Origin: Streptomyces humicola
GTDB taxonomy: Bacteria > Actinomycetota > Actinomycetes > Streptomycetales > Streptomycetaceae
Assembly (NCBI RefSeq): GCF_024436035.1
Contig: NZ_JANFNG010000041.1
Coordinates: forward strand, 1-52,136
Length of the DNA stretch: 52,136 nt
Reading direction: 5' to 3'
This document shows, piece by piece, positions 1-52,136 of this stretch (its first letter is position 1; every line of letters starts with the position of its first letter). The translations under genes were made by a program, and so were the position numbers. The notes under the pieces are model-generated. The model had not been told where the DNA came from, did not search any database, and worked only from the letters and a program-made list of their open reading frames with translations.

Positions 1-356
1 GCCTGTTCGCTGTCAGCATCGGTGGCAGCCGCCACTCCGAACAGGCTCTCGCCGGGAAGCGGACAGCACGACACAGCAGGCACGACCTGTTACGGGACAA
101 GGCCCGCGGCGGCCGCGGCCGCAGTCCCGAATTTTGGGAGGCGATGGTCGGTCTGCAAAGCGGTGAATGTTCATTCACGAGAAATGACGTCAGTACGCTC
201 ACCACATGAGGGCGGGAGGCTGCAGCGAAGTTCTGCGCTAGCTGACAGCGGGGATCACTGCTCTTGACCCTCGGCGGCTGTGGCCAGGGAGTCGGCCAGG
301 CCTGAAGGTCGCCGGGCCGAGGGCGGTGAACATACGCTGCCGACACCCAGGGATCC
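1..356. other. Leading intergenic region, no gene recognised
   Basis: No convincing coding sequence is visible. The one modest open frame (22-267, +) is low in complexity, matches no family I know and has no good ribosome binding site. The only clear structure is the palindrome at 163-178, listed separately. Confidence 0.5.
163..178. promoter_or_regulatory. Palindrome GTGAATG-TT-CATTCAC, TetR-type operator candidate
   Basis: Two perfect 7-bp inverted arms are separated by TT, a size typical of operators bound by TetR-family dimers. It lies downstream of the TetR gene at 357-959, so it does not obviously control that gene. It may belong to a minus-strand gene beyond the left edge, or be a relic. 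Confidence 0.4.
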
Positions 357-959
357 CTAGGCCGGCCGTCGTTGCACGGCATCGGCGATAACCGCTGTCA
401 CGAGCTTGTTGACGGCTGCCGTGGCCGGCGGGCCGGGGTCGCGGTCGGCGAACAGGAGATGCCCGCCACCAACCAGGGAGAGGGTGAGTGAGTCGATGTC
501 GGCGTCTGCCGCGATACGGCCCAGTTCACGCTCGTCGGCCAGATAAGCGGAGATCGCGGTCGTGGCCTGGGCGAGGATCGCGATGCCGCCTCCGGGCCTG
601 GCTTGCCGCAGCCGTGCGCGCAGCTCGTCCCGGAAGGTGATGAGCGGGATGATTGCCACCGGAATCGGCCCGAACAAGGTGGTCAGCGCGCTGGTGAGGT
701 TGTTGGCCACCGTACCGGTGCCTGCGGACTCCCGCAGCGCACTCGCCTGCGTCTCAAGTTGCGCGGCCCGGTCGAGCACGAGGTCGGTGAGGAAGGCGTC
801 GAAGTCGGCGAAGTGCCGGTGCAGGACGCCTTTGGCGCAGCCCGCCTCATCAGTGACGGCCCGGCTGGTCAGCCCGTTCGGCCCGTCCCGCACAAGCACG
901 CGTTCGGCAGCGTCGAACAGCTGCTGCCGCGCGTCGCGAAGGTGCACCCCAGTCGGCAC
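357..959 (-). CDS. TetR/AcrR-family transcriptional regulator
   Basis: This 200-residue protein has the TetR layout: an N-terminal helix-turn-helix at about residues 20-50 (SRAVTDEAGCAKGVLHRHF) and a divergent helical ligand-binding C-terminus. The start is GTG at 959, preceded by GAGAGGA at good spacing. It is divergent from the methyltransferase at 1030, and the 70-bp gap holds two near-identical palindromes 20 bp apart, so autoregulation and control of the methyltransferase are likely. The effector is unknown. The family assignment is firm; the regulatory role is inferred from context. Confidence 0.85.
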   Translation of the reverse strand: MPTGVHLRDARQQLFDAAERVLVRDGPNGLTSRAVTDEAGCAKGVLHRHFADFDAFLTDLVLDRAAQLETQASALRESAGTGTVANNLTSALTTLFGPIPVAIIPLITFRDELRARLRQARPGGGIAILAQATTAISAYLADERELGRIAADADIDSLTLSLVGGGHLLFADRDPGPPATAAVNKLVTAVIADAVQRRPA

Positions 960-1000
960 TCACAGATCCTCTCGTGCGTCAATCCGCTGAACCGTTGGCC

Positions 1001-1037
1001 AGTGGGCGTACGCCCACTAAGGTGGGCGCATGCCCAC
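1001..1037. promoter_or_regulatory. Tandem palindromic operators between TetR and methyltransferase genes
   Basis: AGTGGGCGTACGCCCACT (1001-1018) is a perfect 18-bp palindrome. GTGGGCGCATGCCCAC (1022-1037) repeats it with changes only in the central four bases. The dyad centres are exactly 20 bp apart, about two helical turns, so two dimers could bind the same DNA face. The second copy covers the ATG at 1030. The obvious ligand is the TetR encoded at 357-959. Confidence 0.7.
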
Positions 1038-1857
1038 TCTACCGCGAGAGCAACCAGAACCGTCCCCGACGGAGCCGCACAAGGCCCGGCGGATGGCCGA
1101 GTCGTTCGGCGCGGACGCGCAACGCTACGACCAAGCCCGGCCCGGCTACCCCGATGCGTTGGTGGCGCGGATCGCCGCCGGAAGCCCCGGGCCCGACGTG
1201 CTCGACGTCGGCTGCGGCACCGGCATCGCAGCCCGCCAGTTCCAGGCCGCCGGCTGCGCCGTGCTCGGCGTCGAGCCCGATGAGCGGATGGCCGACTTCG
1301 CGCGAGCCCGTGGCCTGCAGGTCGAGCTGGCGACCTTCGAAGCTTGGCAGCCGGCCGACCGGACGTTCGACGCGGTCATCGCCGCCCAGTCGTGGCACTG
1401 GGTGGAACCCGTCGCCGGCGCCGTGAAGGCGGCACGCGTGCTACGTCCCGGAGGACGGCTAGCGATCTTCGGACACGTGTACGAGCCGCCTGCCGAGGTG
1501 GCCGAACCGTTCGCCGCTGCCTACCGGCGGGTGGCGCCCGACTCCCCGCTCAACGGCCAACCGGCCCGACGTCCGCTCGACCTCTACCAGGCGGTATACG
1601 CGAAGTTTGCCGACAAGATCCGCGAGACCGAACAGTTCAACGATCCCGAACAGTGGCGATTCGACTGGGAGCAGTCCTACACGCGCGACCAATGGCTGGA
1701 CCTGCTACCCACCACCGGCGGCCTCACCCAACTCCGTCCCGATCAGCTGGCCGACGTACTGGACGCGGTCGGGGCCGCCATCGACTCCCTGGGCGGAGGT
1801 TTCACGATGAACTACACCACCCTGGCAGCGACCGCCGTACGCGCCGACGCCTCCTGA
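1030..1857 (+). CDS. Class I SAM-dependent methyltransferase
   Basis: The 275-residue product carries the SAM-binding motif I VLDVGCGTG at residues 57-65, an acidic residue after the next strand (GVEPDERM, about 80-87) and the conserved RPGYP segment near residue 40 seen in small-molecule methyltransferases of the Methyltransf_11 type. The substrate cannot be told from sequence. The start is uncertain. ATG 1030 has AAGGTGG just upstream but lies inside the second operator. An internal ATG at 1093 (MAESFGADAQRYD) also matches where many homologues begin. The gene is probably repressed by the divergent TetR. Confidence 0.75.
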   Translation: MPTLPREQPEPSPTEPHKARRMAESFGADAQRYDQARPGYPDALVARIAAGSPGPDVLDVGCGTGIAARQFQAAGCAVLGVEPDERMADFARARGLQVELATFEAWQPADRTFDAVIAAQSWHWVEPVAGAVKAARVLRPGGRLAIFGHVYEPPAEVAEPFAAAYRRVAPDSPLNGQPARRPLDLYQAVYAKFADKIRETEQFNDPEQWRFDWEQSYTRDQWLDLLPTTGGLTQLRPDQLADVLDAVGAAIDSLGGGFTMNYTTLAATAVRADAS

Positions 1858-2252
1858 GTCGCACGCCGCTCGCATGCCAGCGGGTTGTCCACCGTCGCGA
1901 GCAGCGGCCGGTCCGCCCTGCCGGACACCAGCAGCTATCGCAGCGAACTCACGGGGTGAGAACGCCAGCTCCGGGCACACCTTGCCGAATGCGTCGCGCA
2001 CGCCGGGGGGTGCGTGGCTCAAGTGCGCGGCGTGATCCAGACATGCAACCGGACGCTCGGCCGATTACTCACCGTCCTCGGCTGATTCGGCTGCCGGCCT
2101 GAGGCACCTCGTGAGCAAGGGCTCCGCCGGCGCGGGGTACTCCCGCTGCCACCATCGCGACACGCACCGACGGAGCCCCTCATCACACAATCCAAGCCCC
2201 GGACGGATCACCCAGCCAGCCACCGGATTGCTCGTCCAGTCGGCCCAGCCTC
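1858..2252. other. Intergenic region, nothing recognised
   Basis: About 395 bases without a convincing gene. Frames on both strands translate to Arg/Pro/Ser-rich sequence with no recognisable motif. It separates a plus-strand methyltransferase from the 3' end of a minus-strand secreted protein, so it should hold converging transcription ends, but no strong terminator hairpin stands out. Confidence 0.4.
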
Positions 2253-2567
2253 CTACAAGCCGCCCAGCCCGTTGCCCGACGAGAGCGGGGACTCCTCGGA
2301 GGTGTTATTGGACATCGGGCTGTCCCCGTTGCCCATGGCCGAGCCGCCGTTGTTCTCCGGCTGACGCTGCGGCGTGAGGAACGACTGCGAGCCGTCGCTC
2401 CCGGATCTGTCGAAGGCCCCAGGCATGTTCGGCACCCGGAAGCCCTCCTGGCCGCCCGTCAAACCGCCCATCCCGCCGGGCCCGGGCGGATCGGCCCAGG
2501 CAGCAACTGGGGCAACGGTCAGCATGGCGAGCGTAAGCGAGGCCACGGCCGCGGTCTTGCGAAGCAT
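2253..2567 (-). CDS. Small secreted Gly/Asn/Ser-rich protein
   Basis: The ATG at 2567 is preceded by GGAAGGAA at ideal spacing, giving a 104-residue product. Its N-terminus is a classic Sec signal peptide (MLRKTAAVASLTLAML...) with a likely cleavage after the alanine-rich AAWA near residue 25. The mature part is low in complexity (PPGPGGMGGLTGG, then many Asn, Ser, Gly and Gln), has no cysteine and no recognised domain. An upstream in-frame start at 2630 would spoil the signal peptide and lacks a ribosome binding site. Function unknown; probably exported and intrinsically disordered. Confidence 0.65.
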   Translation of the reverse strand: MLRKTAAVASLTLAMLTVAPVAAWADPPGPGGMGGLTGGQEGFRVPNMPGAFDRSGSDGSQSFLTPQRQPENNGGSAMGNGDSPMSNNTSEESPLSSGNGLGGL

Positions 2568-2934
2568 AATTTTCCTTCCACTACATGCTCTCGGGAAAGG
2601 GCCCCACCCACACGTCGGCAATACGCGCACCAGCGGGACCGTTCATCACACGATCCATCCCACGCCAAGGACACCCGGCCGCACCATCTGACCCCCACGA
2701 GTGACCCCAAGCACCCGAACCGCACAGCCCGAACCCTCCCACCCGGCTTTCTCAAGAAGGAGCCCCGGCTGGGCTTGAGCCTTGACACTGCGTTGGGCCA
2801 GTCACAGCATGGCCGCGGCCGGTTAAGGCACCGGCTGTGCGGGCAGGACCACAGGCGCACGTGCCCGGCCCCGCGCCGTCGGGGGTACCGCAAGTGCTGT
2901 GGCTGCGCCGGGCGGCGGTGCCGCGCATCGCAGT
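2568..2934. other. Intergenic / decayed region
   Basis: The part next to 2567 must hold the promoter of the secreted-protein gene. The rest shows no recognisable gene on either strand and merges into the remnant of a metallo-beta-lactamase-fold gene that begins at about 2935. Confidence 0.35.
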
Positions 2935-3231
2935 CACCACATCCGGTGAGGCGTTGTCCCCGCTGATGTACAGCATCGGCAGCCCGTCCCCGCGCAGCAC
3001 GAAGCCGGTCACCTCCCCAACCAGATGCTCGCTCCCGTCCGGTCCGTGCTGTGCCGGGCGGTGCTGTGCCGGGCCGGCCGGCACGCCCGTGATCCGTACA
3101 CCACCGAGCTCGTACGTGTCCCAGTCAGGCAGCGCCCGATCCGGTCCGCCGAGCAGGCCCGCCGCGACCCGCGCGGACAGGCAATCACCGAGGAGTCCAT
3201 CGCTGGACGCGGCACGATCTGCGGCGTGTGA
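2935..3231 (-). pseudogene. Remnant of a metallo-beta-lactamase-fold hydrolase gene
   Basis: Read in one minus-strand frame from about 3210, the translation runs LLGDCLSARVAAGLL, then ELGGVRITGVPAGPAQH, then GEVTGFVLRGDG, then LPMLYISGDNASPDVV. The last parts resemble the central section of UlaG-like MBL-fold hydrolases, where a xxYxSGDN/T segment provides a metal ligand. No start codon or N-terminal HxHxDH motif is present, and similarity stops at about 2935 where the frame turns Arg/Thr-rich. It abuts a truncated TetR fragment, so this looks like a gene lacking both ends. Confidence 0.55.
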
Positions 3232-3660
3232 CTACTGAGGACCGGCGGGCGGGCGCCCCGGCAGCCGTGCCTGGACGCTGTCCAGCAGCAGCTCCAGCGC
3301 CAGCCGATAGGAGCTGCGGCCCATGTCCGCGGTGAGCAGGTCGGCGGTGGCGGCGATGTTCGGGTGCGTCGCGGCCGGGAGCCGGGCGTAGGTCTGCTCC
3401 CACACCGCGGCGTCCGCCGACCGCGCCGCGACGGGCAGCGCCGCCGAGGCGGTGTCCAGTGCCGCGAAGGCCAGGGCCTGGTCGACAAAGGCATGGTAGA
3501 TCCGGGCCGCCATCGGATCGGGGAAGCCCGCACCACGCAGCACGCCGAGGATCGTCTCCACAGCGGCGATCTCGTGCTCCCGGCCGGCAACCCGGTATGC
3601 GGCGAGGAGCGCCGCGTGCGGGTGGTCTCGGTAGGTGGCCTGGATGCGCAGCCCTGCTGC
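3232..3660 (-). pseudogene. C-terminal fragment of a TetR-family regulator
   Basis: An open frame from about 3660 to the stop at 3232 encodes roughly 142 residues (AAGLRIQATYRDHPHAALL... to ...LLLDSVQARL). They read as the all-helical C-terminal domain of a TetR regulator, including the typical AARIYHAFVDQALAFAAL helix. The N-terminal helix-turn-helix is missing: upstream of 3660 the DNA instead encodes, on the opposite strand, part of an amidohydrolase. The methionine at 3561 is internal to the domain and is unlikely to be a true start. Broken gene with a clean junction near 3660. Confidence 0.6.
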
Positions 3661-3662
3661 GC

Positions 3663-3890
3663 TCCGGGGCGACGCTGGCGGCGGGCAGCGACTGGCCGGT
3701 CAGCAGCCCGGACCCGCTCGAAGGGATCCACGTCGCGGTCAACCGAGTCCGCCACGGCGACCACCGCCCGGTCTTCCTGCCCGAACAGCGCATCGACCTC
3801 ACCGCGGCGCTCGCCGCATACACCGCCGGCTCGGCCCATGTGAACCACCTGGACGACACCGGCAGTATCCGGGTGGGCGCCCTCGGATCG
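3663..3890 (+). pseudogene. 3' fragment of a YtcJ-like amidohydrolase gene
   Basis: The plus-strand translation contains ATLAAGSDWPVSSPDPLEGI, then an ALAAYTAGSAHVNH segment, then DDTGSIRVGAL. This is the conserved C-terminal part of YtcJ-type metal-dependent amidohydrolases: the GSDWPV metal-ligand loop, then the T-x-GSA segment and the GSI-x-VGK/AL turn. The 5' two thirds are absent, replaced by the TetR fragment on the other strand, and after GAL the frame loses similarity. It is a truncated relic of a gene normally over 500 codons long. Confidence 0.6.
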
Positions 3891-3977
3891 CCCAGGCCAC
3901 CCCGCCTGGCAACCGCCCAGCTCAACGCACGTGCCAAACCCTGGATCTGGGGCAGACCCGCCCCACCAACCTGCCGA

Positions 3978-4616
3978 CTACGCCGCCGATGGGTGTACAT
4001 CCTTTGAGGAATTCAGCACACCGTCGTCGCGGATACGGGCATGCAGATGCATGTCGTGCCAGCCGTCGGCGTGCAGCGCCGCGCTTGTCTTGATGCCTTC
4101 GAGTCGGAATCCCGCCTTCTCGGCGACGCGACAGGAGGCCGCGTTGGCGACCGAGTGCGTCAGCTCCACGCGATGCAGGCCGAGTTTGCCGAAGGCCCAC
4201 TCGGTCACGGATTCCGTGGCGCGCAGGGCGACACCTTGCCCGCGGGCGGACGGCAGCACCCAGTAAACGATCTCACCGTGGCCCGCGCGCAGATGGAGGT
4301 CGGCGACCGCGATGAATCCGACGACGGTGTCGTTCTCGGCACGGGCGATGGCCCATGACGCCCACTCCTCGTCGTGCCAACGCTGCTCAAACTGCGCGAT
4401 CTTGGCCCGGGCCTCCTCCGCCCCGCCAGCCGCGGGCCGGTTCCACCGGCGTATCGCCGGATCGCGCCAGGCAGCAAGCAGGGCATCGGCGTCGGCGAGC
4501 CGCCACGGGCGCAGCAGCAGCCCGCCGGGTACGGGGATGTCCGGTTGCGGGGCGCCGGCCATCCGTCCGGCGGGGACGACGGACGGGATGGCGGGGACAG
4601 GAGAGGCAGTTGACAT
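3978..4616 (-). CDS. GNAT-family N-acetyltransferase (RimJ/RimL-like)
   Basis: The 212-residue protein has the RimJ/RimL-type N-terminus (LLLRPWRLADADALLAAW, about residues 33-50), a central beta strand (GEIVYWVLPSARGQGVALRA) holding the acetyl-CoA pyrophosphate-binding R-G-x-G-x-A variant, and the C-terminal HRVELTHSVANAASCRVAEKAGF motif with the usual N-x-x-S. Such enzymes acetylate protein N-termini, aminoglycosides or small amines; the substrate here is unknown. The ATG at 4616 is chosen because it precedes the conserved fold by a normal distance; its ribosome binding site is weak. The last dozen residues run into decayed DNA and may not be original. Confidence 0.8.
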   Translation of the reverse strand: MSTASPVPAIPSVVPAGRMAGAPQPDIPVPGGLLLRPWRLADADALLAAWRDPAIRRWNRPAAGGAEEARAKIAQFEQRWHDEEWASWAIARAENDTVVGFIAVADLHLRAGHGEIVYWVLPSARGQGVALRATESVTEWAFGKLGLHRVELTHSVANAASCRVAEKAGFRLEGIKTSAALHADGWHDMHLHARIRDDGVLNSSKDVHPSAA

Positions 4617-4795
4617 CGGGCCATGATGCCGGGGTCGTGCGGGCCGCCATGCCGTCCGCCTCGTCGACGCGGCGCAGCGCGTGCCGGGGCGTGGCCGGAA
4701 TCGATTCAGGCCCTCTTCCGCGGCTGCCGGAGCAGGCGCTACAGGTTGCACGGCGACATGGTCCGCCCCCCCACCGGCCGAGGAGGACGCGCTCG

Positions 4796-5695
4796 ATGAC
4801 CGACAGCCGCCGTGACACACGCAAGATCTCCGGCGTCGATGCCATGACCCGGTTCGACGACATCTACGACCAGCCCGACCCGCGTGACTACTTCCGCAGG
4901 CTCGGGCCGCTGGAGTACCAGATCCCCCACCACGGGCAGGACGTCTTCCGGCGTACGGTCGCCGCACGCGCCGCCGTCTCGCCCGGACCGCCGATCACAG
5001 TGCTCGACCTGTGCTGCGGCTACGGGATCAATGCCGCGCTGCTCAACCATGACGTCTCGCTCGCCGAGCTGTACGAGCACTACGTCTCGCGCAAGACCGC
5101 GTCCCGTACCACCGCGAAGCTGATCGAGTGGGACAAAGCGTACTTCGCTGCGCGACGCCGTCCGCACGCGGCGCGTGTGGACGGACTGGACCCGGCGGGG
5201 AACGCCGTCGGTTATGCCCGTGCCGTCGGGCTCCTCGACGAGGGATTCGCGGAGAACCTGGAGGAGGCGCCGCCGAGCAGCCGGTTGCGTCGTGCGATGG
5301 AGCGCACCGAACTGATCACGGTGACCGGTGGCATCGGCTTCATCTCGTCGCGGACCTTCGGCTCGCTGCTCGACTGTGCGCGGGAGCCGGTGTGGGTGGC
5401 GTCGTTCGCCGTCCGTACCGTCTCCTACCAGCCGATCGCCGACTGCCTCGCCGAGCACGGCCTTGTCACCGAGAAGGCCACCGCACGGACCTTCCCGCAG
5501 CGCCGCTTCACCAGCACCCGCGAGCAGCAGTACGCCATCGACGCGGTCGCGGCGACGGGCGAGGACCCGGACGGCAAGGAGACGGACGGCTATGTCCACG
5601 CGACGCTGTATCTTTCCCGTCCTCAGCAGGACGCGGCGGCAATGCCGGTCGACATGATCCTGGCGCGGGCGGGGCTCGGCCGGGTGCGCAGATAG
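4796..5695 (+). CDS. Methyltransferase-like protein of unknown function
   Basis: This 299-residue protein carries a SAM-motif-I-like segment VLDLCCGYGIN at residues 69-79 and later a GLDPAGNAVGYARAVG segment where an acidic motif II is expected. The remainder has the alternating strand/helix pattern of a Rossmann-type methyltransferase. AGGAGG at 4781-4786, nine bases before ATG 4796, fixes the start; an internal ATG at 4843 has no such site. No substrate family is recognised. It stands alone, tail-to-tail with the LysR gene three bases away. Confidence 0.6.
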   Translation: MTDSRRDTRKISGVDAMTRFDDIYDQPDPRDYFRRLGPLEYQIPHHGQDVFRRTVAARAAVSPGPPITVLDLCCGYGINAALLNHDVSLAELYEHYVSRKTASRTTAKLIEWDKAYFAARRRPHAARVDGLDPAGNAVGYARAVGLLDEGFAENLEEAPPSSRLRRAMERTELITVTGGIGFISSRTFGSLLDCAREPVWVASFAVRTVSYQPIADCLAEHGLVTEKATARTFPQRRFTSTREQQYAIDAVAATGEDPDGKETDGYVHATLYLSRPQQDAAAMPVDMILARAGLGRVRR

Positions 5696-5698
5696 CGC

Positions 5699-6655
5699 TC
5701 AGGGCTCGCTGGATCGCTCGCTGGGTCCGGCAAGCAGCCGCGTGCCGGTCGGCAGTGCGCCGGCGGCCGCGGCGGAGCGGAGGTGCTCCAGCAGGACCTG
5801 GCGCAGCTCGCGGGCGGCGCGGGGTGGCTGGACGTCCTTGCGGTGGGCGACGGAGATGGTGCGCTGCAGGCCCGGACCGGCGAACGGGGTGACGCGCAGC
5901 CCGGAGCGGTCGGCGACCATTGCGGGGAGGACGGCGAGGCCGAGGCCCGCGCGGACGAAGCCGAGCACCGCGTCCATCTCCCCGCCCTCGACCGTGAAGA
6001 CCGGTTCGAACCCGGCGGTCCGGCAGGCCGCCGTGGTCAGCTCCCGCAGGTCGTAGCCGCGCCGGAACATCACCAGCGGCTGCTCGCGCAGGTCCTCGAT
6101 CCAGATGCTCGCGTGAGCGGTGGGCGCGGGGGCCGAGGGGGACGAGACGACGACGAGGTCCTCGCGGAGCAGTTCGGTGGTGGCGAGCGCCGGGGCCTGC
6201 CCGGGGAGCGGGGTGATGATGAAGGCGAGGTCGAGTTCGCCTGCGGCGAGCACGCGCACCAGGTCCTGCGAGGCGTCCTCGTGGACGAGGAGTTCGACGC
6301 CCGGGTAGCGGTCGTGGAAGGCGCGCAGCACGTCGGGGACGAGTCCGGCGCACAGGCTCGGCGGTGCGCCGAGCCGTACCCGGCCGCGGCGCAGCTGGGC
6401 GACCTCCTGGACCTCGCGGTGCGCGGTCTCGGCGTCCGCGAGGATGCGCTGGGCGAGCGGCAGCAGCGCCTCGCCCGCGTCGGTCAGCGTGATGTGGCCG
6501 CGAGCGCGCTGGAAGAGGTCGGCGCCCAACTCGCGTTCCAGGGCGCGGATCTGCTGCGAGAGCGAGGGCTGTGCGACGTGTTCGCGTGCGGCGGCCCGGG
6601 TGAAGTGGCGGGTCTCCGCGACGGCGACGAAGTAGCGGAGCTGGTGGAGCTGCAC
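5699..6655 (-). CDS. LysR-family regulator divergent from the sdh operon
   Basis: The 318-residue product has the LysR winged helix at residues 1-60 (QLHQLRYFVAVAETRHFTRA, then PSLSQQIRALERELG) followed by the periplasmic-binding-protein-like effector domain. A GTG at 6655 directly before QLHQLRYF is preferred over the TTG-like region further up, since LysR proteins begin just before this helix. It is divergent from sdhC; the gap holds a T-N11-A inverted repeat at 6676-6690, so autoregulation and control of succinate dehydrogenase are likely. The effector is unknown. Synteny with sdhCAB is, to my knowledge, common in Streptomyces. Confidence 0.85.
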   Translation of the reverse strand: MQLHQLRYFVAVAETRHFTRAAAREHVAQPSLSQQIRALERELGADLFQRARGHITLTDAGEALLPLAQRILADAETAHREVQEVAQLRRGRVRLGAPPSLCAGLVPDVLRAFHDRYPGVELLVHEDASQDLVRVLAAGELDLAFIITPLPGQAPALATTELLREDLVVVSSPSAPAPTAHASIWIEDLREQPLVMFRRGYDLRELTTAACRTAGFEPVFTVEGGEMDAVLGFVRAGLGLAVLPAMVADRSGLRVTPFAGPGLQRTISVAHRKDVQPPRAARELRQVLLEHLRSAAAAGALPTGTRLLAGPSERSSEP

Positions 6656-6675
6656 GCGTCCATCATAGGCGTGCC

Positions 6676-6690
6676 ATAGGCTTGTCCTAT
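6676..6690. promoter_or_regulatory. LysR-type binding site ATAGGCTTGTCCTAT
   Basis: This 15-bp inverted repeat fits the LysR T-N11-A rule and also the ATAG-N7-CTAT half-site spacing described for OxyR-type regulators. It is 21 bp upstream of the LysR start and about 60 bp upstream of sdhC. A second partial copy (CATAGG) lies at 6664-6669. Confidence 0.65.
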
Positions 6691-6711
6691 CGATTCCAGC
6701 CGTACCATGTC

Positions 6712-6742
6712 TTGGACCGATGCACAGGTTCGGCCCTAGCGT
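6712..6742 (+). promoter_or_regulatory. Candidate sdhC promoter, possibly giving a leaderless mRNA
   Basis: TTGGAC (6712-6717) and TAGCGT (6737-6742) are separated by 19 bp. The expected start site is about 6749, next to the sdhC ATG at 6751, and no clear Shine-Dalgarno sequence precedes that ATG. The promoter call is by eye, and the spacer is longer than the ideal 17 bp. Confidence 0.35.
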
Positions 6743-6750
6743 CATGAGAC

Positions 6751-7455
6751 ATGGCACTGGCGACTCGGGCGGCCCGACGGCCGTCCACTCTGGCGACCCT
6801 GTGGGGCTCGACCGTCGGCAAGAAGACGGTCATGGCCGTCACCGGCGTGATCATGCTGCTCTTCCTCGTCGTCCACATGCTCGGCAACCTGAAGATCTTC
6901 TTCGGTGCCGGCGACTTCAACGCGTACGCAGCTTGGCTGCGCACCATCGGCGAGCCCGTGCTGCACAGCAGCTGGTACCTGTGGATCCAGCGGACGGTGC
7001 TCGTCGCCGCGGTCGTGCTGCACGCGGTCGCCGCGTACCAGCTCAGTCGCCGTGATCTGGCGGCCCGGCCCGTCGGCTATGCGCACAAGCGGCAGCGCGC
7101 GAGCTACGCGACGCGCACCATGCGCTGGGGCGGCATCATCCTGGCGCTGTTCATCGTCTGGCACATTCTCGACCTGACCACGCTCACCGTGAACCCCCGG
7201 GGCGAGGCCGGACACCCGTACCAGAACGTGGTCGCCGACTTCCACACCTGGTACGCCGACGTCATCTACGTCGTGGCCATGCTCGCCCTCGGCCTGCACA
7301 TACGCCACGGCTTCTGGAGCGCGGCGCAGACGCTCGGCGCCAACAACCGGCGCCGCGACCGCCCCCTGAAGTGGACCGCCAATGGGCTGGCCCTCGTCCT
7401 GACCGCGGGTTTCATCGCGGTGCCCGTCTCGGTGATGACCGGAGTGGTGAGCTGA
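6751..7455 (+). CDS. sdhC: Succinate dehydrogenase / fumarate reductase cytochrome b subunit
   Basis: This 234-residue protein is the membrane anchor of a type B succinate:quinone oxidoreductase. It starts with a short basic segment ([19 protein letters not shown]) typical of the family and has about five transmembrane helices, with histidines in or near helices ([38 protein letters not shown]) suited to bind two b hemes. It transfers electrons from the SdhA/SdhB pair to menaquinone at the cytoplasmic membrane. It is followed by sdhA after one base, so the three genes form an operon. This is the second-type, fused-anchor complex rather than the four-subunit sdhCDAB enzyme. Confidence 0.93.
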
Positions 7456-7456
7456 C

Positions 7457-9423
<1,967 letters not shown>

Positions 9424-9427
<4 letters not shown>

Positions 9428-10170
9428 AGCTCACCCTGCGCATCTGGCGCCAGCGCGGCCCCGAGCAGCCGGGCGCCATGACCACCTACGAGGTCGACGG
9501 TATCAGCGAGGACATGTCCTTCCTCGAGATGCTCGACACTCTCAATGAACGGCTGATCCTCGAGGGCGACGAGCCGGTCGCCTTCGACCACGACTGCCGT
9601 GAGGGCATCTGCGGCGCCTGCGGCATGGTCATCAACGGGCAGGCGCACGGCCCGGAGCGGACCACCACCTGCCAACTGCACATGCGGCACTTCGCCGACG
9701 GCGACACCATCGACATCGAGCCGTGGCGCGCAGCCGCGTTCCCGGTGGTGAAGGATCTCGTCGTCGACCGGTCGGCGTTCGACCGGATCATCGGCTCCGG
9801 CGGCTACATCACCGCGCCCACCGGCAGCGCGCCGGAGGCCCACGCCACGCCGGTTCCCAAGCCGGTGGCGGACACCGCCTTCGAGCACGCCGAGTGCATC
9901 GGCTGCGGGGCGTGCGTGGCCGCGTGCCCCAATGGCTCGGCGATGCTGTTCACCTCTGCGAAGGTGGTGCACCTGGGCTCGATGCCGCAGGGCGGCCCGG
10001 AGCGGGAGAGCCGGGTGCTCGGCATGGTCTCCACGATGGACGCCGAAGGCTTTGGCGGCTGCACCAACACCGGCGAGTGCGCGGTGGCCTGCCCGAAGGG
10101 GATCCCGTTGCAGTCCATCGCCACGATGAACCGCGAGTTCCTGCGCGCCGCGCGCAAGGCGCCACGCTAG
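9424..10170 (+). CDS. sdhB: Succinate dehydrogenase / fumarate reductase iron-sulfur subunit
   Basis: This 248-residue electron-transfer subunit has a plant-type [2Fe-2S] site with cysteines at about 58, 63, 66 and 83. The C-terminal half has the two clusters of cysteines ([15 protein letters not shown] and [18 protein letters not shown]) for the [4Fe-4S] and [3Fe-4S] centres. It relays electrons from SdhA to the SdhC hemes. It starts at ATG 9424, four bases into the end of sdhA. Its TAG stop overlaps the stop of the convergent FkbM gene within one CTAG, leaving no room for a conventional terminator. Confidence 0.95.
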
Positions 10171-10934
10171 CCGAAGGGGGTGCTGCCCTCGGGGGTGAAC
10201 AGCACCGAGTTGACGTAACGGGGGTGCGGTCTCAACGAGCGCCGCAGCAGGCCGCGTTCGATCACGTGCGCCGCCTGCTGCTGGTGTCCCGTCAGGTCGA
10301 ACGATTCCAGCGGCACCCAGTCGCTGCCCGGCAGCACCCAGCCGCGGAAACCCCACTCGCGCAGCAGCCCGATGATCCGCTCGACGGGCTGGATGCGGGT
10401 CTCGGCCTCGATGAACAGATTGGGCCGGTCGCGGCGGAGCGTCTTCTCCGCGCCGCGTAACACCGCGGCCTCGTGGCCCTCGACGTCGATCTTCACGAAC
10501 GACACATCCGGCAGATCAAGGGCGTCCACGGTGGTCAGCCGTACCGGGCGGGTGCCGCGGTGGACGTACGGGCGCGGTTCGAGCGAGGTCAGGCCGCGCG
10601 CCTCGCGGCCGCGGCGGTCGGCGAGCCAGATGGGGGCGTCCCCGAGGCGGTCGGAGGCGGCCGCGTTGATCACTTCGACGCCGGGCGGGACGGTGTCGCG
10701 CAGTGCCCGGCACACCTCGGGCACGGGTTCGAGTGCCACGACTCGGTCGGCGCGCCGGGCCAGCCTCCGCGACCACGGCCCGTACCAGGCGCCGATGTCC
10801 AGCGCCGTGCCGTACGGCGGGCAGATCTCCTCCACCCTGCCGAGTTCGGGCTCCTGACGCGGATAGAGCGCGTCGACGGCGAGCGCCAGCAGGCGGTTCG
10901 GCAGACGAGGGCCGAGCGCGGCGGCGAGGGTCAT
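10167..10934 (-). CDS. FkbM-family SAM-dependent methyltransferase
   Basis: The 255-residue protein has motif I as [12 protein letters not shown] (residues 44-55), an acidic motif II ([11 protein letters not shown]) and the FkbM signature [20 protein letters not shown] at about residues 140-160. FkbM enzymes O-methylate sugars, polyketides and surface glycans. AGGAAGGAG precedes ATG 10934. The gene is divergent from a lipoprotein gene and borders the glycan cluster at 11-25 kb, so a glycan or glycolipid substrate is plausible but inferred. Its stop overlaps that of sdhB. Confidence 0.85.
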
Positions 10935-11038
10935 TCGGACTCCTTCCTTGCCGCTGCATTTCCGCCGCGACTACTCTTAATCGATGACACCCCGTCAGCG
11001 ATCTGCGCAGTCATCACCCGCGGAATCCGGGAGGTCCG

Positions 11039-12355
11039 GTGCGGCACCGACGCGCGGCAGCCGGCCTTTTCGCCGTAGCGGCTCTGCTGTCGTGCTGCTC
11101 CGGAGGCGGCGCGGGCGCGCAGCGGGCGGCCGGTGCGGACTGTGCGGGCGAGGGCATCTTCTCCTGGGCGCCGGATCCCTCCGTCACCGATGAGTTCGTC
11201 CGGTACGGCAACGACAACAGCAGCCTGGAGGACTGGACCGGCGGTGACGGCACCCACTCGGTGCGGCTGCCGGACGGGCGTGCCCTCTGGCTGGCCGACG
11301 ATCCCATCCTCGACGAGGTGTTTGCGCCGCCCAACGCGAGCGGCCAGCCGTACTACTGGCGCAACACCTCCGGTGGCCGCATGCCGCTGTGGGTCCACAA
11401 CGCCGCGCTGGTGATGTCTCACTCCGGCCGGCTGGAGGAGACGCTGCTCGGCTCCCCGCCCGGTGCGACACCCGCCTCGCTCTTCCCGGACCTGTCCTCC
11501 GACGCCCAGTCCTGGCGCTGGCCGGTCCAGGCGCTCGTCGAACCCCGTGCGCCCGGCTCGGCCGAGCACGTGGTGCGGGTGCTGCTGTGGGACCGCTCCG
11601 CCGCACCACCGCCGTATCTGTACGGCGTGCCGCTCGCCACCGAGGTCGCCACGCTCTCCCTGCCCTCCCTCCGCCTGGAGTCCATCGTCAAGATCGACGA
11701 CCAGACTTCCGTGCCGCAGCCGGGTGACCGTGTGCTCTACGGGACGACGGCGGTGGCCGACGGCCCGTGGACGTACGTCTTCGGGGGCGACGACGGTCCT
11801 GGCCGCAACCCCGCCGAGTCCTCCTCGCACGCCTACCTCGCCCGCGCTCCGGTCGGTGAGCTCGGCCAGCCGGCGGCCTGGCGCTACTGGGACGGCACCG
11901 GCTGGGCCGCCGATCCCGCCGCGGCCCGGCCGGTGCTCGGCGACGGTGCGCGCCACGGCGTCGGCAGCTCGTTCACCGTGGTCCGTGAGGGGGCCACCTG
12001 GGTCCTGGTGACCATGGACTCCGGCGGGCCTGGCGCGAGCGGCCTTGCCACGATCACCTCGTACTGGGCCTGTTCCCCGCAGGGGCCGTGGAACGGGCCG
12101 GGCCCGGGATTCCAGCCGCCGCTGCCCGCCGACTCCGCATCCCCCTCGCAGGAGGTGGTCTACAACCCGCAGGCTCATCCCGAGTTCGGCGACGGCGGCG
12201 ACGGTCTGCTGCTCAGCTACGACGTCAACTGGCTGGGCTCGGACGCACCGACGCAGGTCAACCGCAATGTGGCGCTGTACAGGCCGAGGTTCGTTCGGCT
12301 GAGCCTTGGGCCGGCCGTGCCGGGTGGCGCTAGTGCCGCGCGGGAACGTCATTGA
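11039..12355 (+). CDS. Putative lipoprotein, DUF4185-like beta-propeller
   Basis: GTG 11039 follows GGGAGG and gives 438 residues. The N-terminus (RHRRAAAGLFAVAALLSCCSGGG) is a signal peptide ending in a lipobox, LLSC, so the mature protein should be lipid-anchored outside the membrane. The rest has repeated short strands with Trp/Asp/Gly-rich turns (GDGTHSVRLPDGRALWLADD, then TYVFGGDDGPGR, then ITSYWACSPQGPW, then VYNPQAHPEF), the pattern of DUF4185 and five-bladed propeller glycosidase-like proteins. The activity is unknown. It overlaps the next, convergent gene by 26 bp and may act on the surface glycan made by this cluster. Confidence 0.65.
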   Translation: MRHRRAAAGLFAVAALLSCCSGGGAGAQRAAGADCAGEGIFSWAPDPSVTDEFVRYGNDNSSLEDWTGGDGTHSVRLPDGRALWLADDPILDEVFAPPNASGQPYYWRNTSGGRMPLWVHNAALVMSHSGRLEETLLGSPPGATPASLFPDLSSDAQSWRWPVQALVEPRAPGSAEHVVRVLLWDRSAAPPPYLYGVPLATEVATLSLPSLRLESIVKIDDQTSVPQPGDRVLYGTTAVADGPWTYVFGGDDGPGRNPAESSSHAYLARAPVGELGQPAAWRYWDGTGWAADPAAARPVLGDGARHGVGSSFTVVREGATWVLVTMDSGGPGASGLATITSYWACSPQGPWNGPGPGFQPPLPADSASPSQEVVYNPQAHPEFGDGGDGLLLSYDVNWLGSDAPTQVNRNVALYRPRFVRLSLGPAVPGGASAARERH

Positions 12356-13379
12356 CGCCGTCCGGGGTGGTCCGCGCCAGGATGCGCAGATGGTCGGAGC
12401 TGCCGACCGTCTCGGCCTGGTCGGCGAGCAGGTACGGAATGCCGTCGACGATCGGGTAGCGCCGACGCAGCCGCGGGTTGTAGAGCGCGTCGCGTTCCGC
12501 GTCGTACAGCAGCGGCCCCTTGTCGACCGGGCAGGCGAGCAGCCCGAGCAGATCCTTCGTCACCGGCATGCTGTCCTCCGTCTCCGGCAGGGTCGGCCAT
12601 GCCGGGGGTGTCACGTCGTGGGGGGTCAGGGGTGTGCGGGCGTGCACCAGCAGATCCGCGGCGAGCGAGGGGACGTGGCGGAAGAGCCGGTCGAGCGGGC
12701 GCAGCGGCTTCGGCGTGTCGTGGTACACGGCGCCCCGCAGGGCGACGATCCGCAGGCCGTGCGCCCGCAGCAGCCCGACGAGTGCCCTGCGGGTGAAGAC
12801 CCGCAGGTGTCCGACGACTTCACGGCCCGGCCGCCCGTAGATGCCGCGCAGGCTCACCTCGGTGAAGACCGGCTGTATGCCGCCGAGGAGCAGGCCCCGG
12901 TTGAACCAGGCCGCAAGGTTGGGGGTGGACAGCAGCAGTGAGCCGCCCGGGCGCAGCACGCGCACGATCTCGTCGAGCGCCGCGTCGGTGTCGACGAGGT
13001 GCTCGATGACTTCGCTGAGCACGGCCACGTCGATGGAATGGTCGGGGAACGGCAGGCCTGGCGCGTCGAGTCCGGCCCGCACAACGGTCAGGCCGTGGGC
13101 GCGTGCCCGCTCCAGCGCCTGGCACGACCAGTCGGCGCCGATGACGGTGTGGCCGCGGGCGCGCCGGGCGAGCACGGATGTGGCGGCGCCGTCGCCGCAG
13201 CCGATGTCGAGGATGCGCAAGCATGCGTCGGCGGCGCGGGCGGCGTCCAGGGTCGGTTCGATCAGCCGCAGCTGGCGGCGTGCCCGTTCGGGCCCGGAGG
13301 CAATGGGGACGGCCGGGTCCTCGTACAGCTCGCGCAGTCCGGGCGCGGACGCCGGGGGCGGGGGGCACTGATCGGTCAC
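12330..13379 (-). CDS. Methyltransferase fused to a degenerate Trm112-like domain
   Basis: The 349-residue product joins two parts. Residues 1 to about 260 are a class I methyltransferase: motif I ILDIGCGDG at 56-64, VAVLSEVIEHL as the post-II strand, VLRPGGSLLLSTPN and a C-terminal cap. From about residue 272, DLLGLLACPVDKGPLLYD and RRRYPIVDGIPYLLADQA match the Trm112/UPF0434 fold, which normally activates separate methyltransferases. Only the first of the zinc cysteines (CPV) remains. It is the last gene of the DUF3068 operon, 14 bases after its neighbour, so its substrate is probably a cell-envelope glycan or lipid. Confidence 0.75.
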   Translation of the reverse strand: MTDQCPPPPASAPGLRELYEDPAVPIASGPERARRQLRLIEPTLDAARAADACLRILDIGCGDGAATSVLARRARGHTVIGADWSCQALERARAHGLTVVRAGLDAPGLPFPDHSIDVAVLSEVIEHLVDTDAALDEIVRVLRPGGSLLLSTPNLAAWFNRGLLLGGIQPVFTEVSLRGIYGRPGREVVGHLRVFTRRALVGLLRAHGLRIVALRGAVYHDTPKPLRPLDRLFRHVPSLAADLLVHARTPLTPHDVTPPAWPTLPETEDSMPVTKDLLGLLACPVDKGPLLYDAERDALYNPRLRRRYPIVDGIPYLLADQAETVGSSDHLRILARTTPDGVNDVPARH

Positions 13380-13393
13380 GGGAGGTTACTCCT

Positions 13394-14710
13394 TCAGCGC
13401 GGCAACCGCTCGTGTGCGGTGGGGAGTAAGGCCACGTCCTCAAGAGCGTGGCCGAGCAGGTCGGTGAAGGCGCCGGCCGCCGCCTCGTCCAGCGCGGCAC
13501 GGCGGAAGCGGACCGCGAGGTGGAGCCGGCCGGCGACGGTGAGGGCGGAGACGGACAGGCCGCGGGGCATCGGGGCGGGGGCGGCCATCCACAGGGCGGT
13601 GACGGGGCCCGCGCCGTCGAAGGGCGGAGGGTCGGGAATCCTGCCGAGATTGCTGACCATGGTGGTGTCGGCGAACATCCGGGCGGCCAGCCGCACCGTC
13701 GGCACGAAGGATCTTCGCACCGCGTACGGGAGGTACGGCGCCCCGAGCAGCACGGCAGCCGGGCCGCCCGCGGGCGCGGAGCTGCGCTTGGCGAGGGTGG
13801 TCTGGGCGGCCACGGAGGCGAGCAGCGCACGCGGTTCGTCCGTGGTCGCGGTGACCGAGGTGAGACGGGAGAGGTTGCTGATCACCTCGAAGCGGTGCGC
13901 TGCGTCCCGGGTGTTGATCGGCATGGTGATGCGGACGGGAGCGGACGGGTGGCCGTGGGCCCGGTTCCAGCGGGCGACGGTGATGGCGGTCGCGGCGATC
14001 AGGGCGTCGTTGACGGTCACGCCGCGGCGGCGGGAGCCCGCGGCGAGCGCCGTCGTGGCTCCGGGGTCGAGGCAGAAGAGCACACAGCCGTAACCGCGGG
14101 TGTGCCGGGGTGCGGTGCGGGCGATGCGCACCGGGCGGCCGCCGTCGTGGGACGGAGCGGGCGTGGGCGCCGGATGGGATGGATCCGGCTGCGTCCCGGC
14201 GCGCGCCACGGCCGGGTCGAGGGGCGGCTCGGGATCGGGCTCGCCGTTGTAGCGGCGGACGACGGAGGTGACGAACCCTAGGCAGGAGACGGCGTCGAAG
14301 AGCGCGTGGTGGGCACCGACCAGCAGCCGGTCGCCACCGTCGCCCGTACCGGGCAGCAGCCGCAGCCTGAGCAGCGGTGATGTCCCGAGCGGCAGTGGCG
14401 TGTCCATGGTGCGGCGGCGCTCGTCCCCGGGCGCCGCGCCGGGCGCGGCGACGGTGAGCGGGTCGGCGTCGGTCCGCTCGGGGATCTCCCACGAGGAGCG
14501 GAACCGCCACCGCCCGGCGGCGGCCCGGCGCGCGCGGGCCATCGGGTGGGCCTGGAACGCCGAGTCGACGGCGGCGCGCAGCCGGCCGGCGTCCAGCCGT
14601 CCGGCGACGGCGAGTTCGAGCAGGATGACATTGGGTTCGCCGCGTCGTTCCAGCAGATCCGCGCACTCGTCGACGGCGGTGAACGGCAGTCGCCTGCCGG
14701 GGACGGTCAT
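13394..14710 (-). CDS. Condensation-domain / PapA-like acyltransferase
   Basis: The 438-residue protein carries HHALFDA with His134, His135 and Asp139, the catalytic HHxxxD motif of the condensation / CoA-dependent acyltransferase superfamily (NRPS C domains, PapA5, wax-ester synthases). VSNLGRIPDPPPF near residue 360 matches the latch region of these enzymes. No carrier or adenylation domain is attached, so it is a free-standing acyltransferase. GGAGG precedes ATG 14710, which overlaps the upstream stop as ATGA. Its place in the DUF3068 / methyltransferase operon suggests acylation of a surface sugar or glycolipid; that substrate is inference. Confidence 0.8.
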   Translation of the reverse strand: MTVPGRRLPFTAVDECADLLERRGEPNVILLELAVAGRLDAGRLRAAVDSAFQAHPMARARRAAAGRWRFRSSWEIPERTDADPLTVAAPGAAPGDERRRTMDTPLPLGTSPLLRLRLLPGTGDGGDRLLVGAHHALFDAVSCLGFVTSVVRRYNGEPDPEPPLDPAVARAGTQPDPSHPAPTPAPSHDGGRPVRIARTAPRHTRGYGCVLFCLDPGATTALAAGSRRRGVTVNDALIAATAITVARWNRAHGHPSAPVRITMPINTRDAAHRFEVISNLSRLTSVTATTDEPRALLASVAAQTTLAKRSSAPAGGPAAVLLGAPYLPYAVRRSFVPTVRLAARMFADTTMVSNLGRIPDPPPFDGAGPVTALWMAAPAPMPRGLSVSALTVAGRLHLAVRFRRAALDEAAAGAFTDLLGHALEDVALLPTAHERLPR

Positions 14711-15348
14711 CGGGTCCTCCGCAAGGTGACCTGCACGGCGAAGCCGCGCAGCACGGGTATGCGCAGCACGGTTATGCGCAGCAGCGCCCGCACGCCGCGC
14801 GGGAAGTAGCGCGGCCCGGCCTCCACCAGTTCCACGTCGCTGCGCCGCCGCACATGCCGCAGCAGCAGTCCGGTCCGCACGGGGAAGTGGGTGCGCCCGC
14901 GTGGCGAGCGCCAGTTGGTGTAAGCGAGGTGAATGGTGCCGTCCGGCCTCGTGACGCGGATCAGCTCGTCGAGCAGCCCGACGGGGTCGGGGACGTGCCC
15001 CAGCACGTCGGAGCAGTAGCACAGATCGGCCGACGCCTCCCGCAGCGGCAGCCAGTAGCCGTCGCCGACGACCGTGGCGCGCCCGGTGCGGGCGGGGACG
15101 GGGAGTGGGTCGACGACGACGCACCGGGCGCCGGCCGCGCGGAACACCTCGGCGCACCAGCCGTCCCCGCCGCCGACGTCCACCACCGTGCTGCCGGCCA
15201 ACGGGCAGTACTCGGCGGCCTGCTGGACGCAGTAGCGGGCGCGCAGCCGCCTGAATCCGCTGCGGTCGGGGCCCGGGCTGGCCAGCGCACGCACCAGTTG
15301 CCGTACCGTCGTCCGCGGCACGGCCACCGCGGATGCGGTCGCGCTCAC
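14707..15348 (-). CDS. SAM-dependent methyltransferase, DUF3068-operon
   Basis: The start is GTG 15348, which overlaps the upstream stop as GTGA and gives 213 residues. Motif I is VVDVGGGDGWCAEVF at about residues 56-70, then VVVDPLPVP as motif II, CYCSDVLGHVPDP and VTRPDGTIHLAY. It resembles the small methyltransferase of the mycobacterial Rv0224c type, which I recall lies next to a GT4 glycosyltransferase, as here. It is translationally coupled on both sides. The acceptor is unknown. Confidence 0.75.
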   Translation of the reverse strand: MSATASAVAVPRTTVRQLVRALASPGPDRSGFRRLRARYCVQQAAEYCPLAGSTVVDVGGGDGWCAEVFRAAGARCVVVDPLPVPARTGRATVVGDGYWLPLREASADLCYCSDVLGHVPDPVGLLDELIRVTRPDGTIHLAYTNWRSPRGRTHFPVRTGLLLRHVRRRSDVELVEAGPRYFPRGVRALLRITVLRIPVLRGFAVQVTLRRTR

Positions 15349-16349
15349 CGCAGTGCCCCGCCGGCCGGGGCGGGTTCGGGCGCCGGCCCGGTCGCCTGTC
15401 GGTGCCGGGGCGCGCCCGGGCGGCCGCGCAGCAGCAGGACACATCCGGCGGCCACCCCGAGTGCGCCGAGCCCGGCCATCCCGTAGGGCACGGGGCCGGT
15501 CAGCAGTGCCAGGCCGTCGTGCTTGCCCGCGAACTTGTCGACCAGGGCCTTCTCGGTGGCGTCGGTGGCCTGGAGCTGCACGTCGAGGGCGGTGGCGAGG
15601 TCCTTGCTGCCGCCTGGCAGGCGAAGGGTGACGATCTGGTGGCTCGATCCGCCGACGGGTGCTCCGGTGAGCGGGTCGACGAGGTTGACGGCGGCCGGGT
15701 TGTGGTACCACTCCTCCACCGTGATCAGGCTGCCGTCCTTGCGCGTGGGCTGTCCGACGACCGCAGGCGGCACCTGGATGGTGCCGATGGGGGTGGGCGG
15801 CACGATCATCGTGTACTGGTTGAAGGTGCGGCCGTAGAGCGTGCGGGTGCCGGTGTAGTCGGCGCGGAAGGCCTTGCCCGCGGTGGAGTCCCACACTCGG
15901 TAGGAGTGGTGGCCGGTGTTGAACGGGTATTTCAGGTAGGCGTCCGCGCCCATCCCTGTGTCGCCGCCGCAGCAGGGGCTCGACGTGGTGGTGTGCCGGT
16001 CGAAGACCCAGCGGTGGACGCTGAGGTTGAACGCCTGGCGGGCGTCGGGCAGGTGGATGGTCTGCGGGGTGTCGAGGCGGATGGAGATGTCCCAGACGGC
16101 CTTGCCGACGCGCTTGCCCTCGGCCACGTCGCCGAGCGCGTGCCGGGTGGCGGTGAGGGTGCCGGACTCCGTCTTCCCGGTGGCCGGGTCGAGGTAGGTG
16201 CCCGGTCCCGAGCTGATGTCGGTGAAGTCCATGTCGTACGGGGCCACTTGCACGCGCGGCAGCACGAACCAGCGCAGCATGGGGCCGAGGACGAGGAGGA
16301 AGATCCCGAGTCCTAAGACGAGGAACGCGACGATACGGCGGCCATGCAT
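15345..16349 (-). CDS. DUF3068 (PorA-family) membrane-anchored protein
   Basis: This 334-residue protein has an N-terminal transmembrane helix (IVAFLVLGLGIFLLVLGPML, residues 6-25), a long extracytoplasmic beta-rich domain and a second helix near residues 285-310 (GMAGLGALGVAAGCVLLL) before a short Pro/Ala-rich cytoplasmic tail. This two-helix sandwich, with the VAPYDMDFTDISSGPGTYLD start of the outer domain, is the hallmark of DUF3068. The family's function is not settled; members cluster with cell-wall glycan genes in actinobacteria. It is the first gene of a four-gene operon driven by the palindrome-containing promoter at 16410-16438. Confidence 0.85.
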   Translation of the reverse strand: MHGRRIVAFLVLGLGIFLLVLGPMLRWFVLPRVQVAPYDMDFTDISSGPGTYLDPATGKTESGTLTATRHALGDVAEGKRVGKAVWDISIRLDTPQTIHLPDARQAFNLSVHRWVFDRHTTTSSPCCGGDTGMGADAYLKYPFNTGHHSYRVWDSTAGKAFRADYTGTRTLYGRTFNQYTMIVPPTPIGTIQVPPAVVGQPTRKDGSLITVEEWYHNPAAVNLVDPLTGAPVGGSSHQIVTLRLPGGSKDLATALDVQLQATDATEKALVDKFAGKHDGLALLTGPVPYGMAGLGALGVAAGCVLLLRGRPGAPRHRQATGPAPEPAPAGGALR

Positions 16350-16409
16350 GACGTCTCCCTGGGCGACCCTGGGTAGCTGGTACGTACCGGATGGCTTCGC
16401 GTTGACGGC

Positions 16410-16438
16410 ACGCTAGAGAGCAATTGACACACTGTCAA
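16410..16438 (-). promoter_or_regulatory. Operator/promoter A of the DUF3068 operon
   Basis: TTGACACACTGTCAA (16424-16438) is an inverted repeat with perfect 6-bp arms. Read on the minus strand its first arm supplies -35 TTGACA; 17 bp later comes TAGCGT (16415-16410). The predicted transcript starts some 50-55 nt before the DUF3068 ATG. It is the first of four related palindromes. Confidence 0.75.
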
Positions 16439-16477
16439 TAATCTGTGCACGACAGATGTGCGAGGACCCCGGAGTTG

Positions 16478-17221
16478 TCACTCGGGCGCAACACTGAGTA
16501 CGTACGTGCCGGCGGGAAGTTCGATGCCGGCGCCTTCGAGCCCACGCGCCTGACGCAGGCAGCGGGTGACGTGGGCGTCGTACCGCGCGGCCGTCAGCAC
16601 ACTGGATCCGAACAGCTCGCGCAGCAGCGCGACGAGCTGGTCACGGCCCGGCTCCTGGGTGCGCAGCCAGTCCCTGCCTATCATCTCGACCAGTCCGATC
16701 CAGCCGCGCACCACTGAGCGCAGCAGATCCGGCACGGCGGTGGTGTCCCCCGCCTCACACACCTGCGGCATCCGCATCGATTCCAGCAACGAGACGAGGA
16801 TGCCCTCGCGCGCGCTGTCGAGGATCGCCTCCTCCTCACTCGTCGCCGTCCCGGATCCGTGGCCGAGCAGCGTGGTGTAGCCGAGCGCGTCCTCGCGGAT
16901 GTGGTGCAGGTAGGCGCGCAGCCCGGCGGCGAGCCAGTCGTCGGGCGTGGAGCGGTGGGCACGGTCGACGGCGGAGGTCAGCCGGTCCGCGCAGGTCTGC
17001 AGGGCGGCGAGGAACACCCCGTACTTGCTGCCGTAGTAGTGATAGAGCAGGGGCCGTGACATGCCGGCCGCGCGGGCGAGGTCGTCGACGGAGACGGCCT
17101 CGTAGGGCCGTGAGGCGAACAGGCCGAGCGCGGTCTCGATGAGGGCCCGTTTGCGGTCCTCCGGAGCCATCCGCTGACGGGACGGCCGGGTCGGGGGATC
17201 GGATTGCGTGCGACGCCCCAT
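16478..17221 (-). CDS. TetR-family regulator, candidate repressor of the glycan cluster
   Basis: ATG 17221, preceded by AAGGGGG, gives 247 residues; a GTG at 17257 is open but lacks a ribosome binding site. The helix-turn-helix is textbook TetR: a YEAVSVDDLARAAGMSR stretch followed by LLYHYYGSKYGVFLAAL (residues about 45-80). The C-terminal helical domain is of ordinary length. Operator-like palindromes lie on both sides (16424 and 17317), and two more precede the aftD-like and hydrolase genes. Autoregulation and control of all four units is the simplest reading, though direct binding is inferred. Confidence 0.85.
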   Translation of the reverse strand: MGRRTQSDPPTRPSRQRMAPEDRKRALIETALGLFASRPYEAVSVDDLARAAGMSRPLLYHYYGSKYGVFLAALQTCADRLTSAVDRAHRSTPDDWLAAGLRAYLHHIREDALGYTTLLGHGSGTATSEEEAILDSAREGILVSLLESMRMPQVCEAGDTTAVPDLLRSVVRGWIGLVEMIGRDWLRTQEPGRDQLVALLRELFGSSVLTAARYDAHVTRCLRQARGLEGAGIELPAGTYVLSVAPE

Positions 17222-17316
17222 CGCCGTGCCCCCTTGCATCCGCGGCCGGACTGACACCCGGCGTGATCGATGCTAACGGCGGTTGCCGCGACCGAGATGG
17301 TTGCGTGCACAATTTA

Positions 17317-17345
17317 TTGACGTTTCGTCAACAACTGCCTAGCGT
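17317..17345 (+). promoter_or_regulatory. Operator/promoter B between TetR and glycosyltransferase
   Basis: TTGACGTTTCGTCAA (17317-17331) is an inverted repeat with perfect 6-bp arms. On the plus strand TTGACG is followed after exactly 17 bp by TAGCGT (17340-17345), giving a leader of about 42 nt to the glycosyltransferase ATG. On the minus strand it lies about 95 bp before the TetR start, but no matching -10 is evident there. Confidence 0.75.
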
Positions 17346-17393
17346 GAAGCCCGCTCCTCTCGTCTCCCCCCCCACGACGAAAGGCAAGCGCGG

Positions 17394-18554
17394 ATGGCCA
17401 GCGGACGCATACGTACCCGTACGGCACCCCTCCCGACCGCGGACACAGCTGCGTGCCCGGCTCCTCATCGGCTGCATGTCGCCTTCCTCGCCGGACGCGA
17501 TCTCGCCAGCCCGCACGCGGGCGGCTCCGAGTTGCTCATCGACCGGCTCGCCCGCGGGCTCGTCGAGCGGGGCCACCGGGCCACGCTCGTGTGCGGCGGG
17601 CCGGTCGGCCGCGACAGACCGTACCGGGTGGTGCGCAACGGCGGCGCGTACAGCCAGTTCCTCAGCGCGCCCCTCGCCGTCCGGCGACGGCTCGGCGACT
17701 GCGACCTGCTGGTGGAGGTCTGCAACGGTCTGCCGTACCTCAGCCCGGTGTGGCTGCGCAGCATCCCCGCGGTCTGCCTGGTCAACCATGTGCACAGCGA
17801 GCTGTGGCCGATCCGCTTCCCCAGGCCCGTCGCCGCGGTCGGGCGGTACGCCGAAAGCGTGCTGATGCCGCGCGCCCACAGCGGCAACCTCTTCGTGGCC
17901 GTCTCGCCGTCGACCGCCGACGCCCTGGAGGAGATCGGCGTCGCACGGGACCGGATCCGGGTCATCACCAACGGCGTCGAGGACGCGACGGCGATCGCGC
18001 CCGAGGCGCCCGCTCCGCTCTTCCTCGCCCTCGGCAGGCTTGCCGACTACAAGCGGATCGATCTGCTGCTGCGCCTGTGGGAACGGGTGCGCAGGGTCAC
18101 CGCAGGCACGCTCGTCATCGCGGGCGACGGGCCCGAGCGGCAGCGGCTGGAGCAACTGGCGGGCCCGGGCGTGCGGTTCACCGGGCGGATCAGCGAGGCG
18201 GACAAGCACCGGCTGCTGTGCGAGGCGTGGCTGCTGCTCCACCCGGCGCAGGTGGAGGGGTGGGGCCTGGTGATCACGGAGGCCGCGGTGCGCCGCACCC
18301 CGGCGGTCGGGTTCGACGTGCCGGGGCTGCGCGACTCGGTGGTGAGCGGCAGCACGGGTCTGCTGACGACGACGGAGAGCGGCTTCGCCTCGGCCTGGGC
18401 CAGCCTGGCGCTCGATCCCCGGCGGCGGGAGGCGATGGGCGCGGCGGCGCGGCGGCGCGCCCTCGACCTGCAGTGGACGACGACGGTCGAACGGTTCGCG
18501 GCCGTGGTGACGGAGGCGCTGCACCGATCGGCGGTTGCTACGGCGCGACGGTGA
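17394..18554 (+). CDS. GT4-family glycosyltransferase
   Basis: The 386-residue protein is a GT-B enzyme. Its N-terminal domain has the glycine-rich acceptor-side loop SPHAGGSELLIDRLARGL (residues 39-56). The C-terminal domain has FLALGRLADYKRIDLLLRLW, VIAGDGPE and the nucleotide-sugar-binding motif VEGWGLVITEAAV, whose paired glutamates contact the donor. No transmembrane helix is seen, so it acts at the cytoplasmic face. Retaining transfer from a nucleotide sugar or GDP-mannose-like donor is usual for GT4; the real donor is unknown. It overlaps the convergent DMT gene by 17 bp. Confidence 0.88.
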   Translation: MASGRIRTRTAPLPTADTAACPAPHRLHVAFLAGRDLASPHAGGSELLIDRLARGLVERGHRATLVCGGPVGRDRPYRVVRNGGAYSQFLSAPLAVRRRLGDCDLLVEVCNGLPYLSPVWLRSIPAVCLVNHVHSELWPIRFPRPVAAVGRYAESVLMPRAHSGNLFVAVSPSTADALEEIGVARDRIRVITNGVEDATAIAPEAPAPLFLALGRLADYKRIDLLLRLWERVRRVTAGTLVIAGDGPERQRLEQLAGPGVRFTGRISEADKHRLLCEAWLLLHPAQVEGWGLVITEAAVRRTPAVGFDVPGLRDSVVSGSTGLLTTTESGFASAWASLALDPRRREAMGAAARRRALDLQWTTTVERFAAVVTEALHRSAVATARR

Positions 18555-19431
18555 CGCGCTCGGGCTCCGGCTCCTGCCTGGCGCGTTCCGGGGAGCGCTG
18601 CAGCAGCGCCAGTACGGACAGGGAGACGGCGAGGCCGGCCAGGCGCAGTGCGAGGCGCACCGGGTCGGCGGGCAGCCGCTCACCGAAGATCAGGGTCCCG
18701 GTGACCATCACATGCAGGTTTCCGACGACCACTTGGGCGGGGACCATGATCGCCGCCCGTGAACGCTGCAGCGCGATCTGCATCGCGCCGAGCATGACGA
18801 CGGCGAGCACGCCGAACAGGTACGGGTACGGGGTGGTGAGCACGGCCTGGAGCGGGTGCCGTCCGTCGCTCGCGATCACCGCGGACGATGCCTTGCCCAG
18901 CAGCCCGCCGACGCCGTTGAGCAGCCCGACGGCCGTCCCGTACACGACGCCGCGCGCGCTTCTGCCCGCGACGGCGAAGACGACGAGCGCCGCGGCGCAC
19001 GAGAGCGCGGCGACGGTGAGCACCTCCGCGGGGTGCCGGCCGTGCCCGACCCGCTCCTGGCTTGGGTCGTACGACAGTCCGAGCATCACCAGCGAGCAGC
19101 CGATGGCGGCGAGCCCGAGGTAATCGGAGCGGCCGAGCGGCTCCTTGAGCACCACGGCGGAGCCGGCAACGACGACGGCGGGTCCCGCGGCCAGCATCGG
19201 CTGCGCGACGGTGATGGGCAGCAGGGACATCGCCGTCACCTGGCAGACCAGCCCGAGCAGCATGAGCAGGAACCCGCCGAGCCACAACGGCCTGCCGAAC
19301 AGCGTCCGGAACAGGGCGACGGGATCACGCACCCGCAGCGGCGGCAGCCCGGTGAGCGCCACTTTCTCCACGAGGATGCCGACGTTGTAGCAGGCGGCGG
19401 AGAGCAGCGCGAGCGCGAGACCGCCGATCAC
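18538..19431 (-). CDS. DMT/EamA-like multispan membrane protein
   Basis: GTG 19431 overlaps the aftD-like stop as GTGA and starts 297 residues with about ten hydrophobic helices, in the two five-helix halves typical of the drug/metabolite transporter superfamily. Conserved small-residue helices (ALLSAACYNVGILVEKVAL and GTAVGLLNGVGGLLGKASS) occur at the same place in each half. Coupling to an extracytoplasmic arabinofuranosyltransferase suggests a flippase for its lipid-linked sugar donor or for a glycan intermediate, but this is inference; metabolite export is equally possible. Confidence 0.7.
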   Translation of the reverse strand: MIGGLALALLSAACYNVGILVEKVALTGLPPLRVRDPVALFRTLFGRPLWLGGFLLMLLGLVCQVTAMSLLPITVAQPMLAAGPAVVVAGSAVVLKEPLGRSDYLGLAAIGCSLVMLGLSYDPSQERVGHGRHPAEVLTVAALSCAAALVVFAVAGRSARGVVYGTAVGLLNGVGGLLGKASSAVIASDGRHPLQAVLTTPYPYLFGVLAVVMLGAMQIALQRSRAAIMVPAQVVVGNLHVMVTGTLIFGERLPADPVRLALRLAGLAVSLSVLALLQRSPERARQEPEPERVTVAP

Positions 19432-22400
19432 GAGGGCTCCTCCGCCGTCGGGGACACCGCGCGTCCCTCGTCTCTGGCACCCGGTGCGGCGAGCGCCGCG
19501 GCGAGCGCGGTGAGCGCCGCCGCCTGGGCCCAGGGCCCGAACGCTCCGTGTCCTGGCGAGATCCCGTGCTCTACGGCGGTCGCTGCGACGATCCCGGCCG
19601 TGGTCATCGCCACCACCGCTACGGCGGGCGCTACCGTCGGCACCCACCAGGCGAGCAGGGCGAGTACGACGGCCGCTGCCGCCATCGGTCCGCCGACGAC
19701 GCCCAGGACGACGACGGCCACCACCGGCCCCGCGACCGTCCACGGCGGCCGCTCCCCCACCGCGTCGAGGCGCTGCCCGCGGCGCCGCCCGAACGCCCCG
19801 CAGGCCGCGGCCAGTACGAGCAGCGCAAGCACGGCGCCCACCGCAAGGGACCCCTGGTACAGCGTGGCCGGACCGTACCGGAGGTGCACGGCGCCCGACA
19901 TCCCTGCGGGGACGACGAATGCCTGCTGCCAGCCGTCGAGCGTGACCGCCTGCAGCTTCTTCCCGTCGAGGGTGGCCGTCCAGCCGGGAGCGCGGTTCTC
20001 GTGGACCTCCAGGTATGCGGCGGGGCCCGCGCCGACGGTGACCGTGCGGGTCTCGTCACCCCACTCCTCGCGGCTGATGGTGCGCACCGGTGTGCCCGAA
20101 GGCGCCGTTGCGCCCAGGCTGCTCCAGGCGGTCGAGCCGGTCAGCGTCAGATCGGTGATCGCGAGCGGAGCACCGTCGCCGGGCGCGGAGATCGTGTGCC
20201 GCCCTGCGCTCAGATGCAGCTGCTGATCGGCCGTGCACAGTGTCAGCTGCACGGGCAGCCCGTTGATGAGATCACCCACCGTGCCGGTGGCGGAGGTCTG
20301 GTAGGTCATGCCGTCGACGGTGAGCTGTGGGCCGCTGCCGCAGCCGAGTTGGAAGCTGCGGCTGGTGTCGGTGGGGGCGTTGCGCAGGTCGGCGAGGGCC
20401 GGGACATCGATCTCGGCGAGGCCCACCGGCAGCGGGAGGCGGGTGCCGGTGATCTGGTCGTACACCGTGACGTTCTTCACCTGAGGGAACGTCAGGTCGA
20501 CTCGGTCGGTGCGCAGCGCCGGGAAGACGACGTGGCCGTCGGCCCCGACGCGGGCCTCGCGCACCCCGTCGGGGCTCGATATGCGCACCGATTCGGGCGC
20601 GGCCGAGATTCCGTCGGCCGGTTCCAGATACAGCTCCGTCACGGTGCGCTTGCCCCGCCAGCTCAGGTGCACCACGGGATTGCTTCCGCCGGCGATCCAC
20701 GCCGTCAGATACGAGCCGTCGACGAGGTTGGCGGCCCTGAACTCCGGCAGATTCCCGAGGACGGAGCTGGCGCTCGCCCGGATCCCATGGACCGGTGCCG
20801 CCTGTTCCAGCAGTTGTTCGAGCTCGGGGCCGGGTACGGAGACGGCGCTCATGGTGGGGGTGAAGGTGTCGGCGCGGTCGAGGGTGACGATGCGGTCCAG
20901 GCCGGTCTCGGGGTCGGCGGGGCCGAGGAGGCCGGGGTCGCTCGTCTGCCGGTGGAAGGAGTAGACGACGCCGCCCGGCCCGTCGGTCGCGGCGTCGTGC
21001 GGCGCCTGCAGATACCGGGTGACGTGCACACCGGGGATGGTGACGTCGCTGATGCCGGCGCCGAAGCCGCCCGGCTGGGCGCCCTTGGCTGCGGCGAAGG
21101 TCAGCTTCAGCGTGCTCGTCGTGCCCGGCGGCGTGGCAAGCTGCTGCTCACGGCCGTCGGGGATGACCGCGTCGGTGGCCGAACCGTGGTCGGTGGTGAC
21201 GGTGATCTTCGTGGCGACCGGGCGGAAACTGCTGTCGGCGAGGAGCCGCACCCCGATGCCGCCGCTCAGGTCGAGCGTGCGGCCGAAGTCGATGCGCAGC
21301 CACTGACCGACGGGTGTCGCCGCATTCCCCTCCACCCATGCGGTGCCCGGGTCGCCGTCGAAGGCGTTGACGGGGTCGTACTGCGGCGACTGCAGCAGCC
21401 AGGAACCGTAACTGGATGCGGTCACCGAGGCCGCCCCCTCGATCACGGCGGTGGTCTGGTGGTTGTGGGGCGCGAAGGGCAGCAGCTGTCGCGGCGCTCC
21501 GCCTCCGCTGCCGTCGGTGCGGCCCGGCGGGTTGGTCCCGTTCGCGGTGTAGGTGTAGGAGACGTTGTCCCTGATCAGGCCGAAGGAGGTGTCGGTGCGG
21601 CGCAGACCGTCGGTGACGACGAGCGGGCTGCCGGACGGCGCGCCGCCGTTGCCGGTGAGGGTGACCGCGCGTCCGTCGACGAGGCCGGTGCCGCCCGTGC
21701 CCGACGCCTGCAGCAACGACTCAGGGCCGCCGCTGAGTTGGACCGTCCCGCTCACCGGAAGTACGGAGACGGGGTTCTCGGGGCGTAGGCTCGAATCGTC
21801 CGCCTCGTAGATCTCGACGGCGTGGTAGCCGGTGTCGATGCCCTGGATCTGCAGTGGAGTGTCGCTGCGTATCGGGTCGGCGGGCATCACCGGGCCGAAG
21901 GCGGCCACCTGGTGGAAGCCGGAGAGTTCGAGGGTGCGGTGGTAGAGGGCGGGCGAGACGAACTCGAACTGGCTGGGGTCGAGATCGTGGCGTACGACCA
22001 CGTAGCGGATGCCGCCGCGCGCCAGATACGCGGCCAGGCCCGGCACTTCGGTGCCCGAAGTCATCGCCTGCTCGGCGCCGTCGAGGTAGCGCTGAGAGCC
22101 GGCGCCGCCCATCGGGACGAGGGTGCGCTCGGCCCAGTTCGACTGTGCATACGGCTGCAGCACGTCGTCGGTGGTGGTGCCCCAGGAGTAGTAGCCGTGC
22201 GAGGCGGCGGGCTCCAGCAGTGCCCGGCCCGATCCGCCGTGGCCGGCGAGATAGGTCGCCGTCTGCTTCCAGTAGTCGGGCACCGCCTTGAACGAGCCGC
22301 TCTGCAGGACTCGTCCCGTGAGGTACGGCAGTGCGGCTCCCAGCAGCCCGGCGGCGACCACCACGGCGATCACGGCGGCGGCTGCTTCGCGCAGCACCCG

Positions 22401-23672
22401 CGTCCGCGGCGACGGCAGCGGACGGCCCAGCAGATGGGCGAGGGCGATCACCAGGGGCAACGCGATCAGCGGCTGGAACTTGTAGATGCTGTGGAACGCC
22501 TCGCCGGGCCCGCTGAGGAGATCCTGGAGCCAGGTGTGCAACGGCCCGCCGAGCCGCCCCGGATAGACCGCCATCGTCGCGACCGCGCCGAGGGCGAGGC
22601 TCAGCCGCAGCCAGCGCGCCTCTGGCATGTCGCGGCGGGCGAGGCCGCCGAGGCCGAGCGCGGCGACGAGCGCGGTGCCCGCGACCGCCCAGCCGGTGGT
22701 GGCGAGCACCCAGCCGGACGGCAGTGCAGGCGAACCGAAGTCGAGGTAGTCCAGCCAGTTGCCGGTGCCGCGCAGCGCCTCCGTGGCCGCCATGGTGCCG
22801 GCCGTGGTGTGCGGGGTCTCGATGTAGGGCAGGAAGTTGAAGCCGTAGCGGCCGAGCAGCAGCAGCGGCAGCCACCACCACGCGGTGATCAGCGCTACCG
22901 CGGCGAGCCACCAGCCGAGCAGCGCCCTGCGGCGCGGGCCGGCGGTGCGGGTGAGCAGATACAACAGCGGCGCGGGCAGCACGGCGAGTACGGCGGCGCC
23001 GTTGACCCCGCCCATGCACAGCACCGCGAACGCCGATACGGCGGCGCAGCGCAGCGGTGAGCCGCCCTGCCTCGTCCCCTTGACGAGCGGGCCGAGCACC
23101 CACGGCAGCAGGGCGAGCGGCAGCACGGCCGCCGAGGTCGAGCCGACGAGTTCGGTGAGGGTGGGCCACAACGCATAGGCGAGCGCGGCGGCGAGACGGC
23201 TCCCGGGCGTTCCGACGCCGAGCCGCTCGGCGAGCCGGACCGTGCCCCAGAAGGCGGCGGCGACGATGAGTGACATCCACAGCCGCTCGGTGATCCACGG
23301 CGGAATCCCGAGCGCTTCGGCGATCGCGTAGAACGGCCCCATCGGGAAGGCGTAGCCGACGGCCTGGTCCTGCAGGCCGCCGAACGACTGTTGCGGGTCC
23401 CACAGGTGGGCGAGGCGGGAGAGGAAGGTGCCGGGGGTGAGAACGATGTCGAGCTTGGTGTCGAAGACGATCCGGCCCGGCGCCTGCAGCAGCAGCCCGG
23501 CGAAGGCGAGCAGCCACGCGCCGACCGCCCAGGCGCCGCCGAGGTGTTCGGACCCGGCCCCGGCGAGCCACCGGCGTATCCGCGGCCCGGCGGGGCCGCC
23601 GCGCTCGGGATGGTCGGGCGGCGCGGTGCCGTACGGTGCGGGGAGTGGGCGGGTGGTCTCGGTGACACTCAC
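19428..23672 (-). CDS. AftD-like alpha-(1->3)-arabinofuranosyltransferase (DUF3367)
   Basis: GTG 23672 follows GGAAGGGG and gives 1414 residues, close to mycobacterial AftD; in-frame ATG 23726 and GTG 23735 lack ribosome binding sites. The first half is a GT-C membrane enzyme with about a dozen helices; its first outer loop carries IVFDTKLDIVLTPGTF (Asp71, Lys73, Asp75), the likely catalytic region. The second half is extracytoplasmic, with discoidin/CBM-like modules (NAFDGDPGTAWVEG with WLRIDFGRTLDLSGGI; NLVDGSYLTAWIAGG with HLSWRGKRTVTELYLEP). A final helix pair and charged tail close the protein. Such enzymes use decaprenyl-phospho-arabinose. It is cotranscribed with the DMT gene. Confidence 0.88.
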   Translation of the reverse strand: MSVTETTRPLPAPYGTAPPDHPERGGPAGPRIRRWLAGAGSEHLGGAWAVGAWLLAFAGLLLQAPGRIVFDTKLDIVLTPGTFLSRLAHLWDPQQSFGGLQDQAVGYAFPMGPFYAIAEALGIPPWITERLWMSLIVAAAFWGTVRLAERLGVGTPGSRLAAALAYALWPTLTELVGSTSAAVLPLALLPWVLGPLVKGTRQGGSPLRCAAVSAFAVLCMGGVNGAAVLAVLPAPLLYLLTRTAGPRRRALLGWWLAAVALITAWWWLPLLLLGRYGFNFLPYIETPHTTAGTMAATEALRGTGNWLDYLDFGSPALPSGWVLATTGWAVAGTALVAALGLGGLARRDMPEARWLRLSLALGAVATMAVYPGRLGGPLHTWLQDLLSGPGEAFHSIYKFQPLIALPLVIALAHLLGRPLPSPRTRVLREAAAAVIAVVVAAGLLGAALPYLTGRVLQSGSFKAVPDYWKQTATYLAGHGGSGRALLEPAASHGYYSWGTTTDDVLQPYAQSNWAERTLVPMGGAGSQRYLDGAEQAMTSGTEVPGLAAYLARGGIRYVVVRHDLDPSQFEFVSPALYHRTLELSGFHQVAAFGPVMPADPIRSDTPLQIQGIDTGYHAVEIYEADDSSLRPENPVSVLPVSGTVQLSGGPESLLQASGTGGTGLVDGRAVTLTGNGGAPSGSPLVVTDGLRRTDTSFGLIRDNVSYTYTANGTNPPGRTDGSGGGAPRQLLPFAPHNHQTTAVIEGAASVTASSYGSWLLQSPQYDPVNAFDGDPGTAWVEGNAATPVGQWLRIDFGRTLDLSGGIGVRLLADSSFRPVATKITVTTDHGSATDAVIPDGREQQLATPPGTTSTLKLTFAAAKGAQPGGFGAGISDVTIPGVHVTRYLQAPHDAATDGPGGVVYSFHRQTSDPGLLGPADPETGLDRIVTLDRADTFTPTMSAVSVPGPELEQLLEQAAPVHGIRASASSVLGNLPEFRAANLVDGSYLTAWIAGGSNPVVHLSWRGKRTVTELYLEPADGISAAPESVRISSPDGVREARVGADGHVVFPALRTDRVDLTFPQVKNVTVYDQITGTRLPLPVGLAEIDVPALADLRNAPTDTSRSFQLGCGSGPQLTVDGMTYQTSATGTVGDLINGLPVQLTLCTADQQLHLSAGRHTISAPGDGAPLAITDLTLTGSTAWSSLGATAPSGTPVRTISREEWGDETRTVTVGAGPAAYLEVHENRAPGWTATLDGKKLQAVTLDGWQQAFVVPAGMSGAVHLRYGPATLYQGSLAVGAVLALLVLAAACGAFGRRRGQRLDAVGERPPWTVAGPVVAVVVLGVVGGPMAAAAVVLALLAWWVPTVAPAVAVVAMTTAGIVAATAVEHGISPGHGAFGPWAQAAALTALAAALAAPGARDEGRAVSPTAEEPS

Positions 23673-23785
23673 GTCGTGCTGCCCCTTCCGGCGTGGGGGC
23701 CGTCGGGCGGCGGCCCGGAGGGTCATGCAGAACACGCAGATGTCGAGCGGCAGGCGGTCGGGCCCGCGGCAGTGGCTGGCGCGCC

Positions 23786-23814
23786 ACGCTATTGCTCTGT
23801 TGACATACCGTCAA
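23786..23814 (-). promoter_or_regulatory. Operator/promoter C of the aftD-like operon
   Basis: TTGACATACCGTCAA (23800-23814) has perfect 5-bp arms. On the minus strand -35 TTGACG is followed after 17 bp by TAGCGT (23791-23786), the same geometry as copies A and B. It also lies about 40-55 bp upstream of the divergent DUF2613 gene, so one site could control both directions. Confidence 0.72.
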
Positions 23815-23853
23815 TAACCTGTGCGCAGTCTGATTCCGAGGGGAGGCGCGACG

Positions 23854-24003
23854 ATGGGCGTTCGGATCCTCGTGGTGGCGCTGGCGGTCGCGGTGGCGAG
23901 CGCGGGGCTTGCCGTGGCGGCCGCGTTCGGTGTCGTCAACGTCAACGATCCGCCGGCTCACCAGCACGACGTCCCGTTGATCACTTACGGGGAGTCGTCC
24001 TGA
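23854..24003 (+). CDS. DUF2613-type single-span micro-protein
   Basis: ATG 23854 follows GGGAGG and encodes 49 residues: a short basic start, one transmembrane helix (RILVVALAVAVASAGLAVAA) and a small outer tail ending in PLITYGESS. Size, topology and the final V/I-x-YG-x-S match the DUF2613 family. From memory, M. tuberculosis Rv0236A, a small protein of this type, adjoins aftD (Rv0236c); the divergent pair here would conserve that link. It may be a partner or regulator of the AftD-like enzyme. Its 3' end overlaps the convergent hydrolase gene by 23 bp. Confidence 0.75.
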   Translation: MGVRILVVALAVAVASAGLAVAAAFGVVNVNDPPAHQHDVPLITYGESS

Positions 24004-24958
24004 CCCGGTCCGTACGGCACGGCGATGCGACCGGTGAGGCCGGTGCGGCGAGTGCGTCCAGCACCTCGGAGACGGAGCCGGCGATCGCGTCGGGCCGGTC
24101 CACGGGGACGAGGTGCCTGGTGCCCGGCACCTCGTCGTAGCGGCCGAGCGGGCTCATCGCGGCGAGCGCACGGTGCCGGGCCACTTCGACGCCGGGGCCT
24201 GCGATCACGCGCAGCGGGACGGCCGGGAAGGCGAACCCGCCGCGCAGCGCCTCGAGTTCGGCGACGAGATCGCGGAACAGGGCGCGTTCGACGAGCGCCT
24301 CGGTGAGCACATGTCCGGTGCCGTAGGCGGAGCGGTAGGCGGAGCCGGCGTCCACCGGGTCCCGGCCGAGCTGCGACTGGGTGCGCACTCCGAGCCTGCG
24401 CAGCCCGGGGGCGACGAGTTGGCTGAGTCCGGCCCGCCGCAGCGTCTCCCCCACCGCCCGCGCAGTGCGTATGCGCGCGGCCGGCAGCGGCTGGGGCGGC
24501 CCGACCTCGCCTTCGGACGCGGCCTCGACCAGTACCGCTGCAGCGGTGCGCTGTGGGAAGAGCCGGGCGAACGCCTCGGCGTACAGGCCGCCGAGCGAGT
24601 GCCCGACGAGGACGACTGGATCGCGGACGCGCAGCGCATCGAGGACGGCGCTGGCCCAGCGGGCGCGCCCGGCGAGCGTCGGCGGTACGGGCGCCGGCTC
24701 GCTGCGTCCGAGACCGGGACGGTCCGCGCGCACCAGCCGACAGCGGTCCGCCAGGAGCTCCACCACCGGGTCCCAGCCGAGCCACGAACCGCCGAGCCCC
24801 GCTTCGAGCACCACGACTGGGGCGTCCTGCGGCCCGTCCGTCACGACGTGCACGGCCTTCCCCGCGACGCGGAGGAATCGGCCGGGCGGGGGCTCGGGCG
24901 GCCGCAGCGGAAGCGCGCGGTCGAGCCACTGCCTCATCTTCGGGAGCTGAGGGGACAC
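23981..24958 (-). CDS. Alpha/beta-hydrolase
   Basis: GTG 24958, preceded by GGAGG, gives 325 residues. The fold is clear: oxyanion strand VVVLEAGLGGSW (residues 48-59), nucleophile elbow VVLVGHSLGGLYAEAF with Ser121, and a late GTRHLVPVDRPDAI that supplies the catalytic histidine. There is no signal peptide, so it is cytoplasmic or peripheral. Palindrome D upstream puts it in the same putative regulon as the aftD-like genes; it might cleave an ester, for instance one formed by the acyltransferase at 13394, but that is speculation. Confidence 0.82.
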   Translation of the reverse strand: MSPQLPKMRQWLDRALPLRPPEPPPGRFLRVAGKAVHVVTDGPQDAPVVVLEAGLGGSWLGWDPVVELLADRCRLVRADRPGLGRSEPAPVPPTLAGRARWASAVLDALRVRDPVVLVGHSLGGLYAEAFARLFPQRTAAAVLVEAASEGEVGPPQPLPAARIRTARAVGETLRRAGLSQLVAPGLRRLGVRTQSQLGRDPVDAGSAYRSAYGTGHVLTEALVERALFRDLVAELEALRGGFAFPAVPLRVIAGPGVEVARHRALAAMSPLGRYDEVPGTRHLVPVDRPDAIAGSVSEVLDALAAPASPVASPCRTDRVRTTPRK

Positions 24959-25003
24959 CGGAACCTCCAGGCGCTCGGGTCGTGCGGCAGCCTGGCACCG
25001 TTA

Positions 25004-25018
25004 TTGACACATCGTCAA
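25004..25018 (-). promoter_or_regulatory. Operator D upstream of the alpha/beta-hydrolase
   Basis: TTGACACATCGTCAA is the fourth copy of the TTGAC-N5-GTCAA palindrome, 46 bp before the hydrolase GTG. Unlike the other copies, no TAGCGT occurs 17 bp downstream of its minus-strand TTGACG, so the promoter itself is less certain. Confidence 0.65.
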
Positions 25019-25124
25019 CTATGCTGCACGGATAGACTGGTCCGGCTCGGCGCGCGCTGTGGCGTGGTGTGCGGTTGCCCGTGGCGCCCCGGGCAACCGT
25101 TTTCCCGGATCTGCTAGACGGCCG

Positions 25125-25676
25125 TCACGACACCTGGGTGGTGGCGGCGACCGGCGCGGTTCCGGAGACGGCGCAGTTGACCGTCGCACCGAATTCGGAG
25201 ACGGTCACGGTGGTGTTGCCGGGTGTGAAGGTGACCGACCCGGCGTTGCTGAGCTGGACGGAGGCTGTGCCGCCGGTCAGGACGACGGGGCTGCCGGCGG
25301 CGATCCCGCTGGGATCGGTCAGGCCGGTGGCCGTGACGCTCCCGGATGAGGCACCGCCGAGGTTGATCACGACCTGCCCCTGGACGCCGTTGGCGGGCAG
25401 GGCGATCGGGGCGGTCTGAGCCGTCGACAGGCTCACCTGGAGGTCGACGGTGCTGCCCACGGCGGCGGTTGCGGGTGCCGTCACGGTGATCTGCGAGGTG
25501 GTGACGCCGCTGGGGGCGCCGGTGCCGGTGCAGGTGTAGTTGACGGAGACGGTGTCCGCCATGGCCGGCGGCGCGCCGAAGGCGAGGGCCGCCCCCGCCA
25601 TCGCCACGATCGCCGCACCTACAGCCGCGTATCTCCTGCTGGACTTGCCGGGCGCACCCGGCATGCTTGCACTCAT
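25125..25676 (-). CDS. Secreted protein with Ig-like/beta-sandwich domain
   Basis: ATG 25676, preceded by AAGGAG, gives 183 residues. A signal peptide (RRYAAVGAAIVAMAGAALAFGA) ends near residue 40 at PPAMA. The mature part is Thr/Val/Ser/Gly-rich with alternating hydrophobic strands and two cysteines far apart (VNYTCTGTG near the start and TVNCAVSG near the end) that could form a disulphide. This fits a small Ig-like sandwich. No enzymatic motif is present and no known family is recognised. It lies alone between the hydrolase and an MFS gene. Confidence 0.7.
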   Translation of the reverse strand: MSASMPGAPGKSSRRYAAVGAAIVAMAGAALAFGAPPAMADTVSVNYTCTGTGAPSGVTTSQITVTAPATAAVGSTVDLQVSLSTAQTAPIALPANGVQGQVVINLGGASSGSVTATGLTDPSGIAAGSPVVLTGGTASVQLSNAGSVTFTPGNTTVTVSEFGATVNCAVSGTAPVAATTQVS

Positions 25677-25820
25677 GGTCGCACTCCTTCACGGCCTGGC
25701 CCTGACCAGGCACGTAGAGCAGGAACATTGGTGCGGACCTGCCATGCATGTCATGGGCGCGCGCAGATGTCCACACATATCTGACTGTCATTCAGCTATT
25801 TGGATGATGACCCGTCAGGT

Positions 25821-27302
25821 CTATGGGACCTGCGCGGAAAGCGGTGTGGCGATCTCCTCGAGAGAACGCCGTTCCGCACGCACGGCGAGCAACGCGGCGA
25901 CGATGCCGGCGAGCGTCATCAGCGCGGCACCGATCCGGAAGGCGAGCACCGTGTCGCCGACATGGCCGGTGCTGGTGAGGTCGGAGAAGAGCAGCGGGCC
26001 GCTGATGCCCCCGGCCGCCGTGCCCACCGCGTAGAAGAAGGCGATCGCCATGGCACGGGTCTCCATGGGGAAGATCTCGCTGACGGTCAGGTATGCACTG
26101 CTGGCGCCGGCGGAGGCGAAGAAGAGCACGACGGCCCAGCAGGCGGTCAGCGTCAGTGCGCTCAAGTGCCCGCCGCCGAAGAGCCATGCGGTGCCGAAGA
26201 GAAGCAGCCCGCTGAGGATGTACGTGCCCGAGATCATCGGGCGTCGCCCCAGCGTATCGAAGAGGCGACCGAGCAGCAGCGGGCCGAGGAAGTTGCCGAC
26301 GGCGATGACGAGGAAGTAGTACCCCGTGTGCCCGGACGGCGTGTTGAAGTAGGTGGTGAGGATCGCGCCGAAGCCGAAGGTGATGGCGTTGTACAGGAAC
26401 GCCTGGCCGATGAAGAGGGCGAGGCCGAGCACTGTGCGGCGCGGATAGGAGCGGAAGACCGTGCGTGCCACGGTGAGGAATCCGGTGCTCTCGCGCTGCC
26501 GGATGGTGATCTCGACGGTGGCGGGCGGGAGCCGGCGGCCGGTCTGCTGCTCGACGCCCTCCTCGATGGCCGAGACGAGCGCTTCCGCCTCGGCCCCTTG
26601 TCCGTGGATGAACATCCATCGCGGCGATTCGGGCACGTTGCGCCGGACGAGCAGGATGACCAGGCCGAGGACGACGCCGAGGGCGAAGGTCAGCCGCCAG
26701 CCGACATCGACGGGGAAGATTGCCGTGTTCAGCATCAACACGGAGAGCAGCGAGCCGCCGATGGCACCGAGCCAGAAGCTCCCGTTGATGATCAGGTCGA
26801 CGCGGCCGCGGTAGGTGGCCGGGATCAGTTCGTCGATGGCCGAGTTGATGGCCGCGTATTCACCGCCGATGCCGAAGCCCGTCAGGAAGCGGAAGGCGAA
26901 GAACCACCAGCTCTGGAAGGACACGGCGGTCAGGGCGGTCGATGCGAGGTAGACGGCGAGGGTGATCAGGAAGAGCTTCTTACGGCCGTGGCGGTCGGTG
27001 AGCCAGCCGAAGAAGAGCGCACCGAAACAGGCTCCCGCGACGTAGAGGGCGGCTGCGACGCCCGTCACCTCGCTGCTGGTGATGGCGAGGCCGCTGCCGT
27101 GCTGGGCGAGGCGGGAGGCGATGTTGCCGACCACGGTCACTTCGAGGCCGTCCAGGATCCAGACGGTGCCGAGCCCGATCACGATCATCCAGTGCCATCG
27201 TGACCAGGGCAGTCGGTCGAGTCTGGCGGGCACCGCCGTGGTGACGGTGGCGAGGGGGCGGCCCGCGGGACGGTCGGGGCCGACGTGACCGGCAGTCGCC
27301 AT
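25821..27302 (-). CDS. MFS transporter (sugar/aromatic-acid:H+ symporter type)
   Basis: ATG 27302 follows GGGAGG and gives 493 residues with about twelve helices. The MFS signature occurs as GWLTDRHGRKKLFLIT between helices 2 and 3, the second-half copy as RLFDTLGRRPMISG, and VPESPRWMF closes the central loop as in sugar-porter-like carriers. An acidic residue in helix 1 (WILDGLEVTVVG) resembles the D-x-x-E of metabolite:H+ symporters. The substrate is unknown. It lies 114 bp downstream of a TetR gene on the same strand, which may regulate it. Confidence 0.82.
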   Translation of the reverse strand: MATAGHVGPDRPAGRPLATVTTAVPARLDRLPWSRWHWMIVIGLGTVWILDGLEVTVVGNIASRLAQHGSGLAITSSEVTGVAAALYVAGACFGALFFGWLTDRHGRKKLFLITLAVYLASTALTAVSFQSWWFFAFRFLTGFGIGGEYAAINSAIDELIPATYRGRVDLIINGSFWLGAIGGSLLSVLMLNTAIFPVDVGWRLTFALGVVLGLVILLVRRNVPESPRWMFIHGQGAEAEALVSAIEEGVEQQTGRRLPPATVEITIRQRESTGFLTVARTVFRSYPRRTVLGLALFIGQAFLYNAITFGFGAILTTYFNTPSGHTGYYFLVIAVGNFLGPLLLGRLFDTLGRRPMISGTYILSGLLLFGTAWLFGGGHLSALTLTACWAVVLFFASAGASSAYLTVSEIFPMETRAMAIAFFYAVGTAAGGISGPLLFSDLTSTGHVGDTVLAFRIGAALMTLAGIVAALLAVRAERRSLEEIATPLSAQVP

Positions 27303-27389
27303 CGAGTGCCTCCCGGACGTGTCGACCGCAGGCCCGCCCTCCGGTGCGCGTCCCTGCTGACTGACTTCCCTGATCATGGTGACGCATAC

Positions 27390-27406
27390 CCGGGCTGCAC
27401 GCCCGG
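27390..27406. terminator. Short hairpin after the TetR gene
   Basis: CCGGGC-TGCAC-GCCCGG forms a 6-bp GC stem ten bases past the TetR stop. There is no T tract, so it could end TetR transcription but would be weak. Confidence 0.35.
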
Positions 27407-27416
27407 CCGCACGCTC

Positions 27417-28046
27417 TCAGCCGTCCAGCCAGTGGAGGCGGCCGAGGTGGATGAGGCGCAGCTGCCTGCGTGCGGTGCGCGCGATGCGCTCCTCGGACTC
27501 AGGGTCGTCGGGAGAGGCTTCGAGGAAGGATGTCGCGATCAGCACCATCTGGTTGACGTAGAGGCCGGCGAGCATCCTGATGTCCTCCTGCGACCAGCCC
27601 TCGGACTCCGGCTGGGCGGACAAATCGCTGGCGAGCTCCTCGGCGAACTTGTCGAGTTCGGCGGCGATGGCCTCGCGCACCTGCTGCATACCGCCGTGGC
27701 GTTCGCGGGCGATGAAGCGGAAATGGGCACGGTGTTCGCGGACGTAGCGTGCGATCACGGCGACCGTGCCGTCGATTACCTCGTCCGATTTCGCCTGCTC
27801 ACCGCGGATGGCACGAACCATGGCGTGCAGGCTGCCGAAGGACTCCGAGACGAGAGCGACGCCGAGATCGCTCATGTCGCGGAAGTGACGGTAGAAGCCG
27901 GCGGGCGCGACGCCCACCTCGCGGGTGATCTCGCGCAGGCCGAGGCTGCTCAGGCTCTGGTGTTCGAGCAGCCTCAGACCTGCGTCGAGGAGCGCCTGAC
28001 GAGTGCGTTGCTTCTGGGCCTGGCGGGCCCCGGCGATGTGACTCAC
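27417..28046 (-). CDS. TetR-family regulator, FabR-like
   Basis: GTG 28046 gives 209 residues starting SHIAGARQAQKQRTRQALLDAGLRLL; upstream in-frame starts would add sequence unlike the family. The helix-turn-helix is LGLREITREVGVAPAGFYRHFRD. The C-terminal domain (LGVALVSESFGSLHAMVRAIR, then REHRAHFRFIARERHGG) resembles the FabR branch of TetR proteins, whose founding member represses unsaturated fatty-acid genes. A long inverted repeat at 28101-28130 separates it from two small membrane-protein genes. That it controls lipid metabolism is only a family-based guess. Confidence 0.8.
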   Translation of the reverse strand: MSHIAGARQAQKQRTRQALLDAGLRLLEHQSLSSLGLREITREVGVAPAGFYRHFRDMSDLGVALVSESFGSLHAMVRAIRGEQAKSDEVIDGTVAVIARYVREHRAHFRFIARERHGGMQQVREAIAAELDKFAEELASDLSAQPESEGWSQEDIRMLAGLYVNQMVLIATSFLEASPDDPESEERIARTARRQLRLIHLGRLHWLDG

Positions 28047-28100
28047 ATCATCCAGTAAACAGTCGTTCGCCCAACCGCGCCAGAGTAGAGTGGAGATGTC

Positions 28101-28130
28101 AGTGAACAACTGTCACCACAATTGTTCACT
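28101..28130. promoter_or_regulatory. Inverted repeat AGTGAACAACTG-N6-CAATTGTTCACT
   Basis: Two 12-bp arms with one mismatch are separated by six bases, and lie between the FabR-like TetR gene (start 28046) and the small membrane protein at 28174. Size and place fit the operator of the TetR, acting in both directions. Confidence 0.65.
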
Positions 28131-28173
28131 CAAACGTAACGTCACGGAACTCCGCCGCCCCGAAAGGCCTGTC

Positions 28174-28329
28174 ATGGCTCTGCTGATGCTCGTCATCGCC
28201 CTGGGGACCCTGTTCGGCGCCGCCGCGTACGCGCCGGCCCCCGTCTTCGTGGCCGCCGTCGCCTTCATCGGCGGCTGGCTCGTCCTCTTCGCCGCCCGCG
28301 AGCGCATCGCCCGCGCCCGCAACAGGTAA
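28174..28329 (+). CDS. Small two-helix membrane protein
   Basis: ATG 28174, after AAAGG, encodes 51 residues: two hydrophobic helices (ALLMLVIALGTLFGAAAYA and VFVAAVAFIGGWLVLFA) and a basic tail RERIARARNR that should face the cytoplasm. No family is recognised. It is the first gene after the inverted repeat at 28101-28130 and probably forms a unit with the DUF4190-like gene 37 bp on. Confidence 0.55.
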   Translation: MALLMLVIALGTLFGAAAYAPAPVFVAAVAFIGGWLVLFAARERIARARNR

Positions 28330-28366
28330 TCCCCTCCCCATTCCTCCGTCCACCGGGAAGCCGATC

Positions 28367-28642
28367 ATGGAAACCGTCGCCCCTGCCACGGCAGCGACCA
28401 CAGCACGCTCGGATGCCGACGGCACCGCCGTCGCGTCGTTCGTTCTGGGGCTGCTCGGCACCTTCGTCCTCAACGCGGTCCTCGGGCCGCTCGCCATCAT
28501 CCTCGCCACCGTCGCCCTCGTCCGCGGCACGCGGCGGCGCGCCCGCGCACTACTCGGCCTCATCCTGGGCGTCGCCGACATCGCCATCCTGGCCGCGCTC
28601 ATCACCACCCACCACGCGATCAGCTGGCAGCCCGGCTTCTGA
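28367..28642 (+). CDS. DUF4190-like membrane protein
   Basis: The 91-residue protein has a polar Ala/Thr/Asp-rich N-terminus and two hydrophobic segments (VASFVLGLLGTFVLNAVLGP with LAIILATVALVRG, then LLGLILGVADIAILAALI). The order polar head, A-x-x-S-x-x-LG-x-LG and then a G-x-x-LGI-x-x-x helix is that of the DUF4190 family of actinobacterial membrane proteins, whose function is unknown. ATG 28367 is preceded by GGGAAG. Confidence 0.6.
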   Translation: METVAPATAATTARSDADGTAVASFVLGLLGTFVLNAVLGPLAIILATVALVRGTRRRARALLGLILGVADIAILAALITTHHAISWQPGF

Positions 28643-28769
28643 GCCCCGCGCGCTCCCGCGACTGCCGTGCCGGGAATTGTCGGTGCCCGCCGCTAGCATC
28701 GGATTGTGAATATCTCGATCGCACGTTCGAGTTCGGACGGCGGGCACGGCCAGTGCGGCGGGCCCGGCA

Positions 28770-30560
28770 GTGCCTGAGCGGATCGCCGCGGTGCCCGACC
28801 CTGTCGGCCCGGGCGGACGGCTGCAGCGGCTGGCCGAGGACGGCACACCGCTGGGGGACCCCGAGGCCGTCAGCGATCTCGCCTCGGCCGTCGCCGCCCG
28901 CGAAACGCGGCCGGCCGGGACGCCCCCGCGCTGGGTGTGGGCGTCGACCGACGCCTGCTACCCGGGGCTGCTGGAGCGTCGGCCGACACGCCCGTCCCGC
29001 TGCCACGACGTCAAGCTCGTCGAGTCCCTGCTCCTCGGGTACGAGGAGCGCCACCGGCAACCGCGTTCCCTGGGCGCCGCCTGGGCGCGGCTGCGCGGGG
29101 TGACCGAGCCGGACGATCTGCCGGAACCCGGCGAGGGCGCCGCTGCCGGCCTGCCCGTGCTCTTCGCCGCCGACCGCCACCGACTGCCACCCGGCGCCGA
29201 TGCGTTGGAGGTGCTCGTCGCCGTCCACCGCGAACAGCAGCGGCGCATCGCCTCCGTGGCGCATCCGGAGCGGATGCGCCTGCTGTGCGCGGCGGAGTCC
29301 GCGGGCGCCCTCGCCGCCGTGGAGATGTCCCACGACGGGCTGCCCTGGAGCGCCGCCGTCCATGACGAGCTGCTGACGGGGCTGCTCGGTCCGCGGCCGT
29401 CGGGCGGGGCGCGGCCCAAGCTGCTCGCCGAGCTGGCGGCCCGCTTTCAGGAGGCGATCGGCAGTCCCGTCAACCCCGACTCCCCCGCCCAGGTGCTGCC
29501 CGCCTTCGCCCGTGCCGGCGTTCCGCTTCCCTCGACCCGGTCGTGGGTGCTGCGCGAGTCGAACCATCCGGCGGCCGAGCTGTTGCTGCGCTACAAGGAG
29601 CTCTCGCGCATCCACGCCGCGCACGGCTGGGCCTGGCGCGAACAGTGGGTGCGCGACGGCCGGTTCCGTCCGGAGTACGTGGTCGGCGGGGTGGTCTCGG
29701 GGCGCTGGGCGACGCGCGGCGGCGGTGCGCTGCAGATTCCGCGACTGCTGCGTTCGGCCGTCGTCGCCGACCCCGGCTGCCGTCTGGTCGTCGCCGACGC
29801 CGGGCAGTTGGAGCCGCGGGTGCTCGCCGCGATGTCGGGTGATCAGGGGCTGGCCAGGGCTGCGGCCGAGGGCGATCTGTACGCGGCGCTGGCGCGTTCG
29901 GCGTTCGACGGGGACCGCGGGCGGGCGAAGATCGCACTGCTTGCTGCGATGTACGGGCAGACGCGCGGCGAAGGCGGACAGCTCGTCGCGGTGCTGAGGC
30001 GCCGCTATCCCGATGCGATGGAGCTGGTCGAGAGCGCTGCGCGGACCGGGGAGGCGGGCGGCGTCGTCCGCTCGCGGCTCGGCCGGACGTCACCGCGGCC
30101 CGGACCGCGGTGGCAGCAGGCCGACGGCGACGAAGACGGCTTCGGCGAGGGCGCCGGTGCGGGTACGCGGGACGAGCAGCGCGCGGCCCGCTCGTGGGGC
30201 CGGTTCACCCGCAACTTCGTCATCCAGGCGAGCGCCGCCGACTGGGCGCTCGCGATGCTCGCCGCGCTGCGCCGCCGCCTCGCCGACCTCGGTGAGGGGC
30301 GCGAGGGGCACCGCGCACAGCTGGTGTTCTTCCAGCACGACGAGATCATCGTGCACGCGCCCGCCGAGCTGTCGGCCGCCGCCGCACATGCCGTCGGGGA
30401 CGCCGCCGAGGAGGCCCGGCGGCTGGTCTTCGGTGCGACGCCGGTGCCGTTCCCGCTGGATACGCACGTGGTGGAGTGCTACGCCGACGCGAAACCGGGC
30501 GCGTCGGGCGGGCCGTCGGGCGTGGGGCCTTCCACCGTGACGTCGGCGACGTTGTCGTAG
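28770..30560 (+). CDS. Family-A DNA polymerase (PolA-like) with divergent exonuclease region
   Basis: The 596-residue protein resembles the actinobacterial 'bifunctional 3'-5' exonuclease/DNA polymerase' that exists beside true PolA. Motif A is VVADAGQLEPRVLAAMSGD, with the first catalytic Asp kept but YSQIE changed to AGQLE. Motif B is RGRAKIALLAAMYGQ. Motif C is FQHDEIIVHAP, with HDE intact. So polymerisation chemistry seems possible. The N-terminal exonuclease-like part lacks a clear D-x-E, so proofreading is doubtful, and there is no 5'-nuclease domain. GTG 28770 is the only reasonable start. The C-terminal 25 or so residues extend 82 bp into the opposing DUF427 gene. Confidence 0.8.
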   Translation: MPERIAAVPDPVGPGGRLQRLAEDGTPLGDPEAVSDLASAVAARETRPAGTPPRWVWASTDACYPGLLERRPTRPSRCHDVKLVESLLLGYEERHRQPRSLGAAWARLRGVTEPDDLPEPGEGAAAGLPVLFAADRHRLPPGADALEVLVAVHREQQRRIASVAHPERMRLLCAAESAGALAAVEMSHDGLPWSAAVHDELLTGLLGPRPSGGARPKLLAELAARFQEAIGSPVNPDSPAQVLPAFARAGVPLPSTRSWVLRESNHPAAELLLRYKELSRIHAAHGWAWREQWVRDGRFRPEYVVGGVVSGRWATRGGGALQIPRLLRSAVVADPGCRLVVADAGQLEPRVLAAMSGDQGLARAAAEGDLYAALARSAFDGDRGRAKIALLAAMYGQTRGEGGQLVAVLRRRYPDAMELVESAARTGEAGGVVRSRLGRTSPRPGPRWQQADGDEDGFGEGAGAGTRDEQRAARSWGRFTRNFVIQASAADWALAMLAALRRRLADLGEGREGHRAQLVFFQHDEIIVHAPAELSAAAAHAVGDAAEEARRLVFGATPVPFPLDTHVVECYADAKPGASGGPSGVGPSTVTSATLS

Positions 30561-30922
30561 AACGACAGGTGGCCCTTGATCTGCGCGACGTCCGGCAGCG
30601 GATCCGGATAGGACCAGACCACGTCGGAGCGCCGCACGGCCTCGGCGGCGCCCTGCTCGGCGGCGCCGTCGCCGAGATACGTCCAGTAGGAGGCCACGCC
30701 CTTGTAGGGGCAGGTGGTGTGCGTCTCGGTGGGCTCGAAAACGGCCAGGTCGACGTCCTCCGGAGGCAGGTAGTAGCGCACGGGCAGGCCCGTTTCGTAG
30801 ACGAGTACCGGGCGTCGGGAGTCGGCGACCACCCGGCCGTCGATCTCGACGGTGACGTGCTGGGAGCCGGCCACCGCGATGACGCGGTGGCCCGGTTCTC
30901 GCTTCTCCATGACGATCTCCAC
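30479..30922 (-). CDS. DUF427 domain protein
   Basis: The 147-residue protein shows the DUF427 pattern: VTVEIDGRVVADSRRPVLVYETGLPVRYYLP, then TTCPYKGVASYWTY with the conserved CPYKG, then VVWSYPDPLPDVAQIKGHLSFYDNV. Members are small beta-sandwich proteins of unknown role. GTG 30922 and ATG 30910 both have plausible ribosome binding sites. The last 15 residues (EGPTPDGPPDAPGFASA) lie beyond the family core and are antisense to the end of the polymerase gene. Confidence 0.85.
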   Translation of the reverse strand: MEIVMEKREPGHRVIAVAGSQHVTVEIDGRVVADSRRPVLVYETGLPVRYYLPPEDVDLAVFEPTETHTTCPYKGVASYWTYLGDGAAEQGAAEAVRRSDVVWSYPDPLPDVAQIKGHLSFYDNVADVTVEGPTPDGPPDAPGFASA

Positions 30923-30948
30923 CGTGCTCCTGTTTCTCGTCCGGCATG

Positions 30949-31830
30949 TCAGGTGGCGTCGCGTTCGGCGGCCGCGAGGATCTCCACGACGCGCTGTCCG
31001 AAGCGTACGTCGCAGGTGTGAGGCTCCCCGGTGCGCGCCGCGGTGATCAGTGCGTCCACGGCCCGGCCGAACGCGGCGGTCTGGGTGTCGCCGCCGGCGC
31101 GCGGTGGAAGCGTCGTGACGCCGCTGTCGCCCCGCAGCTCCACGCCGACCCCGGCCGCGGCGGGCGGTGCGGTGAGGCTGAGCGTCGACGTACTGGACGC
31201 GCCGTCCGCATGGCGCAACGCCAGGTGCACGGTGTCGCCGGGCCCGTGGACCGCGTGCACGTCGACGGCGTCACCGAGAATCGGCAGCAGCACCGACAGC
31301 GCGTGCGGCCCCACGTCCCACAGGGCGCCCTTCTCGCGCCGCCAGGGCGATGCGGCGTAGGGGCTGGTCCCGCTGGTGAAGACCGACGCCACCCAGTCGG
31401 CCCGAGCCGTGAACCAGCCGCCCGCGGCGGCCTGTTCGGCAATCCATGGCCGTGTCGCGGCGCCGAACCGCATGGTGAAGAAGACGACGGAGGCGACGGC
31501 GTTGTCGGCGGCGGCATCGGCCACCCGCCGTGCGTCCTCCACGGTCACCGCGAGCGGCTTGTCCAGCAGCAGGTGGCGTCCCGCCTCGGCGGCCCGCACG
31601 GCGAAAGGTGCCTGCACGGCCGGGGGCAGCGCAATGGCGACGGCGTCGCAGTCCTTGATCAGGGCGTCGGGATCGTCGTAAGCGCGAACGGCGCACGCCT
31701 CGGCGAGCGCGGCCGCCGCTTCGGGCCTGCGTCCCCACACACCGGTGAAGTCCACATCCGGATGCGCGTTCAACGCCGGTGCATGAGTGCTGCGCGCCCA
31801 CGGCCCCGTCCCCAGCAGCCCTATCCGCAT
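30949..31830 (-). CDS. Gfo/Idh/MocA-family oxidoreductase
   Basis: The 293-residue protein has an N-terminal NAD(P)-binding Rossmann domain (IGLLGTGPWARSTHAPAL, glycine motif at residues 7-10) and the family's LLLDKPLAVTVEDARRV segment with its catalytic-site lysine (EKP normally, DKP here). The C-terminal alpha/beta domain contains WRREKGALWDVGPHALSVLL, whose Asp and His complete the site. Such enzymes oxidise or reduce sugars and related polyols. GACGAGGACG precedes ATG 31830. It is 49 bp downstream of the quinone-reductase-like gene and probably cotranscribed with it. Confidence 0.85.
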   Translation of the reverse strand: MRIGLLGTGPWARSTHAPALNAHPDVDFTGVWGRRPEAAAALAEACAVRAYDDPDALIKDCDAVAIALPPAVQAPFAVRAAEAGRHLLLDKPLAVTVEDARRVADAAADNAVASVVFFTMRFGAATRPWIAEQAAAGGWFTARADWVASVFTSGTSPYAASPWRREKGALWDVGPHALSVLLPILGDAVDVHAVHGPGDTVHLALRHADGASSTSTLSLTAPPAAAGVGVELRGDSGVTTLPPRAGGDTQTAAFGRAVDALITAARTGEPHTCDVRFGQRVVEILAAAERDAT

Positions 31831-31879
31831 CGTCGTCCTCGTCCTGTCGTCGATCCGTCCGTGATCAATCCGTCCGTCA

Positions 31880-32905
31880 TCAGTCCGCAGACACCTCGAC
31901 CAGCACCTTACCCACGGCGTTTCCCTCGACGGCGGCGTGCGCGTCCGCGGTTTTGTCCAACGGGTAGCGGTGCAGCGGGAGTCCCGCCTCCTCGCCGACC
32001 CGCAGCGCACCGTCGGCGACGGCCGCCGAGACATCGGCGACGGCGTGGGCGAGCGCCTCCTCGGGCACGGTGTACAGCAGCACGCCCTGCCAGCGGAGGT
32101 TTGGCGACATGGAGGCGCGGACCGGCAGCGTGACGGTGTCCCCGCCGTTGTTGGCGTAGAAGGCGACCACGGCGTTGGGCGCGGCGACCGCCACGTCCAG
32201 CCCGGCGTTGACGGCCGGCGAGACCTCCACGACGATCCCGACGCCGTCCGGAGCGACCGCGCGGATCTGCTGTGCGGCGTCCTGGTCACGGTAATTGACG
32301 ACGTGGTGGGCGCCCGCGGCTTTGGCAAGCGCCGCCTTGCGGGGCCCGCTCACCGTCGCGACGACCGTGGCACCGGCCCAGCGCGCGAGCTGGATCGCGG
32401 CGTTGCCCACGGCGCCCGCTCCCCCGGCGACCAGCACGGTGCGTCCGTCGAGGGCACCGGGTGCGAGCCTGGCCGGTCCGCCGTCGGCGACGGTCAGGCA
32501 GCGGTGCGCGGTCAGCGCGGGGACGCCGAGGGCCGCGCCGAGCTCGTAGGAGGCGTTGTCGGGCAGAGCGACCGCGTGCCGCTCCGGAAGCACGACGTAC
32601 TCCTGCGCGGTCCCGCCATTGGGTCGGCCGTGGGCGGCGAGCCAGAGCCACACCCGCTCCCCGACCCGCGCCGGGTCCACGCCCTCACCGACGGCGTCGA
32701 CGACCCCGGAACCGTCCTGGTTGGGCACCTGCTCGACCTGCTCACCGGTGGCGGTGAGCCCCCGCCGCGTCTTCCAGTCCGTCGGGTTCACCCCCGACAC
32801 CCGTACCCGGACGCGTACCTCCCCGGGTCCCGGCTCCGGAACCGGCCGCTCGGCCAGCGTCAGAACATCGGTGCCGCCATGCTGCGTGTACACGATCGCC
32901 TTCAT
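31880..32905 (-). CDS. Zinc-type / quinone-reductase-like medium-chain dehydrogenase
   Basis: ATG 32905 gives 341 residues that begin KAIVYTQHGGTDVLTLAERP, the usual start of NADPH:quinone oxidoreductases. GROES-like domain: VSGVNPTDWKTRRG. Rossmann domain: VLVAGGAGAVGNAAIQLARWAGATVVATV with AxxGxxG at about residues 160-166. Structural zinc cysteines are absent, as in the QOR branch. A TTG at 32917 would add four residues but is unlikely. The substrate is probably a quinone or enone. Confidence 0.85.
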   Translation of the reverse strand: MKAIVYTQHGGTDVLTLAERPVPEPGPGEVRVRVRVSGVNPTDWKTRRGLTATGEQVEQVPNQDGSGVVDAVGEGVDPARVGERVWLWLAAHGRPNGGTAQEYVVLPERHAVALPDNASYELGAALGVPALTAHRCLTVADGGPARLAPGALDGRTVLVAGGAGAVGNAAIQLARWAGATVVATVSGPRKAALAKAAGAHHVVNYRDQDAAQQIRAVAPDGVGIVVEVSPAVNAGLDVAVAAPNAVVAFYANNGGDTVTLPVRASMSPNLRWQGVLLYTVPEEALAHAVADVSAAVADGALRVGEEAGLPLHRYPLDKTADAHAAVEGNAVGKVLVEVSAD

Positions 32906-32987
32906 GTTCCGGTACAAGGCGTGGGCGCCGCGATTTCTTCCCGCCCGGCTCCCCTTCCCCCTGAGTCACCCCCACACGGACCGAACC

Positions 32988-33024
32988 TGGTCTAGACCTT
33001 GACAGCTCAGGTGGTCTAGGCCAC
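32988..33024. promoter_or_regulatory. Chitinase promoter with two DasR-like boxes
   Basis: TGGTCTAGACC (32988-32998) and GTGGTCTAGGCCAC (33011-33024) place their CTAG cores 24 bp apart, flanking TTGACA (32999-33004) as a -35. They match the direct-repeat element known upstream of Streptomyces chitinase genes and the dre consensus of DasR, the GlcNAc-responsive repressor. Induction by chitin breakdown products is the expected behaviour. Confidence 0.75.
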
Positions 33025-33104
33025 ATTGCCCGTACCCGGGCGGTCACTCCCGTGCCGCCCCGCATCAACCTGCGTATCAACCCTGCATTGAACGAGGTGG
33101 ACGG

Positions 33105-34331
33105 ATGCGAAGATTAACGTCAATTCTCCCCGCGGCGGCCGCCAGTGCCGTCCTGGCGGCCGGTGCCCTGCTCGCGGCCGCGAACACCGGCCACGCCGCC
33201 ACGACCGCCGCACTCGGTTCCAACTGGTACGGCTCGGCACCGTACTACTACACGCTCGACTCCAGCGCACCCGACCTCGGCCAGGTGATGTCGGCGACCG
33301 GGCAGAAGGCCTTCGAGCTGGCCTTCATCCTGGCCCCGAGCGGCGGCGGCTGCACCCCCACCTGGGACGGCACCGATCCGGTCTCCTCCGACACCCAGGT
33401 CGCCTCCGTCATCAATGAGGTCCGCGCCGGCGGCGGCGACGTGTCGGTCTCGGCGGGCGGTTACAACGGCACCAAGCTCGGCCAGGAGTGCGGCACCCCC
33501 GCGGCCACGGCCGCCGCCTACCAGCAGGTGATCAGCGCCTACGGCCTGCACGCCATCGACTTCGACCTCGAAGAGCCCGAGATCGAGAACTCCACCGCCA
33601 TCAGCAACGAGCTCGGTGCGGCCCAGATCCTGCAACAGAACAACCCGGGCCTGTATGTGTCGGTGACGATCCCGTCCACGACCACCGGCGCCAACTGGTT
33701 CGGTCAGCAGCTGCTGAACAACGCCAAGAGCCTCGGGTTCACGCCCGACAACTTCTCGCTCATGCCGTTCGACGGCGGATTCTCCGGTGCGTCCAGCCAG
33801 ATCACCGCGCTGCAGGACTTCAACTCGCAGTTGGTGAGCACCTTCGGCTGGTCGTCCGCGACCGCGTACGCGCACGAGGGGATCTCGTCGATGAACGGCC
33901 GCACCGACAGCGGCGAGTACTTCTACCAGTCGGACTTCCAGACGGTGCTGAACTTCGCCGAGTCCAACGGCATGTCGCGCTACACGTTCTGGTCCGTCAA
34001 CCGGGACCGCGAGTGCAACCCGCCCGACAACAACGGGAACACGTCGAGCGAGTGCAGCAGCGTGACGCAGAACGCGTACGACTTCACCAAGTACACCGCC
34101 CAGTTCGCCGGCGCGACCCCGCCGACCGGCTCACCGACACCGACACCGACACCCACCCCGACCCCCACACCGACCGGCACCTGCGCGGCGGCGTGGAACT
34201 CCTCGACCGCCTACACCTCGGGCCAGAAGGTCTCCTACAACGGCGACAACTGGACCGCCAACCAGTGGAACGAGGACGAAGTCCCCGGCGGCTCCTCCGG
34301 CGCGTGGAACAACGACGGCGCGTGCAGCTGA
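33105..34331 (+). CDS. Secreted GH18 chitinase with C-terminal chitin-binding module
   Basis: The 408-residue precursor starts with a signal peptide (about 32 residues, cleavage after GHA). The GH18 domain follows; IDFDLEE at 151-157 is the catalytic DxxDxDxE-type motif with Glu156 as general acid, and SLMPFDGG and YTFWSVNRDRECN are family landmarks. A Thr-Pro linker near residues 345-363 leads to a CBM5/12-like module (AAWNSSTAYTSGQKVSYNG, with exposed Trp in NWTANQWNEDE). It hydrolyses chitin outside the cell. DasR-like boxes upstream and a hairpin terminator downstream frame it as a single-gene unit. Confidence 0.93.
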   Translation: MRRLTSILPAAAASAVLAAGALLAAANTGHAATTAALGSNWYGSAPYYYTLDSSAPDLGQVMSATGQKAFELAFILAPSGGGCTPTWDGTDPVSSDTQVASVINEVRAGGGDVSVSAGGYNGTKLGQECGTPAATAAAYQQVISAYGLHAIDFDLEEPEIENSTAISNELGAAQILQQNNPGLYVSVTIPSTTTGANWFGQQLLNNAKSLGFTPDNFSLMPFDGGFSGASSQITALQDFNSQLVSTFGWSSATAYAHEGISSMNGRTDSGEYFYQSDFQTVLNFAESNGMSRYTFWSVNRDRECNPPDNNGNTSSECSSVTQNAYDFTKYTAQFAGATPPTGSPTPTPTPTPTPTPTGTCAAAWNSSTAYTSGQKVSYNGDNWTANQWNEDEVPGGSSGAWNNDGACS

Positions 34332-34336
34332 GCCGG

Positions 34337-34368
34337 CGGATCTGCGGCGAGAAATCGCCGCAGATCCG
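34337..34368. terminator. Terminator hairpin after the chitinase
   Basis: A perfect 14-bp stem (CGGATCTGCGGCGA and its complement) closes on a GAAA tetraloop five bases after the chitinase stop. There is no T run, as is usual in high-GC actinobacteria. Confidence 0.8.
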
Positions 34369-34564
34369 TGAGGACTTGACCTGCACATCCTGCAGGACAG
34401 CTCGTAGCGAGGCCGGCTTCCGCGCCGGCCGTACCGGTTCGGCCACGCTGACCGCGACGCGCGCCAGCTGCGGTGAGGCGCTCGCGTGCACGCCGGCCGC
34501 CCGCGCCTTCACCGTCACCGACCGGTGAGACCGCGCGCGGTCAACGCGAGCCGAGCCGTGCGCG
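34369..34564. other. Intergenic region with a second hairpin
   Basis: About 195 bases with no recognised gene. GGCCGGC-TTCCGC-GCCGGCC at 34411-34430 forms a 7-bp hairpin that may terminate the convergent ArsR gene. A plus-strand frame ending at 34528 is open but resembles nothing known. Confidence 0.4.
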
Positions 34565-34885
34565 TCAGCGGTCGTCCCGCAGCGCCAGCGCCAGCAGACC
34601 CGGGAAACGCGCTTCGAACTCCTCGCGCCGCAGGCGGTTGACGCGCCTGGCGCCCACGTCCCTCTGCTCGATCAGCCCGGCCCGTCGCAACACCGTGAAG
34701 TGGTGGCTGAGCGCCGCCTTGCCCACCGGCACGTCGAAGCTGCCGCAGGCGCGCGTCCACTCCGGCGACCCGGCGAGCTCGCGGACCAGCTGGAGGCGGA
34801 CGGGGTCCGCAAGGGCCGCAAACGCGGTCACGACGGGGACGTCGTCGGGATGGGTGTGTTCGGGTGCGGGCCGGTGGCTGCTCAC
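34565..34885 (-). CDS. ArsR-family helix-turn-helix regulator
   Basis: GTG 34885, preceded by GGGAGAAG, gives 106 residues. The winged helix is clear: TAFAALADPVRLQLVREL, the recognition region VGKAALSHHFTVLRRAGLIEQRDVGARRVNRL and a wing rich in Arg. It lacks the metal-binding CxC of ArsR/CadC sensors, so it is one of the non-metal members. It is divergent from a decayed quinone oxidoreductase gene, which was probably its target. Confidence 0.82.
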   Translation of the reverse strand: MSSHRPAPEHTHPDDVPVVTAFAALADPVRLQLVRELAGSPEWTRACGSFDVPVGKAALSHHFTVLRRAGLIEQRDVGARRVNRLRREEFEARFPGLLALALRDDR

Positions 34886-34993
34886 GACGCTTCTCCCTGC
34901 TCCCCTTGCCCAGTGTTCGATGAAATGCTTCCACTCACGGTGTTCACTTTGCATCAAACACTGTAGTCGAACGCTCCAGCTGAGGGGACCGGC

Positions 34994-35396
34994 ATACGCG
35001 CGACTCGTGATCGAGGAGTTCGGCGGGCCCGACGTGCTCCGCCTGGCGGAGACCGGGACACCGGAGCCCAAGGCGGGCGAGGACACCATCGACGTCGCCT
35101 ACGCCGGCGTCAACTTCGCCGACATCAAGTCCCGCAGCACGGGATACCAGGTGCCGGGACTGCCGTTCACCCCCGGCCTGGAGGTCTCGGGCCGGACCCG
35201 CGCCGTGGGCGAGGGCGTCACCGGCCTGAGTACGGGCCAGGCGGTGACCGCGTTCACGGACGGCGGGGGTTACGCCGAGGTCGTCGCCGCCCCGGCGGTC
35301 ACCGTCTTCCCGCTGGCGGACGCCGCGGCGGCGCACCGCCGCGTGGAGTCCCGCACGACCACCGGCAAGCGGCTGCTGAGCGTCATGCCCGAGTGA
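34994..35396 (+). pseudogene. Quinone oxidoreductase gene with lost start and internal deletion
   Basis: The frame from about 35007 reads VIEEFGGPDVLRLAETGTPE, VAYAGVNFADIKSRSTGYQV, VSGRTRAVGEGVTGLSTGQA and then passes directly from VVAAPAVTVFPLA to DAAAAHRRVESRTTTGKRLL. In intact quinone oxidoreductases these two ends are separated by the whole NADPH-binding domain, about 190 residues. At the 5' end, ATACGCGCGACTCGTG looks like an ancestral ATG-CGC-GCG-CTC-GTG start with ATG changed to ATA and one A inserted. The product cannot bind cofactor normally. Confidence 0.7.
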
Positions 35397-35420
35397 CGTT
35401 CTGCGGTACGGTTCCGGGCT

Positions 35421-36104
35421 GTGACGCGCGAACCGACCGACGACGCCATGGGCGCCATATCCGTGCCGGCCTCCGCCGGCCAAGGCCTGACGGGCCAACG
35501 GCTCGCCACGGTAGCCGCCGCCTTGGTCCTTCCCGTTCTCGTCGTGGTCCCGGGGCTGCTCGCCCGTGCCGGTCTGGTGAACAACGCGGCGTGCGTTGTC
35601 GCGCTGGCATCTCCCGTCGTCGCTGGGTCAGCGTTCTACTTCGCCCACAGGGCCGGTCACACCCAATTGCGCGAGGGCGGCCTGCTGACCGCACACACCG
35701 TATCGGGCCGGCGCAGCATCGACCTGACCCGGCTGACGAAGGTCGGGCGCATCGAGATCGGCGGACGCGGCAAGAGCACCGACCGACTCACGCTCACGGA
35801 CGCCCACGGCGTCCGGCTGTACGTCGACGGACTCGCCGACGGCGGCACGGCCGATGCCGCGGTGGTCCAGGCCGTGCGCAGCGCGGCACCCGGGACGGTG
35901 ACCGTCTCCAAGCGCGCCGCGCTGCGCATGCGCCTGCAGCCGGCGACGGGACGACCGGCACAGTCCCCCGTCCAACACGCCGGCACGGCAGCGGGATCCG
36001 GCTGTCTGACCGCTTTCCTCCCCCTGCTGCTGAGCCTGGCGTGCGTCCCCGTCGCCATGGGCGCGCTGTTGCTCAGCCTCTTCATCGCCGGCGTCAACCG
36101 ATGA
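35421..36104 (+). CDS. Membrane protein with PH-like cytoplasmic domain, function unknown
   Basis: The 227-residue protein has two hydrophobic helices near the N-terminus (LATVAAALVLPVLVVVPGLL and AACVVALASPVVAGSAFYFA) and one or two at the C-terminus (FLPLLLSLACVPVAMGALLLSLFIAG). Between them is a strand-rich segment (LREGGLLTAHTVSGRRSIDLTRLTKV...) that resembles the bacterial PH-like domains of actinobacterial membrane proteins. GTG 35421 or ATG 35448 may start it. No function can be assigned. Confidence 0.6.
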   Translation: MTREPTDDAMGAISVPASAGQGLTGQRLATVAAALVLPVLVVVPGLLARAGLVNNAACVVALASPVVAGSAFYFAHRAGHTQLREGGLLTAHTVSGRRSIDLTRLTKVGRIEIGGRGKSTDRLTLTDAHGVRLYVDGLADGGTADAAVVQAVRSAAPGTVTVSKRAALRMRLQPATGRPAQSPVQHAGTAAGSGCLTAFLPLLLSLACVPVAMGALLLSLFIAGVNR

Positions 36105-36330
36105 CGTGGCGGAACTCCGGCTTTCCGGCACCCCGGTGACCGATGCAGGGCGAATTCCTGGTCACGCCCCTGCCGCGTGTCCGGGCGGCCACCCGACCGA
36201 GCCAGGACTGCCACGCCGCTTCGATCGCCTTCTCGTCGACCGTGTGCGAGAACCCGTGGTACTCGACGACCACCGCGTCACGGTACCGGCCGGGGAAGTA
36301 CTTCCGGTACGCAACGCCGCAGCCCTTGTC
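36094..36330 (-). pseudogene. C-terminal fragment of an unidentified minus-strand gene
   Basis: From about 36330 to the stop at 36094 the minus strand encodes DKGCGVAYRKYFPGRYRDAV, then VVEYHGFSHTVDEKAIEAAW, then QSWLGRVAARTRGRG. Its amino-acid mix is that of a real protein, unlike neighbouring shadow frames. It has no start: upstream the DNA belongs to the DUF5753 relic on the other strand. I do not recognise the family. Its end overlaps the end of the membrane-protein gene by 11 bp. Confidence 0.4.
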
Positions 36331-36825
36331 CCAGGCTTGCTGCAAACCCGGCCTATGCGCGTGCCGTGTTCCGCGCCTTCGACCCCGTCGCAACCGACGA
36401 GGAGATCGAGGAGCGGGTGTCGGCACGGCTGGAGCGCGCGCAGAGTCTCAAGGGCCCAACAGCACCGCTGTTTTGGGCTGTCCTCGACGAGAGCGTTCTC
36501 CGGCGCCCCATTGGGGGCGCCGGAGTCATGCGGGCACAATTCGCGCACATTGCCGAGATGGCGCAGCGGAACGGGATCATCGTGCAGGTGTTGCCCTACT
36601 CGGCCGGCGCCCACGCACTGCTCGAGGGATTCCTCACGCTGATGACGTTTTGCCGACGCCCCTCCGTTGGCTTACGTCGAAGGACCGTCCACCGGAAGCT
36701 TGTTGGACGATCCGATCCTGGTCAACAAGAATCAGCTGGCCTACGATCTTGTCCGGGCCGCCGCGTTGTCCCCGGAGGCGTCCCTCGCCCTGGTTGAGTC
36801 GGCGATGGAGGACTTCAGAGGGTGA
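36318..36825 (+). pseudogene. DUF5753-containing HTH regulator, truncated and twice frameshifted
   Basis: Three frames spliced together rebuild the C-terminal DUF5753 domain of Scr1/WhiJ-type regulators: AALVPGLLQT, then (one base missing near 36345) PAYARAVFRAFDPVATDEEI and VLDESVLRRPIGG and IIVQVLPYSAGAHALLEGFL, then (one extra T near 36648) [11 protein letters not shown] and [20 protein letters not shown] to the stop. The N-terminal DNA-binding half is gone. It overlaps the next gene as GTGA, the usual layout of HTH-DUF397 pairs. Confidence 0.75.
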
Positions 36826-37022
36826 CACCGCACGACTTGTGCGCCGCGATATGACGCAAGAGCAGTTACAGCGGCGGCAGCGGCGGCAGCTGCGTCGAGG
36901 TAGCCGACGGCTTCCCCGGCGTCATTCCCGTCCGCGACAGCAAGGACCCGAGCGGGCCCGCTCTCCTCTTCCCCGCCGCCGCGTGGTCGGCGTTCGTGGC
37001 CGCGCTGAAGGCCACGCCATAG
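36822..37022 (+). pseudogene. DUF397 gene with an in-frame stop codon
   Basis: From GTG 36822 the frame reads TPHDLCAAI, then TGA at 36852-36854, then RKSSYSGGSGGSCVEVADGF, PGVIPVRDSKDPSGPALLFP and AAAWSAFVAALKA to the stop at 37022. DUF397 proteins normally have a Trp before RKSSYS, so TGG has become TGA. The rest is intact. Such proteins partner with the upstream HTH/DUF5753 regulator, here also broken. Confidence 0.75.
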
Positions 37023-37038
37023 CAATCACGTCACAGCA

Positions 37039-37078
37039 AAGGGGCCGTGCCCGGTGATGTCACCGGGCACGGCCCCTT
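37039..37078. terminator. Bidirectional terminator with a perfect 19-bp stem
   Basis: Arms 37039-37057 and 37060-37078 are exact reverse complements separated only by TG. It begins with AA and ends with TT, so either strand yields a hairpin with a minimal U tail. It lies between the convergent DUF397 relic and the MFS gene. Confidence 0.85.
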
Positions 37079-37097
37079 CAGTGCTTCTCGGCGCGCC

Positions 37098-39638
37098 TTA
37101 CGCCGTCGGGTCCTCGTGGTCCAGGTCGACGTCGAACCCTTCCAGGCCGGCGCCGTCCAGGCGGAGCGGCGTGGCCACGGGGGCGTAGCCGCTGGCGATG
37201 ACCGTGTATTCGCCGGCGGCGAGGTCCGTGAAGCCGTACTCGCCGTCGGTGCCCGTCGTGGACGTGGAGACCACGTTGCCTCCGGCGTCGACCAGGGTGA
37301 CCTGGGCGTCGTCGAGCGGCTTGCCGGTGGTGCTGCGGACCACGCCGCGGACGCGGGCGCCGGGCTCCAGGCGGATCTCGTAGTGGCCGGGGATGCCGCT
37401 GTTGACCTCGACCGGGAGGGCCGCCGGGCGGTGGCCGGCCGCGCTCACCGCGAGGGTGTACGAGCCCGGGACCAGGTCGGTGAAGCCGAAGCCGCCGTCG
37501 AGGCTGGATGCGCCGGAGGCGATGACCTCGCCGCGCACGTCGGTGGCGACCACCAGCGCGCCCGGCAGCGGGTCGCCGCCCGCCGCGTCGCGCACCGCGC
37601 CCGTCAGGCCGGCCGTGCCGCCGAGCACGAGGTCGAGCTCGACGGGGGCGTCGCCCACGACCACGGTCGCCGCCTGCGGCTTGCGTGCTCCGGCGGAGCC
37701 GATCAGGACGTAGGTGCCCGCGGCGGTGGCGTCCACCGCGTACCGGCCGCTCTCGTCGGCCGTCGTACGGCCGAGCTGCCTGCCCGCGACGTCGATCAGG
37801 GTGACGACGGCCTGCGGAACGGGCGCTCCCGTGCCGTCGAGCACATGGCCGCCGATGACGCTGCGCGCGGTGCCGTTGACGTGGTCGAGCACGGCCGTGG
37901 CCGCCGCAGGGGCGGCTGCCGGTGCCGCGTCGGCAGGGGCGCCCTGCGTGTTCTCCGCCGCGCGTGCCTCCAGGCCGGAGACCTTGCGCAGCGGCACCTC
38001 CTTGGTCCACAGCGCGACGAGGAAGCCCAGGGCGATCACGACGGCGCCGAGCACGAAGACCACGTGCATGGCGTCGGTGAAGCCCACCTTGAACGGTTCT
38101 GCGAGGCGCGGGTCGAGGTGCTGGATGAACGACGAGTCGTTGAGCACGCCGGAGGCCGCGCCGCCGCCCGCCGAGGGGTGCTTGATCATCTCGAGCACGG
38201 GGGCGTTGGCCGGGTTGGAGATGACGGCCGGGTCGTGCACCGCCGCCTGGAAGTCGGCGGTCGGGACGGCGGCCCGGAAGGCGGAGCCGATCTTCGTGGT
38301 CACGTTGCTGAACAGCACGGAGAGGAAGATCGCCGTACCGGCCGTGGCGCCCATCTGCCGGAAGAACGTGGCCGACGCGGTCGCGACGCCCATGTCCTTG
38401 GGTTCGACGGCGTTCTGCACCGCGAGGGTGAGGATCTGCATGCAGGCGCCGAGGCCGATGCCGAACAGCGCCATGTAGGCCATGGTCTCCGGCAGCGCGG
38501 TGTTCCACTGGATCCGGTAGTGGAACAGGAGCATGGCCGCTGTGATCAGGGCGGTGCCGATGACCGGGAAGATCTTGTAGTGGCCGGTCTTGGAGATGAT
38601 CCGCCCGACGACCATGGTGCCGGCGATCATTCCGATCATCAGCGGCAGCATCAGCAGGCCGGACTTGGTGGGGCTGACGCCCTTGACGATCTGCAGGTAG
38701 AGCGGGATCAGCAGCAGGCCGCCGAACATGCCCATGCCGACGAGCACGGAGAGCACGCTGGTCTTGGAGAAGACGGCGCTGCGGAAGAGCCGCATCGGGA
38801 TGAGCGCGTCGTCGCCCATCGCCCGCTCGACGAAGACCCAGACGATCAGGCCGACGGCGCCGATGGCGTAGCAGATGACGGCCTTCGTCGAGGTCCAGCC
38901 CCAGCTCTGGCCCTGCTCGGCGACGAGCAGCAGCGGCACCACGCCGATGGCGATGGTGACCGCGCCCCACCAGTCGATGCGACGGTCACGCCGGGTGTGC
39001 GGAAGATTGAGCACCCTGGCGACGACGAACAGCGCGATGATGCCGACCGGCACGTTGACGAGGAAGACCCAGCGCCAGCCGGTGATCGACAGGATGCTGC
39101 TCTGGCCGGCGAGGAAGCCGCCGATGAGCGGGCCGATGACGCTGGAGGAGCCGAACATGGCGAGCATGTAGCCCTGGTATCGGGCGCGCTCACGCGGCGG
39201 CACGATGTCGCCGATGATCGCGAGCGCCAGCGACATCAGGCCGCCGGCGCCGATGCCCTGGAAGGCACGGAAGCCGGCGAGTTCGGTCATCGAGGTGGAG
39301 AAGGAGCAGGCCGCCGAGCCGACGACGAAGATGGTGATCGCCGCGAGGAAGAACGGCTTGCGTCCGTAGAGGTCGGACAGCTTGCCGTACAGCGGCGTCG
39401 CGATCGTCGAGGTGATCAGGTACGCCGTGGTGACCCAGGCCTGCGAGCTGAGGCCGTGCAGGTCGTCGGCTATGGTACGGATCGACGTACTGACGATGGT
39501 CTGGTCGAGGGCCGCCAGGAACATCCCCAGCATCAGGCCGCTGAGGATGGTCAGGATCTGGCGGTGGGTCAGCCGGCCTCCCGAGTCGGGTATCGCCGCC
39601 GTTCCCCCGCGTGTCGGGGACGCTGCCGTGCTGCTCAT
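37098..39638 (-). CDS. DHA2-type MFS exporter fused to carboxypeptidase-regulatory-like repeats
   Basis: ATG 39638, preceded by AAGGAG, gives 846 residues. Residues 1 to about 550 form a 14-helix EmrB/QacA-type drug:H+ antiporter: LAALDQTIVSTSIRTIADDL in helix 1 and GKLSDLYGRKPFFL between helices 2 and 3 are the DHA2 signatures. From about residue 590 come three tandem beta-sandwich repeats of the CarboxypepD_reg/SdrB type (GGHVLDGTGAPVPQAVVTLI, GAVRDAAGGDPLPGALVVAT, GVVRSTTGKPLDDAQVTLVD). The last helix before them suggests a cytoplasmic tail, although such domains are usually extracellular. It is translationally coupled (ATGA) to the MarR gene. Confidence 0.87.
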   Translation of the reverse strand: MSSTAASPTRGGTAAIPDSGGRLTHRQILTILSGLMLGMFLAALDQTIVSTSIRTIADDLHGLSSQAWVTTAYLITSTIATPLYGKLSDLYGRKPFFLAAITIFVVGSAACSFSTSMTELAGFRAFQGIGAGGLMSLALAIIGDIVPPRERARYQGYMLAMFGSSSVIGPLIGGFLAGQSSILSITGWRWVFLVNVPVGIIALFVVARVLNLPHTRRDRRIDWWGAVTIAIGVVPLLLVAEQGQSWGWTSTKAVICYAIGAVGLIVWVFVERAMGDDALIPMRLFRSAVFSKTSVLSVLVGMGMFGGLLLIPLYLQIVKGVSPTKSGLLMLPLMIGMIAGTMVVGRIISKTGHYKIFPVIGTALITAAMLLFHYRIQWNTALPETMAYMALFGIGLGACMQILTLAVQNAVEPKDMGVATASATFFRQMGATAGTAIFLSVLFSNVTTKIGSAFRAAVPTADFQAAVHDPAVISNPANAPVLEMIKHPSAGGGAASGVLNDSSFIQHLDPRLAEPFKVGFTDAMHVVFVLGAVVIALGFLVALWTKEVPLRKVSGLEARAAENTQGAPADAAPAAAPAAATAVLDHVNGTARSVIGGHVLDGTGAPVPQAVVTLIDVAGRQLGRTTADESGRYAVDATAAGTYVLIGSAGARKPQAATVVVGDAPVELDLVLGGTAGLTGAVRDAAGGDPLPGALVVATDVRGEVIASGASSLDGGFGFTDLVPGSYTLAVSAAGHRPAALPVEVNSGIPGHYEIRLEPGARVRGVVRSTTGKPLDDAQVTLVDAGGNVVSTSTTGTDGEYGFTDLAAGEYTVIASGYAPVATPLRLDGAGLEGFDVDLDHEDPTA

Positions 39639-40201
39639 GCGTGCTTTTCTCCTTGCTCCACCGCGGTGCCGGAGTGCGGCCCGGCGCCGAGGTGCCCGTG
39701 TGTGAAGTCCACCAAGTCGTCGTTGAGGCGCGTCATCAGCCGGATGAGCTGATAACGGTCCTCGGGCGACCAGGACGCGAGAAGCGCCCCGAGCTCGGCG
39801 TCGCGCTGACGCCGGAACTCCATGTACGTCTCGTGTCCTGCGTCGGTCGCGGTCAGCAGGTAACCGCGCCGGTCCTCCGGGTCCGGGCGGCGCTCGACCA
39901 GGCCACGCTCGACGAGCGAGCGCACCTGACGACTGACCGTCGACAGGTCGAGGAAGGCCTCGGCCGCCAGGTCGGTCGCCCGCCGGGCTCCGTCCGTCAC
40001 CAGGCGCGCCAGCAGAATGCGCTCGGCCGCGCCCGGCTCGTTCTTGGCCCGGTGCTTCCATGCGGCCATGAGCCGGCTGAACCGAACGATCTCGATTCCC
40101 AGGCCGGCGCCGGCCTCCTCGGCGGTGGCGGTGCCTACGGGGGCCGCGCCGGACCCGTGCCCGGTCTTCCCTCCGTTGTCATGGACCGTCCCCTTGCCCA
40201 T
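39635..40201 (-). CDS. MarR-family regulator of the adjacent exporter
   Basis: ATG 40201, after GGGGGAGGCGGAG, gives 188 residues. The winged helix spans ILLARLVTDGARRATDLAAE, FLDLSTVSRQVRSLVERGLV and RRPDPEDRRGYLLTATDAG, whose D-x-R-G wing is diagnostic of MarR. A disordered 35-residue N-terminus precedes it. Being first in an operon with a multidrug-type exporter, it most likely represses both and releases on binding the exported compound. A weak inverted repeat CTTG-N7-CAAG at 40251-40265 could be its operator. Confidence 0.88.
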   Translation of the reverse strand: MGKGTVHDNGGKTGHGSGAAPVGTATAEEAGAGLGIEIVRFSRLMAAWKHRAKNEPGAAERILLARLVTDGARRATDLAAEAFLDLSTVSRQVRSLVERGLVERRPDPEDRRGYLLTATDAGHETYMEFRRQRDAELGALLASWSPEDRYQLIRLMTRLNDDLVDFTHGHLGAGPHSGTAVEQGEKHA

Positions 40202-40391
40202 CACGCTCCGCCTCCCCCTCGCCCGTGCTTGCCACCCGGATACTTCGTTGCTTGCATCCACCAAGTTATCACACCCGCGGCGCAGACAGCGCCCACGACC
40301 CCGGACTCCCGTTGCCCGGCCTGCGGCGACCGGGCATAGACTCGAACCCGCTATGCCCTCGGTCGGGGCGCGGAGCAGGAAGTTGGTGTCC

Positions 40392-41333
40392 ATGAGCGGG
40401 GAATGGACGGGGGCCGGGCTGCCCCCGGTGGCGGCCGCACGCATCGACGAGTTGCGCCGCAGCGGCACCTGGTCCTCGGCGCTGTCGACCGGCGAGTTCG
40501 CCGCACTGCGCGCCGTGGGGTTCGAACCGGTGGGCCAGGTGATGGGCTCCGCCGTCTACCACGTGGGCCGCAGCGGGCGGTACTGGGGCTACCACGACTG
40601 CCTCTACGCGGGCGCGCGCTACGCCTTCGCGGGCTCGTACGCGCACGTCGCTCTCTCCGGGCGCGGCGCCCCGTCGGCCGGACTGGTCCAGGTGCTCGAC
40701 CAAGCGCGCCGCGCCGCCCTCGAGCGGATGACCGCGGAGTGCTCGGCGCTCGGCGGCGACGGCGTCGTCGCGGCGCAGCTGACCGTGGCGCCCTTCGTGG
40801 CGCAGCCGAACTGCCTGGAGTTCAAGGTGATCGGCACCGCGGTGCGGGCGGCCGGGACGGTGCGGGCGTCGCATCCGTTCACCTGCCACCTCGACGGCCA
40901 GGGGTTCGCGAAGCTGGTGACCGCGGGATGGGTGCCCGTGGAGCTGCTGTACGGGATGTCCGTCGGCGTGCGCCACGACGACTTCGGCACCCGCGCGCAG
41001 ACGCGTTCATGGAACAACACCGAGGTCAGCGGCTGGAGCGACCTGGTGCAGGCAGTGCGCTCCGACGCCCGTGCACACCTGCGGGCGCAGAGCGGCCGAC
41101 GAGGCGGGGACGGCGCGATCCTCTCCGCCGGCGACCTGCGCATCTGGCACGAGTCCTGTATGCGCAGCGGCAACAACGAGCAGGAGGACCACGTGGCCGA
41201 GGCCACGCTGGTGGGCACCACCGTCGCCCGCTTCACCGCGAGCAAGCAGCCGCCGCGCACGCTCACGGTCATGCCGCTCGACCCGGAACGCAGGCGCCGG
41301 GCCATGCGCCGTACCGCCACCGAGATGCGATGA
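40392..41333 (+). CDS. Protein with two divergent YbjQ-like (UPF0145) domains
   Basis: ATG 40392 gives 313 residues. Two copies of a YbjQ-type module are visible at about 27-155 and 162-283. The first has ALSTGEFAALRAVGFEPVGQ, VMGSAVYHVG, QARRAALERMTAECSALGGD and VIGTAVRA. The second has FTCHLDGQGFAKLVTAGWVP, VELLYGMSVGV and ATLVGTTVARF. YbjQ forms pentameric barrels and is listed as a putative heavy-metal-binding fold, but this copy lacks an obvious metal-binding Cys/His set. It heads a three-gene unit; the next gene is a clearer two-copy homologue. Confidence 0.75.
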   Translation: MSGEWTGAGLPPVAAARIDELRRSGTWSSALSTGEFAALRAVGFEPVGQVMGSAVYHVGRSGRYWGYHDCLYAGARYAFAGSYAHVALSGRGAPSAGLVQVLDQARRAALERMTAECSALGGDGVVAAQLTVAPFVAQPNCLEFKVIGTAVRAAGTVRASHPFTCHLDGQGFAKLVTAGWVPVELLYGMSVGVRHDDFGTRAQTRSWNNTEVSGWSDLVQAVRSDARAHLRAQSGRRGGDGAILSAGDLRIWHESCMRSGNNEQEDHVAEATLVGTTVARFTASKQPPRTLTVMPLDPERRRRAMRRTATEMR

Positions 41334-41357
41334 GAATCCGATGAGGGGAACCCGTTC

Positions 41358-42218
41358 ATGACCGTCTTCAACCCCGCCGATGGCACACCTGACGGTGCCC
41401 CCGCCCAGGGCGTGCCGGCCGACGCGATGCGGCGACTGGCCGAGCTGCAGCCGGGCAAGCCGGGTTCGATCTTCACAAGCGACCTGTCGGTCAACGAGTT
41501 CCTGCTGGTGCGCGAGGCGGGGTTCAGGCCGATCGGCCTGGTGCTCGGCTCCTCGATCTACCATGTGGGCATCCAGCTGGGCCGCTGGGGCAAGAACCAG
41601 GAGCTGACCACGCTCAGCCAGGCGATGTACCACGCGCGCGAGCTGGCGATGACCCGCATGGAGGCGGAAGCGGCGCAGCTGGACGCGGACGGCATCGTTG
41701 GCGTACGGCTCACCGTCGAGGCGCGTGAATTCGGCAGCGACATCGCGGAGTTCATCGCGGTCGGCACCGCGGTCAAGGCCGACGAACCGGCGCCGGGCGG
41801 CAGCGGCGGGAGCTGGCGCAACCTCAAGGGCCAGCCGTTCACCTCGGACCTCAACGGCCAGGACTTCTGGACGCTCATCCGCGCCGGATACGCACCGCTC
41901 GGCATGGTGATGGGCACCTGCGTCTACCACATCGCGCACCAGCGAATGGGGCAGATGTTCTCCAACCTCGGCAAGAACGTGGAGATCGAGCAGTTCACGC
42001 AGGCGCTGTACGACGCACGTGAGCTGGCGATGGAGCGGATGCAGCACGAGGCGGAGGAGCTGCAGGCGGAGGGGATCGTCGGCGTCCAGCTCAACGCGCA
42101 CAACCACCGCTGGGGCGGTCACACCACCGAGTTCTTCGCCATCGGCACGGCCGTGCGGCCGCTGCGCGAGGACCACGTCATCGAGCGTCCGACGATGGTG
42201 CTCAGCCTGGACGGCTGA
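41358..42218 (+). CDS. Tandem YbjQ-domain (heavy-metal-binding fold) protein
   Basis: The 286-residue product carries two well-kept YbjQ modules. The first runs FTSDLSVNEFLLVREAGFRP, IGLVLGSSIYHVG, ARELAMTRMEAEAAQLDADG and IVGVRLTVEAREFG to AVGTAVKA. The second runs FTSDLNGQDFWTLIRAGYAP, LGMVMGTCVYHIA, ARELAMERMQHEAEELQAEG and IVGVQLNAHNHRWG to AIGTAVRP. Single-domain YbjQ proteins are common; duplicated ones are an actinobacterial variation. Cellular role unknown. It lies 24 bp after its paralogue and 51 bp before a 145-codon gene. Confidence 0.85.
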   Translation: MTVFNPADGTPDGAPAQGVPADAMRRLAELQPGKPGSIFTSDLSVNEFLLVREAGFRPIGLVLGSSIYHVGIQLGRWGKNQELTTLSQAMYHARELAMTRMEAEAAQLDADGIVGVRLTVEAREFGSDIAEFIAVGTAVKADEPAPGGSGGSWRNLKGQPFTSDLNGQDFWTLIRAGYAPLGMVMGTCVYHIAHQRMGQMFSNLGKNVEIEQFTQALYDARELAMERMQHEAEELQAEGIVGVQLNAHNHRWGGHTTEFFAIGTAVRPLREDHVIERPTMVLSLDG

Positions 42219-42269
42219 GGCCCCGACCCAGCAGACTTGAAGCGACCACACACCACGAGAGGCCCCGCG

Positions 42270-42707
42270 ATGACCTCGCCGCACGACCCCGTCCCGTTCG
42301 AGCCCGGCGGGGAGGCAGACTCCATCGACGTGCTGACCGCCGCGCTGCGCAGGGACGCCGCCGATCTGGAGGTGTACGCCCAGGTGCTCACCGGCACGCT
42401 GTCGGACGCGCTGCCGCCCGGCTCGGTCGCCGTCGAGCGCAAGCGCGGCATGGCCGACCGCCTCGCGGGGCGGGAGGGCCGGGTCGAACGGCTGGAGGTC
42501 TTCCTCGGCGAGCAGCGCCTTGTGCTGAATCTGGCGAGCGGACATCCCAAGGGCGAGGTGTGCAAGGAGGTCCGCGGGGTGGTGCTGTCCCGGCGCCCGG
42601 TGGCGCTCGACGAATGGGTGCGGGAGCTCGCGGGCGCGGTCGCGGCGCGCGCGCAGTCGGACGCACGGGCGCGGGCTGCGCTGGAGCGGCTGGTGCTCGG
42701 GGAGTAG
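42270..42707 (+). CDS. Conserved hypothetical protein, third gene of the YbjQ unit
   Basis: ATG 42270, after GAGAGG, gives 145 residues, alpha-helical in character. A coiled-coil-like N-terminal helix (SIDVLTAALRRDAADLEVYA, then QVLTGTLSDALPPG) is followed by SVAVERKRGMADRLAGREGR and a beta-rich part (RLEVFLGEQRLVLNLASGHP, then GEVCKEVRGVVLSRRPVALD). This last motif recurs in small actinobacterial proteins found next to YbjQ-type genes, to my recollection. No signal peptide or membrane helix. Function unknown. Confidence 0.7.
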   Translation: MTSPHDPVPFEPGGEADSIDVLTAALRRDAADLEVYAQVLTGTLSDALPPGSVAVERKRGMADRLAGREGRVERLEVFLGEQRLVLNLASGHPKGEVCKEVRGVVLSRRPVALDEWVRELAGAVAARAQSDARARAALERLVLGE

Positions 42708-42709
42708 GG

Positions 42710-42815
42710 AAGTCGCCGCGGTCTGCTCCGCAGCCGCGCGTGCGGTCCGCCGCGGACCGGCTGCTCGCCGTTCTCGACGCGTTCGACCTGCGGAGCACCG
42801 CGCTGTCGCCGTCAG
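42710..42815 (+). pseudogene. N-terminal remnant of an IclR-family regulator gene
   Basis: The frame reads VRSAADRLLAVLDAFDLRST followed by ALS, which is the first helix of an IclR winged helix (xxxSAxRxLxVLxAF). Similarity stops at about 42815 and the recognition helix is missing. It probably regulated a catabolic operon that has been lost. Confidence 0.5.
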
Positions 42816-42914
42816 GTTTCCGCGGTCACGAAGGTGTTCGCATCGTTCGTTCCCCTTCGTTGCCCACCCACCCTCTGTGTGAAGGACGGGAGCGCCATGA
42901 CGCGCTCAGGGCTC

Positions 42915-43055
42915 GGCACGTGCGGGACAGACGTCGTCGAGGGCACGCCGGATCACCGGGACTCGGTGCTCACCGGGGAGGAGCGGGCGAGCGGCGAGAC
43001 GATGATGATCTGCCTGTCACGGTGCACCGGGCCCCGCCTCACCGTGGATCTGTGA
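42915..43055 (+). pseudogene. 3' remnant of a VanB/PDR-type oxidoreductase gene
   Basis: The frame ending at 43055 reads GTCGTDVVEGTPDHRDSVLT, then GEERASGETMMICLSRCTGP, then RLTVDL. This is the C-terminal plant-type [2Fe-2S] ferredoxin domain of phthalate-dioxygenase-reductase/VanB enzymes, including the last two cluster cysteines. All upstream parts (FMN and NAD domains, first cysteine) are missing. Its end overlaps the pobA end by 17 bp. Confidence 0.65.
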
Positions 43056-44256
43056 GCTTTGGATCTGTGGGCGCCGGAGAGTCGAACGGCAACCCCGTGT
43101 AGTTCTCCGCGAGTTCCGCTGCCACCGCCCGGGAGGTCGCGATCCGCTCCAGCTGTGCGAGTTGCAGCCGGGTGTCGAACGCGGTCTGCTGCGGATCGAC
43201 GTGCAGCATGCTGGTCATGACGTACGAGAAGTGCTCGGCGCGCCATACCCGGCGCAGGCACGTGTCGGTGTACGCGTCGAGCAGCTCGCGGGAGCCGGTC
43301 GCGTGCCAGTGGGCGAGGGCCCGCCCCAGCACCACGACGTCGGAGACGGCGAGATTGAGACCTTTGGCGCCGGTGGGCGGGACGATGTGCGCGGCGTCGC
43401 CTGCAAGGAACACCCGGCCGTACTGCATGGGTTCGGTGACGTGGCTGCGCATCGGCAGCACCGCCTTGGCGGTGATCGGACCGCGTTCCAGCTTCCAGCC
43501 GCTGTCGGTGGCGAACCGCTGGCCGAGTTCGTCCCAGATGCGTTCGTCGCTCCACTGCGCCACATCGGTGCCGTTGGGGACCTGGAGGTACAGGCGGCTG
43601 ACGCTGGCGGACCGCATGCTGTGCAAGGCGAAGCCGCGGGGCGAGTGGGCGTAGATCAACTCGTCGCAGGACGGCGGAACGTCGGCGAGGATGCCGAGCC
43701 ACGAGTAGGGGTAGGTGCGCTCGTACGAGCGCCGGACGGCGGACGGCAGGGCGTCGCGGGTGACGCCGTGGAAGCCGTCGCAGCCGACGACGTACTCGCA
43801 GGTCAGGGTCTTGGGGCGGCCCTGGTGGGCGTAGTGGACGGTCGGCCGGGCGGTGTCGGCGCCGGTCACCGAGTGCGCCTGCGCTTCGAAGAGCAGCGGT
43901 GCTCCGTCGGCGAGTTGGAGGCGGACGAGGTCCTTGACCACTTCGGTCTGGGCATACACCATGACGCGTCGGCCTCCGGTGAGCGCGGGGAAGTCCACGC
44001 GGTGGGTACGGCGGTCGAAGCGCAGCTCGATGCCCTCGTGGACGAGGCCTTCGCGGTCCATCCGCTCCCCCGCCCCGCAGTCGCGCAGCACGTCGACAGT
44101 GCCCTGTTCGAGGATGCCGGCGCGTTGGCGGTTCTCGGCGTAGGGGCGGTCCCGGCTTTCCAGGACGACGCAGTCGATGCCGCTGTTGTGCAGCAGGCGG
44201 GCGAGCAGCAGACCGGCGGGACCGGCGCCGATGATGCCGACGGTGGTGTGCGTCAT
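43039..44256 (-). CDS. pobA: 4-hydroxybenzoate 3-monooxygenase
   Basis: The 405-residue flavoprotein hydroxylates 4-hydroxybenzoate to protocatechuate with NAD(P)H and O2. FAD motif GAGPAG at residues 10-15, followed by ESRDRPYAENRQRAGILEQG as in PobA; the middle has the GD motif CEYVVGCDGFHGVTRDAL and the second FAD motif RVFLAGDAAHIVPPTGAKGL. Substrate-binding Tyr and Arg regions of the family are in place and the length is right. ATG 44256 overlaps the upstream stop as ATGA. Here it closes the pca operon, feeding protocatechuate into the same pathway. Confidence 0.95.
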   Translation of the reverse strand: MTHTTVGIIGAGPAGLLLARLLHNSGIDCVVLESRDRPYAENRQRAGILEQGTVDVLRDCGAGERMDREGLVHEGIELRFDRRTHRVDFPALTGGRRVMVYAQTEVVKDLVRLQLADGAPLLFEAQAHSVTGADTARPTVHYAHQGRPKTLTCEYVVGCDGFHGVTRDALPSAVRRSYERTYPYSWLGILADVPPSCDELIYAHSPRGFALHSMRSASVSRLYLQVPNGTDVAQWSDERIWDELGQRFATDSGWKLERGPITAKAVLPMRSHVTEPMQYGRVFLAGDAAHIVPPTGAKGLNLAVSDVVVLGRALAHWHATGSRELLDAYTDTCLRRVWRAEHFSYVMTSMLHVDPQQTAFDTRLQLAQLERIATSRAVAAELAENYTGLPFDSPAPTDPKLTDPR

Positions 44257-45506
44257 CCTTCTCCCTGCTCCGTCTCTTCTTCGTTGCCGCGTTCTTCGTT
44301 GCCGCGTTCTTCGTTGCCGCGTTCTTCGTTGCCGTGGTGCTCGCGCAGGATGCGGTCGGCGACGGCGAAGGCCGCGTTGGCGGCCGGCACCCCGCAGTAG
44401 ACGGCCGACTGGAGCAGGACCTCCTGGATCTCCTCCGGCGTCAGGCCGACCGTCAGTGCGGCGCGCACATGCATGGCCAGCTCGTCGAGGTGGCCATGGG
44501 CGACGAGCGCGGTCATGGTGATGCAGCTGCGCGTTCGGCGGTCGAGCCCCGGACGGGTCCAGATCCCGCCCCATGCGTAGCGGGTGATGAAGTCCTGGAA
44601 CGGCGCGGTGAAGTCGCTGGTGCGGGCGACGGCGCGGTCGACGTGGGCGTCACCGAGCACGGCCCGGCGCACCGCCATGCCCGCGGTATGGCGCGAGCCG
44701 TCGTCGGACGGGCGGTGGTCGCAGGCCGGGGGCACCAGATGGGCGAGGAGCGCGGCGAGGACGGGCGCGGGGCGCTCGACGGTGGCGAGGTGCGCGACGC
44801 GGGGGATCTCGACGAGCGCCGCCTCGGGGATGGCGTCGGCGAGTTGGCGGGCGTGCGCGGGCGGGGTGGCGGTGTCGTCGCGTCCCGCGACGACGAGGGC
44901 GGGCGCGGTGATCCGGTGCAGATCGGCGCGCAGGTCGTAGTCGGCGAGTGCGTCGCAGCACGCGGCGTAGCCATCGGGGTCGGTGGCCCGCAGCCCGTCA
45001 AGGAAGACCTTCGCCGTCGGGTCGTCGGCGAAGGCCGGGGTGAACCAGCGGCCTGCCGCGGCGTCCGCGATCGGTCCCGTGCCCTTGTGCCGGGCGAGCG
45101 CGGCGCGTTCGTGCCACGCGGCGGGTTCACCGAACCGCGCCGAGGAGCAGATCATGGCCAGCGAGCGCATCCGCGCGGGGTGGTGGACGGCGAGCCAGGC
45201 ACCGACCGCGCCACCGAGCGAGATGCCCGCGAAGTCGAACGCGCCGACCCCGAGCCGATCGGCCAGGTCGAGCACCAGGCGCCCGAGGTCGGCGACGGTG
45301 GTGGCGCCGGGAGTGGGGTCGGGCAGCACGTCGGTCGGTGTGCCACCGTGGCCCGGCAGGTCCCAGCGGATGGCGCGGAAGTGCCGGGCGAGCGCCGCAA
45401 CGTGGGCGTCCCATACGGAGAGCGACGTGCCGAGCGACGGGCCCAGCAGGAGCGCGGGCGCGGCGTCGGGTCCGTCGACGCGGTGGTGGAGGGCGGGTGT
45501 GGTCAT
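44253..45506 (-). CDS. pcaL: Fused 3-oxoadipate enol-lactonase / 4-carboxymuconolactone decarboxylase
   Basis: This 417-residue fusion joins PcaD and PcaC. Residues 1 to about 265 are an alpha/beta hydrolase with GISLGG (Ser96), ending RVAHLATVERPAPV with the catalytic His. From about residue 280 the CMD domain reads HTAGMAVRRAVLGDAHVDRA, then FITRYAWGGIWTRPGLDRRT, then AALTVGLTPEEIQEVLLQSA. It decarboxylates 4-carboxymuconolactone and hydrolyses the resulting enol-lactone to 3-oxoadipate. The fused form is typical of actinobacteria. The C-terminus ends in four GNEER-type repeats. ATG 45506 overlaps pcaB. Confidence 0.95.
   Translation of the reverse strand: MTTPALHHRVDGPDAAPALLLGPSLGTSLSVWDAHVAALARHFRAIRWDLPGHGGTPTDVLPDPTPGATTVADLGRLVLDLADRLGVGAFDFAGISLGGAVGAWLAVHHPARMRSLAMICSSARFGEPAAWHERAALARHKGTGPIADAAAGRWFTPAFADDPTAKVFLDGLRATDPDGYAACCDALADYDLRADLHRITAPALVVAGRDDTATPPAHARQLADAIPEAALVEIPRVAHLATVERPAPVLAALLAHLVPPACDHRPSDDGSRHTAGMAVRRAVLGDAHVDRAVARTSDFTAPFQDFITRYAWGGIWTRPGLDRRTRSCITMTALVAHGHLDELAMHVRAALTVGLTPEEIQEVLLQSAVYCGVPAANAAFAVADRILREHHGNEERGNEERGNEERGNEEETEQGEG
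44277..44336. repeat. 15-bp tandem repeat, four units, in the 3' end of pcaL
   Basis: Units TTCTTCGTTGCCGCG at 44277, 44292 and 44307 are identical; the one at 44322 differs by one base. On the coding strand they give four copies of the pentapeptide GNEER/GNEEE. As 15 bp is a multiple of three, copy-number change keeps the frame. Confidence 0.9.
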
Positions 45507-46918
45507 GGGGTGTCCGGGGTGTCCGTTGCTCGTGGGGCGCGGTCGGCCAGGGCGCGGTCGACCAGGGCGACGGCGGATCCGAGGTAGGCGGCCGGGTCGG
45601 TGAGATCGCGCAGCCGCTCCTTGGGGAGCAGACCGGCCAGTGCGGGCTCGTCCAGGAGCGCCTCGTCGAGGTCGGTGCCCTCCTCGGCGGCGCGGCGGGC
45701 GGCGGACGCCAGCGCTTGCTTGGCCTCGCCGCGTCCGATCAGGGCACCGAGGGACACGGCGAGGCGTTCGGAGGTGACCATGCCGCCGGTCGCGTCCAGG
45801 TTCTCCCGCATCCGGTGCGGGTGGATCTGCAGGCCCTCGGCGAGGTCGGCCGCGTGCGCGGCCGCACCGCCGACCAGACGCAGGGCCTCGCGCAGCGTCT
45901 GCCACTCGGCATGCCAGGCTCCGGCGGCGCGCTCGTCCTCCGCGGCGAGACAGCCCAGCAACACCGAGGCGAGGGCGGGGAGTTGGCGTGCCGCGGCGGC
46001 GACGAGCGTGGCGCGCACCGGGTTGGCCTTGTGGGGCATCGCCGACGAACCGCCGCTGTCGCCCTCGCTCACCTCCCCGGTCTCGGTGCGGGCGAGGACG
46101 AGGACGTCGGCGGCGACCTTGCCGAGCGCCCCGCCGGTGAAGGCGAGCGCCGAGGCGAGGTCGGCGACCGGCGTGCGCAGGGTGTGCCAGGGCAGCAGGG
46201 GCTCGGCGAGACCGGTCTGCCCGGCGTATGCGGCCAGCAGCCGCGGGCCGGGGTCGCCGGCCGCGCCCGTCTCCTGCTCCTGCGCGAAGGCGCCGAAGGC
46301 GGCGAGGGTGCCGGCGGCGCCCCCGAGTTGGGCCGGCAGGCTTGCTCGGACCGCCTCGAGCCGGCGCCGGGCGTCGAGGAGGAGCGTGCGCCAGCCGGCC
46401 GCCTTCAGCCCGAAGGTGGTGGGAACGGCGTGCTGGGTCAGGGTACGGCCGGGCATCGGTGTGGCACGGTGCCGGACGGCGAGCCGGGCGAGTGCGGCCG
46501 CCGTGCGGTCCAGGTCGTCCAGGACCGGCGCCAGGGTGCGGCGGGCGACGAGCATGGCGGCCGTGTCGAGGATGTCCTGGCTGGTGGCGCCGCGGTGGAC
46601 GTACGGGGCGGCGGCCGCATCGACCGATTCGGTGACCGCGGCGACCAGCGGGATCACGGGGTTGCCTCCGGCGCGGGCACGCAGTGCCAGGTCACGTACG
46701 TCGAATCGGTCGGCGCGCGCTGCGGCTGTCACCGCCGCAGCGGCCTCGGCGGGCGCGAGGCCCAGCGCCGCCTGAGCGCGGGTCAGCGCTGCCTCCGCGT
46801 CCAGCATTGCCTGCAGGAACGCGGTGTCGCCGGTCTCCGCCTCGGCGGCGGATCCGGCTCGGACGGGTGAGAGCAGTCCGAGGTCGGCTCCCGGCTCGTG
46901 CGGTTCACGGGAAGTCAA
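45503..46918 (-). CDS. pcaB: 3-carboxy-cis,cis-muconate cycloisomerase
   Basis: The 471-residue protein belongs to the fumarase/aspartase superfamily. It has the signature loop GGSSAMPHKANPVRATL, with a catalytic serine, and helices such as ATSQDILDTAAMLVARR, where the superfamily TS(S/Q)D motif lies. It lactonises 3-carboxy-cis,cis-muconate to 4-carboxymuconolactone. The start appears to be TTG 46918, within the end of pcaG, with GAGGAGA upstream; no ATG or GTG occurs in frame before the conserved LLSPVRAG. It is coupled to pcaL by an ATGA overlap. Confidence 0.93.
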   Translation of the reverse strand: MTSREPHEPGADLGLLSPVRAGSAAEAETGDTAFLQAMLDAEAALTRAQAALGLAPAEAAAAVTAAARADRFDVRDLALRARAGGNPVIPLVAAVTESVDAAAAPYVHRGATSQDILDTAAMLVARRTLAPVLDDLDRTAAALARLAVRHRATPMPGRTLTQHAVPTTFGLKAAGWRTLLLDARRRLEAVRASLPAQLGGAAGTLAAFGAFAQEQETGAAGDPGPRLLAAYAGQTGLAEPLLPWHTLRTPVADLASALAFTGGALGKVAADVLVLARTETGEVSEGDSGGSSAMPHKANPVRATLVAAAARQLPALASVLLGCLAAEDERAAGAWHAEWQTLREALRLVGGAAAHAADLAEGLQIHPHRMRENLDATGGMVTSERLAVSLGALIGRGEAKQALASAARRAAEEGTDLDEALLDEPALAGLLPKERLRDLTDPAAYLGSAVALVDRALADRAPRATDTPDTP

Positions 46919-47468
46919 GGAAAACCGTCTCCTCGTGGGCGCCGTTGTCCTGCAACCGTACGTCGAATCGGTGGACGCGCTCGGTCTCCGCGATGGCGAT
47001 CAGGGTCGCGCGGCGGCGCGGTTCGAGCGCCGTGAGCAGCGGGTCGTCGGCGTCCGTCAGGTAGGCGCGGGTGAACAGGTGGTGCAGTAGCCCGCGAGCG
47101 AAGACGCACACCGCGAGGTAGGGCACGCCCCCGGGCGGCAGGGTGCGGATCGCGTAATGGCCGTCGGCGTCGGTCGGCACCCGGGCGAAGCCGGTGAAGT
47201 CCAGGCCGTGGCGGCCGATGACCGCGCCCGACACCGGGTCGCGGCGCAGCGATCCGGGCGCTCCGGTGCGCGAGCCGTCCGGTGCGGGCTGCCAGAACTC
47301 CAGCAATGCGTCGGGGACGGGTGCCCCTGCACCGTCGTAGACATGGCCGTGGACCGTGATGGCGCCCGGGTGTCCGGCGGGTGCGATGTCGGCGCCGCCG
47401 GGGAAAGGCAGCGCATAGCCGTAGAACGGGCCGACGGTCTGTGACGGGGTCGGTGCGAGCTCAGCCAT
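46905..47468 (-). CDS. pcaG: Protocatechuate 3,4-dioxygenase alpha subunit
   Basis: The 187-residue subunit begins APTPSQTVGPFYGYALPFPG, the usual alpha-chain start, and folds as an intradiol dioxygenase beta-sandwich (ITVHGHVYDGAGAPVPDALL, then FTGFARVPTDADGHYAIRTL). It has lost the iron ligands held by the beta chain, as normal. With PcaH it cleaves protocatechuate between its hydroxyls. ATG 47468 overlaps the pcaH stop by eight bases. Confidence 0.95.
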   Translation of the reverse strand: MAELAPTPSQTVGPFYGYALPFPGGADIAPAGHPGAITVHGHVYDGAGAPVPDALLEFWQPAPDGSRTGAPGSLRRDPVSGAVIGRHGLDFTGFARVPTDADGHYAIRTLPPGGVPYLAVCVFARGLLHHLFTRAYLTDADDPLLTALEPRRRATLIAIAETERVHRFDVRLQDNGAHEETVFLDFP

Positions 47469-48234
47469 CGCGGCCCTCCTCGATCCAGGTGGCGGCCGGG
47501 CCGTCGAGGACGATGTCCCAGCGGTAGCACAGCGACCACTCCGGGCTTGACCGGTCGTGGGCGTAGGTGGCGACGAGCCGGCCGCGGGCACTGTCGTCGG
47601 TGACCGCCTGCAGGATCGGGTCGTACGGGAAGAGCGGGTCGCCGGGGAAGTACATCTGGGTGACCAGCCGCTGGGTGAAGGCGGTACCGAAGAGCGAGAA
47701 GTGGATGTGGGCGGGGCGCCAGGCGTTGGTGTGGTTGCGCCACGGATAGGGGCCGGGCTTGATGGTGGTGAAGCGGTAGGTGCCGTCGTCGCCGGTGAGG
47801 CAGCGGCCCACGCCGGTGAAGTTGGGGTCGAGCGGGGCGGGGTGCTGGTCGCGCTGGTGGGCGTAGCGGCCGGAGGCGTTGGCCTGCCAGATCTCCACGA
47901 GCTGGCCGCGTATGGGTTTTCCGTCGCGATCGAGCAGCCGGCCGGTGACGGTGATCCGCTCGCCGATGGGTTCGCCGGTGTGCTGACGGGTCAGGTCGGC
48001 GTCGAGGTCGGTGACATCGGTGACGCCGAAGACCGGTCCTGACAGTTCGACGGCCTCCGGGTCGCGCACCTCGACGAGGGCATGTTTCGGGTGGCGCAGC
48101 TCGCTGCTGCGGTACGGCGCGTAGTCGCGGGAGGGGTGGTGGCGCACGGCGGCGCCGTCGGCGAGCGCCTTGGCGTATGCGTCGCGGGCGGCCGTGATCT
48201 CCGTATCGATCTGCGACTGGTCGAGTGCGGTCAT
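47461..48234 (-). CDS. pcaH: Protocatechuate 3,4-dioxygenase beta subunit
   Basis: The 257-residue catalytic subunit carries the non-haem Fe(III) ligands: tyrosines in NASGRYAHQR and GPYPWRNHTN and the paired histidines of WRPAHIHFSL. The N-terminal arm HHPSRDYAPYRSSELRHPKH is typical of beta chains. It performs intradiol ring cleavage of protocatechuate to 3-carboxy-cis,cis-muconate. It lies nine bases after pcaF. Confidence 0.96.
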   Translation of the reverse strand: MTALDQSQIDTEITAARDAYAKALADGAAVRHHPSRDYAPYRSSELRHPKHALVEVRDPEAVELSGPVFGVTDVTDLDADLTRQHTGEPIGERITVTGRLLDRDGKPIRGQLVEIWQANASGRYAHQRDQHPAPLDPNFTGVGRCLTGDDGTYRFTTIKPGPYPWRNHTNAWRPAHIHFSLFGTAFTQRLVTQMYFPGDPLFPYDPILQAVTDDSARGRLVATYAHDRSSPEWSLCYRWDIVLDGPAATWIEEGRDG

Positions 48235-48243
48235 GCGGTGCCG

Positions 48244-49428
48244 CTACCTTTCCAGCACCAGGGCGAGGCCCTGTCCGACGCCGATGCACAGGGCCGCAAG
48301 ACCGGTGCCCGAGCCCGCAGCGGCGAGCTGGTGGGCGACGGCCCCCGTGATACGGGCACCGGATGCACCGAGGGGGTGGCCGATCGCGACGGCTCCGCCG
48401 CGCGGGTTGAGCACCTCGGGGTCGAGGCCGTTCCAGGCGGCGAGGCAGCCCAACGCCTGGGCGGCGAAGGCCTCGTTGAGCTCGAGGACGGCCAGATCCG
48501 CAAGGCCTCGGCCCGCCTTGGACAGCGCCCTGTCCACCGCCTCGACCGGACCGAGGCCGAAGTACTGCGGTTCGATCCCGGTCACCGCGCTTGCCCTGAT
48601 CCTGGCGAGGGGTTCGCGGCCGACGGCCTTCAGGCCCGCCTCGTCGACGAGGAGCAGCGCGGCGGCGCCGTCGTTGAGCGGCGAGGAGTTGCCCGCGGTG
48701 ACGGTTCCGTCCTTGCGGAAGACCGGCTTGAGCCTGGCGAGCGCTTCGAGGGAGGTGTTGTCGCGGATGCATTCGTCGCGCGTGAGGTCCACGCCCTCGT
48801 ACGCGACGACCTCGGCGTCGTAGGCGCCGTCCTTCCAGGCGCGCGCCGCCTTCTCGTGGCTGGCGAGCGCGAAGGCGTCCTGCTGCTCGCGGGTGATGCC
48901 GTGCCGGTCGGCTACGAGCTCGGCGCCCTCGCCGAGAGAGACGGTCCACTCCTCGGGCATACGGGAGTTGACCATGCGCCAGCCGAGAGTGGTGGAGTAC
49001 AGCTCCTGGTTGCCCGCGGGGAAGGCACGCTCCGGCTTGGGCAGCACCCACGGCGCGCGGGACATCGACTCGACGCCGCCTGCGAGAGCGATCGAGGCGT
49101 CCCCGATGGCGATGGCGCGGGCCGCCTGGATGACGGCTTCCATGCCGGAGCCGCACAGCCGGTTGACGGTGGTGCCGGGCACGGTGACCGGAAGTCCGGC
49201 GAGCAGCACGGCCATCCGGGCCACGTTGCGGTTCTCCTCGCCCGCGCCGTTGGCGTTGCCGAAGAAGACGTCGTCGATGCGGGCTGGGTCGAGGCCGGGG
49301 GTGCGTTCGACCAGGGCGCGTACGACGTGCGCGGCGAGGTCGTCGGGGCGTACGCCGGCGAGCGCTCCCCCGTATTTGCCGATGGGCGTACGCACCGCGT
49401 CGACGATGTACACATCGTGCGGCTGCAT
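48244..49428 (-). CDS. pcaF: 3-oxoadipyl-CoA thiolase
   Basis: The 394-residue thiolase has the acyl-enzyme cysteine in NRLCGSGMEAV (Cys92), LNEAFAAQALG, the GHPLGASGARI histidine loop and the second cysteine in ALCIGVGQGLAL. It splits 3-oxoadipyl-CoA to succinyl-CoA and acetyl-CoA. Its place between pcaJ and pcaH settles the choice among thiolase paralogues. ATG 49428 is preceded by AGGGAG. Confidence 0.94.
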   Translation of the reverse strand: MQPHDVYIVDAVRTPIGKYGGALAGVRPDDLAAHVVRALVERTPGLDPARIDDVFFGNANGAGEENRNVARMAVLLAGLPVTVPGTTVNRLCGSGMEAVIQAARAIAIGDASIALAGGVESMSRAPWVLPKPERAFPAGNQELYSTTLGWRMVNSRMPEEWTVSLGEGAELVADRHGITREQQDAFALASHEKAARAWKDGAYDAEVVAYEGVDLTRDECIRDNTSLEALARLKPVFRKDGTVTAGNSSPLNDGAAALLLVDEAGLKAVGREPLARIRASAVTGIEPQYFGLGPVEAVDRALSKAGRGLADLAVLELNEAFAAQALGCLAAWNGLDPEVLNPRGGAVAIGHPLGASGARITGAVAHQLAAAGSGTGLAALCIGVGQGLALVLER

Positions 49429-49445
49429 GGTCAGCTCCCTTGCTG

Positions 49446-50204
49446 TCAGGCGGCCTTGAGGGCGCGCAGTGTGGCGAGTTCCTCGGGGGTGGGCGGGGCG
49501 GTGGTGCCGATGGAGTCGGCGGTCTTCAGCTCCCAGCCGGTGGCGGCACGCACCTGCTCGGCGGAGACGCCCGGGTGCAGCTCGGTGAGGACCAGTTCGG
49601 CGGTGGCCGGGTCGGGGCGCAGCACGCCGAGGTCGGTGATGACGGCGGTCGGGCCCTTGCCGCGCAGGCCGAGACGTTCGCGGTCGCCGGGGCCGGAGCC
49701 GTGGCCGACGGTGGTGGTGAAGTCGAGGCGGCGCACGAAGTTGCGGGGCGAGTGGCGCAGCACGATGAGGACTTCACCGCAGTTGGCGGCGATCTCGGGC
49801 GCGCCGCCTGCGCCCGGGAGACGGCCCTCCGGCTTGTCCGGACCCCGGTCGACGACGGTGGTGTTGATGTTGGCGTGCCGGTCGATCTGGGCCGCGCCGA
49901 GGAAACCGACGTCTATCCGCCCGGCCTGCAGCCAGTAGTTGAACATCTCGGGCACGGAGACGACGGCGTCCGCGGTGTCGGCGAGTTCGCCGTCGCCGAT
50001 GGACAGCGGCAGCCGGGTGGGCTTGGAGCCGAGGGTGCCGGATTCGTAGATGAGCACCAGGTCGGGGCGGGCGGTGCGGCGGGCGAGGTTGGCGGCGGTG
50101 CTCGGCAGGCCGATGCCGACGAAGCAGGTGCGGGCGCCGGCGAGCGCGCGGGCCGCATTGACCGTCATCAGCTCGTCGGGGGTGCAGGGCGCGGTGGTGG
50201 TCAT
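49446..50204 (-). CDS. pcaJ: 3-oxoadipate CoA-transferase subunit B
   Basis: The 252-residue beta subunit has the class I CoA-transferase fold; Glu54 in LIYESGTLG is the expected thioester-forming residue. FVGIGLPSTAANLA, GFLGAAQIDRHANINTTVV and VITDLGVLRPDP are conserved blocks. With PcaI it moves CoA from succinyl-CoA to 3-oxoadipate. ATG 50204 overlaps the pcaI stop as ATGA. Confidence 0.94.
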   Translation of the reverse strand: MTTTAPCTPDELMTVNAARALAGARTCFVGIGLPSTAANLARRTARPDLVLIYESGTLGSKPTRLPLSIGDGELADTADAVVSVPEMFNYWLQAGRIDVGFLGAAQIDRHANINTTVVDRGPDKPEGRLPGAGGAPEIAANCGEVLIVLRHSPRNFVRRLDFTTTVGHGSGPGDRERLGLRGKGPTAVITDLGVLRPDPATAELVLTELHPGVSAEQVRAATGWELKTADSIGTTAPPTPEELATLRALKAA

Positions 50205-51034
50205 CGCGCGGCGGCCTCCTCGGTGCGGACTGAGACATGCTCGTTGAGCCAGGTGCGGAAGGTGTCGCGGTCGCGCGAGACGGCGTCCCACGCCTGGTAG
50301 AAGTCGTTGTCGCGCACCGAGTATCCGGCCGCGTACGAGGGATGGGCGCCGCCGGGCACCTCGGCGACGGCGGTGACCGCCCAGGAGGGCAGGACGACCC
50401 CGCCGGGCCTCGGCCGCAGTTCGTCGGTGATCTCCTCCACCGTCACCAGGACGCGCTCGGCGGCGAGCGCCGCCTCCTTCTGCACGCCGGTGAGGCCCCA
50501 CAGCTGCACATTGCCTTCGCGGTCGGCCTGCTGGGCGTGGATGACGGTCACATCGGGGTTGAGGGCGGCGACGGCGGCCAGCTCCTCGCCCGTGAAGGGG
50601 CAGAAGACGGTGGAGACGGTGTCGGTGCGGCTTGCGATCTCGCTGCCGCGGTAGCCGCGAAGCACGGCGAAGGGCAGTCCCGATGCGCCGGCGACATAGC
50701 GGTTGGCCATACCGGCGTGGCTGTGCTCGTCGACCTCCAGTGGCCGCGGCCAGCCGTTCTCGACGGCGTCGCGGAAGCGGTGGAGCGATCCGACTCCCGG
50801 ATTGCCGCCCCAGGAGAAGACGAGCTTCCTGACGAGCCCGGCGCCGATCAGCTGGTCGTAGATCACGTCGGGGGTCATCCGCACCAGGGTGAGGTCGGTG
50901 ATGCCCTGCCGGATCACCTCGTGCGCGGCGGCGAACGGGATGAGGTGGGTGAAGCCTTCCATGGCGACGGTGTCGCCATCGTGGATCAACTCCGCCACCG
51001 CGTCGTGGAGGGTGCGAATCTTCGGCGCTGCCAT
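50201..51034 (-). CDS. pcaI: 3-oxoadipate CoA-transferase subunit A
   Basis: The 277-residue alpha subunit starts APKIRTLHDAVAELIHDGDT, then VAMEGFTHLIPFAAAHEVIR and DLTLVRMTPDVIYDQLIGAG, the standard order. It is the first gene of the pca-pobA operon, behind the operator at 51067-51080. ATG 51034 is preceded by GAGG. It forms the heteromeric transferase with PcaJ. Confidence 0.94.
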   Translation of the reverse strand: MAAPKIRTLHDAVAELIHDGDTVAMEGFTHLIPFAAAHEVIRQGITDLTLVRMTPDVIYDQLIGAGLVRKLVFSWGGNPGVGSLHRFRDAVENGWPRPLEVDEHSHAGMANRYVAGASGLPFAVLRGYRGSEIASRTDTVSTVFCPFTGEELAAVAALNPDVTVIHAQQADREGNVQLWGLTGVQKEAALAAERVLVTVEEITDELRPRPGGVVLPSWAVTAVAEVPGGAHPSYAAGYSVRDNDFYQAWDAVSRDRDTFRTWLNEHVSVRTEEAAAR

Positions 51035-51066
51035 GGGCCTCGTCCGGCTCTCTCTTGTTCGCCTGG

Positions 51067-51080
51067 TGAACTTTAGTTCA
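51067..51080. promoter_or_regulatory. IclR-type operator TGAACT-TT-AGTTCA
   Basis: A 14-bp inverted repeat with perfect 6-bp arms lies 33 bp upstream of pcaI and about 50 bp upstream of the divergent IclR gene, beside an AT-rich stretch (TAATAT) that may be a -10. It is the best candidate for PcaR-like control of the operon. Confidence 0.7.
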
Positions 51081-51128
51081 TAATATGCTCGCAACCGAGT
51101 CTCATACGGACGAGAGGCCGTGTCAACG

Positions 51129-52136
51129 GTGACGAGCGAGGATGTGAGCGACGCACGCGGGCAAGCGGAGGGGGTCCCGCCATGGAGCAGGGGAAGGGCG
51201 GCCCAGGAACGAGGCCGGCCGCGGAGCGCGCGAGGGGGTCTCCCCGCGGAGCAGGAGGAGGGCGGTGAAGCGAACCAAGAGGCAGCCGTCGCGCCGCCGC
51301 CCGAGGCGGTCGGCCCGCTGATGCGGGGCCTCGCCGTCCTGCGCGAGCTGGCCGTGCACGAGGGACGGCGCCCCGTCAGCGAGCTGGCACGGGCGACGCG
51401 GCTGGCCCGCGCCACCGTCGATCGGGTGCTCAGCACGCTGGTGCGCATCGGGTACGTACGGGTCGAGGGGCGTGACGCCGTGCTGGCGCCGCGCCTGATG
51501 GAGCTCGGCAACGCCTATCTCGCCGCCTGCCGCCTGCCCGACCTGCTGGGTCCGCTCGCCGACCGGCTCGCCGACACCCTCGACGAGTCCGTCTCCCTCG
51601 CGGTGCCGGACCGGGACGGGGTGCGCTTCGTCCACCAGGCGCCGCGGCGGCGCGCGATGTCGCTGGCGTTCCGCATCGGCGATCTGCTGCCCGCCGAACG
51701 CGGCGCTTCGGGCGCGCTCTTCGCGACCACGTGGAGCGAGCGGGAGTGGCAGCAATGGCGCGAGCGCCGGGCACAGGACCCGCAGGACACCGGGTTCCCG
51801 GCCGTGCCGCGCGGGAACGGCGACGCCGCGGCCTCCTTCGAGGAGCGCATCGCAGCGGCCCGCAGTCACGGCTGGTCGCTCGACGACCAGCTCATCGAGC
51901 CGGGCCTCGTGGCCATCGCCGCGCCGGTGCGCGATGCGCAGGGCCGGTGGGTGTGCGCGGTGAGCGTGGTCAGCCACACGAGCCGACACGACACCGGCTC
52001 GCTGCGCACCTCCATCCTGCCCCGGCTGGAGGCGACGGCACGGCAGATGGAACAGGTGCTCGCCGCGCCGACGGCCGACGCGCCCTCGACGCGTGCGTCG
52101 AAGCAGGAGCTGGGCACGACCTCGCCCCCTCCCACC
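51129..52136 (+). CDS. IclR-family regulator of the pca operon, cut by the window end
   Basis: The open frame runs to the right edge without a stop. The winged helix reads PLMRGLAVLRELAVHEGRRP, then VSELARATRLARATVDRVLS, then TLVRIGYVRVEG. The effector domain follows (SVSLAVPDRDGVRFVHQAPR, then SLDDQLIEPGLVAIAAPV). PcaR/PcaU-type IclR proteins respond to 3-oxoadipate or protocatechuate; divergence from pcaI makes that role likely. The start is unsure: GTG 51129 or 51120 would add a 64-residue low-complexity leader, and ATG 51321 lies inside the first helix. Confidence 0.8.
   Translation, partial: MTSEDVSDARGQAEGVPPWSRGRAAQERGRPRSARGGLPAEQEEGGEANQEAAVAPPPEAVGPLMRGLAVLRELAVHEGRRPVSELARATRLARATVDRVLSTLVRIGYVRVEGRDAVLAPRLMELGNAYLAACRLPDLLGPLADRLADTLDESVSLAVPDRDGVRFVHQAPRRRAMSLAFRIGDLLPAERGASGALFATTWSEREWQQWRERRAQDPQDTGFPAVPRGNGDAAASFEERIAAARSHGWSLDDQLIEPGLVAIAAPVRDAQGRWVCAVSVVSHTSRHDTGSLRTSILPRLEATARQMEQVLAAPTADAPSTRASKQELGTTSPPPT

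Follow-up and report, generated by a model that had tools for sequence, protein, structure and literature searches.

Tandem-YbjQ proteins and a small partner protein form a conserved gene unit in Streptomyces humicola and other Actinomycetota

Single-domain YbjQ proteins are widespread, being present in 10 of 14 control genomes, and their structures have been public since 2005 by release date. As far as the accessible portions of the surveyed literature extend, no established function is given for the family. An ascription of thiamin-phosphate synthase activity, which we take to concern the unrelated YjbQ family, was set aside. It is made under the name 'YbjQ' in the available part of PMC7084401; in the corresponding parts of PMC5198076 and PMC10434189 the name appears in tables only. 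The excerpts available of two structural papers report that single-domain YbjQ proteins crystallise as pentamers and that one such pentamer has subunits in alternative folds (PMC2954204, PMC4092069); the latter, in the same excerpt, places RcsF and DUF1471/YhcN among proteins sharing the YbjQ core fold. No description of a tandem YbjQ unit was found in titles and abstract openings, a survey that covered few subscription papers. Here we present such a unit, whose second and third genes, g2 and g3, usually accompanied by the first, g1, may encode a hitherto undescribed, obligate multi-subunit machine of Actinomycetota. This tentative proposal, to which we give somewhat less than an even chance, envisages a two-tier tandem-YbjQ ring that bears a His/Glu ligand site, together with a partner protein whose fold may be peculiar to it.

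The unit lies in a window of 52,136 nucleotides from Streptomyces humicola (contig NZ_JANFNG010000041.1). A preliminary description, made from the letters of this window, had placed a three-gene unit at 40392-42707, with two YbjQ modules in each of two genes followed by a small conserved protein. The coordinates are right for all three genes, read from ATG to stop, and the gene content is borne out by Pfam, profile-profile comparison and a predicted structure of the g1 protein. The genes are co-oriented on the forward strand, with intergenic gaps of 24 and 51 bases. The first, g1 (40392..41333, ATG at 40392), codes for a tandem-YbjQ protein of 313 residues with a pI of 9.5 and without a transmembrane-like stretch. 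The second, g2 (41358..42218, ATG at 41358), codes for a tandem-YbjQ protein of 286 residues with a pI of 5.2, very highly conserved and the probable core subunit, and g3 (42270..42707, ATG at 42270) for an apparently soluble alpha/beta protein of 145 residues without a family match. By direct reading, likely ribosome-binding sites stand before g2 (GAGGGGA, 41343..41349, forward strand, spacing 8 bases) and g3 (GAGAGG, 42257..42262, forward strand, spacing 7 bases); because of the latter spacing, g3 more likely starts at the ATG at 42270 than at the upstream TTG at 42237. About 50 bases upstream of g1, the forward-strand stretch GGGCATAGACTC (40332..40343), mostly kept in 12 aligned rows (the S. 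humicola locus and 11 close relatives), is tentatively promoter-like on what is weak evidence. In the upstream regions of 81 loci, no SigR, SigB, sigma-70, SigE, LexA or Zur-type sites rose above one shuffled control (SigB 19 versus 22, SigR 1 versus 2, others 0). The 7.07 Mb genome, assembled in 78 contigs, has YbjQ matches in g1 and g2 only (E <= 0.1).

Matches to PF01906 (YbjQ_1) exceed the curated cut-off of 23 bits in both tandem proteins, with 37 bits for g1 (one stretch, residues 92-152, E 5.5e-9) and 85.3 bits for g2 (two stretches, E 5.1e-24). The domain match in g1, on which the preliminary description had staked itself, is thus present, and all 62 g1 proteins scanned have it (E <= 0.01). 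The modules can be delimited approximately as follows: in g1, an N module at residues ~27-155 (40470..40856), recognised as YbjQ by Pfam and bearing an insertion with Cys70, and a C module at residues ~160-285 (40869..41246), missed by Pfam; in g2, an N module at residues ~38-141 (41469..41780) and a C module at residues ~159-270 (41832..42167), all on the forward strand. The further claim that one module of each pair is well kept and the other divergent is apt for g1 but fails for g2, both of whose modules are recognised by Pfam. In these chains, with their two modules each, the PF01906 matches begin at profile position 18, 44 or 46 of 103; loci with single-domain YbjQ proteins mostly match profile positions 1-102 or 1-103.

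Profile-profile comparison relates all four modules to one another, with probabilities of 99.9% for g2N-g2C, 99.8% for g1N-g2N, 99.6% for g1N-g2C, 98.6% for g1C-g2C, 97.7% for g1C-g2N and 96.6% for g1N-g1C. The predicted g1 structure (pLDDT 83.4, pTM 0.76) displays the b-a-b-b arrangement twice, and Foldseek matches it to YbjQ 1y2i at E 3e-4. In VIA-align searches, where the top Z values of both modules are middling by the tool's own warning, g1 module 1 aligns best with YbjQ 1vr4 (Z 7.8, rmsd 2.6, 75 aligned), YbjQ 1y2i (Z 7.0) and RcsF 2y1b (Z 6.2, rmsd 3.9, 81 aligned), and module 2 with DUF74 3qkb (Z 5.4, rmsd 3.3, 86 aligned).

In a tree of 146 modules over 116 columns, with long branches, the N modules of g1 and g2 fall on one side (89/80, a rough value) and the single-domain YbjQ proteins are set apart (100/99). 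The input comprised 17 of 81 rows per gene plus distant rows (those of g1 without L138, L150, L152 and L166, those of g2 without L150, L152 and L166), and the single-domain set comprised the 17 of 28 loci tried that were cleanly cut by pattern. Since the N modules of the two genes group together, the tandem arrangement probably predates the split between g1 and g2, and the simplest history would be a module doubling followed by a gene duplication.

The third protein scores below 1% against all four modules in the profile-profile comparison; it is not a YbjQ protein. Searches of Pfam, NCBIfam, PHROGs, PADLOC and the PDB sequences yielded no convincing match for it. Among 49 g3 relatives, nine Pfam names appear at E <= 1, each in at most three members, the best being DUF3322, at E 0.0067 in a single member. 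The predicted structure (pLDDT 79.5) has the succession a-a-b-a-b-b-b-b-a, for which Foldseek gave a best E of 0.091 and VIA-align gave tied scores with unrelated folds (a chain of 8cx0, Z 5.5; yeast frataxin, Z 5.4, rmsd 3.7, 82 aligned; UvrB rows, 5.0-5.3). On this model g3 appears to be without a convincing fold match, which is not proof of a new fold. Ten residues, D32, R59, D63, G67, R68, G70, L86, R108, W116 and L120, are invariant in 49 rows (L101 left aside).

The neighbourhood survey covered 80 named loci, which are the best among the 183 relatives found and hence the close end of the family. Here the conserved linkage that the preliminary description had counted on is present: g1 lies directly upstream of g2 in 80/80 loci, and g3 occurs in the same locus in 58, downstream in 57 and upstream in one. 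It is absent from 22 loci, in 6 of which fewer than 600 bases of data follow g2. A genome-wide search covering 18 of these 22 (all except L081, L089, L100 and L108) found g3 once in each of 17 genomes and not in G595. Two of the 17 (G596, G597) are probably contig breaks, because only 45 bases separate g3 from the end of a contig. The g3 of G601 has the same contig coordinates as the copy that adjoins the complete second unit of G050, and we take the two to be one copy. In the remaining 14 genomes g3 is truly separate, at a different conserved locus, where its neighbors are a gene for an enoyl-CoA hydratase in 14/14 and one for a Ser/Thr kinase in 14/14 by clustering (13/14 in a stricter search); Pfam names of these neighbors were checked on representatives. 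In 9 of the named loci this hydratase gene also precedes g1, and its presence at both places points to a shared ancestral place. This suggests that in one lineage g1 and g2 left an ancestral g1-g2-g3 place while g3 stayed. We do not claim the hydratase as a partner and read it as a marker of that place.

The position of the separate g3, between the hydratase and kinase genes in 14/14 cases, could alternatively be taken to mean that a tandem YbjQ ring senses the state of the cell in the manner of the same-fold envelope lipoprotein RcsF, with g3 relaying the signal, perhaps to the Ser/Thr kinase. RcsF does rank high among the structures that g1 module 1 resembles, and E. coli YbjQ is listed as increased in a persister-recovery proteome in the accessible part of its report (PMC6414554). 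However, a common fold does not show a function, and the kinase query had no match in the Streptomyces loci searched. Moreover, a hydropathy scan found no membrane-like hydrophobic stretch in the proteins of the unit (highest 19-residue mean 1.37), which look soluble. We consider such a role in stress signalling unlikely.

Beyond the close loci, the genes were sought in 200 genomes of Streptomycetaceae (g2 E <= 1e-10, g3 E <= 1e-6) and in 396 genomes of the phylum (g2 E <= 1e-12, g3 E <= 1e-3). In the family, g2 is found in 60 genomes, g3 in 61 and both in 60 (Fisher p 9e-51, a value that ignores shared ancestry), with at most 12 g2 and 19 g3 candidates scored per genome, such that absences are not absolute. 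The lone g3 genome, G054, holds a 57-codon remnant only, and the 16 kb covered there gave no match to g1 or g2 with an E value below 0.1. Across the phylum, with at most 6 g2 and 10 g3 candidates scored per genome and absences to be read likewise, g2 is found in 11 genomes, including S. humicola, and g3 in 8, all of which hold g2; the 7 besides S. humicola come from five families (f38, f41, f53, f59 and f61). The other three g2 genomes belong to one genus and have a lone g2-like gene without g1 or g3.

Gene order is less constant. It is g3-g1-g2 in G412 and G400, and also in G290 and G382, where the protein at the g1 position is divergent and scores slightly nearer g2; it is g3-g2-g1 followed by a third tandem protein (g1') in G422 and G433. 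In G278, g3 lies ~39 kb from g2 and a separate g1 was not found. Some g3 copies may be decaying or mis-sequenced: an in-match stop codon occurs in G400, G045 and G069, and in G140 the gene is split by other DNA. The full unit is also carried by two Streptomyces plasmids (NBC_01294 and NBC_01276), and a decayed g3-g2 remnant by a plasmid of the cyanobacterium Aulosira laxa (AP018309), the only find outside Actinomycetota, the genome surveys being those of Streptomycetaceae and of the phylum. Gene membership is kept despite reordering and separation, and from the co-occurrence we derive that g2 and g3 form the stable core, with g1 as the variable part. This shifts the weight that the preliminary description had laid on the two YbjQ proteins. 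The solo g2-like proteins indicate that a tandem YbjQ protein can act alone, and they would accord with two independent homo-oligomers and an unrelated small protein merely travelling together. Nevertheless, as membership survives both reordering and physical separation, we regard this reading as quite improbable.

Comparison with six relatives gave dN/dS values of 0.13-0.32 for g1, 0.08-0.12 for g2 and 0.07-0.22 for g3; all three genes are under purifying selection. Across the 80 close loci g2 keeps 75-96% identity, against 37-86% for g1 and 39-88% for g3; g1 and g3 evolve faster than g2. These values bear on the alternative that the unit is a mobile accessory cassette for resistance to stress, toxic compounds or phages. 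Its patchy distribution (60/200 in the family, 11/396 in the phylum), its varying flanks and its plasmid-borne copies, including the decayed cyanobacterial one, would fit such a cassette, but g2 is more conserved than expected in an arms race and one lineage keeps g3 at one chromosomal place. Nor do defence databases or phage records speak for it: the three proteins matched no PADLOC-DB family (E <= 1), no phage record matched g2, and a scan of viral contigs with g2 gave 47 pattern matches, none a relative, so that a defence system was rejected. Among phage families, the YbjQ modules match only a PHROG of unknown function (g2 E 8.8e-9, g1 E 0.0096). A mobile resistance cassette is to our mind improbable, to much the same degree as stress signalling.

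The residue-level alignments retained 44 of 81 rows for g2, 49 of 59 for g3 and 62 of 81 for g1, most of the rows dropped being near-copies or having overlong starts; that of g1 is without L110 (internal stop) and without L102 and L106 (g1 frame overruns; both in the 81-row counts). Polar residues kept in g2 include Tyr68-His69 and Glu131 in the N module and Cys188, Tyr190-His191, His194, His255 and Glu258 in the C module (108 g2-type rows, 27 of them distant). Among the 27 distant rows, in which one genome is counted twice, H255 and H69 are each kept in 25, H191 and C188 each in 23 and H194 in 20. In the C module of g1, His195 is invariant in 62 rows and His267 and Glu270 are kept in 90% or more; these three are counterparts of the g2 C-module positions. 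Among 17 single-domain YbjQ sequences no His or Cys column reaches half of the sequences, and a Glu at the candidate-site position is common to some. In module 2 of the predicted g1 structure, H195 is the last residue of strand 1 and H267 is close to where strand 3 begins; with the sheet order of the YbjQ fold, 1-3-2, these two strand ends would be neighbors. Because the His/Glu positions are kept in both C modules, with no comparable His/Cys column in single-domain YbjQ, we raise the possibility of a ligand or metal site there; with this retention as its one basis, the site is a doubtful proposition, and the conserved His could be structural instead. As to the family label of heavy-metal binding, the conserved His/Cys residues of g2 are no more than compatible with it.

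In S. humicola the unit is flanked by a divergent MarR/MFS pair on one side and a convergent FAD-dependent monooxygenase-type gene on the other (by Pfam), and these flanking genes are not generally conserved in the 80 named loci. No neighbor family is general there, the commonest occurring in 14/80 loci; recurrence is lineage-wise, with an M24 peptidase in 14/80, an MFS transporter in 12/80 and the enoyl-CoA hydratase in 9/80. Genes read by eye as belonging to sugar-phosphate metabolism are neighbors in 9/80 loci. Genes for metal transport or metal resistance did not stand out among the recurrent neighbors in the named loci.

The preliminary description had suggested that pentameric YbjQ barrels joined in tandem build a larger hetero-oligomeric shell. 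The hetero-oligomer is plausible, given the YbjQ pentamers and the joint retention of the genes. A closed shell or microcompartment, with g3 or other cargo inside, could likewise appeal to the tandem pentameric modules and to the three subunits being kept together, yet five-fold rings alone make no shell and no hexamer-forming partner was seen. Furthermore, the three proteins, soluble in appearance and ring-forming by homology, have no match to a shell family (BMC or vertex) in Pfam at E <= 10, under filters that remove most matches above 0.1; the genes next to the unit include no cargo enzyme that is conserved in general, and G278 has g2 and g3 alone. The larger shell thus finds no support, and we deem it very improbable.

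We posit instead, as a tentative reading that falls short of an even chance, that the unit specifies one cytoplasmic hetero-oligomer, soluble and based on rings of YbjQ modules, to which g3 would belong as an obligate partner; such an assembly would follow from fold and conservation. The two modules of each tandem protein would lie in different five-membered rings, one stacked on the other, since chains with an even module count cannot make up one closed ring of five. In such a complex g2 would furnish the conserved core ring and g1 a second, faster-evolving ring subunit, while g3 would dock on the ring and be needed for its function. More tentatively still, a putative site at the rim of the C modules, where strand 1 ends and strand 3 starts, might join His191/His194 with His255/Glu258 in g2 and His195 with His267/Glu270 in g1. 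So equipped, the complex would serve to bind, and to sense or buffer, a small molecule or metal, and would not be the shell of a compartment.

If this proposal is true, it would provide the first defined molecular partner for the orphan YbjQ superfamily. The tie between g2 and g3 offers a testable handle on YbjQ in the form of a binding partner and candidate ligand residues; natural variants, with the parts lying apart, in changed order or in decay, offer a further one. Automatic labels, 'heavy metal-binding' next to 'hypothetical', hide what is a conserved multi-gene system.

The modules of the unit belong to a known superfamily, of which the tandem pair with a fixed partner is a variant that we did not find described. 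The closest annotated counterparts are the pairs of 'Heavy metal-binding domain-containing protein' on the plasmids of Streptomyces sp. NBC_01294 and NBC_01276, which are the three-gene unit itself, with g2 ~75% identical; beyond the domain name and 'hypothetical protein', their records say nothing. Dodecin is a 12-meric flavin binder with a b-a-b-b subunit, and its likeness to g1 module 2 is weak (2cif, Z 3.8, 59 residues); nothing in the unit points to flavin. RcsF is an outer-membrane lipoprotein, whereas the proteins of the unit look soluble and tandem, and their sequences, by the hydropathy scan, have no hydrophobic N-terminus of the kind expected of a secreted lipoprotein. The DUF74 protein 3qkb of Pediococcus, the best fold match of g1 module 2, is a single-domain pentamer, with no partner mentioned in the accessible part of its description (PMC4092069). 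The YbjQ/UPF0145 proteins (PF01906; 1y2i, 1vr4, 2gtc) resemble the unit in module fold and in sequence, by Pfam, PDB profile search, Foldseek and VIA-align. Unlike these single domains of ~105 residues, the chains of the unit hold two modules and have a fixed partner; instead of the usual N-terminal segment they have a longer stretch of helix-like character ahead of strand 1, and they conserve His/Cys residues where the 17 single-domain sequences show no such conservation.

Lone paralogues of g2, the second of the two tandem-YbjQ genes in the co-oriented g1-g2-g3 unit, are found in Streptomycetaceae at loci L143-L148 and as genome-search matches, at 53-58% identity. Such a paralogue is present in at least 16 of the 60 Streptomycetaceae genomes carrying the unit (E <= 1e-10, with up to 12 candidates scored in each genome), and none was among the matches listed at the same threshold for the 140 genomes without it. 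The lone paralogue might be an optional extra subunit, or its distribution a mere lineage effect. Two mycobacteria-like genomes (L140 and L141) also encode a lone g2-like protein, without g1 or g3; here the gene adjoins one of the wax-ester synthase/diacylglycerol acyltransferase type (by Pfam in L140, by eye in L141), in different orientations. At six further loci (L092, L099, L100, L105, L108 and L112) g2 is followed by a third tandem-YbjQ gene of the g1 type, giving the order g1-g2-g1'.

The small non-YbjQ gene of the unit, g3, adjoins a Ser/Thr kinase gene, and often also an FHA-domain gene, in a single lineage (L186-L199), where it lies near genes read, by eye only, as belonging to glycogen metabolism. 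In genome G140 (L231, about 950-3640), g3 is interrupted by approximately 2.2 kb of other DNA and is a natural broken copy; g2 is only partial there, at the contig end.

The thiamin phosphate synthase activity credited to 'YbjQ' presumably belongs to the YjbQ family, which we take to be unrelated to YbjQ. The attribution appears in PMC7084401.

Divergent from the unit, and adjoined by a MarR regulator gene, is an MFS transporter gene (37101-39650, minus strand; Pfam), whose product bears three carboxypeptidase-regulatory-like stretches in its C-terminal part (Pfam). To our knowledge, such a fusion is unusual among efflux pumps.
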